Shown piece by piece: positions 1 through 64,000 of a stretch of 64,000 bases of DNA. The DNA comes from Nostoc sp. UHCC 0702 (GTDB taxonomy: Bacteria > Cyanobacteriota > Cyanobacteriia > Cyanobacteriales > Nostocaceae), in contig CP071065.1 in the NCBI GenBank assembly GCA_017164015.1, positions 7,221,501-7,285,500 on the forward strand, read 5' to 3'. Under the pieces are notes generated by a model. That model was not told the origin of the DNA. It ran no database searches and was given only the letters and a program-made list of their open reading frames with translations. Numbering within the stretch: position 1 is the first letter of the stretch; every line of letters starts with the position of its first letter. A program made the translations under genes and the position numbers.

Positions 1-162
1 AGGTGGTTGAGTGTTAATAACAGTATCCAAAGAAGGTTCTGTTGAACATCTAGGTCGTAAGGCTCTCAATGTGAAATGAGAACTATGACGCCGAATTCCT
101 TCAGTGAAAACTGCTTGGAAATCTTTTCGAGATTTTAGTCGATTCGCCTTGGGCAAAGCCAC
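1..162 (-). CDS. rnpA: Ribonuclease P protein component, partial (runs off left edge)
   Basis: Protein subunit of RNase P, which matures tRNA 5-prime ends together with the catalytic RNA. The 54 codons visible read MALPKANRLKSRKDFQAVF and continue with GIRRHSSHFTLRAL, the usual N-terminus of cyanobacterial RnpA. The RKDF and F..G.R motifs that begin the central cleft are present. I place the start at a GTG (positions 162-160), because it gives the standard MALPK start; no ATG is suitably placed. It lies 22 bp downstream of rpmH in the same orientation, the near-universal rpmH-rnpA order. The C-terminal half is outside the window. Confidence 0.9.
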   Translation of the reverse strand, partial: MALPKANRLKSRKDFQAVFTEGIRRHSSHFTLRALRPRCSTEPSLDTVINTQPP

Positions 163-184
163 AGTCGTTTTAACTTGAGATTCC

Positions 185-319
185 CTAAACGCTTAGACGA
201 TAACGCCCTCTTTTTCTTCTTGCCCTGATCACGTTTCTTCCGTCTGGTGTCCGCATTCTGGCACGAAAACCAGAGGTTCTTTTTCTCTTACGGCAAGTGC
301 CGCCCAAGGTTCTCTGCAT
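185..319 (-). CDS. rpmH: 50S ribosomal protein L34
   Basis: A 44-residue, very basic protein beginning [18 protein letters not shown] and ending [11 protein letters not shown], diagnostic of bacterial L34 (large-subunit protein bound to 23S rRNA). Length is exactly typical. It is first in an rpmH-rnpA pair transcribed toward the left edge. A purine-rich AGGAGAA sequence just upstream (about 323-330, read on the minus strand) serves as ribosome binding site. Cyanobacterial L34 often has Asn where this one has Cys9; otherwise nothing is unusual. Confidence 0.95.
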
Positions 320-472
320 ACTGTTCTCCTGTAAGGCGATTTTTATAAAAACTCACAATCTATTATCGTATCACTTTACGTTTATAAAATAAAGATTCCG
401 GTGAAAAGTCAAGAGTCAATAGTCCAAAGTCACAAGTCAAGAGTTTTAGACCATTGACTATTGACTGTTGAT

Positions 473-985
473 TTAACTGACACTAATAATCCAGGTTCCC
501 AGGTAACGCAGTAGTGGTACATCTCCTGGGGAAAGAACCTGGCAGTTGAAATAAAAAGTACCACCGAATGCTGGGTTTTGCACGTTAGATAGGACTAACT
601 CCACCTTATTACCTGCTGGGACTGGCTCTTGGGGAAAAATTTCTAATACGCGGCCTTCTTTGTCCCATTTGACTTCAGATAGGGCAACTTTTTTATTTTT
701 AACCCTCACCTCTACCTTTTTGGGGTCAAATCTTCCTTTGTAATAATTTGGGTAGGTAATGGCGAACTGAGCAACCGCCAATTTCATTTTTTTCTCTGGA
801 ATCCGGAGAATGTAGCGATCGCGGTTATTTGTTTGCCCACCAAAATCTAACCGGAAGGGCAGCTGATTTTCGCTTTTGACACCGCTAAACAGCGTTAAAC
901 CAGGTAGGCTTTGCGCCCAAGTCATGACTGGAAACCCAGCCAGCAAACAGCTTGTTACGGCTACAGCAGAAAGTAAACGGCGCAT
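473..985 (-). CDS. Secreted DUF2808 family protein
   Basis: 170-residue protein with an N-terminal signal peptide (basic MRRLL, hydrophobic core to about residue 22, cleavage likely after TWA-Q). The mature part contains the cyanobacterial DUF2808 pattern: RDRYILRIP, then ITYPNYYKGRFDP, then an EIFPQEPVPAG..VELVLSNVQNP stretch. The family is widespread in cyanobacteria and of unknown function; the protein is probably periplasmic or cell-surface. It follows rpmH-rnpA in the same direction reading from the right but is about 490 bp away from rpmH across the map, so it is probably a separate unit. Family call is from memory of the pattern. Confidence 0.75.
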   Translation of the reverse strand: MRRLLSAVAVTSCLLAGFPVMTWAQSLPGLTLFSGVKSENQLPFRLDFGGQTNNRDRYILRIPEKKMKLAVAQFAITYPNYYKGRFDPKKVEVRVKNKKVALSEVKWDKEGRVLEIFPQEPVPAGNKVELVLSNVQNPAFGGTFYFNCQVLSPGDVPLLRYLGTWIISVS

Positions 986-1841
986 AGTTTAGGCTCCTCT
1001 CACAACAATTAGGTTTTTTATCTAAAAAACTCACATTTAGTATTCGTAACTAAACTTTACTACTGACTTCCTGACATTTGACGTTAAATGTAAACAAAAA
1101 GTGCCATTTGCCTTAGCAGCCTGTCCTCAGTAAAAATACTTTGTAATTTATTTAACCGAAAGCATTGTAACAAAAATCTCTTTGTAGAATAGGCATTTCT
1201 GCTCTCAGATGAGTCAAATTTTAACTCGATAGAAACACAGGAGGGTTTTGATTGTGTTTCTAAATATGTATAAGTGTATCTTAATTTAAGATTTTTGTTA
1301 TAAAAATTGAGCCATGTCATTAGCGATCGCCATTTAACTTAGGATAGATTGTTTAAGATAAGCTTGGTCAGAGTGATAATCATTAAAAATTAGTTGAGAA
1401 ATAATCAAGCTTCAAAAATTTGCTAAATATTGCACTATGTAAGAAAAAGAAGACCAAAATTTTTCAATCCCTAAAAGAAGTTGAAGACCAGATGCAAAGA
1501 AAGGGAATCAACATAGGATTTGCAATAGCATGTAAACCTACTTTTTTAACTATCAGCAAGCGTGAGTCTGCAAAAAATCAAGTGAGGCTTTGTCTGGAAA
1601 ACCAAGACTGGCAAGCGAATTTAAGGTTGAATCTACCAAGAATGAACTTCCAAATCAAAAAATATCCCTTTGTAATTGTTCTTGCTGACAGTCAACGGTT
1701 GACTGTCAACAATCAACAACTTCAAGCTGGATTATTTCTTGGAGTTCCCTAAGTTTCAGTCTGGAACCAGAGTTAGAGACAACCCTAATCAGGGAAATTG
1801 CATATTTAGCAGGAATTAAGTATTTATCTCTAGGAGTTTTC
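986..1841. other. Gene-poor interval upstream of pntA
   Basis: AT-rich DNA with no convincing gene. A 110-codon plus-strand ORF (1420-1752) reads through a repeat (GTCAACGGTTGACTGTC near 1690) at its end, lacks recognisable motifs and has no clear Shine-Dalgarno sequence, so I do not call it. A 78-codon minus ORF at 1084-1320 is also unsupported. The pntA promoter must lie near the right end, since TAGGAG (1831-1836) precedes the pntA ATG. Confidence 0.5.
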
Positions 1842-3014
1842 ATGAAAATAGCAGTTGCTAAAGAAATAGAAGTTGGTGAACGTCGTGTGGCATTAAATCC
1901 TGACACCGTAGCCCGTTTAGTTAAACAGGGTTTGGAAGTTTGGGTAGAAACAGGAGCAGGAGAGCGTTCATTTTTTAGTGATTCTGCCTATGAAGCAGCA
2001 GGAGCTAAAATTATCGACGATACTGCCACATTATGGGGCGAAACAGATATTTTGTTGAAAGTTAGCCCACCGCAAGAGCGAGAAAATGGACGTTCAGAAA
2101 TTGACTTACTGCGGGAAGGATCTGTGTTAATCAGCTTCCTCAATCCTTTGGGAAATCCTGTAGTAGCACAGCAACTGGCAAATCGTAAAGTCACAGCCTT
2201 GAGTATGGAGTTGATCCCCCGTACCACCAGGGCGCAAAGTATGGATGCTTTATCTTCCCAGGCATCGCTAGCAGGTTACAAATCAGTTTTGATAGCTGCT
2301 GCGGCATTACCAAAATATTTCCCAATGCTGACAACCGCCGCAGGCACCATCGCCCCAGCTAAGATATTTATCATGGGGGCTGGTGTGGCTGGATTGCAAG
2401 CGATCGCAACTGCTAGACGCTTGGGCGCAGTAGTAGAAGCCTTTGATATTCGTCCCGCTGTCAAAGAAGAAGTACAAAGCTTAGGGGCAAAATTCGTCGA
2501 AGTCAAACTCGAAGAAGAAACAACCGCCGCCGGCGGCTACGCCAAAGAAATTTCCGAAGCTAGCAAACAGCGTACCCAAGAAGTCGTCACTGAACACGTT
2601 AAAAACGCCGATGTCGTGATTACTACCGCCCAAGTACCTGGGAAAAAAGCACCATTGCTAGTCACTGAAGAAATGGTGGCACAGATGAAACCAGGTTCGG
2701 TAATTGTAGATTTAGCTGCCGAACAAGGTGGTAACTGCGCCTGCACCGAACCCGGCAAAGATATTGTATGGAACGGCGTGACAATTATTGGCCCCATCAA
2801 TCTCCCTTCATCAATGCCAGTCCACGCCAGCCAATTGTATTCCAAGAACGTAACATCATTAGTCCAACTGCTAATTAAAGACAAAGCTTTGCAAGTGGAC
2901 TTTGGCGACGACATCGTTGATGCAGCTTGCATTACCCATGCAGGTGAAATTCGCAATCAACGAGTCCGCGATGCGCTACAAGCCCTGAATACTCAAGAAC
3001 CAGCGGTTAGTTAG
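1842..3014 (+). CDS. pntA: NAD(P) transhydrogenase subunit alpha, part 1 (NAD-binding domain)
   Basis: Domain I of the proton-translocating transhydrogenase, which couples hydride transfer between NADH and NADP+ to the proton gradient. 390 residues, close to the usual length for the split form. The N-terminal AlaDH/PNT domain begins MKIAVAKEIEVGERRVALNP; the Rossmann motif GAGVAGLQAIATARRLGA lies near residue 180; the RAQSMDALSSQASLAGYKS loop and the VIVDLAAEQGGNC motif are intact. The start is supported by TAGGAG six bases upstream. As in other cyanobacteria, the membrane part of the alpha subunit is a separate gene (next feature). Soluble, binding to the membrane complex on the cytoplasmic side. 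Confidence 0.95.
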   Translation: MKIAVAKEIEVGERRVALNPDTVARLVKQGLEVWVETGAGERSFFSDSAYEAAGAKIIDDTATLWGETDILLKVSPPQERENGRSEIDLLREGSVLISFLNPLGNPVVAQQLANRKVTALSMELIPRTTRAQSMDALSSQASLAGYKSVLIAAAALPKYFPMLTTAAGTIAPAKIFIMGAGVAGLQAIATARRLGAVVEAFDIRPAVKEEVQSLGAKFVEVKLEEETTAAGGYAKEISEASKQRTQEVVTEHVKNADVVITTAQVPGKKAPLLVTEEMVAQMKPGSVIVDLAAEQGGNCACTEPGKDIVWNGVTIIGPINLPSSMPVHASQLYSKNVTSLVQLLIKDKALQVDFGDDIVDAACITHAGEIRNQRVRDALQALNTQEPAVS

Positions 3015-3125
3015 GCAGGGGAGCAGGGGAGCAGGGGAGCAGGGGGGATGAGGGGGATGAGGGAGATTAAGATAACCAATTCCCCATTCCCCATGCCCCA
3101 TGCCCAATTCCTCATGCCCAATGCC
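3015..3125. repeat. Short tandem repeats between pntA genes
   Basis: Tandem GGGGAGCA units (about 3018-3043), then GGGGGATGA units, then CCCCATGCCC/CCAATTC units up to 3125. These fill the gap between the two pntA genes and end just before the AAAGGAG ribosome binding site of the second. Such simple repeats are typical spacers in Nostoc-type genomes and recur throughout the window. Confidence 0.85.
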
Positions 3126-3148
3126 CCATTTCCAAAAGGAGTTTTTTC

Positions 3149-3442
3149 ATGACAGAAGCATTACTTGCTGCTTTATTTGTATTTGTTTTGGCATCTTTTA
3201 TTGGCTTTGAAGTCATCAACAAAGTACCACCGACTCTACACACGCCCTTAATGTCAGGTTCAAATGCGATTTCTGGCATTGCGGTACTGGGGGCGATAGT
3301 GGCTGCTGGTGCTAGAGAAACGAGTGTTTCAGTGATTCTCGGTTTAATTGCCGTCATACTGGCGACAGTCAACGTCGTGGGTGGTTTCTTAGTCACTGAC
3401 AGAATGTTACAAATGTTCAAGAAAAAGGAGATTAAGGCGTGA
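3149..3442 (+). CDS. pntA: NAD(P) transhydrogenase subunit alpha, part 2 (membrane domain)
   Basis: 97-residue membrane protein forming the C-terminal transmembrane segment (domain II) of the alpha subunit. Three hydrophobic helices are visible (about residues 3-20, 35-55 and 62-85), with the conserved PLMSGSNAISGI sequence between the first and second. An AAAGGAG ribosome binding site sits at 3136-3142. The stop codon overlaps the pntB GTG start in a GTGA arrangement, implying translational coupling. Cyanobacteria commonly label this gene pntA2 or alpha-2. Confidence 0.92.
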   Translation: MTEALLAALFVFVLASFIGFEVINKVPPTLHTPLMSGSNAISGIAVLGAIVAAGARETSVSVILGLIAVILATVNVVGGFLVTDRMLQMFKKKEIKA

Positions 3443-4845
3443 GCGATTTTTTACCAACTGGCATTCAGCTGACGTACTTAGTCGCTGCATCCTTATTCAT
3501 TCTGGGTTTGAAAAAGCTGGGTTCACCCGCCACAGCCAGAAATGGTAATGTGATCGCGGCTGTGGGGATGTTGCTAGCAATTGTGGCAACAATGCTCGAT
3601 CAGCATGTGTTGAATTATGAAATGATTTTGTTAGGCTTGGCCATTGGATCGGGAATTGGTGCGATCGCAGCCTACAAAGTGCAAATGACGGAAATGCCCC
3701 AAATGGTGGGTTTACTCAACGGCTTAGGCGGTGCGGCTTCGGCACTAGTGGCTGTTGCAGAATTCTGGCGGTTGTTGGGAAGTTCTCAACCCATACCGTT
3801 GGATGTGAACATTTCCATGTTGTTGGATGTGTTAATTGGTGGTGTCACCTTCACAGGTAGTTTTCTCGCCTTTGCCAAATTGCAAGGTTTAATCAGTGGT
3901 TCCCCAATTACATTTCCTTTCCAGCAACCATTCAACCTCTTGCTTCTGGCAGGTTACGTGGTGGGTAGTGCCTACTTAATCATCACACCGGATAGTTTAC
4001 CCATATTCTTGGGAGTGGTTGCGGTTTCTTTAGTGTTGGGTGTGATGTTCGTCATCCCCATTGGCGGCGGCGATATGCCTGTGGTAATTTCGCTGTTAAA
4101 CTCCTTGTCGGGCGTAGCAGCATCCGCCGCTGGGTTTGTGGTGATGAACAATATGTTAATCATCGCTGGGGCATTAGTGGGAGCCTCTGGTCTTATCCTG
4201 ACTGAAATTATGTGTAAAGCAATGAACCGTTCGCTTTTCAGCGTGTTGTTCAGTGCTTTTGGTACAGGGAGTGCTGCTGGTGGTGGTGCGGCTGGTGGTG
4301 CTGCAATTGATCAAACCGTCCGCAGCATTGATCCCGAAGAAGGCGCGATGATGTTGGGTTATGCGCGTAACGTGGTGATTGTACCAGGTTATGGTATGGC
4401 TGTAGCCCAAGCACAGCATAGTGTGCGGGAATTGGCAGATCAACTAGAACGTATGGGTGTTGATGTTAAGTATGCCATTCACCCTGTGGCTGGAAGAATG
4501 CCCGGACATATGAATGTGTTGCTGGCTGAGGCAAATGTGCCTTATACCCAGTTGTACGATATGGATGATATTAATCCCCAGTTTGAACAAGCCGATGTGG
4601 CTTTAGTAATTGGGGCAAATGATGTGGTAAATCCTGCGGCGCGTAGTGATACCAATAGCCCGATTTATGGTATGCCGATTCTGGAAGTAGATCGGGCGAA
4701 GCAGACAATTGTGATTAAGCGCGGGATGAGTACGGGTTTTGCTGGTGTAGATAATGAGTTGTTCTACAAGGATAAAACTACGATGCTTTTTGGTAGCGCG
4801 AAGGATATGGTGTCGAAGTTGGTTTCGGAAGTGAAGCAGCTGTAA
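3439..4845 (+). CDS. pntB: NAD(P) transhydrogenase subunit beta
   Basis: 468-residue beta subunit. The N-terminal half has about nine membrane helices with conserved sequences such as MPQMVGLLNGLGGAASALVA; the C-terminal NADP-binding domain III contains VVIVPGYGMAVAQAQH, the GRMPGHMNVLLAEA loop and GANDVVNPAA, all characteristic. It starts at GTG overlapping the pntA2 stop. Together the three genes give a complete enzyme, supplying NADPH from NADH at the expense of the proton gradient. The sequence looks intact. Confidence 0.95.
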   Translation: MSDFLPTGIQLTYLVAASLFILGLKKLGSPATARNGNVIAAVGMLLAIVATMLDQHVLNYEMILLGLAIGSGIGAIAAYKVQMTEMPQMVGLLNGLGGAASALVAVAEFWRLLGSSQPIPLDVNISMLLDVLIGGVTFTGSFLAFAKLQGLISGSPITFPFQQPFNLLLLAGYVVGSAYLIITPDSLPIFLGVVAVSLVLGVMFVIPIGGGDMPVVISLLNSLSGVAASAAGFVVMNNMLIIAGALVGASGLILTEIMCKAMNRSLFSVLFSAFGTGSAAGGGAAGGAAIDQTVRSIDPEEGAMMLGYARNVVIVPGYGMAVAQAQHSVRELADQLERMGVDVKYAIHPVAGRMPGHMNVLLAEANVPYTQLYDMDDINPQFEQADVALVIGANDVVNPAARSDTNSPIYGMPILEVDRAKQTIVIKRGMSTGFAGVDNELFYKDKTTMLFGSAKDMVSKLVSEVKQL

Positions 4846-4981
4846 CGAACCACAAAGGCGCGAAGAACGCAAAGAAAGAATTTAGAGAGTTAGCTTGTCT
4901 TGGGGGTGTAATGCTTCTGAGGCAAGTTTTTTAAGAGTATTATTTCGCGCAAAGGCGCAAAGACGCAAAGAATAGATAGCT

Positions 4982-5719
4982 ATGAATAATCAAGATTTTT
5001 TTGATGATGCGCTTCTAGAAAAAAGAATTGAGACATTTTATGGATATGGTAATTATCAAGGAAATTATTGGTTTATTGGTATGGAGGAAGCAGGAGGAGA
5101 TTTTCAAGATGTTAATCATAGAATAAATATATGGGCCAAAAGAGGAGAAAAGGAGATAGATGATGTTGCAGAATATCATATAAATATGGGATGTGCTGAT
5201 GGCTTTCAACCACGTGCAGTAATACAATCAACGTGGAAGGGATTGATTCGCATTGTGTTGAGTAGCGAAGGAAAAGAGAATATTGATTTAGAAGATATTC
5301 GTCAATACCAAATATACAACTTAGGTAGGAAAGATAAAGAAACCTGCTTATTAGAATTATTGCCTTTACCATCACCATCTATTAAAAATTGGATATTTAA
5401 TAAGCATACTCAATTAGCTTATTTATCTGATAGAGCAGCTTATGAAAAACATTGTCTTGATAAGCGAATAAATCATATTGCTCAGAAAATTAAAGAACAT
5501 CAACCTAAAGGAGTTGTTTTCTACGGTAAACTATATGAATATTCTTGGAGAAAAATCACTAAAAAAATAATGGATGTTGATTTTACATTAACCCCAGAAG
5601 GTTTTCTAGTGTGTAGAAATAGTCGAACTGTGTTTGTTATAGCTCAACATCCTGTCGCTTTCGGAGTAACTAAACAATACTTCCATAATATTGGTAGAGT
5701 GATCGCTGCTAAAATTTGA
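4982..5719 (+). CDS. Hypothetical protein with possible uracil-DNA-glycosylase-like fold
   Basis: 245 residues, AT-rich compared with pntB. I do not recognise it with certainty. Near the N-terminus YWFIGMEEAGG resembles motif 1 of the UDG superfamily (GINPG-type loop); LLELLPLPSPS and KGVVFYGKLY follow; IAQHPVAFGVT near the C-terminus resembles the HPS-type motif. This order fits small UDG-like proteins of unknown substrate, but the similarity is by eye only. It is flanked on both sides by CGCAAAGGCGCAAAG-type repeats, consistent with an accessory insertion. No signal peptide or membrane helix. Confidence 0.55.
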   Translation: MNNQDFFDDALLEKRIETFYGYGNYQGNYWFIGMEEAGGDFQDVNHRINIWAKRGEKEIDDVAEYHINMGCADGFQPRAVIQSTWKGLIRIVLSSEGKENIDLEDIRQYQIYNLGRKDKETCLLELLPLPSPSIKNWIFNKHTQLAYLSDRAAYEKHCLDKRINHIAQKIKEHQPKGVVFYGKLYEYSWRKITKKIMDVDFTLTPEGFLVCRNSRTVFVIAQHPVAFGVTKQYFHNIGRVIAAKI

Positions 5720-6066
5720 TATTAAAAATACTATGCGTCTCTCTGCGCTAACCTTTGTGTTTCTTTGCGTTTAAAAAAGGTACGAACTCGACTCTTCTTC
5801 CTCTGTAGTTCGTTAAAAAGCGATCGCCCCCCAAACTCCACCAAGCGATCGCCTTCTGTTTCCCTCCGCGTCCTCTGCGCCTCTGTGGTTTGTTAAAAAA
5901 AGCCAATTTCACAACCAGCTGCTACCCATTGCCAAAATTTTATCAAGCGATCGCCCCCCTTCTCCTTTGCGTCTTTGCGCCTTTGCGTGAGACAAAAAAA
6001 ACGATCGCCACTTACCAACTAACATGCGATCGCAAAAACCTAATAAGCAAGTCATAGTAGACTAAT
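5720..6066. other. Intergenic repeat interval rich in HIP1 sites
   Basis: No gene seen. Contains dispersed repeats of the TTTGCGTCTTTGCGCCTTTGCGTGAG type in both orientations, and six GCGATCGC or near-GCGATCGC palindromes. The same repeat family recurs at 4846-4980, 7860-7915, 21800-21880, 22070-22100 and 27965-28050. Confidence 0.7.
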
Positions 6067-6069
6067 TTT

Positions 6070-6519
6070 CTAAATTTCTTGCCATTCCTGAGCATCAATA
6101 AAGATAGATAGATGTTTTTTATTACTTGTGGCAATAATTACCTCATGTCCATAATTAGCAACTAAAATAGATTGAGATGCTAAAATAACATCTCCATCCA
6201 ACGCTTTATTATCTGCTGTAGATTTACCTTGCTTTCTGACTTCAGCCCATAACTCTGCTGCTTTCAACATTACCTCTGTTGTAATAAGAAGGTAGATAAT
6301 TTCTGACTTGAGTTGATTAAGTTTTCTAATCCCTGATAATTTATTTGCTCTCAACAACTCTCGTCTAATTTCATAATCTATAATTTCAGGTAAAATTACT
6401 TCATATCCTCTATCATAGAGACTAGAAAACCATTCTTGACATTGCACAGCTAGAGGTGTTGCTTTTGGATTAGTAATTAATCCCACAGGTGTAGAATCTA
6501 AAATAATAACCTTACTCAT
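6070..6519 (-). CDS. PIN-domain toxin (VapC-like)
   Basis: 149 residues. The N-terminal VIILDSTPVGLI supplies the first acidic residue of a PIN ribonuclease (Asp8), with a central acidic position in LPEIIDYEIRREL and a C-terminal DGDVILASQSI stretch that carries the next acidic residues. PIN toxins cleave RNA when freed from the antitoxin. The predicted antitoxin gene ends 6 bp upstream in the same direction, the typical gene order. The first motif has STPVG rather than the more common TN, so divergence of the active site is possible. Confidence 0.7.
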   Translation of the reverse strand: MSKVIILDSTPVGLITNPKATPLAVQCQEWFSSLYDRGYEVILPEIIDYEIRRELLRANKLSGIRKLNQLKSEIIYLLITTEVMLKAAELWAEVRKQGKSTADNKALDGDVILASQSILVANYGHEVIIATSNKKHLSIFIDAQEWQEI

Positions 6520-6525
6520 CCTGTT

Positions 6526-6843
6526 TTAAATAGAAATACCTTTCATAGATTCAATAATTTCTAGGGTTTCTTGTTGTTCTTGTTGTTCATCTAGCTCATT
6601 CCAAGAATCAAATAATTTTTGAATGTTCGATTTGCGCTGTTGTTTAACAGAATCACTACTATTAATTTCATTTATGCCTTTTTCCCAGTCAGTTAAAGAT
6701 GTCTGTATCGTTACAGTATGACGAAATAGGCGTACAAATTGTAGTAATTCTGGTAAATATTTTTCTGGTATTTGTTCAATTTCTAATAATAATTCATCGC
6801 GGTGTGGGCTTGATGAATTAGCTGCAATCGGTTGATTAGCCAT
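6526..6843 (-). CDS. Putative antitoxin of the PIN pair
   Basis: 105 residues, acidic and predicted helical. It contains the sequence ELLLEIEQIPEKYLPELLQFV, seen in DUF2281-like or AbrB-independent cyanobacterial antitoxins paired with PIN proteins, followed by a Gln/Glu-rich tail (EQQEQQETLEII). It precedes the PIN gene by 6 bp, so the pair is one transcript. The antitoxin role is inferred mainly from position, size and charge. Confidence 0.6.
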   Translation of the reverse strand: MANQPIAANSSSPHRDELLLEIEQIPEKYLPELLQFVRLFRHTVTIQTSLTDWEKGINEINSSDSVKQQRKSNIQKLFDSWNELDEQQEQQETLEIIESMKGISI

Positions 6844-6997
6844 ATGTATTCCTCCAGTGCATGGTTTAATAATGTGAGTAGATATTGAACAGCTTTACTG
6901 TTACTATTTGTTAGTATAACTGTGGTATTCCTATAAAAAACTGGACAAATAAATGCTTCGTTATACTTTATTGAAAAGCAGCATACACAATTATGAT

Positions 6998-7111
6998 TTA
7001 TTTTTGATTAATTCGCTTTTCCAGTTCAATTTCTGCTTGTTCAATTGTCATAGGAACAGCGTTAGAACCTGCCCGCTTTCTATCTACATAGGCATAAAAA
7101 GCTTCTTGATC
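6998..7111 (-). pseudogene. C-terminal remnant of a small gene
   Basis: Open frame without start, reading DQEAFYAYVDRKRAG then MTIEQAEIELEKRINQK and a stop. The sequence looks like a real helical protein tail, but upstream it runs directly into a repeat of the AGAGGCGCAGAGGA type (near 7112-7135). I read it as a gene truncated by a repeat insertion. Family unknown; it may have been another small antitoxin or helper protein. Confidence 0.4.
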
Positions 7112-7156
7112 ATTGTCCTCTGCGCCTCTGTGGTTCGTAAAAAAATAGATAACTTG

Positions 7157-7792
7157 TTACTCCAACACAGCTTGTCCCAATCGCTTGAGAATCCGCAAGA
7201 CTTTAGCTAACTCATGTCTTCGAGGAAATAAAGAAAATGTCCGCGATACATCATACAGCGGAGTGTCTGTGAGAGTAAGCTTGAGAAATACAAACTCATC
7301 GCTGTTTGTTGCCATTCCGAACACAGGTTTATTATTCTGAGGATTAGTCAGCATATAAGCTAATAATTGCGGTAATGCTGCTGGTACTGGAATGCTATTT
7401 CGTTTCGACTCCACCACCAAAATCCACAGCCTTTTTTGTACAACTAGTGTGTCAATAAAGCCGCGAATTGTTTCATCAGGATCTTCAAGTTCTAATCCAA
7501 CGCCATAGGGTGAGCGAATTCGATATGGTGGATCGAGAAAACCTGCGAGTTCCAACAACGGCGAAACCACTAAAAGGTTAATCGTACCTTCTAACAGTAG
7601 ACCATCAACCCGATGGTAGTCATAGCGCTGCTTAATTCGAGCAATACCCGCCTGTTCTTGTTGGTTGAGTTCGGGTAATTCGTCAATCCACTCGTAGAAA
7701 AAGCGATCGCTATCAGCTTGAGTTAAATTACAACGAGTCTGTAAATCACTCAAGCTTTTAATACTGTCAGTAATTCCAACGCTAGAGACCAT
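7157..7792 (-). CDS. Restriction endonuclease-like protein (HsdR N-terminal type)
   Basis: 211 residues. The PD-(D/E)XK nuclease core is visible: Asp in IRGFIDTLVV and then WILVVESKRNSI with the E-x-K pair; PQLLAYM follows as the helix after the core. This is the pattern of the type I restriction R-subunit N-terminal domain, seen in cyanobacteria as a stand-alone protein. No helicase part and no methylase or specificity gene is present nearby, so it is not a complete restriction system. It is probably an orphan nuclease of unknown target. Confidence 0.7.
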   Translation of the reverse strand: MVSSVGITDSIKSLSDLQTRCNLTQADSDRFFYEWIDELPELNQQEQAGIARIKQRYDYHRVDGLLLEGTINLLVVSPLLELAGFLDPPYRIRSPYGVGLELEDPDETIRGFIDTLVVQKRLWILVVESKRNSIPVPAALPQLLAYMLTNPQNNKPVFGMATNSDEFVFLKLTLTDTPLYDVSRTFSLFPRRHELAKVLRILKRLGQAVLE

Positions 7793-7946
7793 CTGCTATT
7801 TTCTCATCGTTGCTCTTAGTCTAGCAGTGGTACACAACGCTTTTTCCAAAACTCACCAAGCGATCGCCTCCTTCTCCTCTGCGCCTTTGCGTCTTTGCGT
7901 GAGACAAAAAAGCGATCGCTCATCAACGAGATGATATAAATTTGAC

Positions 7947-8846
7947 ATGATAGACCACGATCGCTTATTCAAAGAACTACTAACAACCTTCTTCTGGGAA
8001 TTCATCGAGTTATTCTTTCCAGAGATAACCGCTTATCTAGAAAGGGATACTATCACCTTCATCGACAAAGAAGTATTTACCGATGTCACCGCTGGCGAAA
8101 AATATGAAACCGACCTCATAGTCAAAGCTAGATTTAGAGAACAAGAATCATTTTTTCTGGTGCATCTAGAACATCAAGCTTATTATCAAGAAGCTTTTGA
8201 TTTGCGGATGTATCGCTACTTTGCCAGATTGTATGAGAAATATGGCTTACCAGTTTACCCCATTGCTTTATTTTCTTATGATCGCCCTCAAAAAGCTGAG
8301 ATAAACTTTCATCAATTAGCATTTCCCAATAAAGTTATCTTGCAGTTCAACTATGATGTCATTCAGTTGAATCGCCTGAATTGGCGAGAATTCCTGCAAC
8401 AACAAAACCCAGTAGCGAGTGCGCTCATGGCTAAAATGAACATAGCACCAAAAGACCGCCCCAGAGTAAAATCTGAGTGTCTGCGCTTGCTAGCTACCTT
8501 GCAGTTAGATCCCGCAAGGATGCAATTGGTTTCCGGGTTTATTGACACTTACCTACGTCTAAATGCCCAAGAAGAACAAATTTTTCAGACTCAAATTGCT
8601 CAATTTGAACCAACTCAACAGGAGGTAGTAATGCAAATCGTCACCAGTTGGATGGAGGAAGGAATACAACAAGGAGAGTTGAAAATAATTCAACGTCAAT
8701 TAACAAGGCGAATTGGTGTGATTACTCCTGAATTACAACAACAACTCCAAGGGTTATCGTTAACTCAGTTAGAAGATTTAGCAGAAGCCTTACTAGATTT
8801 TTCAAATGAAGCTGATTTAGTCGCTTGGTTACAACAATTACAATAA
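7947..8846 (+). CDS. Rpn-like PD-(D/E)XK nuclease / transposase-like protein with DUF4351 tail
   Basis: 299 residues beginning MIDHDRLFKELLTTFFWEF, the hallmark of the cyanobacterial Rpn (recombination-promoting nuclease, PDDEXK_2) family. YETDLIVKARF and FFLVHLEHQAYYQ form the nuclease core (Asp, then E-x-Q in place of E-x-K). The C-terminal about 60 residues (IIQRQLTRRIGVITPELQQ to the end) match DUF4351. Many copies occur in Nostocales genomes and their role is unclear. It is followed by a strong hairpin (8875-8900). HIP1 sites immediately precede it. Confidence 0.8.
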   Translation: MIDHDRLFKELLTTFFWEFIELFFPEITAYLERDTITFIDKEVFTDVTAGEKYETDLIVKARFREQESFFLVHLEHQAYYQEAFDLRMYRYFARLYEKYGLPVYPIALFSYDRPQKAEINFHQLAFPNKVILQFNYDVIQLNRLNWREFLQQQNPVASALMAKMNIAPKDRPRVKSECLRLLATLQLDPARMQLVSGFIDTYLRLNAQEEQIFQTQIAQFEPTQQEVVMQIVTSWMEEGIQQGELKIIQRQLTRRIGVITPELQQQLQGLSLTQLEDLAEALLDFSNEADLVAWLQQLQ

Positions 8847-8874
8847 AAATTGCTGATTATTCTCCATTAAACGA

Positions 8875-8900
8875 AAGGACACGCTATTATCGTGTCCCTT
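8875..8900. terminator. Hairpin between convergent genes
   Basis: Seven-bp perfect stem GGACACG/CGTGTCC with a 7-base loop (CTATTAT), extended by A/T pairs on each side. It lies 30 bp after the Rpn-like gene and 50 bp after the minus-strand petN unit, so it could terminate transcription from both sides. Confidence 0.6.
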
Positions 8901-8950
8901 CTCAAATACTTTTGAAACCAGAAAACAAGGCTAAGTTTGCTGTGAGATAA

Positions 8951-9112
8951 TTATCGCCGCTTAGCAGGAGTGCGTCGGGTTTCGCGTTTTTCGTCTTCTC
9001 GACGACGGCGATCGCGCCAATCTGCCAGCGTTAAGTATCCAATGCCACCAGTAACTGCTAGCAACAGCACAAAAGCAAGTAAAGCCAAAATACTCAGGAA
9101 TTGACTTTCCAC
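8951..9112 (-). CDS. Small single-span membrane protein downstream of petN
   Basis: 53 codons starting at GTG: MESQFLSILALLAFVLLLAV gives one membrane helix (about residues 5-28), followed by a highly basic and acidic tail (RDRRRREDEKRETRR). Purines (AGGGGAA) lie upstream of the GTG. It begins 7 bp after the petN stop, suggesting co-transcription and perhaps a thylakoid location. I do not recognise the family. The regular helix, the charged C-terminus and the context argue that it is a real gene. Confidence 0.6.
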   Translation of the reverse strand: MESQFLSILALLAFVLLLAVTGGIGYLTLADWRDRRRREDEKRETRRTPAKRR

Positions 9113-9119
9113 GATTCCC

Positions 9120-9209
9120 CTATAATCCGTTGCGTCCCCAAACTACCATTGCAATTGACCAAGTAAACACAACCAACAGTGATACCCAACCCAGTGTCAA
9201 AATCGCCAT
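9120..9209 (-). CDS. petN: Cytochrome b6-f complex subunit 8
   Basis: 29-residue single-helix protein [20 protein letters not shown] ending VVWGRNGL, almost identical to known PetN sequences, which are among the most conserved small photosynthetic proteins. PetN is needed for assembly and stability of the cytochrome b6-f complex in the thylakoid membrane. The gene is very short and easily missed. Followed after 7 bp by a small membrane ORF. Confidence 0.95.
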
Positions 9210-9287
9210 AGTTTTACTTTTGAAATTATTTACAAACCGTCTCTAATATTTATCATACTGGGAACTGGGAACTTTGAAGAATAGGAG

Positions 9288-9425
9288 TTAGTTGTCAGTT
9301 GTCAGTTGTCAGTTGTCAGTTGTCAGTTGTCAGTTGTTAGTTGTCAGTTGTCAGTTGTTATTTCTCCCTCATCTCCCCTGCACCCCTGCACCCCTGCTCC
9401 CCCACTCCCCCTACCCCCCGCTTCT
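9288..9425. repeat. Tandem GTTGTCAGTT repeats and C-rich tract
   Basis: Ten-bp GTTGTCAGTT units (about seven, 9291-9361) followed by CCCCTGCA/CCCCTGCTCC units. An open frame runs through these repeats into the next gene, but this is chance reading of repeats and not protein sequence. Confidence 0.85.
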
Positions 9426-9461
9426 TCCTCAATACTCAGTCGCCATGAATACAGGAGTCAA

Positions 9462-9923
9462 GTGAACGAAACTTCAGATCATCAACTGATGGTAGAACGC
9501 CTAGAATCCCTCAAAGCCGGAATCATTGGTGGTTTTTCTCTAGGTTTTGCTTTTCTCATCGCCAGTTTTGTCAATACCCTGGTGCTGCCAAAGTATTTTT
9601 CATCACTCGCCTCTCTACAAATAGATTTTAATTGGCACTGGTGGGTAAGTTGTGGTATCGCTGTTTTTTCTGGTTTGCTATTTGGCGTTACTTACCGCTA
9701 TATCATCCGCTCAGATCAAAATCCTCAACTCAAAGCTGGTGGTGTGTTGGCTTTTGGTTTGGTGCGGGGATTAACCCAGATAGAAATCGGCTGGAATTCA
9801 TACAGCACAGTTTTGCCTTTTTTAGTGCTGGCTGTTGAAAGTATATCTTTGTTTGCACTGGGGGCGATCGCTGTTAATACCGCTATTCAACAAGGCTTGC
9901 TCAAGCCTTTTCCATCAATCTAA
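9462..9923 (+). CDS. Conserved cyanobacterial membrane protein
   Basis: 153 residues from a GTG start (9462) preceded by AGGAG at 9453-9457. I prefer this start to the upstream ATG at 9306, which would translate the tandem repeats. Four hydrophobic helices are visible: GIIGGFSLGFAFLIASFV, the WWVSCGIAVFSGLLFGV region, LAFGLVRGLTQIE (shorter) and FLVLAVESISLFALGAIAV. No catalytic motif is recognised. It is a typical orphan thylakoid or plasma-membrane protein of unknown function. Confidence 0.65.
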   Translation: MNETSDHQLMVERLESLKAGIIGGFSLGFAFLIASFVNTLVLPKYFSSLASLQIDFNWHWWVSCGIAVFSGLLFGVTYRYIIRSDQNPQLKAGGVLAFGLVRGLTQIEIGWNSYSTVLPFLVLAVESISLFALGAIAVNTAIQQGLLKPFPSI

Positions 9924-10171
9924 ATTTCACGCCCAAAATTCCATGTTTAGTCAATCACAGCTGATTAAAGTAGTGCATGAGGTTGACAATCATTACAAAT
10001 TAAAGAAACGCTCAAAAGTCAAAAGCTGCATTTGATAAGGATTTGGACGAGTCTTTCTTGAAAATTGGCGAAATTATGTTACAATATTATATATACTACA
10101 AAATAATTATCTAATATAACTACATTGCAAATTTGCAAGTAGTAAAAAAATATATAGCTTGATATCCTCAT

Positions 10172-10753
10172 ATGAAAACTCAAAGAGACCACTATTTTTT
10201 GATAGTCGATCTGGAGGCTACTTGCTGCAACAATGGCAGTATTCCCAGTCATGAAATGGAAATCATCGAAATCGGTGCAGTAATGCTCAATAGAGCAACA
10301 TGGAAAATTGATTCAGAGTTTCAGCAATTTATTCAACCAGTTAGACATCCACATCTGACATATTTTTGCACTGACTTGACTACTATCAGACAACAAGATA
10401 TTAACCAAGCGCCAAAATTTCCGGAGGCAATTTATGGGTTAAAAAAATGGATTTATTTATTTCCAAATTATATTTTCTGTTCTTGGGGAAACTACGATAA
10501 AAAGCAATTTATCCAAGATTGCCAATTTCATAATGTCCCTTATCCTTTTACTCCAGGACACATAAATATCAAAAAGGAATTTTCAGAAGATTTTGGCGTA
10601 TCTAAAGGTTTTGGTATGGCAAAGGCTCTTGAACTTTTGGGTATAGAGTTAAAAGGCACACATCATCGAGGTATAGACGATGCAAGGAATATTGCAGCTA
10701 TTTATACACACATGAAAACGAAAAAACAAGCTGATATGAGAGGCTCTTTATAA
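10172..10753 (+). CDS. DEDDh 3-prime to 5-prime exonuclease (ERI-1/KapD-like)
   Basis: 193 residues. The Exo I motif is FLIVDLEATCC (Asp and Glu of D-x-E), Exo II lies around CSWGNYDKKQF (Asp), and Exo III is HHRGIDDARNIA (His and Asp). All five DEDDh residues can be placed, so the enzyme should be active. The family includes RNase T-, Pol III epsilon- and ERI-1-type exonucleases; the WGNYDKKQ sequence is closest to the ERI-1/KapD group acting on RNA ends. Single gene, AT-rich upstream region. Confidence 0.8.
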   Translation: MKTQRDHYFLIVDLEATCCNNGSIPSHEMEIIEIGAVMLNRATWKIDSEFQQFIQPVRHPHLTYFCTDLTTIRQQDINQAPKFPEAIYGLKKWIYLFPNYIFCSWGNYDKKQFIQDCQFHNVPYPFTPGHINIKKEFSEDFGVSKGFGMAKALELLGIELKGTHHRGIDDARNIAAIYTHMKTKKQADMRGSL

Positions 10754-11269
10754 ACACAATATTAATTAGTAAAGCAAAGAAACACAAGAAAAGTAGGATG
10801 AATTTCCCCTCAGTCTCCTATCATTTTTTAAGTGCAGCTATAGATACTCATCCACTGATTAAGACTTTGCCTGAACCGCAACCGAAATCCTTATTTTCAT
10901 GTAGCGGCAATTAATAAATTGCTGAACTAAGTATTTAATATTACAGTCATTTTGCCAAACAGCGATCGCAATACTCAATCCTTTACGTCTGCTTGTTTTC
11001 AACAAAAGTTTATCAACTATAATTAAGAAATAATAACTTAAAACATATATCTGAAGTTGCACAATCACTCATGAAGGACATTGACCCTTGACGATTGACA
11101 CTCAACAGTCATCAGTCAACGCCACTACAGCTTAATTATCTAGATTTGCGATGCTGTCGGCAAATGAGGATTTTTACCTGTACAGCCATAGATTAGCTCT
11201 TTTTACAACCCAAACCATAAGAAATCGATATGATAAAAAAGTCGATAAAACTTCAAAAATATTTATCAA
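10754..11269. other. Intergenic interval, no supported gene
   Basis: 516 bp with low coding potential. A 69-codon minus ORF (10859-11068, GTG start) has no ribosome binding site or recognisable motif. One HIP1 site near 10963 and short GACTGTTGA-type repeats near 11090-11120. Confidence 0.5.
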
Positions 11270-12694
11270 ATGTTGATTGACTCCTCTGGCTTGTCTAAAG
11301 TAAGAGACTCAGTAAAAGACAAAATTTTCTTCGGCCATGAACCAAGTGCCGAGTTCATTGCCATTCTTACCGTCTACTTTGTCCAAGGGGTTATCGGCTT
11401 GGCGCGTCTAGCCGTCAGCTTTTTCCTCAAAGACGAACTCCTACTGAGTCCATCTCAGGTGTCAGCACTACTGGGAATTGTCACTCTACCTTGGATTATC
11501 AAGCCGGTCTTTGGCTTTATCTCAGACGGCTTACCCATATTCGGCTACCGTCGGCGTCCATATCTAGTGCTAGCCGGAATACTGGGAGCTCTTTCTTGGG
11601 TGAGTCTGGCAACAATAGTTCATACTAGCTGGGCGGCAACACTAACAATCAGTCTTACTAGCCTTTCTGTGGCTGTCAGTGATGTGATAGTTGACTCACT
11701 AGTCGTCGAACGAGCGAGAGTTGAATCGCAAGCGGATATTGGTTCACTACAATCTCTGTGCTGGGGTAGTTCCGCCTTGGGAGGTTTGATGACTGCCTAT
11801 TTTAGCGGTTTGCTTCTGGAACATTTCACTACCCGCACGATATTTTGGATTACTGCCTTATTCCCTCTTATAGTCTGTGCGATGGCTTGGTTCATTGCCG
11901 AGTCTCCCATTCGCAAAGATGCTAACGAAACTAATAACACTAACTTTCTCAACGTTAAGCATCAAATGGGGCAACTACGCCAAGCCATCAGCCAAAAAAT
12001 AATTTGGTTGCCAGCAGCATTCATTTTCATCTTGCAAGCTACCCCAACTGCTGACTCAGCTTTTTTCTTCTTTACCACCAACGAACTCCACTTTCAACCA
12101 GAATTTTTAGGTCGGGTACGGCTGGTGACAAGTGCTGCTTCCTTAGCTGGTATTTGGATTTTTCAACGATTCCTCAAAAGTGTCCCATTTCGCGTAATTT
12201 TTGGTTGGAGTACTGTCATTTCAGCAGTTTTAGGAATGACCATGCTGCTATTGGTGACTCACACCAACCGAGTTCTAGGCATAGACGACCACTGGTTTAG
12301 TTTGGGTGACAGTCTCGTACTCACTGTTATGGGGCAAATCGCCTATATGCCAGTGTTAGTCCTTGCAGCGAGACTTTGTCCTTCGGGAGTGGAGGCGACA
12401 TTATTTGCCTTGTTGATGTCGGTGATGAACTTGGCAGGAATAGTTAGCTACGGATCTGGGGCTATCATCATGCATTGGCTAGGGATTACTCAAACTAACT
12501 TTGACTCCCTTTGGCTATTGGTGCTCATTACTAACCTCAGCACTTTGTTACCATTACCATTCCTCAACTGGCTACCAGATAGTGACTCACAAAGTGAGAC
12601 ACCAGCGTTAGCCACTAATGGAGAAAAGCCATTTTTACCTGATTTAATGCCTGAGTTAATACTGCGAGAATCAGAATCAGAAGCAGTTGACTAA
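11270..12694 (+). CDS. BT1-family folate/biopterin transporter
   Basis: 474-residue major-facilitator-type membrane protein with about 12 helices. Diagnostic BT1 features are GLARLAVSFFLKDELLLSPS, IKPVFGFISDGLPIFGYRRR (an MFS loop 2-3 basic motif) and SDVIVDSLVVERAR. Cyanobacterial and plant chloroplast members transport folates. The C-terminal 35 residues are hydrophilic. The gene stands alone; the following carotenoid oxygenase is separated by 200 bp of repeats. Confidence 0.85.
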   Translation: MLIDSSGLSKVRDSVKDKIFFGHEPSAEFIAILTVYFVQGVIGLARLAVSFFLKDELLLSPSQVSALLGIVTLPWIIKPVFGFISDGLPIFGYRRRPYLVLAGILGALSWVSLATIVHTSWAATLTISLTSLSVAVSDVIVDSLVVERARVESQADIGSLQSLCWGSSALGGLMTAYFSGLLLEHFTTRTIFWITALFPLIVCAMAWFIAESPIRKDANETNNTNFLNVKHQMGQLRQAISQKIIWLPAAFIFILQATPTADSAFFFFTTNELHFQPEFLGRVRLVTSAASLAGIWIFQRFLKSVPFRVIFGWSTVISAVLGMTMLLLVTHTNRVLGIDDHWFSLGDSLVLTVMGQIAYMPVLVLAARLCPSGVEATLFALLMSVMNLAGIVSYGSGAIIMHWLGITQTNFDSLWLLVLITNLSTLLPLPFLNWLPDSDSQSETPALATNGEKPFLPDLMPELILRESESEAVD

Positions 12695-12706
12695 CAAAGA
12701 ATTTAA

Positions 12707-12740
12707 AAATGGGTATTGGGCATTGGGCATTGGGCATTGT
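12707..12740. repeat. GGGCATT tandem repeat
   Basis: Three to four 7-bp units (GGGCATT) just after the transporter gene, followed by mixed CCCTATTCCC-type sequence before the carotenoid oxygenase. Confidence 0.7.
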
Positions 12741-12893
12741 AAATATACCACAATGTAGCATTTTCAAGTCAGCCATCCACAGGAATTTACCACAACCAAA
12801 TATAAAAAAGGTTTTCCTTCCTACTGCCTATTCCCTATTCCCCACTCCCTAATTTCTAGCTAGAAGGCAAGGTAACAAAAAAATATAAAACAT

Positions 12894-14393
12894 ATGCAAA
12901 GTTTCAAAATTCAACAAAACCCAACTTTAGAAAAATCCTACACTCGTGCAGATTGGCAAGGAGGATATCAATCCCTTAACCAAGAATTTGATTATTGGAT
13001 TGATGATGTAGAAGGAGAAATTCCTTCAGAACTGCAAGGTACGCTGTTTAGAAACGGCCCTGGTTTACTGGATGTAAATGGACAACGCATTCATCATCCA
13101 TTTGATGGTGATGGCATGATTAGTCGCGTCACTTTTGCCAATGGTCGTGCCCATTTTCGCAATCGTTTTATCCGCACCGAAGGCTATGTAGCAGAACAAC
13201 AAGCCGGCAAAATTCTTTATCGTGGTGTCTTTGGTACTCAAAAACCAGGTGGTTGGCTAGCTAATGTTTTCGACTTCAAACTCAAAAATATTGCCAACAC
13301 CAATGTTATCTACTGGGGTGGTAAACTTTTGGCATTATGGGAAGCAGCCGAACCCCATCTCCTCGATCCCTACACTTTAGAAACATTGGGGCGAGAATAT
13401 TTCAACGGTGTTTTGTCATCTGGTGAAGCCTTTAGCGCCCATCCCCGTTTTGACCCCAGTTGTGAGCAAGATGGTGGTGAACCTTGCTTGGTAAACTTTT
13501 CTATTAAACCCGGACTTTCCACTACAATCACTATTTTCGAGCTAAATCTGGCAGGTAAAATTGTTAGAAAACACGCTCATAGTGTTCCTGGTTTCTGCTT
13601 TATTCATGATTTTGTCATCACTCCTCATTACTGCATCTTCTTTCAAAATCCTGTCAGCTTCAACCCCATACCTTTTGCCTTGGGAATACGTTCAGCGGGG
13701 GAATGTATCGATTTCCAACCGCATCAACCAACTCGTATCATAGTTATTCCTCGCTTTCCTCAAACAAAGGAAACTAAGGTAAAAATTTTGTCAACCCAAT
13801 CTGGTTTCGTCTTCCACCACATCAATGCTTTTGAGGTGGGAAATGAAATTTTTATTGACTCGATTTGCTACGAATCTTTACCTGAAGTAGAGCCGGAAAG
13901 TGATTTTCGACAAGTTAATTTTGAGGCAATTTCGCCTGGACAACTCTGGCGGTTTAATCTCAACCTCGACGATGGAACAGTGCAAAGTAAGCTCATTGAA
14001 AGCCGCTGTTGTGAATTTCCCACTATAAACCCGGCTAATGTGGGACGAAACTATCAATATTTCTACATTGGTGCGGCTCATGCAGAAATTGGTAATGCTC
14101 CTTTACAAGCATTGCTGAAAATTGATTTACAGTCAGGAGAAAGACAACTTTGGAGTGCTGCACCCCGTGGTTTCATGGGTGAGCCAATTTTTGTTCCTCG
14201 TCCAGGTTCAAAGGGGGAAGATGACGGTTGGGTGCTGGCTTTAGTTTATGATGCTGCGGCTCATCGCTCAGATGTGGTGATTTTGGATGCCAGTGATTTC
14301 TCCAAAGGAGCGATCGCTCGCTTGCATCTCAAGCATCACATACCCTATGGTCTACATGGCAACTTTACTTCTGAAATTTTTGCACCAATTTAA
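12894..14393 (+). CDS. Carotenoid cleavage oxygenase (apocarotenal-type)
   Basis: 499 residues of the RPE65/CCD family, which cleaves carotenoids or apocarotenals using a four-histidine Fe(II) centre. The histidines can be placed: HPRFDP (about residue 183), FIHDFV (about 238), VFHHINAFE (about 307) and GLHGNF (about 486). The N-terminal PSELQGTLFRNGPGL and HPFDGDGM motifs are intact. Size and the opening sequence resemble cyanobacterial apocarotenal 15,15-prime-oxygenase (Diox1/ACO), which forms retinal, although substrate cannot be read from sequence. Cytosolic or peripheral membrane. Confidence 0.88.
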   Translation: MQSFKIQQNPTLEKSYTRADWQGGYQSLNQEFDYWIDDVEGEIPSELQGTLFRNGPGLLDVNGQRIHHPFDGDGMISRVTFANGRAHFRNRFIRTEGYVAEQQAGKILYRGVFGTQKPGGWLANVFDFKLKNIANTNVIYWGGKLLALWEAAEPHLLDPYTLETLGREYFNGVLSSGEAFSAHPRFDPSCEQDGGEPCLVNFSIKPGLSTTITIFELNLAGKIVRKHAHSVPGFCFIHDFVITPHYCIFFQNPVSFNPIPFALGIRSAGECIDFQPHQPTRIIVIPRFPQTKETKVKILSTQSGFVFHHINAFEVGNEIFIDSICYESLPEVEPESDFRQVNFEAISPGQLWRFNLNLDDGTVQSKLIESRCCEFPTINPANVGRNYQYFYIGAAHAEIGNAPLQALLKIDLQSGERQLWSAAPRGFMGEPIFVPRPGSKGEDDGWVLALVYDAAAHRSDVVILDASDFSKGAIARLHLKHHIPYGLHGNFTSEIFAPI

Positions 14394-14988
14394 TTAAGAC
14401 TGTCATTTGTCATTTGTCATTAGTCGTTTGTAAATACCAGTGACTAATGACAAAGGACAATTTCAAGAAGAAACAGGCAATTTTTGTATAAAAAACTTAT
14501 AGCATTTTGGATTTTATACTTTATTTGCAACAGATGAATCGGCTGTAGAGACATCCCACCGGAACGTCTCTGCCTTTATCAGGTATTTCGTGAAATGGTA
14601 TCAAAGCATATACAGCAATTTTCAAGTAAATGAAGTACATATCTTAATATGATAAATCTTTCTTGTGGGGGGAGCCACTGCGTTGGGCGGGTTCCCCGAC
14701 TTGTAGCAAGTAGCGTTGGGCATCCTGCCCTTGTGTACTTCATTCAGGTGAAATGTGCTATAGCAGTCCTAAATCATTCGTGAGAAACAAGATCCCCGAC
14801 TTCTCAAAGAAGTCGGGGATCTCAAGCTTTCAATTCTCACAAATCAAATAGTATTGCTATATAATAATACTATTAATTAATGCGGGAATTACATAGATAT
14901 TTTTGATTGGGTAGTAAAATTAACTAAAAAATAACGTATAATTTGCTAATTACAGCATGTTCCAGCGCTAGTAAAAAGCAGTAAAAAT
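14394..14988. other. Repeat-rich interval without genes
   Basis: Holds TCATTTGTCATT repeats, a GGAGCCACTGCGTTGGGCGGGTTCCCCGAC-type dispersed repeat (about 14670-14735; related copies inside genes near 48110 and 62470) and the hairpin at 14791-14822. The last 120 bp are AT-rich and should contain the promoter of the RNase III-like gene. Confidence 0.7.
14791..14822. repeat. Palindromic repeat, copy 1 (CCCCGACTTCT hairpin)
   Basis: GATCCCCGACTTCT-CAAA-GAAGTCGGGGATC type hairpin with a 14-bp near-perfect stem. A second copy lies at 26089-26119. This is a dispersed palindromic family of Nostocales, not a simple terminator. Confidence 0.8.
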
Positions 14989-16170
14989 ATGAGTATAAAT
15001 ATTGCAAGAGTTGAACAAGCTATTGGAATTTTCAACTTCAAAAGAACAGATTTACTTGAAATTGCCTTGACGCATCCTTCACGAATTTATGAAAATCGTA
15101 GAAATCGAGAGCTACAAGATAAGCAAGAGCGAGAGTATAGAAGATTAGCAATTTTAGGAGATACTATTTTAAGTCATACTGTTATTGGATATCTTTATGA
15201 AAAATATCCAGATTTTAATCAAGAAATAATAACCAATATTAAAAGTGAGATTGTCAGAAGAGTAACCTGTTACAAATTTGCGAAACAGTTAAATTTAAAA
15301 GGTTTATCCTTATTAGGAGGAAGTGAACAGCAAAAACATGAGAGTCAACAGCAAGAACTTTTCGGCGAAATGTTTGAAGCTTTAATAGGTGCAATATATG
15401 TAGAATATGATAGTAATTTTTCTCTAGCTAGAGATTGGCTAATTAAGCATTTTATTAAGTCTACTGTCGATGCTTTAATTGAAGAAAATCAAATTTTAGA
15501 AGAATTGCCAGTAGACTATTCACAAGCTATTAGTACAATGAATGCTACAGAAAAATTTGCACTTCTACGCCAGATGAAGGAAGAGGCTGATGCTTTAGTA
15601 GCGCAAAATGTTAAATTACAGACTCTTTTATCTTGGATACATCAGAAATCATCTTTAGCTGATAGTAAATATAAACCCACACAGACTAGAGCTTTTTATC
15701 TGGCTCTCATCCGAATTTTTGCTCTTGGCTTTGTTCGTAATTGCGACCCTACTGTAAATAGTAATTCCCAAGTTCGTAATTTTTTTGATAGTTTCAATCG
15801 TGTAAATGCTCTTGGACTAGAACTTTCTTTTAAATTTAACTCTACATCTGATCCAGCTAATGTAATTGCATCAATCTTGTTACTTGATATCGAGCCTGAA
15901 CTCAAACAAGCTTTACAGCAATTAAAAGATGAATTACCTAAAAATCCAAGAATAGAACAAGAAAAATTAGAGCAATGGCGACAAATTAACGGTCAAGATT
16001 GGCTTAATAAAATTCAAGACTTGATTGGATATGATTTAGTTTTTAATGAATCACAAAAAGAACTATTAAAAGAGTATTATAAAACAAATTTAGTATTAAT
16101 GGATCTTATCAATAATCTTTCTGCTGAAGAAAAACAGCTAATTGAAGATACTCTATTTTTATATCCTTAA
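14989..16170 (+). CDS. RNase III-domain protein with unusual C-terminal domain
   Basis: 393 residues. Residues 1-165 form an RNase III domain: IALTHPS, the helix REYRRLAILGDTILSHTV, and FGEMFEALIGAIYVEY. In the signature helix the usual acidic residues equivalent to E. coli Glu38 and Glu41 are Arg and Ala; Asp45 is kept; Asp114 is replaced by Glu and Glu117 is kept. Metal binding is therefore probably altered. The double-stranded-RNA-binding domain is missing. In its place is a 225-residue helical region that I do not recognise, ending LINNLSAEEKQLIEDTLFLYP in spirit. AT-rich compared with neighbours, suggesting transfer. It is not the housekeeping rnc. Confidence 0.75.
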   Translation: MSINIARVEQAIGIFNFKRTDLLEIALTHPSRIYENRRNRELQDKQEREYRRLAILGDTILSHTVIGYLYEKYPDFNQEIITNIKSEIVRRVTCYKFAKQLNLKGLSLLGGSEQQKHESQQQELFGEMFEALIGAIYVEYDSNFSLARDWLIKHFIKSTVDALIEENQILEELPVDYSQAISTMNATEKFALLRQMKEEADALVAQNVKLQTLLSWIHQKSSLADSKYKPTQTRAFYLALIRIFALGFVRNCDPTVNSNSQVRNFFDSFNRVNALGLELSFKFNSTSDPANVIASILLLDIEPELKQALQQLKDELPKNPRIEQEKLEQWRQINGQDWLNKIQDLIGYDLVFNESQKELLKEYYKTNLVLMDLINNLSAEEKQLIEDTLFLYP

Positions 16171-16201
16171 ATTGGTATTAGCTTAAAAATTATACCAATT
16201 T
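16169..16201 (+). terminator. Hairpin after RNase III-like gene
   Basis: AAATTGGTAT/ATACCAATTT, a perfect 10-bp inverted repeat with a 13-base loop, starting at the stop codon of the gene. AT-rich stem, so a weak terminator at best. It also belongs to the ATTGGTA-type palindromes seen elsewhere in the window. Confidence 0.45.
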
Positions 16202-16430
16202 GAAAAATGATTACAACAGATGGATGTACAAAACCGCATACAGAGGGCGATTACCAATCCAAAATGGTATTAGACTAACAAAGGCTTTTGTCGCTGTGGC
16301 AGGAGTATAATGGAGGACGATCAATATAATAAAGGCTTAATTTTTCGGGTTCGTAAGAGCGATCGCTAGTATGTAAGCTTTGAAATGTTTAGCCTATAAG
16401 ACTTTGTGCAAAATATGTAAATCTTCAGTC

Positions 16431-17015
16431 ATGCCAAAATTTGATGACCAATTGGAAAGCATTTATGCTAGCGATCGCAACTGTTGGCGTAAGTGGTTGT
16501 TAAACAATCATCTGACTTCTCCTGGTATATGGTTAATTTACTACAAAGTCAAAAGCGGTAAACCAAGCGTTAAATACAGCGAAGCAGTTAAAGAAGCTTT
16601 ATGCTTTGGTTGGATTGACAGTAAAGTTAAATCATTGGATGAAGACCGTTATCAGCAAATCTTCACATCTCGCAAACCCAAAAGTGTATGGTCAAAATTA
16701 AATAAGCAATATATTGAAGAGCTAATTGAACAAGGCTTAATGATTCAGGGAGGTTTAGAAAAAATTCAACAAGCTAAAGAAGATGGCTCATGGAACTATT
16801 TGGATGCTATTGAAGCGTTGACAATTCCGATAGATTTGAAACAAGCCTTGGAAGCAAACCCCAAAGCCAATTTTAATTTTGAGGCATTTAGTAATTCATT
16901 GAAGAAGAATATCCTATTTTGGGTTGAGAGTGCAAAACGTCCAGAAACCCGGTTAAAAAGAATTGAGCAAGCCATAATTTCAGCAGCAGAAAACAGAAAT
17001 CCATTGAGCCGTTGA
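16431..17015 (+). CDS. YdeI/OmpD-associated family protein
   Basis: 194 residues from ATG 16431; the longer frame upstream (from 16380) lacks homology. The family pattern is clear: RNCWRKWLLNNH, PGIWLIYYKVKSG, VKEALCFGWIDSKVKSLDEDRY, FTSRKPKSVWSKLN and FFSLKKNILFW-type C-terminus (here NSLKKNILFWVESAKRPETR). The biochemical role is unknown; some members are linked to antimicrobial peptide or bacteriocin tolerance. A HIP1 site lies inside the coding sequence near its start. Confidence 0.8.
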   Translation: MPKFDDQLESIYASDRNCWRKWLLNNHLTSPGIWLIYYKVKSGKPSVKYSEAVKEALCFGWIDSKVKSLDEDRYQQIFTSRKPKSVWSKLNKQYIEELIEQGLMIQGGLEKIQQAKEDGSWNYLDAIEALTIPIDLKQALEANPKANFNFEAFSNSLKKNILFWVESAKRPETRLKRIEQAIISAAENRNPLSR

Positions 17016-17020
17016 CATCC

Positions 17021-17044
17021 TCACCGTTGCTCAAGCCACGGTGA
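17021..17044 (+). terminator. Hairpin after YdeI-like gene
   Basis: TCACCGT/ACGGTGA, a 7-bp perfect stem with a 10-base loop, 6 bp after the stop codon. No strong U-tract, so termination is only likely. Confidence 0.5.
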
Positions 17045-17215
17045 TTACTTAACCTCACGATTTAGGTTTGTGTTTCCTTGCAGTGTCACCAATATCATAA
17101 ATTGAAAATAAAAATGTAACAAAAACTACAAAATTCTCATAATCTCCAAAAACAAGGATAAGCTAGGCATATATGTATCTGGCTCGCGAACAAACCGCGA
17201 TGAGGAGAAAATTTT

Positions 17216-18505
17216 ATGGTTTCAACACCTGTGCTGCCGCTGGAAGCTGCTTCTCCAGCGCACATTTGCCCATTCGATCAAGCCTGTAGCTACCTAGAGG
17301 CAGCAGCTAAGGAATTAAAGTTAGCTCAAGGAATAGTAGAAATACTTAGCCACCCGCGCAAAGTGGTGACAGTTTCTATTCCTGTAAAACTAGATAATGG
17401 TGAAGTGCGAGTTTTTGCTGGACATCGAGTACAGCATTCCGATATTTTAGGCCCTTACAAAGGTGGAACTCGTTACCACCCAGCCGTAACACTGCGGGAA
17501 GTGTCAGCTTTAGCAATGCTAATGACTTGGAAATGTGCATTGTTAGGTATTCCCTACGGTGGTGGTAAGGGGGGTATTGCCATAGATCCAAAGCTTTATA
17601 GTGTTGGCGAATTAGAGCGTATCACCCGTCGTTATACCAGCGAGTTGATTAAAGATATCGGCCCTGCTGTAGACATACCAGCACCAGACATGGGTACTTC
17701 TGCCCGTGAAATGGCTTGGATGATGGACACTTACTCAGTAAATGTTGGTCATGCTGTACCAGGAGTTGTCACTGGTAAGCCACTTTCTATTGGCGGTTCG
17801 CGGGGACGGGAAATGGCAACCGGACGTGGCACGATGATTATTGTGCGTGAGGCGCTGGCAGATCAAGGTAAATCTCTGGTGGGAGTGCGGGTAGCTATCC
17901 AAGGTCTCGGTAATGTGGGAATGGCTGCGGCTGAATTGTTACACCAAGAGGGAGCCAAAATTATAGCAGTCTCAACGAGTGCAGGTGGAATATATTCCGA
18001 AAATGGTTTGGATATTCCAGCGTTGAAAGCCTACGCTGCTGCTAACCATAAGAGTATTATTGGTTTTGGGCAAGCTGTATCAATTAGTAATGCAGATTTA
18101 TTGACTTTACCCTGCGATGTCTTAATACCAGCAGCTTTGGAGAACCAAATCACTCAAGAGAATGTCAATCAAATCCAAGCGCAGATTATAGCAGAAGCAG
18201 CCAATGGCCCAACTACCCTTGAAGCCAACCGAGTCTTAGAGGCGCGGGGTGTCACAGTCCTACCAGACATTTTGGCCAATGCTGGCGGTGTTGTCGTGAG
18301 TTACCTGGAGTGGGTACAAGGTCTTTCTTATGTATTTTGGGATGAAGAGCGCGTCAACCGCGAAATGGAACACTTGATGGTGCAAGCTTATCACCAAGTC
18401 ACCCAACAATCGAAATCACGGCAAATTCCTCTACGATTAGCAGCTTATACCTTGGGAGTCGGTAGGGTTGCCCAAGCTTTGACTGACAGAGGTCTCTATC
18501 CTTAA
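17216..18505 (+). CDS. gdhA: Glutamate dehydrogenase (Glu/Leu/Phe/Val family)
   Basis: 429 residues, usual for hexameric GDH. Interconverts glutamate with 2-oxoglutarate and ammonium. The substrate-binding region has GPYKGGTRYHP, LMTWKCALLGIPYGGGKGG (catalytic Lys) and PAPDMGTSAREMAWMMDTY; the dinucleotide fold has IQGLGNVGMAAAELLH near residue 225. The C-terminal NANAGGVVVSYLEW-type motif (ILANAGGVVVSYLEWVQG) is intact. Start at ATG with GAGGAGA upstream (17201-17207). Stand-alone gene; the GxGNxG motif alone does not settle NAD versus NADP preference. A leucine-dehydrogenase-type specificity is less likely given the length and the K-rich substrate pocket. Confidence 0.88.
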   Translation: MVSTPVLPLEAASPAHICPFDQACSYLEAAAKELKLAQGIVEILSHPRKVVTVSIPVKLDNGEVRVFAGHRVQHSDILGPYKGGTRYHPAVTLREVSALAMLMTWKCALLGIPYGGGKGGIAIDPKLYSVGELERITRRYTSELIKDIGPAVDIPAPDMGTSAREMAWMMDTYSVNVGHAVPGVVTGKPLSIGGSRGREMATGRGTMIIVREALADQGKSLVGVRVAIQGLGNVGMAAAELLHQEGAKIIAVSTSAGGIYSENGLDIPALKAYAAANHKSIIGFGQAVSISNADLLTLPCDVLIPAALENQITQENVNQIQAQIIAEAANGPTTLEANRVLEARGVTVLPDILANAGGVVVSYLEWVQGLSYVFWDEERVNREMEHLMVQAYHQVTQQSKSRQIPLRLAAYTLGVGRVAQALTDRGLYP

Positions 18506-18655
18506 AAGGGACTGGGGACACAACGACCACGCTCAGTGCATCGCTGGGGACTGGGGACTGGGTAATTATGAAAAAATTTGGTAGGGGTCAGAGCAAATTT
18601 CATAATTTTTCTTTTTGAAAACCCATTACTGCTAATCCCCAGTCCCCTTTATTCC

Positions 18656-19270
18656 TTATTGCCAAATATAAATAAGGATAAACAAAACAATCCAGATGAC
18701 ATCGACAAAGTGCCAGAACAAAGAGGTGGCATTGACTCCAAAGTGACCTGTCTCGTAGTTGCCAGGTATGAACGATCGCACTAAAATAATCAACTGCAAC
18801 AGAATTCCAGTAAAAACGTGCAAACCGTGGAAACCTGTTAATAGATAAAACATACCTCCGAAGGTTCCAGCGGTGAAGCCAAAAGCCAGGTGACTCCATT
18901 CAATGGCTTGTCCCAGCAAAAAGTAGCTTCCCATCGCCATCGTTGCTAAGAGAAATAGGCGAAATCTCCACAAGTTATGGCGTTGCAGCGCCCGTTCCGC
19001 CAAGTAAATCACAAAGCTACTAGCAACGAGAATTACCGTGTTGATTGCAGGTTCTTTAATTTCTAGTCCCTCAACACCAACTGGTAGCCAGTTAGGAGTC
19101 GTTGTTTTGTAGATAATGTATCCTGCAAAAAAACTGAGGAAAATAACGCTTTCAGACAGTAGGAAGACGATGAAGCCAAACATCTTACTGCCTTCTTCAT
19201 CATGACCATGTTCGCCGCCTGTCTCATGCAGATGTTGCTGCAATTCATCTGAAACAATATAACTGTCCAT
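18656..19270 (-). CDS. coxC: Cytochrome c oxidase subunit III (heterocyst-type oxidase)
   Basis: 204 residues with five membrane helices, the usual form for cyanobacterial CoxC. Diagnostic sequences are MFGFIVFLLSESVIFLSFF, LTGFHGLHVFTG and the C-terminal SLFWHFVDVIWIVLFILIY. Last gene of the minus-strand cox operon, 120 bp downstream of coxA. It is intact, but in the genome configuration shown here its partner coxA is split, so the complex could form only after rejoining. Confidence 0.92.
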   Translation of the reverse strand: MDSYIVSDELQQHLHETGGEHGHDEEGSKMFGFIVFLLSESVIFLSFFAGYIIYKTTTPNWLPVGVEGLEIKEPAINTVILVASSFVIYLAERALQRHNLWRFRLFLLATMAMGSYFLLGQAIEWSHLAFGFTAGTFGGMFYLLTGFHGLHVFTGILLQLIILVRSFIPGNYETGHFGVNATSLFWHFVDVIWIVLFILIYIWQ

Positions 19271-19274
19271 TGGT

Positions 19275-19352
19275 GGAATTATCCTTGGATGAGGGGGATG
19301 AGGGGGATGAGGGGGATGAGGGGGATGAGGGGGATGAGGGAGATGAGGGAGA
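19275..19352. repeat. GGGGGATGA tandem repeat between coxA and coxC
   Basis: About eight 9-bp units (GATGAGGGG phase) in the coxA-coxC gap. The same unit occurs at 3040-3060. A simple slipped-strand repeat. Confidence 0.85.
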
Positions 19353-19390
19353 GTATTTATAGAAAAACTTTTTTATCTCCCTCTGCTTCC

Positions 19391-20146
19391 TCATCTGTCA
19401 AATGCTATTTCTGAATGCAACTTGCTATCAACTTCTGCTGTTAACGGTTCAGATTTGCCGTAACCATAAGGTTCAGAAATGACGATGGGAATTTCTTCAA
19501 AGTTTTCTACTGGGGGTGGTGAAGAAACCAACCACTCTAAACCAATGGCCCGCCAAGGATTATCTGGTGCTTTCTCACCTTGCATCCAAGAAATTACCAT
19601 ATTGAAAATGAAAGGCAAAGTGGACATTCCTAATAGAAATCCGCCGAGGCTAGCAATAATGTTCCAAAATTCATACTCTGGGGCGTAAGAAGCAACTCGC
19701 CGTAACATCCCTTGTAATCCTAATGGGTGCATCGGTAAAAAGTTGAGATTGGTACCGATGAAGGCTAACCAAAAGTGCAATTTGCCCCAACCTTCGTAGT
19801 ACATGCGTCCGGTCATCTTGGGGAACCAGTGATAGATGGCAGCATATAAACCCATCGTCACGGTACCGTAGAGGACATAGTGGAAGTGTCCGACTACAAA
19901 GTAAGTATTGTTAACGTGGACATCAACCGGCACAGAGGAAAGCATGATGCCTGTGATCCCGGCGAACACAAACATGACTAATGCACCCAAAGCAAACAGC
20001 ATCGGCGTATTCAGCCGCAGTTTACCGCCCCAAATGGTCGCTACCCAAGCAAACACCTTAATGCCGGTGGGTACAGACACAAACATGGTAGTCAGCATGA
20101 ATATCAACCGCATCCAGCCAGGAGTACCACTAACATACATATGGTG
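19391..20146 (-). CDS. coxA: Cytochrome c oxidase subunit I, C-terminal segment (interrupted gene)
   Basis: Encodes the last 249 residues of CoxA, from MYVSGTPGWMRLIFMLTTMF on, including the heme-ligand region GHFHYVLYGTVTMG, and ending at 19391. It has no natural start: an ATG at 20200 would add 20 residues encoded by the inserted element. The real junction is the CACCATAT core (20146-20139 on this strand) encoding His-His-Met. The matching N-terminal segment lies at 22383-23324. Joining at the core gives WVHHMYVSGTPGW, the canonical CuB-site sequence, in frame. The combined protein is 563 residues, a normal CoxA length. Confidence 0.93.
   Translation of the reverse strand, partial: HHMYVSGTPGWMRLIFMLTTMFVSVPTGIKVFAWVATIWGGKLRLNTPMLFALGALVMFVFAGITGIMLSSVPVDVHVNNTYFVVGHFHYVLYGTVTMGLYAAIYHWFPKMTGRMYYEGWGKLHFWLAFIGTNLNFLPMHPLGLQGMLRRVASYAPEYEFWNIIASLGGFLLGMSTLPFIFNMVISWMQGEKAPDNPWRAIGLEWLVSSPPPVENFEEIPIVISEPYGYGKSEPLTAEVDSKLHSEIAFDR
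20139..20146. repeat. Left direct repeat of the coxA element
   Basis: ATATGGTG. On the coxA strand this is CACCATAT and encodes His-His plus two bases of Met, the CuB ligands. Similarity to the other end extends beyond the 8 bp: CAATAG occurs at the same distance (8 bp) to the right of both cores, and CTAACA lies shortly to the left of both. Confidence 0.85.
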
Positions 20147-20256
20147 AAACTCAGCAATAGTATGATGAGTAAATGCACTATTCTGTTGCCTGAGAGACAT
20201 TGCTCATTGTGGACAATGTACATTTTGAACGCTAAAAGTAAGCAAAATTTAAGAAA

Positions 20257-21681
20257 ATGTCAACAACTGAATTACATCAGAACGAGAGCGAATTATTCGC
20301 AGATTTTGAACCTCCAGCTACAACCGATGGGAGTTATATGGGTATTGCACATCAAAAGCGAGCGATCGCTAGTTATTTAAGTGATAAATTTGATGATGAG
20401 TTCCAAAGTGTCAAAGCAAGACTTAAGTCCGCTAAAGTCAAGGTAGGCTTATGTTGTGATAAAGGAAGCATCCAGCTACAAGCGTCTTTACCAATCAAGC
20501 CCGGTGATAACGATACCAAAGGTACAGGAACTAAACAGTACAAAATATCTTTGGGTATTCCCGCTAATTTGGATGGACTCAAAACTGCGGAAGAAGAAGC
20601 TTATGAACTTGGTAAATTAATAGCTCGTAAACAGTTTACGTGGACAGATAAATATTTAGGTAAACAAGCTTTAATTTCCAAACAGATTTTAACTATCAAA
20701 ACAGCTTTAGAAACTTTTGAACAAGAGTATTTTAAGACTAGAAAAAGAACGATAAAAAGTGAACATACCTATTATCAGTATGAGTCACGAATCAAGCAAC
20801 ATATTAGTTTAGATTGCCCGATTACATCAGATGCTTTAAAGACAGAAATTTTAAAATGTTTTAGTGAATCACAAAGATGGCAATTATTTAAAATTCTCAA
20901 TGTTTTAGCTGGCTGTTTTAATATTAACATTGATTTATCAGTATTTAAAAAACAACCATTACCGAAAGCTAGAAATATTCCTAACGACTCAGACATCATT
21001 AAATACTTTCATGAGTATGAAAAATACGCTTATGCCACACCTAGTAGACGTAGAAGTGGTTTTGAAAATAATTGGCTTTTTTGGAGATGGATGTATGGCA
21101 TGATAGCAACCTATGGGTTAAGACCGAGAGAAATTATTTTAGAACCGGATATCAATTGGTGGTTAAGTCCAGACAATAAGGATTTGACTTGGAAAGTTAG
21201 CGAAAAATGTAAGACAGGAGCTAGGGAAACTTTACCTTTATATCCTGAATGGGTTAATTTATTTGATTTAAAAAACCAACTCTGCATAGAAATGTTGGTA
21301 GAAAAAATCTCTAAATTTACATCATTTAAAGATTGTAGCTATGTAGTACAACATAATGCCTCGTGGTTTGATGACAAAGTGCAGATACCATTCAATCCCT
21401 ATGATTTACGACATGCTTGGGCAATTCGGGCGCATTTAATGGGAATACCAATCAAAGCAGCGGCTGATAATTTAGGGCATTCTGTAGAAATGCATACTAA
21501 GGTTTATCAAAAATATTTTGGACTTGATAATCGCAAAAAAGCTATTAATGAAGCACTTAGTAAGAAATCTGATTTAGAGACGCTGAGGGAAGAAAATCAA
21601 AGGTTGAAATTAGAAATACAATTGCTGCAATTCGAGAATGAAAAATTGAGACAATCAGTTTGTAGCAATACTAAAATATAG
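20257..21681 (+). CDS. XisA/XisC-like site-specific recombinase (tyrosine recombinase family)
   Basis: 474 residues, the size of heterocyst recombinases XisA and XisC. The C-terminal catalytic domain has box I Arg in ATYGLRPREI (about residue 290) and box II YDLRHAWAIRAHLMGIPI, LGHS, and HTKVYQKYF with the nucleophile Tyr. The first His of H-x-x-R is replaced by Tyr; from memory XisA and XisC share this R-Y-R-Y tetrad. The N-terminal part has KQYKISLGIPANLDGLK, a DNA-binding segment typical of cyanobacterial members. The C-terminus is a leucine-rich coiled coil (LRLEENQRLKLEIQLLQFE in outline). Within the coxA element and divergent from coxA; likely catalyses its excision. Confidence 0.9.
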   Translation: MSTTELHQNESELFADFEPPATTDGSYMGIAHQKRAIASYLSDKFDDEFQSVKARLKSAKVKVGLCCDKGSIQLQASLPIKPGDNDTKGTGTKQYKISLGIPANLDGLKTAEEEAYELGKLIARKQFTWTDKYLGKQALISKQILTIKTALETFEQEYFKTRKRTIKSEHTYYQYESRIKQHISLDCPITSDALKTEILKCFSESQRWQLFKILNVLAGCFNINIDLSVFKKQPLPKARNIPNDSDIIKYFHEYEKYAYATPSRRRSGFENNWLFWRWMYGMIATYGLRPREIILEPDINWWLSPDNKDLTWKVSEKCKTGARETLPLYPEWVNLFDLKNQLCIEMLVEKISKFTSFKDCSYVVQHNASWFDDKVQIPFNPYDLRHAWAIRAHLMGIPIKAAADNLGHSVEMHTKVYQKYFGLDNRKKAINEALSKKSDLETLREENQRLKLEIQLLQFENEKLRQSVCSNTKI

Positions 21682-22380
21682 TACTTCGATTGCCAAAAAT
21701 CATTTGTTTGTGTATGAGTTATTGTAGGGTGCGTTATGGCTTCAGCCTAACGCACCGCGTATCTTACAGCTATTTTCAGATAAATGAACCATATTTTTTT
21801 TGTTTCACGCAAAGGCAAGGCAGCGCGTTGGGCGGCTTTGCCGACAGCCGCGCGACTGCCGCGCAAAGGCGCAAATAATAACGCAAGAGTGTGGTCTAAA
21901 TAAATGAAAACTGCTGTAATACTAATTTAAAAAAAGAATGTCGCAGATTAAACCTCTTGCATAAATCTTTTTTTTGCCTCACGCAGAGAAGAGGGTGAAA
22001 AGAAGGACTTCTGGAAAAGATTTATTCTCTTTATTCAGATGAAATACCAAAATTACGTTTCTTTTTCTTTGCGTCTTTGCGCCTTTGCGTGAGGAAAATT
22101 CATATTTTCAATCAGTAACGCCGCTATTGACAAAGACTTTTAGCATTAATTGAACAGTATTATTAACCAGCTGAACGTTGATTTTTATTTTATAAGCGAA
22201 AAATAAGCGCTACAAACTGTTACTAGTATTACAAAAGCGCTTCACAAAATCCTGGCAATGCTGATATATAGCTGGAGATATAAGTCGTTAAATAGAGGAA
22301 GTTAACCCAAATTTAAGCAATTTAGTACAGCCGCACCTGAAATTGCTTATTTATCAACCTTTTAAACTACTAACAAATTT
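21682..22380. other. Non-coding part of the coxA element
   Basis: About 700 bp with no gene. Contains a GTGCGTTATGGC...CTAACGCACC hairpin (about 21730-21756), a GC-rich block at 21815-21865 (GGGCGGCTTTGCCGACAGCCGCGCG, related to 27975-28020), and CGCAAAGGCGCAAA-type repeats. These are the same families as elsewhere in the genome, so the element has been resident long enough to acquire host repeats. Confidence 0.7.
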
Positions 22381-22388
22381 ATATGGTG
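22381..22388. repeat. Right direct repeat of the coxA element
   Basis: ATATGGTG, identical to the left copy. Preceded by AATTT, so this side reads TTATATGGTG. As I recall, the 16-bp hupL repeat in Anabaena PCC 7120 ends in TTATATGG, which suggests a related recombinase specificity. Confidence 0.85.
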
Positions 22389-23324
22389 TACCCAAACAAT
22401 AGCGCTGACTACGGCAATCAAGATTGATGAAATGGCAACTACTTTGTAGCCAAACAGAGGCTTACGTGAATAAACTGGGAAGATTTCTGAGAAAATGCCG
22501 AAGACGGGCAAAATAATCACGTAAACGGCGGGGTGGGAGTAAAACCAGAAGTAATGCTGGAACATCACAGGATTTCCTCCGTTAGCTGGGTTAAAAAAGC
22601 CAGTACCAACGGTGAGATCCAGTAGTAGCATCACTGCACCAGCAGTCAGTGCAGGTAGTCCGAACAATTGGATAATTTGGGCGCTAAATACTGCCCAGAC
22701 AAATAAAGGCATCCGGAAAAAGGTCATGCCTGGTGCCCGCATCTTCACGATTGTGGTGACAAAGTTAACTGCCCCCATAATCGAAGATACTCCAGATATT
22801 GCTACCGCCAGCAGCCACATGACTTGTCCATTGATTAAGTTACCTGTGGGATTCTGGAGACTCACCGGTGGATAAGACCACCAACCTGCTTGGGCTGGGC
22901 CACCGGGAACAAAGAAACTACCCATCAACAGAATCCCGACTACAGGCACCATCCAAAAAGCGACGGCGTTGAGGCGAGGAAATGCCATATCTCTCGCCCC
23001 AATCATCAGGGGTACTAGATAGTTAGCAAAACCAACTAGCGAGGGAAATGTCCATAAGAACAGCATCACAGTGCCGTGCATGGTAAACATCCCGTTATAG
23101 ACGGTGCGATCTACTAAATCTGCTTCGGGTGTAATTAGTTCTCCCCGCAGCACCATCGCAAAGATACCGCCGACTAAAAAGAAGAAGAATGAAGTAACAA
23201 GGTACTGAATACCTATGACCTTGTGGTCAGTGCTAAAGCTGAAGTATCGCTTCCAGTCACCTGGGGATTCGTGGTGAGGCTTTTCAGTCGGGAGACTGAG
23301 GCCTTCAATAGGGATATTTGTCAT
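22383..23324 (-). CDS. coxA: Cytochrome c oxidase subunit I, N-terminal segment (interrupted gene)
   Basis: 314 residues of CoxA up to the His-His pair. As it stands the frame continues into the element for six residues (INLLVV) and stops at 22362. Heme a ligand in FTMHGTVMLFLW (about residue 83) and the CuB/Tyr motif YSHPAVYVIILPVFG (about 262-276) are visible. Ala replaces the D-channel Glu of the common GHPEVY; YSHPxVY is the signature of A2-type haem-copper oxidases. It begins 11 bp after coxB. A truncated 320-residue product would lack the last helices and two CuB-flanking histidine contexts and cannot be functional. Rejoins with 19391-20146. Confidence 0.93.
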
Positions 23325-23335
23325 CGGTGATCCTT

Positions 23336-24268
23336 TTAACCTGGGTAATTAACTAAAGGAGATGGTGCAGGTGCAACTGTCGTCCAACCAGTTTTCACTG
23401 ACTGAGTAGATGCTTGGGCATACTCAGAAGCTGCTTGATTTTTGGCTGGTGATGGTTCTTGGGTTGCAGCTTGGGCTAGCCACTGGTGGTACTTTTCTGG
23501 AGATTCGACAACTACATTGGCTTGCATGGTTGCAAAGTATGTGCCGCTATATTGAGAATCAGTGAGGCGATATTCACCGGTGCGGATGGGAGTGAATTCA
23601 AAGTCGATGGTGTGGTTGGGAATAATGTCTTGCTTGAGACGGAATGCCGGAATATAAAAGCCGTGCAGAACGTCTTCTGATTGCAAGGCTAAACGCACCC
23701 GGCGATCGCTAGGCAAATGCAATTCGGTGCTGGTAATATTGTTCTCTGGATAGTGGAAGACCCAAGCCCATTGTTTAGCCACTACGTCGATTTTCTCTAC
23801 AGGTTCAGCTAAAACATCAACAGGTGCATCTTTTGTTGCTGCATAAGCCGATTCCATCCCCATAGGATTATGTAGGTGAACTAACTGCGCGGGGCCTTGA
23901 ATTGCCATTTGTTCGTAAACTTGAGAACTGTAACCTGCAATCCAAAGCACTAGCATCACTGGGATGGCTGTCCAAACAACTTCTAAGGCGATATTACCTT
24001 CAATGGCTGGGCCGTCGGTGAAGTCATCTTTTTTCGCCCGATGGAAAATAATCGAATACACCAGAGTGCTAGTCACTCCCAAAAAGATGAATGCACCAAG
24101 CGTTACCAAGAAGCTAATCAAATCGTCAATCAGGTGAGATTCGGCTGCTGCTTGTGGGGGAAGCCAAAAATAAGCTTGCTTACCTATCCAGAGACTGGTG
24201 AAAGTCACTGCGATCGCACCCGTAATCAGGGTCAATATATTTAATATCTTGCGGATGTTCATAGTCAA
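23336..24268 (-). CDS. coxB: Cytochrome oxidase subunit II lacking CuA ligands (ARTO/Cox3-like)
   Basis: 310 residues: two N-terminal membrane helices (about 5-30 and 50-75), then a periplasmic or lumenal cupredoxin domain. The usual CuA motif CxxxCxxxH is lost: the segment aligned to VCAELCGAYHGGM reads TDSQYSGTYFATM, so both Cys, the Glu and the His are replaced; the first His (VLHGFY, about 204) and the Met remain. Loss of CuA is the mark of the alternative terminal oxidase group (ARTO, CtaII, Cox3), which probably oxidises quinol or another donor rather than cytochrome c. The C-terminus is Ala/Gln/Ser-rich. Upstream of split coxA. Confidence 0.9.
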   Translation of the reverse strand: MTMNIRKILNILTLITGAIAVTFTSLWIGKQAYFWLPPQAAAESHLIDDLISFLVTLGAFIFLGVTSTLVYSIIFHRAKKDDFTDGPAIEGNIALEVVWTAIPVMLVLWIAGYSSQVYEQMAIQGPAQLVHLHNPMGMESAYAATKDAPVDVLAEPVEKIDVVAKQWAWVFHYPENNITSTELHLPSDRRVRLALQSEDVLHGFYIPAFRLKQDIIPNHTIDFEFTPIRTGEYRLTDSQYSGTYFATMQANVVVESPEKYHQWLAQAATQEPSPAKNQAASEYAQASTQSVKTGWTTVAPAPSPLVNYPG

Positions 24269-24398
24269 GGGTCAAGAGTCAAGGGTCAAGAGTCAAGGGT
24301 CAAGAGTCAAGGGTCAAGAGTCAAGGGTCAAGGGTCAAGGGTCAAGGGTCAAGGGTCAAGGGTCAAGGGTCAAGAGTCAAGAGTCAAGGGTCAATAGT
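24264..24398. repeat. GTCAAGG/GTCAAGA heptamer tandem array
   Basis: About 18 consecutive 7-bp units (GGTCAAG, variant AGTCAAG) immediately upstream of coxB, overlapping its first codon. It separates coxB from the DUF2231 pair. Copy number is likely to vary between strains. Confidence 0.88.
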
Positions 24399-24447
24399 AA
24401 CAACTCTGGACTATTGACTATTGACTTTGGACTCTGCAAAGCAGTGT

Positions 24448-25050
24448 TTACTTGAGGACTGTATTCAGGTCTTTGCCTAATCGCAACAAATTATCTGCTG
24501 TGTTGTGTACGCCAAATTCAGTAGCCATTTGCGCTCCTAGTGTGCCGTGGAGAAACATAATGAACATGACTACTACACCTGTGAGTAAATAACTCCAATG
24601 GACTTGTTTATCTGCATCTTCACTCCAGACGAAGCGCTGCCATCCTCTCCAAATTGTCATAATCACAATCAAGGCTAATAACAATACGCCACCAACACCA
24701 TGCCAAAGCATGGTTTCCATTGCCTGCAATCCCCAGGCACTTTTGACATCGGCTGGTGGTGTTGCCAGCAGCATTTCATAAAAGCCTGCTGCAACGGTGA
24801 AAAAAGTGATGATGCTGGAAGCTAGCATGTTGTACCAACCGACATCAAAGAAGTTGGCACGTTCTACAGAAATCGCCAAAAATTTGAAGACCCATTTTTG
24901 GAAGGGAAACAGCACACCAACGATATCAAAGGTAATGCCGATGATGAATAAACCCAGAGTCAGATGTACTAAGTTGGGATGAATGGGAATGGTGTAAGGC
25001 AGTCCGTTGGCACCCAAGTCGCTCAATTGATTAATCAGTTCAGAGTTCAT
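24448..25050 (-). CDS. DUF2231 membrane protein of the cox operon (second)
   Basis: 200 residues from the ATG at 25050; the longer open frame upstream is the first DUF2231 gene read in another frame. Four membrane helices: LVHLTLGLFIIGITFDIVG, ASSIITFFTVAAGFYEML, VGGVLLLALIVIMTI and YLLTGVVVMFIMFLHG. Conserved IHPNLVHLTLG and HGTLG histidines may bind haem. Its start overlaps the preceding stop as ATGA, so it is translationally coupled. Pairs of such genes precede coxB3 in Anabaena, from memory; they are probable accessory or electron-entry subunits. Confidence 0.8.
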   Translation of the reverse strand: MNSELINQLSDLGANGLPYTIPIHPNLVHLTLGLFIIGITFDIVGVLFPFQKWVFKFLAISVERANFFDVGWYNMLASSIITFFTVAAGFYEMLLATPPADVKSAWGLQAMETMLWHGVGGVLLLALIVIMTIWRGWQRFVWSEDADKQVHWSYLLTGVVVMFIMFLHGTLGAQMATEFGVHNTADNLLRLGKDLNTVLK

Positions 25051-25547
25051 TGCAAAATTCCTTCCTTTACCGCTTCCACCACTGGGACTGTGTGCAGTCC
25101 ATATACCCAAACAAGTTGATCTCCAAGATAGACCTGCAAGCCAACTATCACAGTTAACAGCAGCCCTGCCCCTAGATAATAAATTGGTAGTTTTTGTGGG
25201 TTGCGAGAACGAATTACATAGCGCCATGCTGTGATGGTCGCAATTAGTCCTGAAAGTGACCAACCAATCAAGGTGTGTACATTTAGTACTGATTTAGCTA
25301 AGTCATAAGGTTGTGCCAAGCCGGCTTCAAATTGACCAAAAATTATGGCTACGAAGATGGCGATCGTGGCAACAAACATATTCCACCAACTCACCTCGAA
25401 AAGATGAGTTTTACCAGTAAAGTAACCAACTACATCACAGAAGAATGCAAACAATACCATCGCAATTACGAAGTGGACTACGATGGGATGAATCGTATCT
25501 GGGTAGGGTAAATTGTGATCGTTCAAAGATGTAAGATACTCAAGCAT
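25047..25547 (-). CDS. DUF2231 membrane protein of the cox operon (first)
   Basis: 166 residues, four helices, with IHPIVVHFVIAMVLFAFFCD near the N-terminus and the paired His pattern of DUF2231. It is paralogous to the next gene and overlaps its start. AGGAG at 25552-25556 (minus strand) precedes the ATG. It is the first gene of the operon DUF2231-DUF2231-coxB-coxA-coxC. A heterocyst-type promoter candidate lies 60-90 bp upstream. Confidence 0.8.
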   Translation of the reverse strand: MLEYLTSLNDHNLPYPDTIHPIVVHFVIAMVLFAFFCDVVGYFTGKTHLFEVSWWNMFVATIAIFVAIIFGQFEAGLAQPYDLAKSVLNVHTLIGWSLSGLIATITAWRYVIRSRNPQKLPIYYLGAGLLLTVIVGLQVYLGDQLVWVYGLHTVPVVEAVKEGILQ

Positions 25548-25610
25548 TGTATTCTCCTGGACATATCTACCGCTCCTCAGTTAATCCTCAATGATTGACA
25601 TGCAATCACA

Positions 25611-25638
25611 ACAATACAAGCATTCACAGATAACCGGA
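25611..25638 (-). promoter_or_regulatory. Candidate DIF-like promoter of the cox operon
   Basis: Read on the minus strand: TCCGGT (25638-25633), 16 bp, then TATTGT (25616-25611). The DIF motif of heterocyst-induced promoters is TCCGGA in the -35 region; this has 5 of 6 bases and a good -10 spacing. The start site would be near 25604, giving a 57-nt leader. Prediction from pattern only. Confidence 0.3.
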
Positions 25639-25639
25639 A

Positions 25640-26088
25640 TTTATCATCAGATCTGCGTAGCGAAATCCGGCGGCTCTTGTGTAAGCTTTCTTGTAGCCAA
25701 ATGATGGGAGGCTATTATTTATAGTTAATGATTGAGTTTAATTTATTTGTTCATGCTGATACTCTACAACAGTGATTTTTAATTTTTATAAACAAAATCA
25801 ATGTTGGGGATTTGATTTAGTGTTTCCTATCTCTTAGCTTAAGTTTTTTTTTAGCAATTGTCAAAAAATTAAAATATCAGATAAAAAAGCTTGATAGTAT
25901 AGCTGATTTTGCTATTTTCATGAAATTGCACATTAAAAAACATTTAAATGTACAACAACTAACATTTATAAAATATGCATTTGTAATAGTAAATACAAAA
26001 GTAATAAAAGCGTGTTTTTTAATTATAAATATAGTCAATATTGAAAGTAAATTAGTAATTATATTGGAAGTAATAATGTGAAAAACAA
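25640..26088. other. AT-rich intergenic region upstream of the cox operon
   Basis: About 450 bp, very AT-rich, no gene. Contains GTAGCGAAATCCGGCGG near 25665 and long T/A tracts at 25770-26030. Likely holds cox operon regulatory sequences on the left and the tail of the HNH gene region on the right. Confidence 0.6.
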
Positions 26089-26119
26089 AATCCCCGACTT
26101 CTCAGAGAAGTCGGGGATC
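26089..26119. repeat. Palindromic repeat, copy 2 (CCCCGACTTCT hairpin)
   Basis: Hairpin ATCCCCGACTTCT-CAGA-GAAGTCGGGGAT, the same family as 14791-14822 with one loop difference. It lies 20 bp after the HNH gene stop and may act as its terminator. Confidence 0.75.
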
Positions 26120-26138
26120 TGTGGCAAAAATAGCACTT

Positions 26139-26693
26139 TTATAGCCTACCTACAAACTCATCATTGTCAGTCAGGCGTTGGCTGTTCCAGAATTGTTCTG
26201 CAAATGCAACTGCTGGGTGAATTGGGGCTTTAGGCTTGGTTTTCAGTACCATAGAGGCTTCGTGAAGCAAGCGATCGCTCTTAGTTGAGTTACACTTCTC
26301 GCAGGCAGTTACAACATTATCCCAACTGTGTTGTCCACCTTTTGAACGGGGAATCACATGATCAAGCGTTAGATGTTTGGTGCTACCGCAGTATTGGCAG
26401 GTGTGGTTGTCTCGCTTCAGTACTTCACGTCGATTCACAGGAGGCACTTTCCAGTGTCTTTCAGGATTGCCAACTGTCAAACGGATGTGTTCAGGAACTT
26501 GCAATACCACATTGGGTGAGCGAATTTCCCAACGCTTGGTGCTGCCAAACTCCAACGATTCTGCCTGACCTGTGATTAACAGTGCGATCGCTCGTCTAAT
26601 ATTAATACGTGCCAATGGTAGATAATTCTTAGAAAAGACTACCACCGAATTTTGTAATACATGTGGTTGTTGACTGCGCTGTTGAGCTTCCAT
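26139..26693 (-). CDS. HNH endonuclease family protein
   Basis: 184 residues. The C-terminal HNH core is CQYCGSTKHLTLDHVIPRSKGG, split here as CQYCG (zinc), LDHVIPRSKGG (catalytic His) and NVVTACEKCNSTKSD (zinc and Asn). The N-terminal VVFSKNYLPLARINIRRAI is the usual cyanobacterial HNH opening. This family is conserved in cyanobacteria as a single-copy gene of unknown function, not an intron homing enzyme as far as can be seen. An intrinsic-terminator-like hairpin sits directly before its ribosome binding site. Confidence 0.82.
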   Translation of the reverse strand: MEAQQRSQQPHVLQNSVVVFSKNYLPLARINIRRAIALLITGQAESLEFGSTKRWEIRSPNVVLQVPEHIRLTVGNPERHWKVPPVNRREVLKRDNHTCQYCGSTKHLTLDHVIPRSKGGQHSWDNVVTACEKCNSTKSDRLLHEASMVLKTKPKAPIHPAVAFAEQFWNSQRLTDNDEFVGRL

Positions 26694-26710
26694 ATGTTGA
26701 TTTACTCCTC

Positions 26711-26748
26711 AAAAAACAACCCCCGCCTCTAGTTATTAAAAGCGGGGG
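26711..26748 (-). promoter_or_regulatory. Terminator-like hairpin in the HNH leader (possible attenuator)
   Basis: On the minus strand: CCCCCGC, a 15-base loop, GCGGGGG, then TTGTTTTTTG. This is a classic Rho-independent terminator shape, yet it is followed only a few bases later by GAGGAG and the HNH ATG at 26693. It either ends an upstream transcript or controls read-through into the HNH gene. Confidence 0.55.
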
Positions 26749-27024
26749 TGGGGAAGTACTCACTTTTTGCCCTATATTGGTGCTGGAAAGCATCTGCACC
26801 CCCCCCCTCTGGATCAGTTGATCACGATTGATCAATTTGCAAATCCCTGCCTCTATGCCAACACTTGCAGATTTACCGCCAAAAAATCGATACTTTCCCT
26901 CAAGCACAAGCAACGCAAGTATTCCGCCTAAACCCTTACTGGGTTGGCAATACATCCCGTTACTAATATTTGAAGAAAATCTGCTCATGACCGACACTTT
27001 GTAGTATTTATGATAAAGGCTTAT

Positions 27025-27050
27025 ATACATACTACACTTGTAGTATGTAT
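27025..27050. promoter_or_regulatory. Perfect 26-bp palindrome (candidate operator)
   Basis: ATACATACTACA-CT-TGTAGTATGTAT, 12-bp arms with no mismatch. A further half-site TTTGTAGTAT lies at 26998-27007. It is about 330 bp upstream of the HNH start in otherwise gene-free DNA. AT-rich arms argue against a terminator. Confidence 0.5.
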
Positions 27051-27964
27051 TTGTCTAGCAATTGGGAAGCCAGCAACGCGAAAAAGCGAGATCATCATAA
27101 TCCCGTTAGCACAATCCAAATCTTCGTAAAATCAAGGTTTTCAACCTGTGCAGGCGGGTAAAGCCTCGTGTAGCCACGACTTTCAGTGCAGGAATGCAAG
27201 ATAAGTAAATCAACTTTGAAAACGTCAAATAGAGTTTTTGCGATTACTTCGCTACACTTCGTTGCGCTCGTAATGACATTTCACGTTTAATTAGGTTGAG
27301 CTACTTATCAGTTACTGATTCTTTGGTGAATTGGATAGAAAAACAAAGCTTAAATGTAGTAATTATGAGCCAGTAAAGAGTAGTTATTTACAACTATTCA
27401 AGTTAAATAAGTAAAAGGCAGTAGGCATAATGTCAAACCACCAACAGCAGAAGGTTTCTGTCGTTGGGATTTTACGTTTTATTATGTCCACCTCATTATA
27501 ATAATCTCATGACATTGAAATTCCAAATAAAATTAATATCAAAACTACATTATTTATGTACGTTATATAGTTAATCCTACATTGAAATAATCAAAAAAAT
27601 AAAACATGATGTAAATGGGATAAGTCAATTACAGGCTTTATTCAAATTTCAGCACTTTATGGAAAGTTGTTTAACTATGAATCACAACAATACTGATACT
27701 CAAATTTCAGCTTAAACAATACAATCATTTTTTTGAGAGTTGGGAAATTAAAGCTGTTCAAATAGGTAATAATTGCTCTATTTTTAAAATTAAATTTTAA
27801 TAAAAATGGTAGATTTTAGATAATTTATATTTTTATTTATGTTTGATTAATAATACATGAGATTCTTTTAATTTTTTGTATCAATACTAATTGAGGTAGT
27901 CACAGTCTGGATATTAATGAACTGAGGCTCTCATCGATATTAGACCTCTTACAAAAGTCGTTAT
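27051..27964. other. Long gene-free interval
   Basis: About 900 bp of AT-rich DNA (especially 27480-27860) without a supported ORF on either strand. A GCGGGTAAAGCCTCGTGTAGCCACGAC motif appears near 27150. No tRNA or obvious ncRNA was recognised. Confidence 0.6.
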
Positions 27965-28080
27965 TTGCGATCTTTTCTTTGCGCGGCAGTCGCGCGGCTG
28001 TCGGCAGAGCCGCCCAACGCACTGGCTCGTCTTTGCGTGAGACAAAAAAAGATTTATGCAAGAAGTCTATTGATTTTCAA
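27965..28080. repeat. GC-rich inverted repeat block at a gene junction
   Basis: TTTGCGCGGCAGTCGCGCGGCTGTCGGC followed by a TTTGCGTGAGAC motif. It is the reverse of the block at 21815-21865 inside the coxA element. It abuts the broken 5-prime end of the amidotransferase gene. Confidence 0.7.
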
Positions 28081-28083
28081 CCA

Positions 28084-28737
28084 TTCACTTTTTTATTTAT
28101 TGGCAACAAATATGTTATTTCAGCACTCTACAGTCAACAACAAACGTGGAGAAATAATACAGCCTCTGACGGATTAACTGTTCACAGGGATACGCGTTCT
28201 TTTAAAGAAAGTCTTGAACAATCTTTACTTCACAAAATTGAAACTGACTTTCTCGTGGTACATGTAAGACACGCAACCCTCGCGCACAACCAGGGCATTG
28301 AATACACTCATCCTATTACACAAAAAGAAACGCTTGTACCCTGGTATCTTTTTCATAACGGCTTTCTTCCCACTATTTACCAAAAGTTGGGACTTGAACG
28401 CTCAAACTTTGATTCTAGAGAGTACTTTGATTACATTATTCCTCAAGGGCAGGATAAATTTTCTGACAACTTGGAAATCATAGAAAAATTAGAAAGTCTT
28501 GCACCAGGTGGTAGTTCTGCTAATGCTATAGTTGTAAATCCTAAAAGGGCTTATGTAATTCATTGGACTTCAAAAGATACCCGCTTTCCGTCCTACTTCA
28601 CAATGTATAAATTACAAACAAAGTCGGCAGTTTTCATCGCTTCTGAAATGATTCCCGAAATTGCCCCCTATGAAAAATGGACTCCGTTAGCTAAGGGGGA
28701 AATTATAGAACTTCCATTTGTGGATCATAAAATATGA
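28084..28737 (+). pseudogene. Class II glutamine amidotransferase-like protein, 5-prime truncated
   Basis: About 217 residues of an Ntn-type glutamine amidotransferase: TFLFIGNK at the N-terminal strand, FLVVHVRHATLAHNQG, THPITQ, YLFHNGFLP (the substrate-site HNG) and GGSSANAIVV. Active family members start Met-Cys, the Cys being the nucleophile. Here the frame runs back through PFTFLF into repeat DNA with no ATG, GTG or TTG near the proper start, so start codon and Cys appear lost at the repeat junction (28080). The longer frame from 27979 translates the repeat. Its stop overlaps the next gene start (ATGA), so the two were one operon. Confidence 0.6.
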
Positions 28738-29543
28738 AAAGTATTAACAAAACTTGGGAACCACTTGTTTACAATTTTGGTGAACAACCATTAAATATTG
28801 ATGCCTTAAAAGGAATTGCTGAAAACAAGTATGCAGCAATTGTGATCAAAAATTCCCTCAATCAGAATATCCTTGATACTACTGTTGAAGTCATCCAGGA
28901 TAATCTGAAACAAGCAGTAGCTACTCAGTATTGTAATGGAACTCTGACTACGATAGGCCCTTATCTGGCGAAATATCTCAACCAACCTGACAAATATTTT
29001 CTAGAAGCTCAAGCAAATAGCTCATTGTTTCCAAAACATTTTGATATCTCTCATTATGTCAGAGAACAACTACAGCATATTTTTAACTTACACAGTCTGA
29101 CAATAGCAGAAGAATCAGATGGACGAAAATATGCACCGTTTGTTGTGAGAATTCATTCTGATGGTGTAATGAATCCTTTACATAACGACAATATTATGAG
29201 AGATGCTAAATCAACAAATTTGTTACTTGCAAAGCTTAAATATCAACTTAGCTGTATTATCTGTGTTCAAGAGTGTGACAGTGGAGGTAACTTACGTCAC
29301 TATATGAAACCTTGGATTCCTGAGGACGAAAAGTATAAAATCAAGAATGGAATTGGATATGATTATGAAGTTGTGAAAGAAAAACCTTGTTTCGTTTTCA
29401 AACCGAAAGCTGGCGATGTTTATCTGATAAATCCAACAAATTATCATGAAATTGACCAAGTACTAGGACAAACACGGATTACAGTAGGTTTTTTTCTTGG
29501 CTTTTTTGATGCTGAGCTAAAAAATGCTGTAGTTTGGAGTTAA
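28734..29543 (+). CDS. 2-oxoglutarate/Fe(II)-dependent oxygenase-like protein
   Basis: 269 residues. The C-terminal half has the double-stranded beta-helix iron motif: PLHNDNI (His and Asp), then NPTNYHEIDQVLGQTRITVG with the distal His and the Arg that binds 2-oxoglutarate. This is like prolyl-4-hydroxylase-type or PKHD-type enzymes. The N-terminal half is helical and unrecognised. Translationally coupled to the amidotransferase-like gene and 435 bp upstream of an EamA exporter, suggesting a small biosynthesis-and-export group acting on an amino acid or peptide-like compound. Substrate unknown. Confidence 0.7.
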   Translation: MKSINKTWEPLVYNFGEQPLNIDALKGIAENKYAAIVIKNSLNQNILDTTVEVIQDNLKQAVATQYCNGTLTTIGPYLAKYLNQPDKYFLEAQANSSLFPKHFDISHYVREQLQHIFNLHSLTIAEESDGRKYAPFVVRIHSDGVMNPLHNDNIMRDAKSTNLLLAKLKYQLSCIICVQECDSGGNLRHYMKPWIPEDEKYKIKNGIGYDYEVVKEKPCFVFKPKAGDVYLINPTNYHEIDQVLGQTRITVGFFLGFFDAELKNAVVWS

Positions 29544-29978
29544 GAGGATGTTTTAAAAGTTTTGGGCGAATTATATTCGCTAAGCTGTTCCACATTTAAC
29601 TTGCATATAATGGGCGGGCAAGATGCCCACCCCACAAAAATTTCAAAAATTTAGTTATGCAAACTAAATATGCTTTATTTTACTACACAAGCAAAGTCCG
29701 CCTTTCCTGCGGAACGCTAGGCGAACGCGGACTCACACAAAATCAGGACTTACGCACGGACTACGATTTTACGTCATTAGGAGCTTAGCATTGCGATCGC
29801 AAAAGCTTAGTTTTTCGTCACGAGTGCGTAAGTCCTAAAAATGAAGGATCTTAAACCCACGAAGGTGGGTTTTGTCTGTATAGCCGCGATTTCTAATCGC
29901 CAGTACTGACTGTTGGGTTACTTTTATACTGAACCGTATTGTTATATAATCAAGTATTTTTTGAAAGGAACAAAAACA
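29544..29978. other. Intergenic region with repeats and a MITE
   Basis: Contains GGCGGGCAAGATGCCCACCCC near 29610, a CGAACGCGGACT-type repeat near 29700, the 92-bp inverted-repeat element (29745-29836) and the left inverted repeat before the EamA gene. Confidence 0.65.
29745..29836. mobile_element. MITE-like element, 92 bp, TIR AGGACTTACGCA (internally diverged copy)
   Basis: Starts AGGACTTACGCAC and ends GTGCGTAAGTCCT. Its length, 92 bp, equals that of the two elements at 54011 and 56229, but the interior differs and contains GCGATCGC. A related family member without transposase. Confidence 0.7.
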
Positions 29979-30909
29979 TTGACAGCTAAAGATACTTTTC
30001 TTGCAGTGCTTGTTGCACTTATATGGGGGCTGAATTTTGTTGTTATCAAGCTTGGGCTTGATGCATTTCCTCCATTTTTGTTTTCGTGTCTACGATTTAC
30101 TGTTGCAGCCTTTCCTGCTGTAATTTTTTTGAAAAGAGGTCAAATATCGTGGAAATGGATTTTAGTAATAGGTTTTACTTTAGGTGTTGTTAAGTATTCT
30201 TTTCTATTTATAGGTATTAAAGTTGGTACGCCTGCTGGACTTGCTTCTCTTCTACTTCAATCCCAGGTTCTCTTTACCTCTCTGCTTTCCGCTAGATTAT
30301 TGAATGATGCTCCAGTACTTTGGCAAAAAATTGGTATTACTGTTGCTTTTAGTGGACTGGGACTAATTGCTTCAAGCATGATTAATAGTGCTAATTTTTT
30401 GGGTTTTTGCCTAGTATTAATGGCATCTGTAGCTTGGGCTTTTGCGAACATCTTCTTAAAGATGGCAGGAAAAGTTGATATGTTCAGGCTGATGATCTGG
30501 ATGAGTATTGTTCCTCCCCTACCACTACTTGCTTTGTCAATGATTTTTGAAAATGGGCAGCAGGAGGCTATTACTAATATTAATTTGCTTGGGGTAGGAA
30601 CAATTATTTACACAGGACTAATTGCGACTGTGGTTGCCTTTGGTATTTGGGGGTGGCTATTAAGAATATATTCAGCGAATATTGTGACGCCTTTTGCCCT
30701 GCTTGTTCCGGTCTTTGGATTGGGTTTTTCTGCTTTGTTTCTTCATGAAACAATTACCACAATCAACTTAGTAGCTTCGTTATTAATTTTGATAGGTTTA
30801 TTTCTGATTGTGTTTGGCAGAAAATTCTCAAGCAGGGCAATCCAATCTTAATGTGGCACAATTACGATTGGCTATCAATTCAATATGTATATAAAACAAT
30901 ACGGTTCAG
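29929..30909. repeat. Inverted repeat pair bracketing the EamA gene
   Basis: CTGAACCGTATTGTT (29929-29943) and its inverse AACAATACGGTTCAG (30895-30909), each with an adjoining ATATA. The two ends are 981 bp apart and enclose the whole EamA frame from its TTG start. A third copy in the left orientation (CTGAACTGTATTGGTATATA) lies at 31006-31025, so this may be a dispersed repeat and not a mobile unit. Confidence 0.6.
29979..30851 (+). CDS. EamA-family (DMT) transporter
   Basis: 290 residues from a TTG start (29979) with GAAAGGAA at 29963-29970; the ATG at 29913 would translate part of the inverted repeat. Ten hydrophobic helices in two EamA repeats: FLAVLVALIWGLNFVVIKLG opens the first and FLGFCLVLMASVAWAFANI the second. 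Such transporters export amino acids or metabolites. Adjacent to a 2OG oxygenase and an amidotransferase-like gene, so it may export their product. Flanked by inverted repeats. Confidence 0.78.
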   Translation: MTAKDTFLAVLVALIWGLNFVVIKLGLDAFPPFLFSCLRFTVAAFPAVIFLKRGQISWKWILVIGFTLGVVKYSFLFIGIKVGTPAGLASLLLQSQVLFTSLLSARLLNDAPVLWQKIGITVAFSGLGLIASSMINSANFLGFCLVLMASVAWAFANIFLKMAGKVDMFRLMIWMSIVPPLPLLALSMIFENGQQEAITNINLLGVGTIIYTGLIATVVAFGIWGWLLRIYSANIVTPFALLVPVFGLGFSALFLHETITTINLVASLLILIGLFLIVFGRKFSSRAIQS

Positions 30910-31029
30910 TTAAGGCTAAAAGTGTTTGCAAAAGTCAATTTTTTTAACGAACTGCCAAGGACGCCAAGGGCGCAGAGAGAAGAAAATAAAAGGAAGACAT
31001 GCTTAACTGAACTGTATTGGTATATAAAA

Positions 31030-32001
31030 CTAATATCGCCAGTCTTCTAACTGTGTCACTAGAAAATAGCGCACGTGGTCAACGAAAGAAGAACCCCATT
31101 TGTGAGTCCCATGTCCCATCCCAGGTACGACATAACAAGCACCATCGCCAAAGCTTTTAGCACAATTTTGGGCATCTCTGATGCTGACAATGGGGTCGTT
31201 AGCACCGACTAAGAAGCGGACTCGACGCGGAGGCTTCACCCGTTCAATATAAGTCATTGGGTTGCAAGCGCAACTATGGTTGTCAGGGTATTTAAGATTA
31301 TTGACTAACTGTAAAACCTTAACTAAAGGTTTCATCTCTGGTCTGACTCGCTCTAAGATTACTTCTGCTAGTCCGCCCAAGGGTGAAGCTGCTAATTCTG
31401 GTAAAATCGAGTATCCCCAGCTTTTAGCAAAAGACTGGAGATTAGCATGACCAATTGTTCCCAGTAGCCGTTCTCCAAGACCATCAGCACTAAAGGCATA
31501 GGCGGCTTGTAAAACTCCCATACTGACTCCAAACAATGCCAAGCGACTATCGCTGATGCCGTAGCGTTCATAGCAGAAGTTACGTACTCTAGAGATGTCA
31601 ACTGCAATCTGGCGAAAGATTTGCAGGAGTAGCTTGGTATCAAAGCAGACACCCAGATCAAATAATGGCTTAATTTCATTTTCCACTACAGCAGTGAAGC
31701 TACGTACTAGGCTACGCTCACCGGACAAGGGTGTATCGAACAAAGCTACAGCTATGCCCATCTGTGTCAAAGTTGGCACTATGAAAGCGTTCCAGCCATA
31801 AGGGGCACACATACCTTGTAAACCAATCACCAGAGGTGTATGCTGTACAGGTCGATTCTGTGGTAAAAAGACAGCAACAGGAAAGCCACTTAATCGCTCA
31901 TCAATATCAGCTAGCCCAGTATAAGGGAAAGGCTCGTGAAACCAGTAGCGATCGCCATTCACACCTGCAAAATTAATTACATCTGGGCCGTATATAGGCA
32001 T
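31030..32001 (-). CDS. Alpha/beta hydrolase
   Basis: 323 residues. The nucleophile elbow is LALFGVSMGVLQAAYA (G-x-S-x-G, Ser about 175), the acid is probably Asp in VGANDPIVS and the base is His in GMGHGTHKWG. A lid-like helical insert lies between residues 185 and 255. No signal peptide. Substrate is unknown; no pathway partner nearby. Stand-alone gene, stop 30 bp from the right of an EamA-associated repeat. Confidence 0.75.
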   Translation of the reverse strand: MPIYGPDVINFAGVNGDRYWFHEPFPYTGLADIDERLSGFPVAVFLPQNRPVQHTPLVIGLQGMCAPYGWNAFIVPTLTQMGIAVALFDTPLSGERSLVRSFTAVVENEIKPLFDLGVCFDTKLLLQIFRQIAVDISRVRNFCYERYGISDSRLALFGVSMGVLQAAYAFSADGLGERLLGTIGHANLQSFAKSWGYSILPELAASPLGGLAEVILERVRPEMKPLVKVLQLVNNLKYPDNHSCACNPMTYIERVKPPRRVRFLVGANDPIVSIRDAQNCAKSFGDGACYVVPGMGHGTHKWGSSFVDHVRYFLVTQLEDWRY

Positions 32002-32038
32002 GGTATAAATATTAGAAGAGTTAGTTAAGTAGAATTAG

Positions 32039-32227
32039 TTAAGTTAATTCTGACAGACTAGTATCTTTTTTGCCTAAATTCCAAAAAAGAATTTGTTCGC
32101 GTAATTTATGGCTGTGTTGGCGAATTGCGATCGCTATTCCAAAACCCTTGAAATGTGGTAACGTCTCACCCCAGAAATTGTGGTTTATCCCGCTTCTGTC
32201 ACTTTCTGAGAGGGCAATTATCGTCAA
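32039..32227 (-). CDS. Unassigned short ORF near the Cas12k relic
   Basis: 62 codons, MTIIALSESDRSGI then HFKGFGIAIAIRQHSHKLRE and a tail KKDTSLSELT. The composition looks protein-like and the last part has a helical, basic character, but I do not recognise it. It may be the C-terminal remnant of a larger gene lost with the transposon, or chance. No clear ribosome binding site. Confidence 0.25.
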   Translation of the reverse strand: MTIIALSESDRSGINHNFWGETLPHFKGFGIAIAIRQHSHKLREQILFWNLGKKDTSLSELT

Positions 32228-32244
32228 GCTTTACCAGTCAATCA

Positions 32245-32595
32245 AGACAAGCTATCCTATTACAAGAATTTGGTGCAAGTATTTGTTATTAGAAAAAATA
32301 AGCGCGATCGCTCAAACCCACAAAGCTAGCACTATAGTCTTGCCCAAGCTGGAAGATATGCGGTTCGTCCATTAGAGAACCAACGCCGGACAGTTGAAAG
32401 TGAGCCAGAGCAAATCCGAGCGATCGCCTCATGATTGACAACAACATAAATGGTATCGTCAAAGAACTATGTCATTTGAAAACTGACCCGCGCTTCATCG
32501 GTCAGCCAGCACGGTTTTACACAAGTGCGAAAACATTTATTATCCCACCAACGCCAAATCGCTCAAACGCTTGCTGCACCTAATCAATTTAGTCA
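32245..32595 (+). pseudogene. Decayed Cas12k (type V-K CRISPR-associated transposon) fragments
   Basis: Three frames carry Cas12k-like pieces. Piece A: LQEFGASI, then LLLEKISAIAQTHKAS and TIVLPKLEDMR (the RuvC-region LPKLGDMR motif), then VESEPEQIRAIA, about 32245-32430. Piece B: from 32431, IVKELCHLKTDPRFIGQPAR then FYTSA (the N-terminal KTDPRFxGQPxRxY motif of Cas12k), followed in another frame by LLSHQRQIAQTLAAPNQF (the LSHxRxxAQ segment before RuvC). Stops and frame changes separate the pieces, and about 400-450 central residues are missing. A tRNA gene and a CAST-like end follow directly. Comparison is with Cas12k sequence recalled from memory. Confidence 0.72.
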
Positions 32596-32602
32596 CTGTA
32601 CA
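32586..32602 (-). other. Candidate terminal sequence of a type V-K transposon
   Basis: On the minus strand: TGTACAGTGACTAAATT. Type V-K CAST ends begin TGTACAGTGAC, as I recall for the Scytonema element. It sits 9 bp from the 3-prime end of tRNA-Val. The opposite end was not found. Confidence 0.45.
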
Positions 32603-32611
32603 GTATAAAAT

Positions 32612-32684
<73 letters not shown>

Positions 32685-32699
32685 TTAACCACACGATTT

Positions 32700-33211
32700 A
32701 CAATTTTAGCATATCCTTTTTTTAAACGCAAGATAAAAAGCAAAAATCAGCCAAACTTCATCAACTAAAGCGATTGAGCATTTATTTTACTTGTAGCTGC
32801 TGTAGCTTATTATTTACGGATAACAGTAGCTCTTGGGCTTTGAGATCAGCCGTGGTGCTATTTTGCACTTTTTCAAATTCATTGATAATGCTCTGTAATT
32901 AGTCAATCACCCTTAGACAGCTATCAGTCATCAGCCATTGCTGTTCAGCATAATAAAACTACATACACTATTGTGTACTAATTTTATCTCTGTTCGTATA
33001 GGACTCATATTTGATTTTTGAACAAAACTCAGTACACCTTTATTCCTTCTTCCCAGTCCCCAGTCCCCAGTCCCCAGTCCCCAGTCCCTTACCTCTACGA
33101 GTGATTCTCCAAATCAAATCGGATTGCTATATATAACTCTGGTTAGTTCAAAATCACAGCAGATTATAGTTACTATTTATAAGGAAATAAGAAAGACTTT
33201 ATATCAATAAA
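32700..33211. other. Intergenic region with a gene-tail remnant and repeats
   Basis: A start-less minus-strand frame (32782-32898) reads IINEFEKVQNSTTADLKAQE and NNKLQQLQVK before its stop, a helical tail of an unknown gene. A CAGTCCC/CCAGTCC tandem array lies at 33050-33088. The remainder is AT-rich and contains the promoter of the SDR gene. Confidence 0.45.
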
Positions 33212-33988
33212 ATGCCAACTGCTCTCATTACTGGTGCCTCTAGTGGTATCGGTAAAGCCTTTGCCGAAGAACTAGCTGCACGTCAGACAAATCTTGTTCT
33301 AGTTTCTCGTTCTGAAGAAAAACTTAATCAAATAGCAAAAGAACTACAAGAAAAATACAAAATTCAAGTAGATGTTATCGTTAAAGATCTTACAGAACCT
33401 AATGCAGCATCTGCTGTATTTGATGCCACTAAAGCCAAGGAATTAACAATTGATTTATTAATTAACAATGCTGGTTTTGGTGACTATGGCGATTTTGCTG
33501 AAAGCGACAGAGAACGGCAAATTAAAATTGTACAATTAAACGTTTTGGCATTGGTAGATTTAACCCATCAATTTCTACCCCTGATGCGGCAAAGACGTTC
33601 TGGCAGCATTATTAACTTATCCTCAATTACCGCATTTCAACCAATGCCATACCTTTCTGTTTATGCAGCCAGCAAAGCTTTTATTGTTAGTTTTAGTCAA
33701 GCACTGTGGGCTGAAAATAGTTCCTATAATATACGCGTCCTCGTTGCTTGTCCTGGGCCAATAGAAACCAACTTTTTTACTGAAGCTAATTTTCCTCCAG
33801 CTTTGGCAGGCAATACAAATCAAATGTCTACTAGCGAAGAAGTAGCACGCGAATCCCTAAAAGCTTTGGAAAATTGGCAGCCAAACGTCGTGATTGGTGA
33901 TTTTACTACACAAATCAGAACTGTATTGGCTCGCATAGTGCCACGAAAAATTTTACTGCAAATGTTAGTGAAAAAGTTTAAAGTCTAA
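33212..33988 (+). CDS. Short-chain dehydrogenase/reductase
   Basis: 258 residues of a classical SDR. TGASSGIGKAFAEELA is the cofactor-binding motif, LLINNAGFGDYG the NNAG motif, IINLSSITAF the catalytic Ser, and YAASKAFIVSF the Tyr-x-x-x-Lys pair. Arg/Ser after the second strand (VLVSRSEEKL) favours NADP(H). Upstream AAGGAAATAAG acts as ribosome binding site. Substrate unknown; stand-alone. Confidence 0.85.
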   Translation: MPTALITGASSGIGKAFAEELAARQTNLVLVSRSEEKLNQIAKELQEKYKIQVDVIVKDLTEPNAASAVFDATKAKELTIDLLINNAGFGDYGDFAESDRERQIKIVQLNVLALVDLTHQFLPLMRQRRSGSIINLSSITAFQPMPYLSVYAASKAFIVSFSQALWAENSSYNIRVLVACPGPIETNFFTEANFPPALAGNTNQMSTSEEVARESLKALENWQPNVVIGDFTTQIRTVLARIVPRKILLQMLVKKFKV

Positions 33989-34071
33989 GAAAGGGAACTA
34001 GGGAGTAGTGTAAAACGAAAAATTAAGATTGCTATAGCTTTTGAAGACTTTTATTTTAATAATTAGCGTTT

Positions 34072-34614
34072 TTAGTTTTTTTGACTTTTGATAACTTTAC
34101 CTGGACTAGTAAAAGAAATTCCTTGCTGATAGTCAGTACCAATCATAACTGCTTCTACTACAGGCTCAGAAATTTTTGTTTTAGCTATCCACTCTACAAT
34201 AAAGTTTGCCCCTAAACCTCCACTGGTGTCATTTGTATCTACAAAGAAATCTGTTGCAGCTAGTGCATCAAGTTGAATAGGTTGCTGCAAATACTGCTTG
34301 ACTAATTTACCATCTGAGTTATAGTAGCGCACAGAAGTAATAATTAGAGAATTACTCAAATCTGTATTACGAATACTGAGCGTAACCGCTAAATTGAAAA
34401 TCTTCTGCTGATTGTAATGATAAATATGGGAATAAACAGGAACATAAATAGTTTGTCCCATTGCTATCTGGAAATTTTTATCTAGAGTTACTAACTTTTG
34501 AGATGGGGTTGCTTGAATAGTATCAGGTTTTGATTTGGATGGAATTTTCGATGAATCACAAGATGCAATCACAATCACAGCAAGTGCTAAATATAAATGA
34601 GGGAACAGCTTCAT
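34072..34614 (-). CDS. DUF3124 lipoprotein
   Basis: 180 residues. The N-terminal LALAVIVIASC is a signal peptide ending in a lipobox (IASC), so the mature protein should be lipid-anchored at residue 19. The remainder has the DUF3124 pattern: GQTIYVPVYSHIYHYNQQ, LSIRNTDLSNSLIITSVRYY and GLGANFIVEW. Function unknown. It ends 9 bp before the S4 gene starts on the map and is transcribed in the same direction downstream of it, so the two may be co-transcribed. Confidence 0.75.
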   Translation of the reverse strand: MKLFPHLYLALAVIVIASCDSSKIPSKSKPDTIQATPSQKLVTLDKNFQIAMGQTIYVPVYSHIYHYNQQKIFNLAVTLSIRNTDLSNSLIITSVRYYNSDGKLVKQYLQQPIQLDALAATDFFVDTNDTSGGLGANFIVEWIAKTKISEPVVEAVMIGTDYQQGISFTSPGKVIKSQKN

Positions 34615-34623
34615 TAAAATTAT

Positions 34624-35409
34624 TTACATATATCTTGTTAATTGAACTCGATAACGGTCTTTTTTAGTAACTGCAATTTCGCCAACTTCTAAACGTCCCT
34701 TACTGCGAATGGCGATTAAGTCGCCTGATTTAACTTGAGAACTAGCTTGAGTAACTTCCTTCCAGTTGACACGGACATCACCGCTGTCGATTAAATCAAC
34801 CATTTTGCTGCGGGACATGCCAAAACCAGCAGATGCGATCGCATCTAATCGCAAAGAAGCCTCTACAGTCGTTAATTCTTTTTTCTTCGGTTCTCGAACC
34901 TTTAACTCGTTGATATCAATCGGCTGAGTTTTCACCGGCACCGATCGCACTTGTTTAAGATTCATTTCTAGAAATTCTGTCAACTCCGGTGCTACAATTG
35001 CCTGCGCTCCTCTCTCTCCCAGTACAATAATGTCTCCTGTCTTTTCCCGGACAATTCCTGTTCCCAACATTGCGCCTAAAAAATCGCGGTGAGTGGCGGT
35101 ATCAAACAGGAAATTACCAGCAATTTCCAGGGCCACAAGGGCGACTTGAGATTGATCTAGAGGCATTTCCGCACGAGCGATCGCAATTCTTTGTCGTTCC
35201 GCTTGGGGATATCCGCCCCATGCTACTAATTGCACTTCTGTTAAACGATTAAAAACCCGTTGTATTTCTGCCAATTCTGGAGGAGACAGAAAATCTGTCA
35301 AAACGACTTCCCAAGTTTTGATAGCTTGCTCCGCCTGATCAATGACACGAGCCACGCTTTCTCGGTTTTCTACACCCTTTAAAAGTTCTTCTCTTGGTAA
35401 CATTGTCAA
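34624..35409 (-). CDS. Photosystem II S4-domain protein (YlmH-type RNA-binding)
   Basis: 261 residues. The N-terminal YlmH-like region starts MLPREELLKGVENRESVARV; the middle contains GYPQAERQRIAIA and DFLGAMLGTGIVREKTGDII; the C-terminal S4 domain (about 185-255) has LRLDAIASAGFGMSRSKMVD, SGDVRVNWK and GDLIAIRSKGRLEV. Plant and cyanobacterial members are annotated as photosystem II S4 proteins and may act in ribosome rescue or translation. An in-frame second ATG is only two codons downstream of the first. Followed by the DUF3124 gene. Confidence 0.82.
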   Translation of the reverse strand: MTMLPREELLKGVENRESVARVIDQAEQAIKTWEVVLTDFLSPPELAEIQRVFNRLTEVQLVAWGGYPQAERQRIAIARAEMPLDQSQVALVALEIAGNFLFDTATHRDFLGAMLGTGIVREKTGDIIVLGERGAQAIVAPELTEFLEMNLKQVRSVPVKTQPIDINELKVREPKKKELTTVEASLRLDAIASAGFGMSRSKMVDLIDSGDVRVNWKEVTQASSQVKSGDLIAIRSKGRLEVGEIAVTKKDRYRVQLTRYM

Positions 35410-35410
35410 A

Positions 35411-35562
35411 AATTAGGAGTTAGGAGTTAGAAGTTAGGAGTTAGGAGTTAGGAGTTAGGAGTTAGTTGTCAGTTGTCAGTTGTCAGTTGTCAGTTGTCAT
35501 TTTCCCCTGCTCCCCCGCTCCCCTGCTCCCCTGCTCCCCTAATCCCCGCTCCCCTGCTTAAA
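35411..35562. repeat. AGGAGTT, GTTGTCA and CCCCTGCTCC repeat block
   Basis: Three consecutive simple repeat types: TTAGGAG units (35415-35463), TTGTCAG units (35463-35500) and CCCCTGCT units (35505-35560). Same units as 9288-9425. Confidence 0.85.
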
Positions 35563-35566
35563 GTAC

Positions 35567-36064
35567 TTATTGCTCAGCGTAACCCTGAATATTCTCCGGA
35601 TCAAACTGGCGTAATATCCGGGTTGCTTGTCGGGTGAGCGTTTCAGAAGCCTGAACTACAATTATGTATTTACCCACTTCCAAGCGGTTGCGGTAGGGTA
35701 AAGCATCACCACTGCCTACAACTAAACCAACCCCACCACCAACAAATACGCTTCCCATCGCGCCACTAGCAGCGCCCAGCAATCCCCCAACAATGTGATT
35801 ACCAATTTCACCAGCCCAGGCAAAAGTATCTAAACCAGTGATAACGCTGAAGGTAAAGCCTGCGAAAAAGCCGAATGGTATCAACCAAAATGCCATCAGC
35901 TGCGCTTGCTTTTTGGCTTGCTCTTTGGGGTCAATCAAGCCAAATTCGTCAGCACTTTTATACCCCTTGCCCAGGATAGTACTTTTTATGCCTTCTTTTT
36001 CTAAGGCTAAGTAAGCAGCTTCGGCTTGGATGCGGTCTGGTAATACGGCAACAAGGTAATTCAT
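35567..36064 (-). CDS. Glycine-zipper-type membrane protein of unknown function
   Basis: 165 residues from ATG 36064; a longer frame to 36160 has no support. The N-terminal YLVAVLPDRIQAEAAYLALE is a general-stress-protein-like (DUF1269-type) half, followed by GFFAGFTFSVITGLDTFAW and a glycine-rich membrane region (GGLLGAASGAMGSVFVGGGV). The C-terminal VGKYIIVVQASETLTRQATR domain recalls small ferredoxin-like folds. It is probably a membrane-anchored regulatory or stress protein; no precise function. Confidence 0.65.
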   Translation of the reverse strand: MNYLVAVLPDRIQAEAAYLALEKEGIKSTILGKGYKSADEFGLIDPKEQAKKQAQLMAFWLIPFGFFAGFTFSVITGLDTFAWAGEIGNHIVGGLLGAASGAMGSVFVGGGVGLVVGSGDALPYRNRLEVGKYIIVVQASETLTRQATRILRQFDPENIQGYAEQ

Positions 36065-36241
36065 GTTCACGTTTCTTAACAGCGTATCCGTGCTGATTGA
36101 ATCTAATCTTGTGCCTAATTTCAGATGATCAGCAACAGACAGGACACAAGGGTAAATCAATTTAAAATTTAAAATTTAAATTTTAAAATTTTAGGTTTTG
36201 ATCCCCATTACCCTATACTCCCACATCCACAGCTGAAGATA

Positions 36242-36619
36242 TCACTTGAGTGAATCTAATGGCTCACAAAAATTGTTTACGCCTTGCTTGAGGACATATA
36301 TCAAAACCGGGGTTGCCAAAATCTTAGGAAACGCGGGCATTGTTTTTAGGTGTTCCATCATCCCAACAAGCGAGCTATTGAGTAAGTCTTCTCGATATTC
36401 TTGTTCACAAATGACCGCACGCCATTTTCTCGCCAAAGCATCTAGCCATTCGGAATTTGCTCTTTCTGGTTGTTGACCTGCCTTAATAGCTAGTGTCATC
36501 GCTGCATCTTCCAAATCTCCCTCACAGTCCTCAATCAAGTCTAGTGCTTCCATCGCTCCTAAATCATCTGCCAATTGGGAGCGAAACAGTGCAATTTCTT
36601 TCGATGTAACTTTAGTCAT
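36242..36619 (-). CDS. Conserved cyanobacterial hypothetical protein
   Basis: 125 residues, helical and acidic in the first half: LFRSQLADDLGAMEALDLIE and CEGDLEDAAMTLAIKAGQ, then WLDALARKWRAVICE. It resembles short UBA/CUE-like helical proteins conserved in filamentous cyanobacteria, but I cannot assign a role. Clean gene boundaries; ATG at 36619. Confidence 0.6.
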   Translation of the reverse strand: MTKVTSKEIALFRSQLADDLGAMEALDLIEDCEGDLEDAAMTLAIKAGQQPERANSEWLDALARKWRAVICEQEYREDLLNSSLVGMMEHLKTMPAFPKILATPVLIYVLKQGVNNFCEPLDSLK

Positions 36620-36717
36620 AATTCTCAGCCGAGCAATTTCCCACTCAGCTATGTTAGTCCAATATAATGTTAATTATTATGTATTAATTTCAACAAAAGT
36701 ATAAAATATAATACTTC

Positions 36718-37065
36718 AGCACTTACGCAACTGGCACACAGATTTACTGTGATCGCAGTCAATAGGAGCCAGCGCGAAGCGGTAGCGTTAGCGACGCGTT
36801 AGCGACGCTCTTAGCGTCGGAACGAGCGTCACCCGAAGGGAGGTTCCCTCGTTGATTGCGACTGGCGTTCCAGAGTCAATAGTCTTTAAGCAAGATTTTT
36901 TGGACTATTGAACGCCCTCCGGGTTCGGCAGTTCCTCATGGGGGAAACCCCCAAGATCGGACTGCCTCACCAGTTCGTTCAAGTCGGGAAACCCGCCCAG
37001 ACGACTGGCTCCTTTTGACCCAGTACTGCCCAGACGAAAAAAATATGACAATGCGCGTAAGTCCT
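36718..37065. mobile_element. 348-bp repeat unit with AGGACTTACGC-type ends
   Basis: Left end AGCACTTACGCA, right end TGCGCGTAAGTCCT, matching the TIR of the 92-bp MITEs with one mismatch. The interior carries several GC-rich palindromes (GTTAGCGACGC, GGGGGAAACCCCC, AAGTCGGGAAACCCGCC), so it may be a MITE enlarged by other repeats. Confidence 0.5.
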
Positions 37066-37216
37066 ATACTTAATTGTGAATATGGAGCGTATTCTGGCTC
37101 AGAAAATAGTCAAAAGTCTTTAATCTATAGTCATTTTTCTTTTGTACGAGAACTAATGAGCGCCGTCAGAAGCCGGTCGGGCTTCTAATGACTAATGACT
37201 AATGACTAATGACTAA

Positions 37217-39586
37217 CTAAGGTGTTGCCCTGGAGGAAATAGCTCTTTGTAAGTTAGCTAAAGCACGGTTGTAATCCAAAATTGCTGTGACTCGATTACC
37301 TTCAGCTCTTGTCAGCTCATTTTCGGAGTTGATCACATCAGTTTGAGTACCTACACCAGCTTGGAATCGTAAACGCGCCAGACGTAGAGCTTCCCTAGCT
37401 TGTTCTAAAGCAGTATTGGCGGTTTGAACATTCTCTAATCTAGCTTGCTGGGTAGAAAAAGCTTGTTCTACCTGGAAGCGGATTTGGTTGCGCTGTTCAG
37501 CAAATTGAGTTTCTGCGATCGCAATATTAGCTTTGGCTTGAGATGCCCTTGCTCTTGCTGCTCCCCCATCGAACAAATTCAGCCTTGCCTGAACTCCCAC
37601 AGAGTAACCATCGCTAGCACTGGTACTATCATCAAACTGATCTAACAATTGGTAGCTGGCAACCAAGCTCACCTGAGGCCCTAACGATGAAAGCGCCTGC
37701 CGTCGCTGCTGCTCAAAAATATTGCGTTGTGCCAATTGTTGTTGCAGTTCCGCACGGTTTTGAAAAGCTAGAACAATACTTTGTTCTAGGGTTGGGTTCC
37801 AAATACCTGCTAATTGTACGGGGTCTGCTGCGCTGATATTTATCGACTGGGGCAAACTGATGCGAGTTGCTAACTGACGCCGGGCAATTTGCTGCTGTGC
37901 AAGAGCATTAGTTAAGTCTTGTTGAGCATTTGCTAAATTAACTTGCGATCGCAGCACATCAAACCGAGTACCGACCCCAGCCGTTTCTAGAGCTTGTGCA
38001 TCTCGTAAACTAGCTTGGGAATTCTCCACAGCTGCCTGGGAAATACGTACCTGTTCATCTCTTTGTTGCAAATTGTAGTAATCAGTGGTGATATTCAGGC
38101 GGATTTCCTCAGACTGACTCTCTACAGCCAATTCATTGAAACGCACTTGTTCTTCAGCCTGTCTGATATTAGCTCGCCGATTCCCAGAGGTATAAATGTT
38201 ATACGTCAGTTGTGCTTCACCATTGAAAGACGTAGTGGGATCATCTGATGCCGGTGCTACAACCCCTTGTTCTACCTGAAGTTGAGTCGAAGCAGACTGG
38301 CTACGAGTCAGCTGAGCATTCACACCAACAGTAGGAAGCAAAGCAGCTTGGGCTTCGCGTAAAGCCGCTTGAGCGCGTTCTAGCTCCAACAACGACACTT
38401 GTAAATCCCGATTGTTGCGCCGTGCCAGTTCCAAAGCCTGTGCCAAGGTAATCGGCTGATTTCCCTGAAATGTCACTTCCTCCGGTTTGGTAGGAAACTG
38501 CAAGGGATTTGCATTGGTATTGAGGTTACTAGGAATTTGCACACCATGAGCAGGCTCAGGAGTGACTGTTGCTGGTTGAGTCTGAGTTGGTACAGAATTA
38601 CTAGGCTCAGGAGTGAGTGGTGCTGGTTGAATCGGATTCGCTTCCGAATCAGCAGGAGTGACTGGTGCTGGTTGAATCGGATTTGCTTCCGAATCAGCAG
38701 GAGTGAGTGGTGCTGGTTGAATCGGATTCACTTCTGAATCAGCAGGAGTGATTGGTGCTGGTTGAATCGGATTCACTTGCGAACCAGCAGGAGTGATTGG
38801 TGCTGGTTGAATCAGATTCACTTCTGAACCCGTAGTTTCAGGCGATGAGGTCGTGTCAGGAGTAATGTTATTGTTCTGAACCACCAATTTCTGAGTGAAA
38901 TTTTGCTGCCCACAGGGTTTTGAGGTCAACAGCAAAGAAGCCAGATTCCCCTTGTCCTGCGAGCAACTTTCTACTTCTAACAGCTTTGCAGACCCTATAT
39001 CCCTAACCGCAGTTTGTAAAACCGTGGGTGACAGTGTTTCAGGCTTTTTTACTGGCGTTACAGATGGTCGTAAAGAAGACAGAGAAAAAGTTCCTTTCGG
39101 CACAGAATCTTTTTTATCAGCAGAAGTAGAAACGACTCTTTTCTCAGATTGCTGCCCAGAATTAGCTAAGGCTCTCTGTTTTTTCTTAGTTGTAGAATTA
39201 TTTGGCTTTGGCTGCTGGGAAGTTTTTAAAGCAGATATCAAACTGACAAATCTATTTTCATCTTTCTTAGGTAATTGTGCTATGGATACACCAGTATTTC
39301 CAGTTAAAATAACTGGGTTGCTATTACTACTTAAAGGCTGGAAATTCAGCTTTTGAAACCCAGTGACAGGTACTGTGGTCGGAAAAGTCTTGCTTGCAGT
39401 GTTAGGCAGTTGGGTATGAATATTGTCTGCAAATAGAGTTCGACTATCAGTAGAAGTCAAAACGCTAAGAGAAGACGCCAGTTGTATGCCACTTACCTTC
39501 ATAGGCCCAGCCAAAGCAGGCTGGGTTGTTAACACTGCTGCTGTTACACCAGGTAAAAAACTATAAAATAATTGCTGTCTTTTCAC
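37217..39586 (-). CDS. hgdD: TolC-family outer membrane efflux protein, HgdD-type
   Basis: 789 residues. A signal peptide (to about 27) is followed by a long N-terminal extension (28-370) and then a TolC/OEP domain: ITLAQALELARRNNRDLQVS opens the first repeat and LEQSIVLAFQNRAELQQQ the second, ending with YNRALANLQRAISS. Forms outer-membrane channels that work with inner-membrane exporters; in Anabaena the ortholog HgdD exports heterocyst glycolipids with DevBCA. Placement next to kaiC matches the Anabaena PCC 7120 order, from memory. The extension has a proline-rich 16-residue repeat. Confidence 0.85.
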   Translation of the reverse strand: MKRQQLFYSFLPGVTAAVLTTQPALAGPMKVSGIQLASSLSVLTSTDSRTLFADNIHTQLPNTASKTFPTTVPVTGFQKLNFQPLSSNSNPVILTGNTGVSIAQLPKKDENRFVSLISALKTSQQPKPNNSTTKKKQRALANSGQQSEKRVVSTSADKKDSVPKGTFSLSSLRPSVTPVKKPETLSPTVLQTAVRDIGSAKLLEVESCSQDKGNLASLLLTSKPCGQQNFTQKLVVQNNNITPDTTSSPETTGSEVNLIQPAPITPAGSQVNPIQPAPITPADSEVNPIQPAPLTPADSEANPIQPAPVTPADSEANPIQPAPLTPEPSNSVPTQTQPATVTPEPAHGVQIPSNLNTNANPLQFPTKPEEVTFQGNQPITLAQALELARRNNRDLQVSLLELERAQAALREAQAALLPTVGVNAQLTRSQSASTQLQVEQGVVAPASDDPTTSFNGEAQLTYNIYTSGNRRANIRQAEEQVRFNELAVESQSEEIRLNITTDYYNLQQRDEQVRISQAAVENSQASLRDAQALETAGVGTRFDVLRSQVNLANAQQDLTNALAQQQIARRQLATRISLPQSINISAADPVQLAGIWNPTLEQSIVLAFQNRAELQQQLAQRNIFEQQRRQALSSLGPQVSLVASYQLLDQFDDSTSASDGYSVGVQARLNLFDGGAARARASQAKANIAIAETQFAEQRNQIRFQVEQAFSTQQARLENVQTANTALEQAREALRLARLRFQAGVGTQTDVINSENELTRAEGNRVTAILDYNRALANLQRAISSRATP
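38615..38830 (-). repeat. 48-bp tandem repeats inside hgdD
   Basis: Four to five copies of a 16-residue unit of type NPIQPAPITPADSE, in frame, encoding a Pro/Asn/Ala-rich linker before the TolC domain. Units differ at few positions (ITPAGSQV, LTPADSEA). It may span the peptidoglycan layer; the number of units probably varies between strains. Confidence 0.85.
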
Positions 39587-39692
39587 CGCATCCCCTCACA
39601 CAAGAAATCAATCTAGCGGCAGAAAACCCTTCTTCCCCACAGAATATAGCACGAACCTAAATTTAGGAGAGAATATAGCACGATACCAAATT

Positions 39693-41252
39693 TTAAGAAT
39701 CGGAACTCTGTTTGCCTTCAAACCTTTTAACAATGCGAGAAAGTTCCGCCTTTTCGTCGATGCTAACGCGGTTAGGAGCACCACTGACAATTCGTTCGTA
39801 GTTCCGGAAAGAATCTTTAATTTGAGGGCCGTCAGCAGTGATATTGTACTCACGGATACCTTTATCATGCCACGATCCCCGCATCTTAAATACGTTAATT
39901 GCTCGTGACATTTCTCCACGAATTTCTACGTACTGCAACATCAAAATTGTGTCTGTAATTGTGGAAATATGAGAGTCTGTAATTGAATGCGACCCCATAA
40001 ATTGCTCAGTTGTGTTGGTAAAAAAACCAGTTATTTCTTCTTGCTTGGCATAACCAGTAACACCGATGACAAACTGGCGAAATGCATTATTGCTTACTCC
40101 TCTGGCCAGTGCTGAGAGAGAATCAATGGCAATGCGAGCTGGCTTAAAGAATGCAATTTCTGATTTAATAATTTGCAAGTGATCTTCTAAACCAGTAGAC
40201 TCAGGATAGGTACAAATTATTTTGAGTAAACCTTGATGTTCTAATTCTTCAAAATCAATTCCCCAAGAATGTGCATTGCGAGACAGCTGAGCGCGTGATT
40301 CTTCATAAGCAAATAACATCACCCGTTCACCACTGACGCAGCCATCTTGCAAAAATTTACTCACCAACAATGTCTTACCAGTACCTGTGGCTCCTGTTGC
40401 CAAAATAATAGAATCTTTAAAGAAGCCACCACCGCACATTTCATCAATGGTTTTGACTCCAGAAGATACCCGCACATTAGAAGACCTTTGAGTTAAGCGC
40501 ATTGCTCCCAATGGAAAAATATTCACTCCTTCATTGGTAATTGTGAAAGGATACTCTCCTTTCATATGAGTTGTACCACGTAACTTAAGAATTTCAATTG
40601 TACGGCGGCGACGCTCTCCTTCTAGAACGTTACGCATAATTACCACATTATCAGAAACAAATTCTTCCACACCAAAAGCCGCAACAGGCCCATATTCTTC
40701 GTTACGTTCGGTGGTAATTATAGTGGTGACATGCAGTTGTTTAAGACGTGCAACCAAGCGAAAAATCTCCCGCCGCACTACTCCGATGGCTTCATACTGT
40801 TGAAATACCGCTGTGATTGAGTCTATTGAGACTCGTTTGGCTTTGTATTTGCGAATGGCATATTGCAAGCGTTCTATCAGTGCGGAAAGGTCAAAATTAC
40901 CAACTATATCTTGACCTTCTGGGTCGGGAGAAGCATCCAGAATAAACAACTTACCTTCATTAATTAGACGTTGCAAGTTCCAGCCAAAAATATGAGCATT
41001 TTTAATAATGTCACTGGGAGATTCTTCAAAAGTAACAAATACTCCTGGTTCATCAAAGTAAGTAATACCGTTATAGAGAAACTGAAGAGATAATAAAGTT
41101 TTGCCTGTACCAGAAGTGCCGCTTACTAATGTAGTTCTACTCATAGGTAAGCCACCATGACTAATATCGTCAAAGCCCTCTATCAGAGTGTGAATTTTTT
41201 CTACACCCTCACTTGGTGAGTTGTTTTTATTTTGTTGATCGTTTTCACTCAT
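39693..41252 (-). CDS. kaiC: Circadian clock protein KaiC
   Basis: 519 residues, the canonical length. Two RecA-like halves: CI with P-loop GTSGTGKTLLSLQF (about 49) and CII with GATGTGKTLLVSKF (about 290). The catalytic EE of CI (FVTFEESPSD) and the CII phosphorylation pair Ser-Thr in DSHISTITDTI (about 430) are intact. KaiC is an autokinase, autophosphatase and ATPase forming the clock hexamer. Last gene of kaiABC on the minus strand, 250 bp after kaiB. Confidence 0.97.
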   Translation of the reverse strand: MSENDQQNKNNSPSEGVEKIHTLIEGFDDISHGGLPMSRTTLVSGTSGTGKTLLSLQFLYNGITYFDEPGVFVTFEESPSDIIKNAHIFGWNLQRLINEGKLFILDASPDPEGQDIVGNFDLSALIERLQYAIRKYKAKRVSIDSITAVFQQYEAIGVVRREIFRLVARLKQLHVTTIITTERNEEYGPVAAFGVEEFVSDNVVIMRNVLEGERRRRTIEILKLRGTTHMKGEYPFTITNEGVNIFPLGAMRLTQRSSNVRVSSGVKTIDEMCGGGFFKDSIILATGATGTGKTLLVSKFLQDGCVSGERVMLFAYEESRAQLSRNAHSWGIDFEELEHQGLLKIICTYPESTGLEDHLQIIKSEIAFFKPARIAIDSLSALARGVSNNAFRQFVIGVTGYAKQEEITGFFTNTTEQFMGSHSITDSHISTITDTILMLQYVEIRGEMSRAINVFKMRGSWHDKGIREYNITADGPQIKDSFRNYERIVSGAPNRVSIDEKAELSRIVKRFEGKQSSDS

Positions 41253-41502
41253 TGCTTGATAATTAACTGGTGCTGAATCCAGGTTTTCTATGACTAAAGT
41301 TGATATTTATTATCAATGTTTTTATGATTATAGATTGTCTTAATCCTGACTTTTCACAGCATGTAGAAAAGCTGATTTTGAAGGTTTCCCAAACCCTGAT
41401 TTTTAGTGACATATTATCATTAGTTCAGGGCTATTGAAAATTCACCTGTGAAAAAAGTCGCACTGTTTCCTGGTTTGAGGACTTACCGTGAAAAGTCAGG
41501 TC

Positions 41503-41838
41503 TTACTCTTCCCAATCTTCTTCACTCAGTTCTTCATACAGCAAGTCTAATCCAATCAACACTCTTTCTCTGTCTGAAAGGTCACCAATAATTTTGCGAA
41601 CGGGCGGTGGCAAAATTTTAGATAATGTTGGTGTAGCTAATATTTTATCTTCTTCAGCTAGTTGTGGGTTTTTGAGGACATCGATTACTTTCAAAGCATA
41701 AACACCTTGCAACTCCTGTTCTAATATGTTTTTAAGTATTTTTAATGCGCGGACAGAATTTGGCGTGTTCCCCGCTACATAAAGCTTGAGAACGTAAGTC
41801 TTTCTTGCTTTATTCATAGAAGGTACAGGCTTAAGCAC
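41503..41838 (-). CDS. kaiB: Circadian clock protein KaiB
   Basis: 111 residues, thioredoxin-like fold-switching protein. [19 protein letters not shown] is the hallmark opening and [20 protein letters not shown] the central part, ending [20 protein letters not shown] and an acidic tail. It binds phosphorylated KaiC, sequesters KaiA and recruits output kinases. Normal length; between kaiA and kaiC. Confidence 0.97.
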
Positions 41839-41923
41839 AAAAGTGAAAATACATTATGATTGGGTGAAGTTGGAGAAATACATGATCATTGTTTTTGACC
41901 ATCTTTAGTTTGATATATTCCAT

Positions 41924-42505
41924 CTATTTAGAAATTGAACATCTATAGACTTCACACAGGTGAGCTAGGATATCTATAAGTGTCAATCGGTAATCCAGCA
42001 ATGCCTCATCACTCCTTCCTTCTAATTTTAGCTGTTTAGAAAATTCTTCAATTAAGTCCATATGCATTTCTATGATTTGGGGCACAGGAATATTAGCATA
42101 AAATAGTGCATTTATAAATTTATCAATTTTTTCTTTCAGTGTTTTTTCTGTAGTAAAGTAATCTATAAGAATCTGGCGATAATCCGATTTCAGTTGCTGC
42201 AATAAAATCTGCTGATCAACTTGAGTCATCTGCATCAAAAACTGGTCTGGTATTTGTTCAGTGCAAGCAAATACATAGAAATATTTGTCAGGGAAATTGT
42301 CACTAAAGTTGGCTTGTAAACACCTCAGTAAAGAGAGAATTTTGCTAATGATGCTCCCAAGGAGAGGGGAAAGGTATAATTGGGGCGTGCCAAACTGGCA
42401 ACAGCCATACATCTGCTCCCTCAATCCTAGTTTGATAGCTGGCCTATCTCGATTATCTAAATTTTTTTTAACATCTGGTAAGAAAATTAATACGGGTAGT
42501 AACAT
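41924..42505 (-). CDS. kaiA: Circadian clock protein KaiA (short heterocyst-type form)
   Basis: 193 residues; full KaiA of Synechococcus is about 284. The C-terminal KaiC-binding four-helix domain is complete (LLQQLKSDYRQILIDYF, INALFYANIPVPQIIEMHMD, LDYRLTLIDILAHLCEVYR). The N-terminal pseudo-receiver is reduced to about 90 residues of low similarity. Shortened KaiA is usual in Nostocales. First gene of the kai cluster; promoter region 42506-43165 is shared with a divergent histidine kinase. The exact start is uncertain. Confidence 0.9.
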   Translation of the reverse strand: MLLPVLIFLPDVKKNLDNRDRPAIKLGLREQMYGCCQFGTPQLYLSPLLGSIISKILSLLRCLQANFSDNFPDKYFYVFACTEQIPDQFLMQMTQVDQQILLQQLKSDYRQILIDYFTTEKTLKEKIDKFINALFYANIPVPQIIEMHMDLIEEFSKQLKLEGRSDEALLDYRLTLIDILAHLCEVYRCSISK

Positions 42506-43165
42506 CTATATATTTAGATATCTCGTTAATCACCCTGACCAATACTCATAAATTTATAGTTGTGGGCAGTAGTTGGTGTGTAAAGACTTTTGGCTCTACT
42601 CCAAGAACAATGAGCTATGCCAGTATGGCAACCTGGCGGGTCACTCAACAACTTGGGACAGCAAATGAACAGTAAGATTTATGTGTAGCTGGTTGTGAGA
42701 TGTTCTTTGTAGAGGATACGTTACTGAATTTGTGAAAAGCATATGCATATCTATCTCAATACAGATCTTGTATTTCACTCCTTGATAAGATACTTAAACG
42801 AATTTAAAGTATTGTCGCATTCTAAATCATTATAATTCCTCAAGGTTCTAAAGCGAATTTTTAGAGCCATAATTGTTTTAGCCATGACTATCGATCTCAG
42901 AGTTTCAACACCAGTAGGACACCTAAAAGGATGTTTCCCCCAATTGTCAAAGCGGTAATCACAGCCGCATCTCTGACAAATAGTGCATTCAACAAGCAGT
43001 GTCTAGTGAGAGCCAAGCCAATTGTTTCGTGTGCGATTGAAGCTATAACTTGAATTGCTGATATGAGTCTGATGAAAAAATATTGCTTCAGGTGTAAAAA
43101 CTATCCAGCCAAATACTGATGGTGAAGCCGGAGGCTTCCAAAGGAAGAATGACCCCCAAAGCCTT
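42506..43165. other. Divergent promoter region between kaiA and a hybrid kinase
   Basis: 660 bp without a gene. Moderately AT-rich. Contains no tandem repeats, unusual for this window, which suggests it is functionally constrained. Should hold the kaiA and hybrid-kinase promoters. Confidence 0.6.
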
Positions 43166-46100
43166 ATGTCAATGCTACAGTACCCGCTTTATGACTTTCT
43201 GGCAACCGTACCAAGCTGCGTTGAAACAAGTACTCTGACAGTGGTGTTGGAGATTTTTGAGAAACAGCAGTGCGATCGCTTAGTAATAGTAAACCAGCAA
43301 CAATGCCCTGTAGGGTTGCTGTATTTAGCCCGGTTAACCCAAAAATTGTTGGCAGCCGCTAGTGGTGAGCCTTTAAACTTACACCAGCCACTGTCAAATT
43401 GGGGTCAAAACCTGATTGAACCAATACAAACATTACTCGCAGGCGATCGTGTTGAGCAATTTAGCCTGTTTTTACGTCACCAACAAAGCCATACGAACAA
43501 AAACTTAGATTGGGCACTCATTGACATAGATGGTAAATTTTTGGGGCTAGTGGATAGTCAACGGCTGTTAGGATTGTTGGTTAAGGAAAAAGCAGCAATT
43601 GGAGCAGTAGAAAGCTTATATTCAACAGCCCAAAAGACAGCTCATAATTTTAGCCCAGAGCCTGTAGACACTGCCAACAAACGTCATGCTGGTGTGAAAA
43701 CTTACTGGCGATCGCACAGGGCAAAAATCAACGAACCATCAGTACACAAGCCATTGGTACAATTGTTGGAACACTTGCCTTGGCCTTTGATGTTGCAAAC
43801 CAGTACTGGTGAGGTAGTCACACAAAATCCCGCCTGGTGGCAGCAACTGGGAGCATTAAAAGATCCCGAAGGAGTCCGGCAACAGGTAGAAGCAATCCTG
43901 ACTCCCGTGCTTGCTAAACAACCAGAATACGCCAGTCCTAAAGCAGCCCAACTTAATCATACTATATGTAGTTGGGAATATGAGCATGGGAAAGAAGCAC
44001 AATCCATGCCCATGAAACTTCATACTGAAGAATATCACTTCTCCCCCAAGCATGAAGCCCCCCTACCAGAACAGCCAGCAGCTGCGGATACTACATCCAG
44101 TCGTTGCTTTTTAGATAGCCAAATGGGTACTTGTACCTGTATTGTCGAAGTGCAAAACGGTCAGGAGCGAGTTTGGCAATTTGTCAAAATCCCCTTAGAT
44201 AGTCCTGAATTAAAACTAAAATCACTAGACTCGCATACACGCCTGACACCTGGGCACCGAGCAGTAGGCACTGATGACCTATGGTTAGTTTTAGCCACTG
44301 ATGTGACTGAGCAACAGCAGCTTTGTAAAGAACTAGCAGCCAAGAATGCTGATCTGATTCAACTCAATCGGTTAAAAGATGAGTTTTTAGCTTGTATCAG
44401 TCATGAACTGAAAACTCCCCTGACAGCTGTTTTGGGATTATCGCGGTTACTTGTGGATCAGCAGTTAGGAAAACTTAACGAACGTCAAGCGCGTTATGCC
44501 GGACTGATTCATCAAAGTGGACGACATCTCATGAGTGTGGTCAATGACATTTTGGATTTGACCCGCATGGAAACCGGACAAATGGAACTGACCCCAGTAC
44601 CAGTGAAAATTCGTGCCGTGTGCGATCGCGCCCTATCCGAAGCACAAGCTGTCCACAATCAGTCTACCAAAACAACATCCACCAACGAATCTGAAACTGG
44701 ACGTTCATCATCTCCCGAATTCACTTTTTCCGTTGAACCAGGTTTAGACCAGATTGTCGCAGACGAATTGCGCTTGCGGCAAATGCTCATACATCTGCTT
44801 TCCAACGCCTTTAAATTCACCGAAACATCTGGCGAAATTGGTTTGCGGGTAAGTCGTTGGGAAGGATGGATTGCCTTTACAGTTTGGGACACAGGTATTG
44901 GTATTCCTGAACACCAGCAACACTTAATCTTCCAAAAATTCCAGCAGTTGGAAAATCCCCTCACCCGTCAGTTTGAAGGCACCGGTCTGGGACTGGTTTT
45001 AACCAGGGCCTTAGCCCGCCTGCACGGAGGTGATGTCAGCTTCCTGTCTCGTGAAGGTAAAGGTAGCCAGTTTACACTGCTTTTACCGCCTAGTCCCCCG
45101 ACAACAGGGTTCAACGAGTCAGAAATCGCAAGTAGAACAGATAAAGATTCCCAAAATCTCAACACACAAAGAGCTACAATTTCGGCACGTCAACGTGCAA
45201 ATGCTACCGCCCAGCATCATCCCACTGGTTCCCAACGCTTAGTACTCGTGGTCGAGGCTGTAGCTAGATATATAGAAGATTTAACTGACCAACTCAAAGG
45301 TTTAGGTTATCGGGTAGTAATTGCTCGTTCCGGAACAGAAGCAGTAGAAAAAGCTCGTCGCTTACAACCAAAAGTTATATTCTTGAATCCCTTGTTACCT
45401 CTGTTGTCTGGTTGGGATGTGCTGACCCTACTGAAATCGGACGCTGCAACTCGACATATTTCCGTAGTTGTGACAGCAACCGCAGCTGAAAAAGAGCAGA
45501 CATTTGCCAAGCAAGCCGATGGTTTTCTCAGCTTACCAGTCGAGCTTCAGTCCTTGACACCACTATTAGAAAAGTTATGTGCTACACCAGCAATTTTGCA
45601 ACCAGGGGTAGACAGCAGTGAAAACATCTCCGCTAAAAATCCATTACGAATTCTCAGATTGGTTGATCCGACATTGGAGTCAATCAATCCCCATCCTTCA
45701 TTGCGAGAACATCGGGTGATAGAAGTAGATGACCTAGATCAGGCAGAACTACTGGCTCGTGTTTGGCAGTTTGATGTAATTTTGCTGGATGTAGAAAATT
45801 CTCTGGCACATACTTACCTGCAACAGTTTACTCAGCATCCTCGATTGGCTGCTTTACCCTTAGTAACTTGTGATGTTGCAACTACCCTGACAGCTTCTCA
45901 AATTCCTGGGCTGTCTGTGTTTCCTTGTTTAACACCTTTGGCTACAGATAACAGCATTCATCCTGGTAAACCAGATCCCCTATTGTCAGTATTGCAAATT
46001 GCATCCGGGGTCTGTTATCCACCCACTATCTTAGTGGTAGATTTGACCATGCTGCACGATTTACCACAGATCAGGCGTAAACAAGCCAAGGGTTATCGCA

Positions 46101-46561
46101 CAACAAAAAACTCTTCACTCAGTAGTGAGACTGCTGAACGCGGTTCTGAGTGGTTCCAAGCTTTAATTCAGTATCTACAAACAGCTGGCTTAAAAGCAGC
46201 GATGGGAAATTGTTGGGCAGAAGTGCTACAACAAATTCGCCACCAAAGCGTTGACTTACTGCTGATTTGCTTAGGAGAATCATCCATTCATAAAGAACTG
46301 GTCAAAGCACTAAAGGTATTAGGAGATTTACCTTTCGATTTGCCACCAATTGTGGTCATAGACCAGAGATTAAACCCCATAGAAATAAATTCCCCATCTG
46401 ATATTTTACATTCACAAAAGAAAAAAACTGGATTAGAGTCAATAGAAAATGTTTTAAGTGCGATCGCTGCTCAAATATTGCCTCGCTCAATATCAATGGA
46501 AGACTTATTAAGTCATATCAATCAAGCTCTAGCTGTCAAATGTATATATGAAAAATCTTGA
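43166..46561 (+). CDS. Hybrid sensor histidine kinase with degenerate receivers, divergent from kai
   Basis: 1131 residues. CBS-like pair at 1-150 (LTVVLEIFEKQQCDRLVIVN, then WALIDIDGKFLGLVD), a linker and PAS-like part (about 190-395), HisKA with FLACISHELKTPLTAVLG (His about 412), HATPase with LIHLLSNAFKFTE, VWDTGIGIPE and GTGLGLVLTRAL. Three receiver-like segments follow: the first has Asn (VIFLNPLLP) in place of the phosphoacceptor Asp and lacks the Lys-Pro, the second keeps FDVILLDVEN, and the third (LLLICLGES) has none. A membrane anchor is absent, so it is cytosolic. Position beside kaiABC suggests possible clock input or output. Confidence 0.85.
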   Translation: MSMLQYPLYDFLATVPSCVETSTLTVVLEIFEKQQCDRLVIVNQQQCPVGLLYLARLTQKLLAAASGEPLNLHQPLSNWGQNLIEPIQTLLAGDRVEQFSLFLRHQQSHTNKNLDWALIDIDGKFLGLVDSQRLLGLLVKEKAAIGAVESLYSTAQKTAHNFSPEPVDTANKRHAGVKTYWRSHRAKINEPSVHKPLVQLLEHLPWPLMLQTSTGEVVTQNPAWWQQLGALKDPEGVRQQVEAILTPVLAKQPEYASPKAAQLNHTICSWEYEHGKEAQSMPMKLHTEEYHFSPKHEAPLPEQPAAADTTSSRCFLDSQMGTCTCIVEVQNGQERVWQFVKIPLDSPELKLKSLDSHTRLTPGHRAVGTDDLWLVLATDVTEQQQLCKELAAKNADLIQLNRLKDEFLACISHELKTPLTAVLGLSRLLVDQQLGKLNERQARYAGLIHQSGRHLMSVVNDILDLTRMETGQMELTPVPVKIRAVCDRALSEAQAVHNQSTKTTSTNESETGRSSSPEFTFSVEPGLDQIVADELRLRQMLIHLLSNAFKFTETSGEIGLRVSRWEGWIAFTVWDTGIGIPEHQQHLIFQKFQQLENPLTRQFEGTGLGLVLTRALARLHGGDVSFLSREGKGSQFTLLLPPSPPTTGFNESEIASRTDKDSQNLNTQRATISARQRANATAQHHPTGSQRLVLVVEAVARYIEDLTDQLKGLGYRVVIARSGTEAVEKARRLQPKVIFLNPLLPLLSGWDVLTLLKSDAATRHISVVVTATAAEKEQTFAKQADGFLSLPVELQSLTPLLEKLCATPAILQPGVDSSENISAKNPLRILRLVDPTLESINPHPSLREHRVIEVDDLDQAELLARVWQFDVILLDVENSLAHTYLQQFTQHPRLAALPLVTCDVATTLTASQIPGLSVFPCLTPLATDNSIHPGKPDPLLSVLQIASGVCYPPTILVVDLTMLHDLPQIRRKQAKGYRTTKNSSLSSETAERGSEWFQALIQYLQTAGLKAAMGNCWAEVLQQIRHQSVDLLLICLGESSIHKELVKALKVLGDLPFDLPPIVVIDQRLNPIEINSPSDILHSQKKKTGLESIENVLSAIAAQILPRSISMEDLLSHINQALAVKCIYEKS

Positions 46562-46784
46562 TGGGAATGGGGACTGGGGACTGGGGACTGGGTAATGGGT
46601 GATGGGTAATGGGTGATGGGTGATGGGTGATGGGTGATGGGTGATGGGTAATGGGTAATGGGTAATGGGTAATGGGTAATACCAATTCCCAATTCCCAAT
46701 TACCAATTCCCAATTACCAATTCCCAATTACCAATTCCCAATTCCCAATTCCCAATTACCAATTCCCAATTCCCAATTCCCAAT
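46562..46784. repeat. GGGTGATGGGTAAT and CCAATTCCCAATTA tandem arrays
   Basis: Two back-to-back arrays: TGGGTAA/TGGGTGA heptamers (46598-46680) and ACCAATTCCCAATT units (46680-46784). They fill the space between the convergent hybrid kinase and GT39 genes. Confidence 0.9.
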
Positions 46785-48806
46785 TTATGATATGTTTAAT
46801 TTCTGACTTTTCATTTTCTTAAAAGAAACTCTAATCAACTGATAAGCACCTTTAGCCGCTAAATTCTCATAATAATCTGGCTGCAAATCCATTTTGACAA
46901 TGTTTTTTTGCTCACCCAAAATCAGTAATGAGTTAGGCTTGACTGGCTCAGCAGCCTGTTTATCAATCAGAGCTACAGCATCTCTGGTAAATTTGATAAA
47001 ATTTACTTTTTTTTGAGAGTAAAAAACTACACTTGGCTTTTTGAAGCCAACCATGATTAATTCTTCATTTGGTTGTTGTACTTGTCCTACAGCCACAGAT
47101 AACTCTCTTAAAGGTCGCTGACGTTCATGATCCATCAAAAATGCAGTGGGCATTAAGATAAAGCTCAAAAATGCCACGAATACCAGCAAATTCACGGCAA
47201 TAATAGAGTGCCAACGGCGAATAATGATTAAAAATGCCATGATTACGGCACTAGAAAGCAAAATCCAACCTCCCCGTGTTGGTAAACCGGAATTTTGAAT
47301 GAGTAAGCGAAAGTCCGGTGCAGCTTGATCGTTACCTAATAACTGGGATAGGTGAAACATTGCTACTGCCAATGCTGTTAAAAACACGACATTTAGCCAA
47401 CTACTCCAGAAAAGTGAGGGGGATGTGGTTCGACTCCCTTCGACTCCGCTCAGGGCAAGTCGCTCACCAACCGGGGATGAGAGCGATGGGGTGATTAATT
47501 TTTCTTCTGTTATTTTTGTTACATAGTTATTGTCTTGGAAGAAGTCACTCCACAACAGCGCTACCAACATAGCTGCTGCTGGCATTAAAGGTAAAACGTA
47601 GCTGGGGAGTTTGGTGACAGCCACAGTAAAAAAGCCAAAGACTACTAAAAACCAGATGCTGACAAATAAGCCCAATTGCTGAGAACGTTCTTGGTTGCGC
47701 CAGTGCGATCGCTGCCATAACTTCAGCCTCACCAATGCTACTGGTAAATATACGGAATAAGGCGCAAAGCCAAGTAGTACTACAATATAGTAAAAGTACC
47801 AGGGAGCAGAATGACCATTAACTACTTCTGTAAAGCGTTCCAGGTTGTGATAACCAAAAAAGGAGTTAATATAATTCCAACCATTGCGCCAAATTACTAA
47901 CAAATACCAGGGGACTGATAAAGCTAAAATAATTATTAGCCCTAACAGAAAGCGCATTTCTCGCAATACTTCTCGGAACTTGCCCACATACAGCAAAAAA
48001 GCAAGAACAATTACCCCAGGCAAAACAATTCCTACTGGGCCTTTAGTTAAAATCGCCCCAGCAATCAACACATAAAAAGCTAAATACCATCTATTAGGGA
48101 ATGGGGACTGGTGAGTCAGCGCGGTCTTGGGGGTTTCCCCCATGAGCGACTGACGAACCCCGAAGGGGTGATTGGGTACTGGGAATTGGGAGTATTTTTG
48201 CCCAGTCCCCAGTCCCTTATCCCCAGTCCCCAGTCCTGCGTATCCTAAAAAAAAGCATAATAAGGCTGATGCCATGCACCCTGTTAGTAGCATGTCTGAT
48301 ACACCGGTTCTTCCCCAAACAATCATTTCAGGATTGAATGCCATCAAAGCGGCTGCTAGAGCAGGAGTTAAATAACGGCGGGTAGGGCGTGAAACTTGCT
48401 CTAATTCGTCTGATTTTGCCAGATGCCACTCTAATGTGTAAAAGGCTAAACTAATAACTACGATCGCAGCGATCGCACTTGGCAAACGTACCGCCCACTC
48501 ATTCACGCCAATAATTGCATAGGCGATCGCTTGACACCAATAAATTAAAGCAGGTTTATCAAAACGAGTTTCGCCATTAAAAAAAGGAGTGATCCAATCA
48601 CCTGTCACCAACATTTGACGGGAAGCTTCGGCAAACAGTGGCTCTGTTTCATCAATCAAGCCAATGTTACCCAAATTCCACCCAAAAGCTAGCCAACCAA
48701 TCAAAATTAACCACAGAATTGATGCAGTCACAGCAAGGGCCGGACGCCTAATTATATTGTTGAACCACTGGCCAACAGTACGAGGAACACTCAATTTCGT
48801 TCTCAT
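46785..48806 (-). CDS. GT39-family glycosyltransferase (ArnT-like)
   Basis: 673 residues, polytopic. The conserved acidic loop after the first helix ([19 protein letters not shown]) and [13 protein letters not shown], then [11 protein letters not shown], identify the dolichyl-phosphate-mannose-protein/ArnT family. It transfers a sugar from a polyprenyl-phosphate donor to a lipid or protein on the outer side of the inner membrane. Residues 188-238 are encoded by intergenic-type repeats (see 48090-48240), and a second repeat-derived piece ([14 protein letters not shown]) lies at about 450-463. The frame remains open, so these inserts are tolerated in extramembrane loops. Confidence 0.82.
48090..48240 (-). 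repeat. Repeat insertion translated inside the GT39 gene
   Basis: The segment carries GGGGACTGG-type units on both sides of a CTTGGGGGTTTCCCCCATGAG palindrome. It is translated in frame as [18 protein letters not shown], then [16 protein letters not shown]. The flanking protein sequence (CFFLGYAG before, [12 protein letters not shown] after) is normal GT39 membrane sequence. Confidence 0.8.
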
Positions 48807-48893
48807 TATTATCAGTCAATAGTCAATAGTCAACAGTTAAACGTCACTAGTCAATAGTCGTTGACTAACTATGTTTTGTTCTTTGTCATCGTA

Positions 48894-49020
48894 TTGGGTA
48901 CTGGGGATTGGGTACTGGGGATTGGGTACTGGGGATTGGGTACTGGGGATTGGGTACTGGGGATTGGGTACTGGGGATTGGGTACTGGGGATTGGGTACT
49001 GGGGATTAGGTACTGGGGAG
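48894..49020. repeat. 14-bp tandem array TGGGTACTGGGGAT
   Basis: About nine units of 14 bp between the GT39 gene and the lipoprotein gene. Perfect copies without spacers, so not a CRISPR array. Confidence 0.9.
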
Positions 49021-49044
49021 AGGAAAAAACCTTTCCTCACTCCC

Positions 49045-49159
49045 CAGTCCCCAGTTGACTATTGACCACTGACCATTGACCATTGACCACTGACCATTGA
49101 CCACTGACCATTGACCATTGACCATTGACCATTGACCATTGATCATTGACTATTGACTA
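49045..49159. repeat. ACCATTGACCACTG-type tandem array
   Basis: Heptameric TTGACCA/CTGACCA units (about 14) running into the stop codon of the lipoprotein gene. Confidence 0.85.
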
Positions 49160-49782
49160 AGCACCAACAACCATTCTCGCTTTTGAGAGTTCCAACTAGG
49201 TAAGGGAGTTTCCCCAACAACATATGGCCCCCAGTAGCGACGAGTACCGTCTTGCGCGAATGCAACTAAAATATCTCCCTTCTCCAGCTTTAAGTTTCCA
49301 TTAGGCAAAGAGAGAATCAATCCCTTGTCACTACCTTCTTTGGGATCAAAATCCCAATGAGCTGGTACATCATAGCTCGTTTTTCCAGCACCAGAGCCTT
49401 TCACCGTTGTTTGCCGTGCAAGCATTGCCAACCGTACAGGCTGATCTGTTTGATTGCTCATTCGTAAAGTCCCTAGATCCTTAGCATTGCCAGCTTTCCC
49501 TTGACGATATGCCAAAATGGGAGCGGTCTTACTACTATCAGGCTCTACTTTGTTGGTAAGAGTAGTTGCTGAATTAGAGATATTAGCTAAATTGTCTGTT
49601 TGATCTGAAATTGGAGATACGGGATTATTCAACAAATCAGGCGTGTCATTAGATACCAGAGAATCTGACTCTGGATTAGTGGACTCAAAAGACACACTCA
49701 GCCCTAAGCATCCAGCTAGTAACCCAAGCAGCCCTAACAAACAAGCTGTAATAGCAGCGTTGCGATACACTGAGGATTTCAT
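49150..49782 (-). CDS. Putative lipoprotein
   Basis: 210 residues. The signal peptide CLLGLLGLLAGC ends in a lipobox (LAGC), predicting lipid anchoring. A Ser/Asn/Asp-rich linker (about 30-85) precedes a domain with APILAYRQGKAGNAKDLGTL, QPVRLAMLARQT and KLEKGDILVAFAQDGTRRYW. I do not recognise the family; conserved in cyanobacteria by appearance. Its last codons abut the tandem array to the left. Confidence 0.6.
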   Translation of the reverse strand: MKSSVYRNAAITACLLGLLGLLAGCLGLSVSFESTNPESDSLVSNDTPDLLNNPVSPISDQTDNLANISNSATTLTNKVEPDSSKTAPILAYRQGKAGNAKDLGTLRMSNQTDQPVRLAMLARQTTVKGSGAGKTSYDVPAHWDFDPKEGSDKGLILSLPNGNLKLEKGDILVAFAQDGTRRYWGPYVVGETPLPSWNSQKREWLLVLSQ

Positions 49783-50399
49783 ATTGATAGTTATAAGAAA
49801 TAAGTATTTTTCTAGGCTTGACCAAATAGTAGCCTATTCTTCAAAAGTGGCAATCATCAAAGTTACCTACTCGCCTACTCCAGAATGTCGTAGAATTATG
49901 GACAGCAATGTATCAGAAATATCATTTTTAGCAAAAACCATTAGCAAGAATAGTTACCTTGCTTCTCGACTAAAAAGTGGTGTAAATTCTTGATTATTCG
50001 TGATATTTTGCTGGTTTTAACGAAGCAGCCAGAAAAATCTGATACAAAAATAGCAAATTGATTCGTAGAAACACAAAAGAAAACTGTTGTGAGCAAAGTA
50101 TTATGAACAACAAGGTATCTTTTGTCAAAGTTCCAAATTTATCTGGTGAGTATTTTTAATATTTCTTCACAATTACCTTGCAAATTGGCATCTCTAGTAT
50201 AAAAATAGTTCATGAAATCTTGACTAAAGAAGTCTAGAGTTTACAGGATAAGGAATAAAGCAAGAACTTATCGATACATGCCTCACGAGCAAGTGTGGTG
50301 CAAAAATCAGATTTTACCGTATTGATACCTGAAATTTTTACATAATGGAGTAATTTGATACTTCATATTCGTTCTCAGCAATTCCCTTGGTGTCTATTG
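49783..50399. other. Gene-free interval
   Basis: About 600 bp. A 116-codon plus-strand ORF (49643-49993) mostly overlaps the lipoprotein gene antisense and is not supported. Otherwise AT-rich with no repeat or RNA gene recognised. Confidence 0.5.
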
Positions 50400-50732
50400 A
50401 TGCAAAACACTCGTTTAAATAACTTGTTCGATGCCATTGCTAGAAGCTTAGGACAATGGTTTTTAAATCCTTGGCGACGCCTATCGCTATTAATAATTAG
50501 TTTTTTGTTCGGCTTTTTTCTAGGATCAGCTATTTCGACTTCAGCAGGACAAAAGGCGGAATTAGACCTTTGGGCAGCTGCAATTTTAGTGCTGTTTACG
50601 GAGGTTACTAGTAGGATATTTTATAGTAAGAGCTTTTTTGTCAAGCGATCGCTGCTTTTAGAATCACTAAATATTCTGAAATTAGGTTTAACCTACAGCC
50701 TGTTTGTGGAAGCCTTTAAACTAGGTTCGTGA
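50400..50732 (+). CDS. ycf20: Ycf20/DUF565 family protein
   Basis: 110 residues from ATG 50400; the ATG at 50355 adds an unlikely N-terminus. The family opening is MQNTRLNNLFDAIARSLGQW, followed by FLNPWRRLSLLIISFLFGFF and FLGSAISTSAGQKAELD. Two or three hydrophobic helices. Chloroplast Ycf20 has a role in photoprotection in algae; the cyanobacterial role is unclear. Lies 22 bp before the glycerate kinase gene, so the two may share a transcript. Confidence 0.8.
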   Translation: MQNTRLNNLFDAIARSLGQWFLNPWRRLSLLIISFLFGFFLGSAISTSAGQKAELDLWAAAILVLFTEVTSRIFYSKSFFVKRSLLLESLNILKLGLTYSLFVEAFKLGS

Positions 50733-50754
50733 TTGCTGTTGTCGAGGTTAACAA

Positions 50755-51801
50755 ATGAATTCGTGGCTAGCTAAAATTTTGATCGCGGATACCGCACAAA
50801 CAACTTGGCTTCAGCAAGCACGAGTCGCGACGCTAGCAAATACTTTCAAGGCGAAAGCTTTTGGTATTACACCTGCAAATGTAGATGAAGTCATACAGAT
50901 GCGATCGCATTTACTCAAATCTGTAATGCCAGCTTTTAGCCAATTCTGCCAAACTAGTCTGCATGTGCCACCCGAAGAAATGCTAGAGGTATTGTGGGAT
51001 TTGTGGCTACCTCTGGCGATGAGACTAGCATCGCACCGCCAAAAATTGGGGCGTCCCCTGATTCAAGGTATTTTAGGAGGGCAAGGAACAGGTAAAACCA
51101 CAATGTGCCAGGTTCTCACCTTGATACTTCAACAGTTGGGATACCGCACCTTAAGCTTGTCTTTAGATGACTTGTATAAAACTTATAGCGATCGCCTGGC
51201 TTTAAAACAACAAGATCCGCGCTTAATTTGGCGCGGGCCACCAGGAACCCACGATATAGATTTAGGTTTAAATTTACTCGATCAGATTCGTCAACGCAAG
51301 AGTCCAGTTATGGTTCCTCGCTTTGATAAATCTGCATACAGCGGTGCAGGCGATCGCACCACCCCAGAAATTGTTACAGATGTAGATATTGTACTGTTTG
51401 AAGGTTGGTTTGTGGGCGTGCGACCAATCGATTCAGATGCATTTAATAGCCCACCACCGCCAATTCTCACAGATGAAGATCAAGCATTTGCCCGTGATAT
51501 GAATCGTCAGCTACACGATTATCTGCCACTGTGGGAACGATTAGACAGCTTAATAGTGCTGTATCCCAATAATTACCGTTATTCTTTGTCATGGCGCAAA
51601 CAAGCAGAACAACAGATGATTGCTGCTGGCAAATCGGGGATGACAGAACAACAGATTGAGGAATTTGTCAATTACTTTTGGCGATCGCTTCACCCAGAAT
51701 TATTCATCAAGCCATTGGTTCAATCAGCCTCAGCAGTTGATTTAGTGATTGAAATTCATCCCGACCATACTTTTGGTGCAGTCCATAGCCATTTCATTTA
51801 A
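50755..51801 (+). CDS. D-glycerate 3-kinase (plant-type GLYK)
   Basis: 348 residues. Walker A is LGGQGTGKTTMCQVL (about 110), followed by LSLSLDDLYKTYSDRLAL and WRGPPGTHDIDLGLNLLD, then VPRFDKSAYSGAGDRT and FEGWFVGVRP, all characteristic of the uridine-kinase-like GLYK family. It phosphorylates D-glycerate to 3-phosphoglycerate, the last step of the photorespiratory glycolate pathway. Cytosolic. The N-terminal 100 residues are the extra domain usual for the cyanobacterial form. Confidence 0.85.
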   Translation: MNSWLAKILIADTAQTTWLQQARVATLANTFKAKAFGITPANVDEVIQMRSHLLKSVMPAFSQFCQTSLHVPPEEMLEVLWDLWLPLAMRLASHRQKLGRPLIQGILGGQGTGKTTMCQVLTLILQQLGYRTLSLSLDDLYKTYSDRLALKQQDPRLIWRGPPGTHDIDLGLNLLDQIRQRKSPVMVPRFDKSAYSGAGDRTTPEIVTDVDIVLFEGWFVGVRPIDSDAFNSPPPPILTDEDQAFARDMNRQLHDYLPLWERLDSLIVLYPNNYRYSLSWRKQAEQQMIAAGKSGMTEQQIEEFVNYFWRSLHPELFIKPLVQSASAVDLVIEIHPDHTFGAVHSHFI

Positions 51802-51863
51802 TTATTTTCCTTAGTTGTAAAGATTAAGCCTGAAGAAGTTGTACTTCATTTGTCAAGTTTTCA

Positions 51864-51882
51864 TTACCAATATAATTGGTAA
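51864..51882. promoter_or_regulatory. Palindrome TTACCAAT-ATA-ATTGGTAA (candidate operator)
   Basis: Perfect 8-bp arms around ATA, 108 bp upstream of the ModA-like gene. A degenerate second site (TTACCAATTATGTAGGTAT, 51913-51931) and a half-site (TTGGTAA, 51944-51950) follow. A similar CCAAC-ATA-GTTGG site lies upstream of the subtilase gene (56124-56136). Confidence 0.5.
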
Positions 51883-51989
51883 AAAAACCTGACTTTGGTA
51901 TGCTTACCTTTATTACCAATTATGTAGGTATAAATTATCAGGGTTGGTAATATTGCCTGACATCCACCTTACGTAGAAGCATTTACAGT

Positions 51990-52916
51990 ATGTTTTTTCT
52001 AGCCCAAAAAAGACGATTCCTCAGTTGGATCGCTGTGGCAGCTGCCAGCTTGGCTCTAGTAATCGGCCTGCCGCTGTTAACCAACCCGACCACCCAAACA
52101 GCACAGGCTACAACTACGCTACGAGTGTATGCGGCTGTTAGCTTAACAGAAGTGCTGCCAGAGATTGAAAGTGCATACAATACAGCTAACCCTAGCTCAG
52201 CGATTAACTTTATCAATACTTTTGATTCTTCTGGTGCCTTACTCAACCAAATAAATCTGGCATCAAACGAGTCAGCGGGGATACCAGAGATTTTTATTTC
52301 TGCGGCTACAACCCAAATGAATAGCTTGCAGAGTGCAGGAAAATTAGCTTCAGGTTGGCCAGTTACCATCGCCACAAATCGTCTAGTCTTGATCAGACCG
52401 AATACACCTACTTCTCCGGCTCCAAGTCCCACTATTTCTACTTTTGACAAACTGACAAACTGTAGCACTTGTAGTCCTACTAGAACAGGCATTAGAGGTA
52501 TTGCTATAGGTGATCCTGCAACTGTCCCCGCAGGAGCTTATGGTAAGCAAGTTCTTGAAAGTACCCTGAGCGGTTGTGGTGCAGGTACTTACAATACACT
52601 TCTCAATAGCACGACTGCTAACAAACTAGTATTTGCTAGCAATGTCCGTAACGTCTTGACGGCAGTGCAAAATAAAACCCTGAGCGGTAACACCATTGAT
52701 GCAGGCATAGTTTACATCACTGATCAGGGGGTTTCCAGTGGTACAGCCCAAACGGCACTTGCCGCGCAAAGTTGTCATAACGCCATTGTATATCCAGCAG
52801 CTGTACTCAGCCGAACTAGCTCTGCCAATTTAACAGCAGCAACTAGTTTTGCTAACTACTTATCAAGTTCCACTGCCAGAACTAAGTTTACTACTCGTGG
52901 ATTTGGTGTGCCTTAA
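51990..52916 (+). CDS. ModA-like periplasmic substrate-binding protein
   Basis: 308 residues. N-terminal signal/anchor (FLSWIAVAAASLALVIGLPL) and then LRVYAAVSLTEVLPEIE, the molybdate-binding ModA opening, FDSSGALLNQI, and PEIFISAATTQMNSLQ. The C-terminal IDAGIVYITDQGV segment fits ModA. It differs from true ModA in a Cys-containing insert (LTNCSTCSPTRTG) and a second Cys pair, so ligand may be another oxyanion. No permease or ATPase genes are adjacent. An operator-like palindrome precedes it and a strong hairpin follows. Confidence 0.7.
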   Translation: MFFLAQKRRFLSWIAVAAASLALVIGLPLLTNPTTQTAQATTTLRVYAAVSLTEVLPEIESAYNTANPSSAINFINTFDSSGALLNQINLASNESAGIPEIFISAATTQMNSLQSAGKLASGWPVTIATNRLVLIRPNTPTSPAPSPTISTFDKLTNCSTCSPTRTGIRGIAIGDPATVPAGAYGKQVLESTLSGCGAGTYNTLLNSTTANKLVFASNVRNVLTAVQNKTLSGNTIDAGIVYITDQGVSSGTAQTALAAQSCHNAIVYPAAVLSRTSSANLTAATSFANYLSSSTARTKFTTRGFGVP

Positions 52917-52950
52917 TGTCAGCTACTCACTGGCGATGAAAGCACTTGTC

Positions 52951-52978
52951 ACAACTGAGGTGAGAGTCTCTCAGTTGT
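52951..52978 (+). terminator. Terminator hairpin after ModA-like gene
   Basis: ACAACTGAG, 10-base loop, CTCAGTTGT. Perfect 9-bp stem 35 bp after the stop codon. Only a short T-run follows. Confidence 0.65.
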
Positions 52979-53074
52979 AATTAGTAGCTTTGATTTCAAG
53001 ATATGTGCGATCGCTTGTTTTTTCACCTCAGTTAAACATTCTCATCAACTTGGAACTATTTGGAGTTAAATCTC

Positions 53075-53794
53075 ATGAAAGTAGCAAAAAAATTAGGGTT
53101 CGTTGTTTTTGGTATAACCAGTACTATTGTTAGTACTGCTGTGATTACTGGTACTGACATTTCCAAAGCTCAAGCAGCACAAATAAATCTTGTGCAGAAT
53201 GGAGGTTTCGAGGCAGATCCGCTTGTAGATCCTGACTATGACCCCACGCTACCTAATCCTTTTATTACCGGGTGGAATAATGATAGTCAGTTTTATGGTG
53301 GCTATACGAATCGTCTATCAAACTATCCCAACCCTGCGACTAATGGTTTATTGAGTGTACATCTGGGCTACACTCCCCCCGATAGTTTTGCTTATCTGTC
53401 ACAGACTCTGGCTACACACAAAAATAATGAATACCAACTAACTTTTTCCTTAGCCTCCGCCGAAGAAGCACCTCGTCTTAACAACTTATTTCAAGTATAT
53501 GCAGGTGGAAGCAAGATTTTTGAGCTAACAGACCTGGTCTTAGATCCCGCACAACCTTATAAACAATACAGCGTTAATTTTGTAGCCACATCCAAAGCTA
53601 CAGATTTAAAGTTTGCAACTCAAGTTGGACATGACTGGTTAAACTTAGATGATGTCAGTGTCTACAAAGTAGAAGATGACAATGCACAGGGTACAGGAAG
53701 CACGGCTGTACCTGAACCAACGGCTGTCGGTGGAATTGCAGTTGCAGGCTTAGTAGGAAGCTGGCTGAAGCGTAAGAAATTAGCTAATTCCTAG
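53075..53794 (+). CDS. PEP-CTERM sorting-signal protein (DUF642-like)
   Basis: 239 residues from ATG 53075 with TTTGGAG at 53059-53065. Signal peptide to about 35 (KLGFVVFGITSTIVSTAVI). The mature part begins INLVQNGGFEADP, the usual opening of beta-sandwich carbohydrate-binding DUF642-type domains. The C-terminus is a PEP-CTERM signal: VPEPTAVGGI, a hydrophobic stretch and WLKRKK. Such proteins are processed by exosortase and go to the cell surface or the exopolysaccharide layer. No exosortase gene in the window. Followed by a strong palindromic terminator. Confidence 0.82.
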   Translation: MKVAKKLGFVVFGITSTIVSTAVITGTDISKAQAAQINLVQNGGFEADPLVDPDYDPTLPNPFITGWNNDSQFYGGYTNRLSNYPNPATNGLLSVHLGYTPPDSFAYLSQTLATHKNNEYQLTFSLASAEEAPRLNNLFQVYAGGSKIFELTDLVLDPAQPYKQYSVNFVATSKATDLKFATQVGHDWLNLDDVSVYKVEDDNAQGTGSTAVPEPTAVGGIAVAGLVGSWLKRKKLANS

Positions 53795-53862
53795 TATATA
53801 TGGTGTTCCCATTCTCTATCAGTAACTGTGCCAGCTATTAAGTTGATGTTCCCTAGAGTACT

Positions 53863-53886
53863 AAAGACGCGAAATTTCGCGTCTTT
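53863..53886 (+). terminator. Palindromic terminator after the PEP-CTERM gene
   Basis: AAAGACGCGAAATTTCGCGTCTTT, a perfect 24-bp palindrome 68 bp after the stop codon, with GC-rich middle. Confidence 0.65.
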
Positions 53887-54010
53887 AGGGACTTACAAAT
53901 CAAAAAATATCCCACTTTTCACAGTCATCAGTCATCAGGAGCCAGTGCATTGAGCGGGTTTGCCGACTTGAAGCACCTGGCGTTCATCAGTCAGCAACTT
54001 TAACCCAGAT

Positions 54011-54102
54011 AGGACTTACGCATCAAGTACGAAATGTAGGGGCAATTCATGAATTGCCCCTACGGAAAATCAAGGCTTTCACTACCTTTTTGCGTAAGTC
54101 CT
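54011..54102. mobile_element. MITE, 92 bp, copy A
   Basis: Terminal inverted repeats AGGACTTACGCA/TGCGTAAGTCCT and an internal GGGGCAATTCATGAATTGCCCC palindrome. Differs from copy B (56229-56320) by one base (ACTACC versus ACTGCC). No coding capacity. Confidence 0.85.
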
Positions 54103-54130
54103 GCCAGATAATTTATTTCTTGGAGTTATT

Positions 54131-56038
54131 TTACGCAGTGAAACTGTTTGCTGCGGTTTGTGTTATAATGTTTCGCACTTCGGCTTCTGTTAGACCTTTA
54201 TTCGCACTCAGCATCAAGGCTACTACCCCAGCAACATGAGGAGTTGCCATCGATGTTCCGTCCGAAAAACCATACTTATTACTAGGAAGTGTAGAATAAA
54301 CATCAACACCTGGGGCTGTAACGTAGCTAAGTAGGTCATTTCCAGCTAGGTTAGATAAGTCAGCCATATTTCCATATTTATCGACTGCTCCAACAGCCAG
54401 CCCCCAGTATGAAGCATAGCTAGCAGGATAGTATGGTTTTGACTGACTTGCATTCCCTGCTGCCATGACAACGATCGCACCCTTGCTGCTAGCATATTGA
54501 ACAGCTGATTGAACATCAGTATTAGGCTGCTCTTTTCCTAAGCTCAGGTTAATCACATTCGCGCCATTGTCCGCAGCATAACGAATGCCTTTGGCGATCG
54601 CACTATCAGAGCCTGAACCATCATCACGTAAAACCTTAACTGGCATAATCTTGGCATTATAGGCAATGCCTGTCACACCAAAATTATTCTTTACCCCTGC
54701 AATAGTGCCAGCAACATGAGTGCCATGACCATTTTTGTCTAAGGTGTTGTTGTTGTTGTCAACAAAGTTCCAGCCATAAACATCATCAACATAACCGTTA
54801 CCATCATCATCTTTACCGTTGCCTGCAATTTCCTTTGTATTTTTCCAGATATTAGCGCTCAAATCCCGATGGTTGCGGTCAACCCCACTATCCACAACGG
54901 CCACAGTAATTCCTTGACCTGTATATCCTTTTGCCCAGACTTCTGGCGCTTTGATCAGGTCTGCTCCCCAATTGCGACTCCCCAAGTCAGGAACGTCAGC
55001 AAAAGTAGCCTGACCTAAAGCTCTCGCCACTGCTGCTGCTGCATTAATCAAGCCGTAGCCATTAGTAGAACTAAAACTATTGTTGACACTGATAGCTTTA
55101 GCAAAGACATTATTGCTTTCATCGGTTTCAATGACATTGTTGTAGCCATCAGCTTTGTACAACAGATAATAACTACCTGGGGCGATATTCTTAACAATGC
55201 TGAGTGAGGATGTTTGTGAACTGTAAGCACCTGCTGCAATACTTTCAACCTCGTTTGAGCCTAAATAAAGATCATCATCGCTCACAGTTCTATCATTGGA
55301 CAAATAAAACATGGTGGAGCTAGGAAAAGCATTTCCAACACCTTGATTGTTAATTTCATAACTGATTTGAAAGCTTTCTCCAACAGATACTGAACTAGGA
55401 GCCGAAGCCTTTTCAACTATCAGGTCTGTCTTAATCAGATCGATATTGATGGATTTAGCAAAGATGTTATTGTTTTCATTACTTTCAATAACATCTCCAT
55501 TGCCATCAGCTTGACATATCAAATAATAACTACCTGCGGCAATACCATTGTTGATGTTGAGCGTAGTTGATGCTGAACTATAAGCACCTGCTGCAATACT
55601 ATCAACGTAGTCTGAGCCTAAGTAAATATCATCATCGCTGACGTTTTTATCCTGAGATAGATAAAAAAGAGTATAGCTAGAAAAGGCATTTTCAGTACCT
55701 TGGTTTTTGACTTGATAGTCTAATTTGATAGTGTTACCGACAGACGTTGAACCAGAAAATTCAGCATTTTGCACTATTAGGTCTGGCTGGGCAGGACTAA
55801 TAGCAATGGTTTGAGCAATAAAATTACTATTTTGATTATTTGAGATAGTTGTATTAGACGTACTATTATTTGATAATAATACACTGCTTTTCTGAACTAA
55901 AAAATTACTATAAAGGCTTGAGCTTAATATATCGGTACTAGTGGATTGACAATTATAGGAATTAGTATGCTCTTCAAAAGAGTTACCTTTTCTAGTAAGT
56001 TGATGAATAATGCTGCTATTTTCTTGTGTAAATTTCAC
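54131..56038 (-). CDS. S8-family subtilisin-like protease with CARDB repeats
   Basis: 635 residues. N-terminal about 85 residues are low complexity without a clear signal peptide. Two CARDB-like domains (about 90-200 and 205-320), each with the ESNENNN/ETDESNN element and a DDDxYLGS motif. The catalytic domain follows, with Asp in ITVAVVDSGVD (about 383), His in NGHGTHVAGTIAG (about 438) and Ser in DGTSMATPHVAGV (about 597). All catalytic residues are present. It is probably secreted by a non-classical or type I route. Between two direct copies of the same MITE. Confidence 0.85.
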   Translation of the reverse strand: MKFTQENSSIIHQLTRKGNSFEEHTNSYNCQSTSTDILSSSLYSNFLVQKSSVLLSNNSTSNTTISNNQNSNFIAQTIAISPAQPDLIVQNAEFSGSTSVGNTIKLDYQVKNQGTENAFSSYTLFYLSQDKNVSDDDIYLGSDYVDSIAAGAYSSASTTLNINNGIAAGSYYLICQADGNGDVIESNENNNIFAKSINIDLIKTDLIVEKASAPSSVSVGESFQISYEINNQGVGNAFPSSTMFYLSNDRTVSDDDLYLGSNEVESIAAGAYSSQTSSLSIVKNIAPGSYYLLYKADGYNNVIETDESNNVFAKAISVNNSFSSTNGYGLINAAAAVARALGQATFADVPDLGSRNWGADLIKAPEVWAKGYTGQGITVAVVDSGVDRNHRDLSANIWKNTKEIAGNGKDDDGNGYVDDVYGWNFVDNNNNTLDKNGHGTHVAGTIAGVKNNFGVTGIAYNAKIMPVKVLRDDGSGSDSAIAKGIRYAADNGANVINLSLGKEQPNTDVQSAVQYASSKGAIVVMAAGNASQSKPYYPASYASYWGLAVGAVDKYGNMADLSNLAGNDLLSYVTAPGVDVYSTLPSNKYGFSDGTSMATPHVAGVVALMLSANKGLTEAEVRNIITQTAANSFTA

Positions 56039-56121
56039 TTCGATACTTTTATTGATGAATCATTAATTAATACCTAAGTACTATCCAACTGAAAGTCGAA
56101 TTGTATACTGAAAATCTACAA

Positions 56122-56137
56122 TACCAACATAGTTGGA
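56122..56137. promoter_or_regulatory. Palindrome CCAAC-ATA-GTTGG upstream of the subtilase
   Basis: Read in context TACCAACATAGTTGGA. Same arm pattern and ATA spacer as the palindrome upstream of the ModA-like gene (51864-51882). About 85 bp before the subtilase start. Confidence 0.4.
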
Positions 56138-56221
56138 AAAAGTCAATTAATGTCATTAAAACTTGACTTTTACAGTCCTTGCAGGAAGCCCCCCAGGTTC
56201 CGTTCCTCTACGTGGCGATAA

Positions 56222-56723
56222 ATGTTGTAGGACTTACGCATCAAGTACGAAATGTAGGGGCAATTCATGAATTGCCCCTACGGAAAATCAAGGCTTTCAC
56301 TGCCTTTTTGCGTAAGTCCTGAGAGTTTTTCTCGATACTAATATTCTAGTTTATGGGTATTCTCAGGATGAACCCGATAAACAACAGCGTGCCATTGAGT
56401 GTGTTCAATCAGGTGACGTTTGGATTAGCACACAAGTTTTCAATGAAACAATTAATGTTTTCAAACGGAAGTTTCTGTTAGAATACTCTCAAATTAAGGC
56501 TGTTTTTGAAGAATTGACCGAACACTTTGAAATTGCGATTGTGTCCGTTACCACCATTGAAATGGCTTTGAATTTTGCGGAACGTTATCAGTATAGTTAC
56601 TTTGATAGCTTAATTGTAGCGAGTGCCTTAGAAGTGGGTTGTCAGATTCTCTACAGCGAAGATTTACAAGATTGTCAGCAGATAGATCATCAATTAACAA
56701 TTATTAATCCTTTTCATTATTAA
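56222..56723 (+). pseudogene. PIN-domain gene disrupted by a MITE
   Basis: From 56322 an open frame reads RVFLDTNILVYGYSQDEPDK, WISTQVFNETINVFKRK and YSYFDSLIVASAL, a complete PIN domain with its acidic residues. No start codon exists in frame before it, because the MITE (56229-56320) lies immediately upstream. ATG TTG stands directly on the other side of the MITE (56222-56227). Removing 56228-56321 (the MITE plus one base on each side) rejoins MLRVFLDTNILVY in frame. The later TTG at 56514 would give only a fragment. Without a start the toxin is almost certainly silent. Confidence 0.75.
56229..56320. mobile_element. MITE, 92 bp, copy B (inside a PIN gene)
   Basis: Same 92-bp sequence as copy A with one substitution and the same orientation. 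It sits after the second codon of a PIN-domain gene. No target duplication longer than one base can be seen. Confidence 0.88.
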
Positions 56724-56927
56724 TATTTGGGGATAACTCGACTTTAGCAGCATTCGGTTATTCAGTGCGATCGCCCTTCTCCCCACAAACAAGCCATCGC
56801 CTCCCGTCAACAAATCATACTCTTGTAAAAAAGCGATCGCTCTCCCATAGATAGAGATGTTCCCCCTCTCCCTACACAAAAGCGAACTAACAAGCCAGTG
56901 CTTACGTTATCAAATTTGCCAGTATTT

Positions 56928-57212
56928 TCAATACACTTCATCATGACTGCCAATATCAAGTAAGAGAATTTCTTGATCTCCTGACTCTGGATTTTCAACA
57001 AAGTCAAATACAATCCGGCAATCATACTCCACAGTACAAGCCCAAGAACCAGCTAACTCCCCTTTAAGTTTGTGTGTTTGCAGTGATGAATCAAAAGAGT
57101 TTTCTGCTAAAAGTGTCAAGACAGCCTCAACTTTGGGCTGTAACTCCGGGTGTTTTCGGTTCAGGGTTTTATAAGCACGTTTAAAAGAGTTAGCAAAAGT
57201 GATAATTTTCAA
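56928..57212 (-). CDS. RelE/YafQ-type toxin
   Basis: 94 residues: ITFANSFKRAYKTLNRKHPE at the N-terminus, HKLKGELAGSWACTVEYDCR in the middle and LLDIGSHDEVY at the C-terminus, matching mRNA-interferase toxins of the RelE/YafQ/YoeB type, including the C-terminal HDEVY catalytic region. Its start overlaps the antitoxin stop (ATGA). Probably a functional type II toxin. Confidence 0.85.
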   Translation of the reverse strand: MKIITFANSFKRAYKTLNRKHPELQPKVEAVLTLLAENSFDSSLQTHKLKGELAGSWACTVEYDCRIVFDFVENPESGDQEILLLDIGSHDEVY

Positions 57213-57421
57213 CTGTTTAGCTCTGCAATCACTTCATTAACTGTGCCTCGAAAGACGTTTCCTTTCTTGTAGTCTTGTTTTCCTTGTGCAATGTTAGCAG
57301 CAATTTCGGCACGACGGCGATCGCTAAGTCTTCGGTGCATGATCCCAAGCAGAGCGGTTTGTTCGTCTACAGACAGGGTTTCGATCGCGTCTAAAATGCT
57401 GTCAAATGTTGAGGTTTGCAT
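57209..57421 (-). CDS. Antitoxin of the RelE-type pair
   Basis: 70 residues, helical and charged: FDSILDAIETLSVDEQTALL, then RRRAEIAANIAQGKQDY. This is the short antitoxin usual with cyanobacterial RelE-like toxins. Overlaps the toxin start by four bases, so the two are coupled. No clear DNA-binding motif is visible. Confidence 0.8.
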   Translation of the reverse strand: MQTSTFDSILDAIETLSVDEQTALLGIMHRRLSDRRRAEIAANIAQGKQDYKKGNVFRGTVNEVIAELNS

Positions 57422-57544
57422 AGTAAGTTAGATTTGGAAGCTCTGATGGCTTTGCCTTATTTTACTGCTTTTTAATGTGGTTTGCCGATTGAGATAAATG
57501 CAGATATGCAAAAAATGGAAGCGATCGCACTCTCACAAAAAGGC

Positions 57545-57682
57545 GATCACCTCCCGTCAAAACATTGTACTCTTGTCAAGAAAAAGCGATCGCCCCCGTC
57601 AACAAATCGTACTCTTGTAAAACAGCGATCGCCCCGTAAACAAATCATACTCTTGTAAAAAAGCGATCGCTCTCAAGTTTAG
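57545..57682. repeat. Repeats of about 40 bp ending in HIP1 sites
   Basis: Three consecutive units of type CGTCAACAAATCGTACTCTTG then TAAAA(A/C)AGCGATCGC. A fourth copy lies at 56805-56840. Units differ by substitutions and are not separated by unique spacers. Confidence 0.7.
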
Positions 57683-57960
57683 AGAATTGTATAAATCGCA
57701 CCTAAAATTGAGAAGTGTGTTTAGCTTTGGCTAAGGCACCCTACAAGAGCAGGTGATCGCACTGGGAAAATCTTGTTTAAAATGGCGATGTCTGGGTTGG
57801 GCGTAGCGATCGCTCTCTTATAAATAAAAAACAAGCGCACCATAATTACATTTTAGAGGGTACGTTTACAAAGTAACGCACCCTACAAAATTAGGTGATC
57901 ACACTATTTTAGCCTAGACAGTCCACTACAAGAACAGGAGCATTTTTTTGGGCTTATATC
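57683..57960. other. HIP1-rich spacer
   Basis: Several GCGATCGC sites and two copies of a GGTGCGTT...AACGCACC-type repeat (about 57730 and 57865). No gene. Confidence 0.5.
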
Positions 57961-59259
57961 TTAAAATGCATTTTTGTATGCCCATATCTTAAAAGGCTTT
58001 GCACCGGAACCTTGATGCCGATAGCTCTTGGCATAGAATACGGCATTAGGATCAGCATATGGCTTTTTCCATTGCACAACTAAGCGATACCAGTAGTAAC
58101 CGTTGCTGTTGATGGCTGGCCCCTCCACGAAACGGCTTCCATTCCATCCAAGGTATTTGGAGCCACCCAAAATTGACTCTGGATAAATTGCCACATCAAC
58201 TTCTCCTGCTCCTGGTCCGCCGACACAGATATAGGAAACGCAATTAACATCTGTGGATGGCCCAGCTACTAACACTGTCAGCAGTCCCTTAGTACTGGGC
58301 GGATTAACGCTGTCAACACATTGGTCGGCGGAATTAAATATGCCACCTTCTATTGGGTTTAAAGTCCATGCTGGGCAATCGAATACGGCCTTTGCCCAAT
58401 CGTTACCAGAGTTAGCAATTACAGGCTCATATTGATACTCAGTATTTAGGAATGGTGGTTTAGGTATAGGATCGGGAAGAGAAAACTTGACAAAAAATGG
58501 ATGGTTTCTACCAATGCCAGAATCGACAATTTGATTCAGTTTTCCCCAATTAACACCGTCGTTAGAAGTATAAAAATCGGTTCCAGCACATTTATTTGAA
58601 GATAACGTAGGACAAGCATAGGTCAGGTTAAATTTAGAACCTGTAGGAGTGGTGTATGTTACCTCTCCCTCCGTTCCTACTGTCCCTGGGTAATCTTGTA
58701 TCCAAAACCGTCCTTTTTTTCCGGGAGGAATTGAGGTTGGAGGCTCTACAACATAATAGCCATGTTTAGCACTAAAATTACTCCGTGTTAATTCAGTAGT
58801 ACCAGAGGTGTTATCAACTATTACGTAACAGGAAAAATCTTCGGATTGCAGACCTACAACTGAATCTTGACTCGCTTGATTTGGTTGAATTTTGTAGTTA
58901 CCATTCTGGTTAATCACTTCCAGAACCTTTGCCTTGCAGTTAACGGTGTCTATCTCGATAAAAGTTGAATGGTGAGTACTAATATCAGGTTTGGAAGGAC
59001 ACTCGAATCCACTGTTAACGTATTGAATCAAAGCATTCTTCAGCCCAGATATTGCTGTATGAGTATGTCCCATAACCACAAGGTCTGTTCCGGGATATAA
59101 GGCGAGTTTTTGAGCAAACCATCCCATATACCAGCCCTTAGCATCAGCTATAGCTGCTTTAGCTGCTTCTAATTTACCATATTTAGTCACCCAGCTATTC
59201 TGCAATTCTTTGTAAACATCTTTAGCTTCTGTAATAGTTGTTGTTCTACCATCAGCCAA
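57961..59259 (-). pseudogene. Truncated metallophosphoesterase fused to aegerolysin-like domain
   Basis: 432 open codons from TTG. The first part ends in LVVMGHTHTAISGLKNALIQ, the GHTHT motif at the C-terminal end of a calcineurin-like phosphoesterase; the N-terminal metal-binding motifs are missing. The middle has YYVVEPPTSIPPGKKGRFWI, GTEGEVTYTT and FNLTYACPTLSSNKC, resembling aegerolysins (membrane-lipid-binding proteins). The C-terminal 200 residues are secreted-type, with several Cys, and not recognised. Upstream a stop closes the frame within about 25 bp, and a lone TPR remnant lies beyond. I read it as a 5-prime truncated gene. Confidence 0.6.
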
Positions 59260-59400
59260 TCTAATTGGCTGATTCTTTGACGCAAAAAAATATCTGTGTA
59301 TGCTAACAAGTTTTTCCTCCCCACACTTTTTAGACGTTTTCCCACCCCAATTTGTGAATTTTTTGAGTTAGAGGCAAATTTTCTCCCCAAAAATTCCCCC

Positions 59401-59627
59401 TCAACGCCTACACTCCTTGATATTTTTAGCTTTCAGCCTCTGCAAAGTCTTTTCTACTTCCCCACGCGCTGGATACAACAACTGCTGACTCAAAGCACTT
59501 TCATAAGCTTGTATCGCTCCTGACTTGTCCCCTAAACCTATTAAGGCTCTACCTAACCAGTAATTAGCTGTAGCTGGGTTAAGAGCTTTTTCAATCAATA
59601 ATTCAGTTAAATTCAGGACTTTGAAAA
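59401..59627 (-). pseudogene. TPR-protein C-terminal remnant
   Basis: Frame without start, reading NPATANYWLGRALIGLGDKS and GAIQAYESALSQQ, one tetratricopeptide unit, then TLQRLKAKNIKE and stop. Upstream the frame closes at TGA. Probably the tail of a larger TPR protein lost during the same rearrangement as the neighbouring phosphoesterase. Confidence 0.5.
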
Positions 59628-59805
59628 TTCAGTTTAATTCAGGCAATATAAAAAACGATAAATATGGGAGAGTTAGCACTGATCCAGGTTTTAAGTATCT
59701 AAAAATACCAGTGTTTACCAAATTCAACACCAGCTATCAATATCAATAAAGACGAGCGCTGAACGTGGGATAAGTACTGCTTTTACAAGTTTAAAATACT
59801 GAAAA

Positions 59806-60789
59806 TTAAGGGGAAAAAGGGTAGATAGAAATTGTCGGCGATGATTGTTTGTTGTAGGGCTGAACGCGATCGCGTCCTTGTGTTTTTGCTTGATACAAGG
59901 CTCGATCAGCCGCAGCAATAATTGTTTGAAAGTTAGAATTGGGCTGAGGAATTTCTGTTGCCACCCCAGCACTAATGCTGACATCAGAACTAACTTGTGA
60001 ATTTTTATGAGGAATTGCCAGCGTTCTGACAGCATAACAAATTGTTTGGGCTAAAATAAGAGCGCCCTCTGCATCTGTTTGAGGTAGAATTACAGCAAAT
60101 TCCTCGCCTCCATAACGGGCAACTAAATCAGCAGGGCGTTTCACAGTATTTTTGATCGCTTGAGCAATTTCTTGAAGACAGCGATCGCCTGCTTGATGTC
60201 CATAAGTATCGTTATATGATTTAAAAAAATCAACATCGCAGAGGATGAGAGATAAAGGCAATTGCTCCCGTGCCAGGCGTTGCCACTCTTGGGCACAATA
60301 CTCTTCAAATCGGCGGCGATTAGCTACTTGAGTTAACTCATCGATAGTTACTAATCGCTGCAATTCTTGGTTAGCTGCTTCTAGTTTTTGCTGAAGCTGA
60401 GATTGCTGAATCAAGCGTTTTACCCGCTGACGCAAAACTGGCCAGTGGATTGGTTTGGTAACATAATCGATCGCACCTACTTCAAATGCACGGTCAACAG
60501 ACTCTTGATCCTCCAGCCCTGTAATCATTAAAATAGGAGTGTACTTACTAGCATCTAGAGATTGTAACTGAGTGCAGCAATCGAATCCATCCATATCTGG
60601 CATAATTGCGTCAAGTAGCACTATATCAGGATGCAGTTGCTGAAAAACAATTAAAGCTTCTCTACCATCTTGAGCTTCTGCCGTGCGATATCCTTCATAC
60701 TGTAGGGAAAGTCGCAACTGCATCCGCATAAAAGGTTCATCATCAACAATTAGAACTAAAGATTGCTCTTCTGGAGGAATGGTGTTCAT
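59806..60789 (-). CDS. Response regulator with diguanylate cyclase (GGDEF) domain
   Basis: 327 residues. Receiver 1-125 with LVLIVDDEPFMRMQL, phosphoacceptor in DIVLLDAIMPDMDGF (about 57) and Lys in YVTKPI. A coiled-coil linker (LQQKLEAANQELQRL) leads to the GGDEF domain: ITIDELTQVANRRRFEEY-type opening (VTIDELTQVANRRRFEEY) and ARYGGEEFAVILPQ with intact GGEEF active site. Synthesises cyclic di-GMP when activated. Starts 5 bp after the hybrid kinase stop, so the kinase is the likely partner. Confidence 0.92.
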   Translation of the reverse strand: MNTIPPEEQSLVLIVDDEPFMRMQLRLSLQYEGYRTAEAQDGREALIVFQQLHPDIVLLDAIMPDMDGFDCCTQLQSLDASKYTPILMITGLEDQESVDRAFEVGAIDYVTKPIHWPVLRQRVKRLIQQSQLQQKLEAANQELQRLVTIDELTQVANRRRFEEYCAQEWQRLAREQLPLSLILCDVDFFKSYNDTYGHQAGDRCLQEIAQAIKNTVKRPADLVARYGGEEFAVILPQTDAEGALILAQTICYAVRTLAIPHKNSQVSSDVSISAGVATEIPQPNSNFQTIIAAADRALYQAKTQGRDRVQPYNKQSSPTISIYPFSP

Positions 60790-60794
60790 TGTTC

Positions 60795-63700
60795 CTACTT
60801 CTCCAGTTCTGTTTGCAAAGCAGTTTTGACTTGTTGAAATTCTTTGTGAAGTTGTAAGTAGATTTCTAAAGTTCCTTGAACATTATTTTTCCGTCCCTGT
60901 GTTTCTAACTGTTTGCAAAGCTGCGCTAGAAGTATTGCTCCTACAGAGGCACTGGTAGACTTGAGGTTGTGGGCGTTTTCCCATAAAGCTTGGGCATCTT
61001 GATTTGTGACGGCTGCTTTGATCTTTTCTATCAGCTTGGGGGTTTCCGTGAGATAGCAATTGATTAGTTCTGCAAATGCCATCGTATCTCCTCGGAGCAT
61101 ATCTCGCAAAGATTCCAGAATTTTGACATCAATTGTGGCATGTTCTAAATTCTGAGTTCTCAATTTTGTGGAGTTTTCCCCTGACCCTAATGTGTGAATC
61201 GTATCTGTAGTCAGCTTTGTTTGGGACGTTAATTGAGAACTGAGACGGAGTTGGCATTTGCTAAGTGCTTGAGCTAACTCTTTAATTTGAACAGGTTTAC
61301 TAATGTAGTCATTCATACCAGCAGCCAGACAGGCTTCGCGATCGCCCCGCATGGCATTGGCAGTCATGGCGATAATATAGGGACGAGAACTAACTTCCCA
61401 TCCCTGACAAATTCTCCGGCTTGCTTCCAGCCCATCCATCTCAGGCATGTTGACATCCATTAATACTACGTCGTACTGCTGACGTTGTAATGCTTGGAGA
61501 ACTTCTAGCCCATTGGCTGCGACATCTGCCTGATAACCAATTTTCCGCAGCATCAAAAGAGCAACTTTCTGATTCATAGCTGTATCTTCTGCCAGAAGAA
61601 TTCGCAGTGGTAGTTGTTCTACCAAAAAAGAACCAGTTTCAGGAGGATGAGGACGAGAGACAGTGGTTGGCAGCGGCTGATTTCCCAAAGCCTGGGCAAG
61701 AACATTATAGAATTGAGACTGTTTAATGGGTTTGCTCAAACAGGTAATAAACTCGATATCACCAAAGTCTGACTTATTTTCTGGTTTACCCAAAGAAGTC
61801 AATATTACTAAAGGCAGATTTTGATAACCAGGAAGTTTGTAGATTTCACGAGCTAGGGTGAAGTCATGCATCTGTGGCATCTGCATATCCACAATAGCGA
61901 TATCAAACTGTTTTTCCTTGCTCAGTAGAGCTAAAGCTTCTTCACTCGACTGAGCAGCCAAAACTTGCATCTGCCTAAACTCGGCTTGCAAGCTCAGTAT
62001 TTTGCGAGTGGTAGGATTGTTGTCCACAATCAACAAGCGCTTAGCAGCGAGCTTATCTGAGCAAGTGTCAGATTCACCTGACTCTGGATTGACAACCACT
62101 GGCACAGTAATAGTGAAGTAAAAAGTAGAACCTGGGGAAGAATGAGTTGATGAAACTAGCTTTTCACTTTGCCATCCCAAAGCGGGATTACCACCGACAC
62201 AACCTTGGCTTTCCACCCAAAGGCTGCCGCCCATCATATCACCTAAGCGTTTGCTAATCACCAGTCCCAGTCCCGTACCACCATATTGTCGAGTCATAGA
62301 AGGATCTGCCTGAGTGAAGGGTTGAAATAACCGCTTCATTTTTTCTGGTGGGATGCCAATGCCTGTGTCTTCAATGCTAAATAGAATTTGGGTACTGGGG
62401 ATTGGGGATTGGGGACTGGGTACTGGGGATTGGGGACTGGGGAACTCTGGGCCTCCACAACCGCTCTTAGGAGCCACTGCGTTGCGGAGGTTGCCTCGTT
62501 GAGTGTAAGTAGCGTTGGGGTAATGGTGCATTGGGGACTGATGAACGCCAGGTGCTTCAACGGGGGTTCCCCCAACGGACAGTTTGTTCAAGTCGGGAAA
62601 CTCTTTCGGCAGTTCCTCCTGGGGCAGCCCTCCGTTATCGCACTCTGGCGACTTGAAGGAAGTGGCGTGGAAACCCCCGCCTTTTGCGGACTGCCTCACC
62701 ACGCAACTGTCCTCCCCAACGGACTGGCTGCTGATGACTGATGACAAAGAAGAGATTTGTTTTTTGATTTTCTTGGGCTGAGAATTTTTATCCCAATCCT
62801 GCCAATCCCCAATCCCTAATCCCCGATTCCCAGCGATGCACTGAGCTTGTCGAAGTGTCCCCAATTCAAGTTGTTTGGCACGAACTGACAGAACGACTTC
62901 TCCTTCTTTGGTAAATTTAATGGCATTATTGAGGAGATTCATTAAAACTTGGCGCACACGAGTCATATCACCGACAATCTGCACAGGCACTTGTGGATAG
63001 ATTAGGTAAGCCAGTTCAATATTTTTTTCGGCTGCTTTCGGGGCTAAAATGTCAAATACTTGTTCTACGCAAGCTTGCAAATCAAAAGGCTGTTTTTCCA
63101 GATCCAACTTGCCCGACTCAATTTTAGAGAAATCCAAAATATCGTTGATGATGGTGAGCAAAGCGTCTCCACTAGTACGAACTGTTTCTACAAGGTCTTG
63201 CTGTTGGGGAGTCAGTTCAGTATTTAGCAGCAGTTCCGTCATGCCAATAACGGCATTCATGGGGGTGCGAATCTCGTGACTCATCATTGCTAAAAACTCG
63301 CTTTTGGCTCGATTTGCCTCTTCTGCCTGACCTTTTGCTTGCTCTAAGGCAAAGTTTTTCCAAGTGAGTTCTTCACGTTGACGAGTTTCTTGCTCTAACA
63401 AGTGAGCCTGTGCTAATGCAATACCTAGTTGAGATGCAACTGCTTCAAGTAATTCAATTTCGTCTTTAGTCCACTGGCGAAAATGACTGCATTGGTGTAG
63501 GCTAATTGCTCCATTAGGTTGTCCTTGATAGGAAGTGCGGACTGACAACATAGACTTCAGCCCAATCTCTTCACAGTTCGATGCGATCGCTGGCAATAAA
63601 GGATCAACGTCCACTTCTATTGAGGCATAGATGCAAAGGGGCTTGTCGTTAGACATGGCCGTATCCTGTGCCATCAGCTGTTGCACATGAGGATTGTGAA

Positions 63701-64000
63701 TCATGGGTATCTCCATGTTCAGCATGGAGCTGTAATCAGAGACAACATACTCTGCAACTATGGGGATTCTGGGTGTGGGGTTGCTAATATAAGAGTGGAT
63801 TAAGCAGCGACTCACACCAAACGCTCGACCAATTTGGGTGGCGGCTGTCTGCAAGATTTCTTTGGTGTCGAGACTCTGACGAATTTTCTGAGTAATTTGT
63901 TCAAGCAGCAGTGTCCGATGTAATTGTCGTTGTAGCGCCTCCTGTGCTTTTACGCGTTCGGTGATGTCTTTGGTTGAGCCAACCATTCGCACTGGATTAC
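60795..64000 (-). CDS. Multi-domain hybrid histidine kinase, 5-prime partial at window edge
   Basis: At least 1068 codons; the frame is open to position 64000, where [15 protein letters not shown] is the end of a PAS/PAC domain, so the true start is outside. Order: PAC, GAF (about 30-190), HisKA with [19 protein letters not shown] (His about 240), HATPase with [19 protein letters not shown] and [15 protein letters not shown] and [12 protein letters not shown], receiver 1 ([10 protein letters not shown]), receiver 2 ([16 protein letters not shown], Lys in YISKPV) and a C-terminal HPt domain ([14 protein letters not shown]). Residues about 375-535 are a repeat-derived insertion within the ATPase domain. 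Operon with the GGDEF regulator. Confidence 0.9.
62385..62870 (-). repeat. Repeat block translated inside the kinase ATPase domain
   Basis: Mixed repeats: GGTACTGGGGATTGG units at 62390-62445, TGCGTTGCGGAGGTT, CCCCCAACGGACAGTTTGTTC, AAGTCGGGAAAC, and GATGCACTGAGCTTGTCGAA at 62836. All are in frame, giving a Pro/Ser/Gly-rich 160-residue insertion ([12 protein letters not shown] near its end) between the N-box strand and the G1 box. Confidence 0.85.

Follow-up and report, generated by a model that had tools for sequence, protein, structure and literature searches.

Next to the tRNA-Val(GAC) gene, a CRISPR-associated transposon (CAST) locus of type V-K, heavily decayed and reduced to approximately 300 bp, occupies positions 32304 to 32602 of the window, the 64,000-nucleotide stretch of DNA analyzed here (G000:C1:7221501-7285500), which belongs to the single 8.59-Mb chromosome of a Nostocaceae-like cyanobacterium (G000). 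This scar is intergenic, between the tRNA gene and a predicted gene for a 323-residue protein with no Pfam match (31030 to 32001, minus strand). It contains three fragments of cas12k, none of them a working gene, together with a single piece of a small HTH cargo gene, all fused by deletions. We consider it most likely (probability of about 0.85) that the scar represents two stacked V-K CASTs of different Cas12k lineages, both of which have decayed. The locus is now inert.

Read from the distal side toward the tRNA gene, the order is a dispersed repeat, cas12k fragment A, the HTH piece, cas12k fragments N and C, the transposon tip, 8 bp, and the tRNA. Fragment A (32304 to 32362, plus strand; ...IAQTHKASTIVLPKLEDMR) stems from the C-terminal part of Cas12k and corresponds to positions 524 to 550 of the NF038191 model. 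The HTH fragment (32366 to 32440, minus strand; ...NHEAIARICSGSLSTVRRWFSNGR) is antisense to cas12k, as it is in the intact element; it is 92% identical to a sequence of G004 and 88% identical to its counterpart in a CAST of the same genome (L018:16251-16325), a cargo gene adjoining tniQ. Fragment N (32440 to 32530, plus strand; GIVKELCHLKTDPRFIGQPARFYTSA; NF038191 positions 53 to 83) is joined to fragment C (32530 to 32590, plus strand; LLSHQRQIAQTLAAPNQF) by an internal deletion whose junction is directly observed, the missing stretch representing approximately 1.2 kb of the own1 gene. Fragment C is 95% identical over 57 bp to L045 and 92% identical to L046. The exact motif of a V-K CAST tip, cas12k side, follows (GTCACTGTACA, 32592 to 32602, plus strand), with about four more end bases kept beyond it, for a total of approximately 15 bp of transposon end. 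The tRNA-Val(GAC) gene (32611 to 32684, minus strand; ARAGORN; Rfam RF00005, 75.5 bits), which is present in a single copy in the genome, is the homing target and points at the element. A preliminary description of this locus had placed the tRNA 17 bp further on, and the true gap is 8 bp; both the transposon tip and the HTH piece had been overlooked.

The junctions within the scar are sharp, with little or no common sequence, except for the distal one between the repeat and fragment A, where GCGATCGCT is shared. The repeat (32183 to 32312, plus strand) is a dispersed Nostocaceae intergenic sequence and not part of a CAST, with two further copies in the same genome and many in relatives. It is cut off at a HIP1 site, GCGATCGC, the start point of fragment A. 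The FGAS sequence (32269 to 32280), initially taken for a Cas12k landmark, falls within this repeat and has to be discarded as such. Similarly, the 101-residue ORF at 32070 to 32375 results from the chance joining of the repeat to a cas12k scrap. Copies of the repeat in other Nostocaceae reach approximately 160 bp, and a second dispersed intergenic repeat is present in the window at 32089 to 32180.

The Cas12k origin of the three fragments is supported by several lines of evidence. Three-frame translation placed LKTDPRFIGQPARFYTSA (N-terminal part), LSHQRQIAQTLAAPNQF (C-terminal half) and IVLPKLEDMR (C-terminal part) in three different frames, separated by stops, as initially noted, and the translated pieces LKTDPRFIGQPARFYTSA, LLSHQRQIAQTLAAPNQF and STIVLPKLEDMR likewise lie in three separate frames. 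V_Cas12k (NF038191) was the sole NCBIfam family matched, with E values of 2.2e-5 for the N piece and 1e-4 for the IVLPKLEDMR piece, and a Pfam scan of the scar pieces gave no match. These two pieces were the only sub-cutoff Cas12k matches in a six-frame search of the whole 8.59-Mb genome. At the DNA level, the three fragments are 84 to 95% identical to intact cas12k genes, including genes in complete CASTs. Searches with the region from 32245 to 32602 gave a best blastn score of 109 bits, compared with at most 38 in 300 shuffles, and the Cas12k tblastn comparison that had been proposed as a check scored 53, compared with at most 28 in 300 shuffles. Given the common ancestry of Cas12k and TnpB (PMC11406308), we considered whether the pieces might be remains of TnpB or of another Cas12 nuclease of the IS605/IS607 type. 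The preliminary description had named a better match to TnpB, or no match at all, as evidence against its reading, and neither was found: no TnpB-like sequence scored above Cas12k, V_Cas12k being the only family matched. Together with the 84 to 95% identity to cas12k DNA and the presence of a V-K tip, this leaves such an origin with a negligible probability, and we rejected it.

The three fragments do not belong to the same type of cas12k. Fragment A shares 93% identity with a G002 relic and 90% with the intact cas12k gene of G001, both of which are located at tRNA-Val, and at most approximately 80% with the L045/own1 type, although with a length of 59 bp its assignment rests on about nine differences. 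Conversely, fragment N is 78 to 87% identical to the L045/own1 type (84 to 87% to own1 and L045, with 87% to L045) versus approximately 67% to G001, and in the same comparison fragment C is 82 to 92% identical to the L045/own1 type (92% to L045) versus 66% to G001. Fragment A is also out of order, as the CAST layout would put it between fragment C and the tip. In contrast, the succession of HTH piece, N, C and tip has the order and orientation found in the intact CAST at tRNA-Ala in the same genome, with the distance from HTH piece to tip reduced from approximately 15.5 kb to 0.24 kb. The combination of misplaced fragments and two cas12k lineages is thus most readily explained by the stacking of two elements. 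A single V-K CAST whose fragments were rearranged, or whose cas12k gene was a chimera of two lineages, would fit the facts that all pieces are strand consistent and contained within 300 bp, and recombination between cas12k genes could happen. However, it requires both that the 3′ part of cas12k moved, on the same strand, to a place upstream of the cargo gene and that the gene was chimeric. Among the 22 other cas12k sequences compared, there is none that resembles both A and N/C closely, which makes a single element unlikely. Therefore, the initial view of the region as the scar of a past insertion stands with respect to its V-K CAST nature but not with respect to the number of elements.

We infer the following insertion order and deletion history for two stacked elements. 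A V-K CAST of the G001/G002 type would first have inserted downstream of tRNA-Val(GAC), presumably using Cas12k and an anchor crRNA directed against the tRNA. A second CAST with an own1/L045-like Cas12k would then have landed on the tRNA side of the first element, next to the tRNA, generating a head-to-tail stack; this would be possible because insertion leaves the guide's target in the tRNA intact. Both elements would afterwards have been eroded by one deletion after another at very short homologies, leaving the cas12k end of element A, the cargo scrap, two cas12k scraps and the tip of element B, next to the tRNA. The tip probably persists because deletions cannot extend into the only tRNA-Val(GAC) gene.

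No tnsB, tnsC or tniQ gene adjoins the scar, as judged from a tnsB search and from the ORFs, whereas all three are present in the elements found elsewhere in this genome, where the preliminary description had suggested looking for them, and in that of G001. The transposase genes are thus gone, as expected of a relic, and the scar is not a functional CAST. Neither a CRISPR repeat nor a tracrRNA was detected at the scar, the only Rfam match being the tRNA, and we found no match to an anchor spacer upstream of the tRNA of the window and no distal transposon end at the scar.

The suggested comparison with related strains showed the syntenic tRNA-Val of G001, a member of the same genus, to harbor an intact V-K CAST. 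This element comprises a distal end (TGTACAGTGAC), tnsB, tnsC (split into two reading frames), a gene for a MerR (CvkR-like) regulator, cas12k and an 18-nucleotide (nt) anchor spacer, AGAGCGCTACGTTGACAT, that matches tRNA-Val beside a GTT PAM. In the window, the corresponding protospacer, AGAGCGCTACGTTGACAT, lies inside the tRNA (32646 to 32663, minus strand) and matches this spacer at 18 of 18 positions, with the GTT PAM at 32664 to 32666 (minus strand). The PAM edge and the tip are 61 bp apart in the window, compared with 57 bp in G001, which puts the surviving tip at the position to which the guide RNA of the G001 element would direct it. Homing of V-K CASTs has been described to involve a 17-nt anchor spacer, a GTN PAM located 46 to 82 nt from the transposon end and a tRNA pointing at the cas12k-side end (PMC9938897). 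The window shows such a PAM and protospacer in the tRNA and a terminal TGTACA end on the cas12k side. Together, the cas12k homology, the terminal sequence, the PAM distance and the syntenic CAST of G001 bear out the proposal of a V-K CAST relic beside a tRNA. Because the window's own elements have lost their anchor spacers, it is from the sister species that we infer that they, too, would have homed to tRNA-Val by an anchor guide. An older cas12k scrap (G001:C1:185067-185177) is located just outside the distal end of the intact G001 element. The upstream flank of the scar is not syntenic with G001, the matching genes being approximately 45 kb away and inverted, and a hydrolase-like gene tried as an upstream marker proved to be rare among relatives.

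Of 218 genomes of the family, 44 contain an exact tip followed within 2 to 14 bp by the 3′ end of tRNA-Val, and a reversed-pattern control gave none. Nine of these 44 also harbor cas12k no more than 5 kb away from the tip: the gene is full length in G001 and G168, complete except for one stop in G156, at a contig edge in G196, and a relic in G000, G002, G016, G124 and G240. The remaining 35 yielded no cas12k in this interval, although some contigs stop nearby. The retention of an exact tip in so many genomes, mostly without cas12k nearby, raises the question of whether the scar might be preserved for a functional reason, with the residual end or the chimeric ORF shielding the tRNA site from re-insertion or regulating it; target immunity seems to exist in V-K CASTs (PMC11406308). 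Nevertheless, several tips carry mutations, stacks of two and three elements occur, and the approximately 15 bp of end left in the window fall below the usual array of binding sites, while the closeness to an indispensable tRNA explains the retention. We thus regard a retained function as very improbable, and none is apparent for the relic itself.

A spacer identical to the tRNA-Val anchor was found together with a V-K tip at five other tRNA-Val loci, L084 (G003), L092 (G067), L093 (G182), L102 (G159) and L108 (G195), and those inspected contain CRISPR-like repeats. No cas12k was present within 1.5 kb at any of the five, nor anywhere in the genomes of G067 and G182 at an E value of 0.001. At L102 and L108, near-palindromes of 51 bp in which two V-K tips face each other (TGTACAGTGACTAATTATTTGTC...ACAAATAATTAGTCACTGTACA) adjoin the CRISPR array, at approximately −687 to −637 and −485 to −435 relative to tRNA-Val, respectively. 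They may be either a miniature element or what is left of a vanished element whose ends have fused.

The same tRNA gene appears to be used by another family of Tn7-like elements. Several relatives carry a second Tn7-like element that has trimmed the V-K end to about 22 bp, and a hairpin-bearing element end (TTGCCGTTGCGGCAA) abuts a V-K tip of 22 to 24 bp approximately 30 nt from tRNA-Val (loci L083, L085, L089, L094, L095, L097, L099, L101 and L106). In G140 (L117), genes for an 898-residue TnsAB-like protein and for TnsC-like and TniQ/TnsD-like proteins, so named from their size, their order and a weak similarity to TnsB, adjoin the site beside the hairpin end, with the junction approximately 29 nt from the tRNA. 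This arrangement is reminiscent of the CAST I-B2/I-D class, with its TnsAB-like fusion and TnsD-like tRNA selector, and the insertion distance of approximately 29 to 32 nt in these other Nostocaceae resembles the 30 to 33 nt of CyCAST (PMC10293859). Unlike the V-K relic, these I-B2/I-D-like elements cut into V-K tips in relatives and form no part of the scar in the window.

A living counterpart of the proposed stack exists in the same genome. Three V-K CASTs or remnants thereof with divergent Cas12k proteins are arranged head to tail at tRNA-Ala(CGC) (G000:C1:3973704-4009000; L018-L019), with cas12k sequences, whole or fragmentary, at 3974816, 3994735 and 4007450 on one strand and three separate anchor spacers of 14 to 17 nt, each matching that tRNA. 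A 274-residue open frame in this region (G000:C1:4007450-4007956; L019:16423-17247) combines an N-terminal start that looks DUF262-like by eye with the C-terminal third of Cas12k. Elsewhere in the chromosome, a V-K-like tip, AATTTGTCACTGTACA, is found at G000:C1:3812396-3812411 (L121), approximately 40 bp from the apparent 3′ exon of an intron-split tRNA-Leu that was read by eye, with no ARAGORN call; no cas12k is present within 1.5 kb of that tip.

V-K CASTs, their tRNA attachment sites, anchor spacers and degenerate cas12k genes have already been published (PMC9938897, PMC11406308). The scar shares with the ShCAST/AnCAST class (Cas12k, TnsB, TnsC, TniQ) its Cas12k sequence, a TGTACA tip with GTCAC, a tRNA that points at the cas12k-side end and a GTN PAM in that tRNA 46 to 82 nt from the end (PMC9938897), but at approximately 300 bp it lacks any working gene, guide or distal end. 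It also resembles the degenerate loci of Ziemann et al. 2023, in which decayed cas12k is found near CAST parts and tRNA genes in cyanobacteria (PMC9938897). Unlike those, it is much shorter, having collapsed to the tip, and it mixes two Cas12k lineages, which is the new detail; stacking of V-K CASTs was not found in the searched text of that study.

The scar represents a natural test of the precision and repeatability of V-K CAST homing, as elements in many species have independently come to lie within a few bases of this one tRNA. The stacks of divergent elements, living at tRNA-Ala and dead at tRNA-Val, suggest that target immunity does not extend from one Cas12k lineage to another. If true, such a limitation would be relevant to users of CASTs who make repeated insertions. 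More tentatively, tRNA-Val(GAC) in Nostocaceae might be a layered record of repeated invasions by various RNA-guided and probably also protein-guided families of Tn7-like elements, in which immunity would act within a lineage only, so that unrelated elements stack, and leftover tips may shape later landings.
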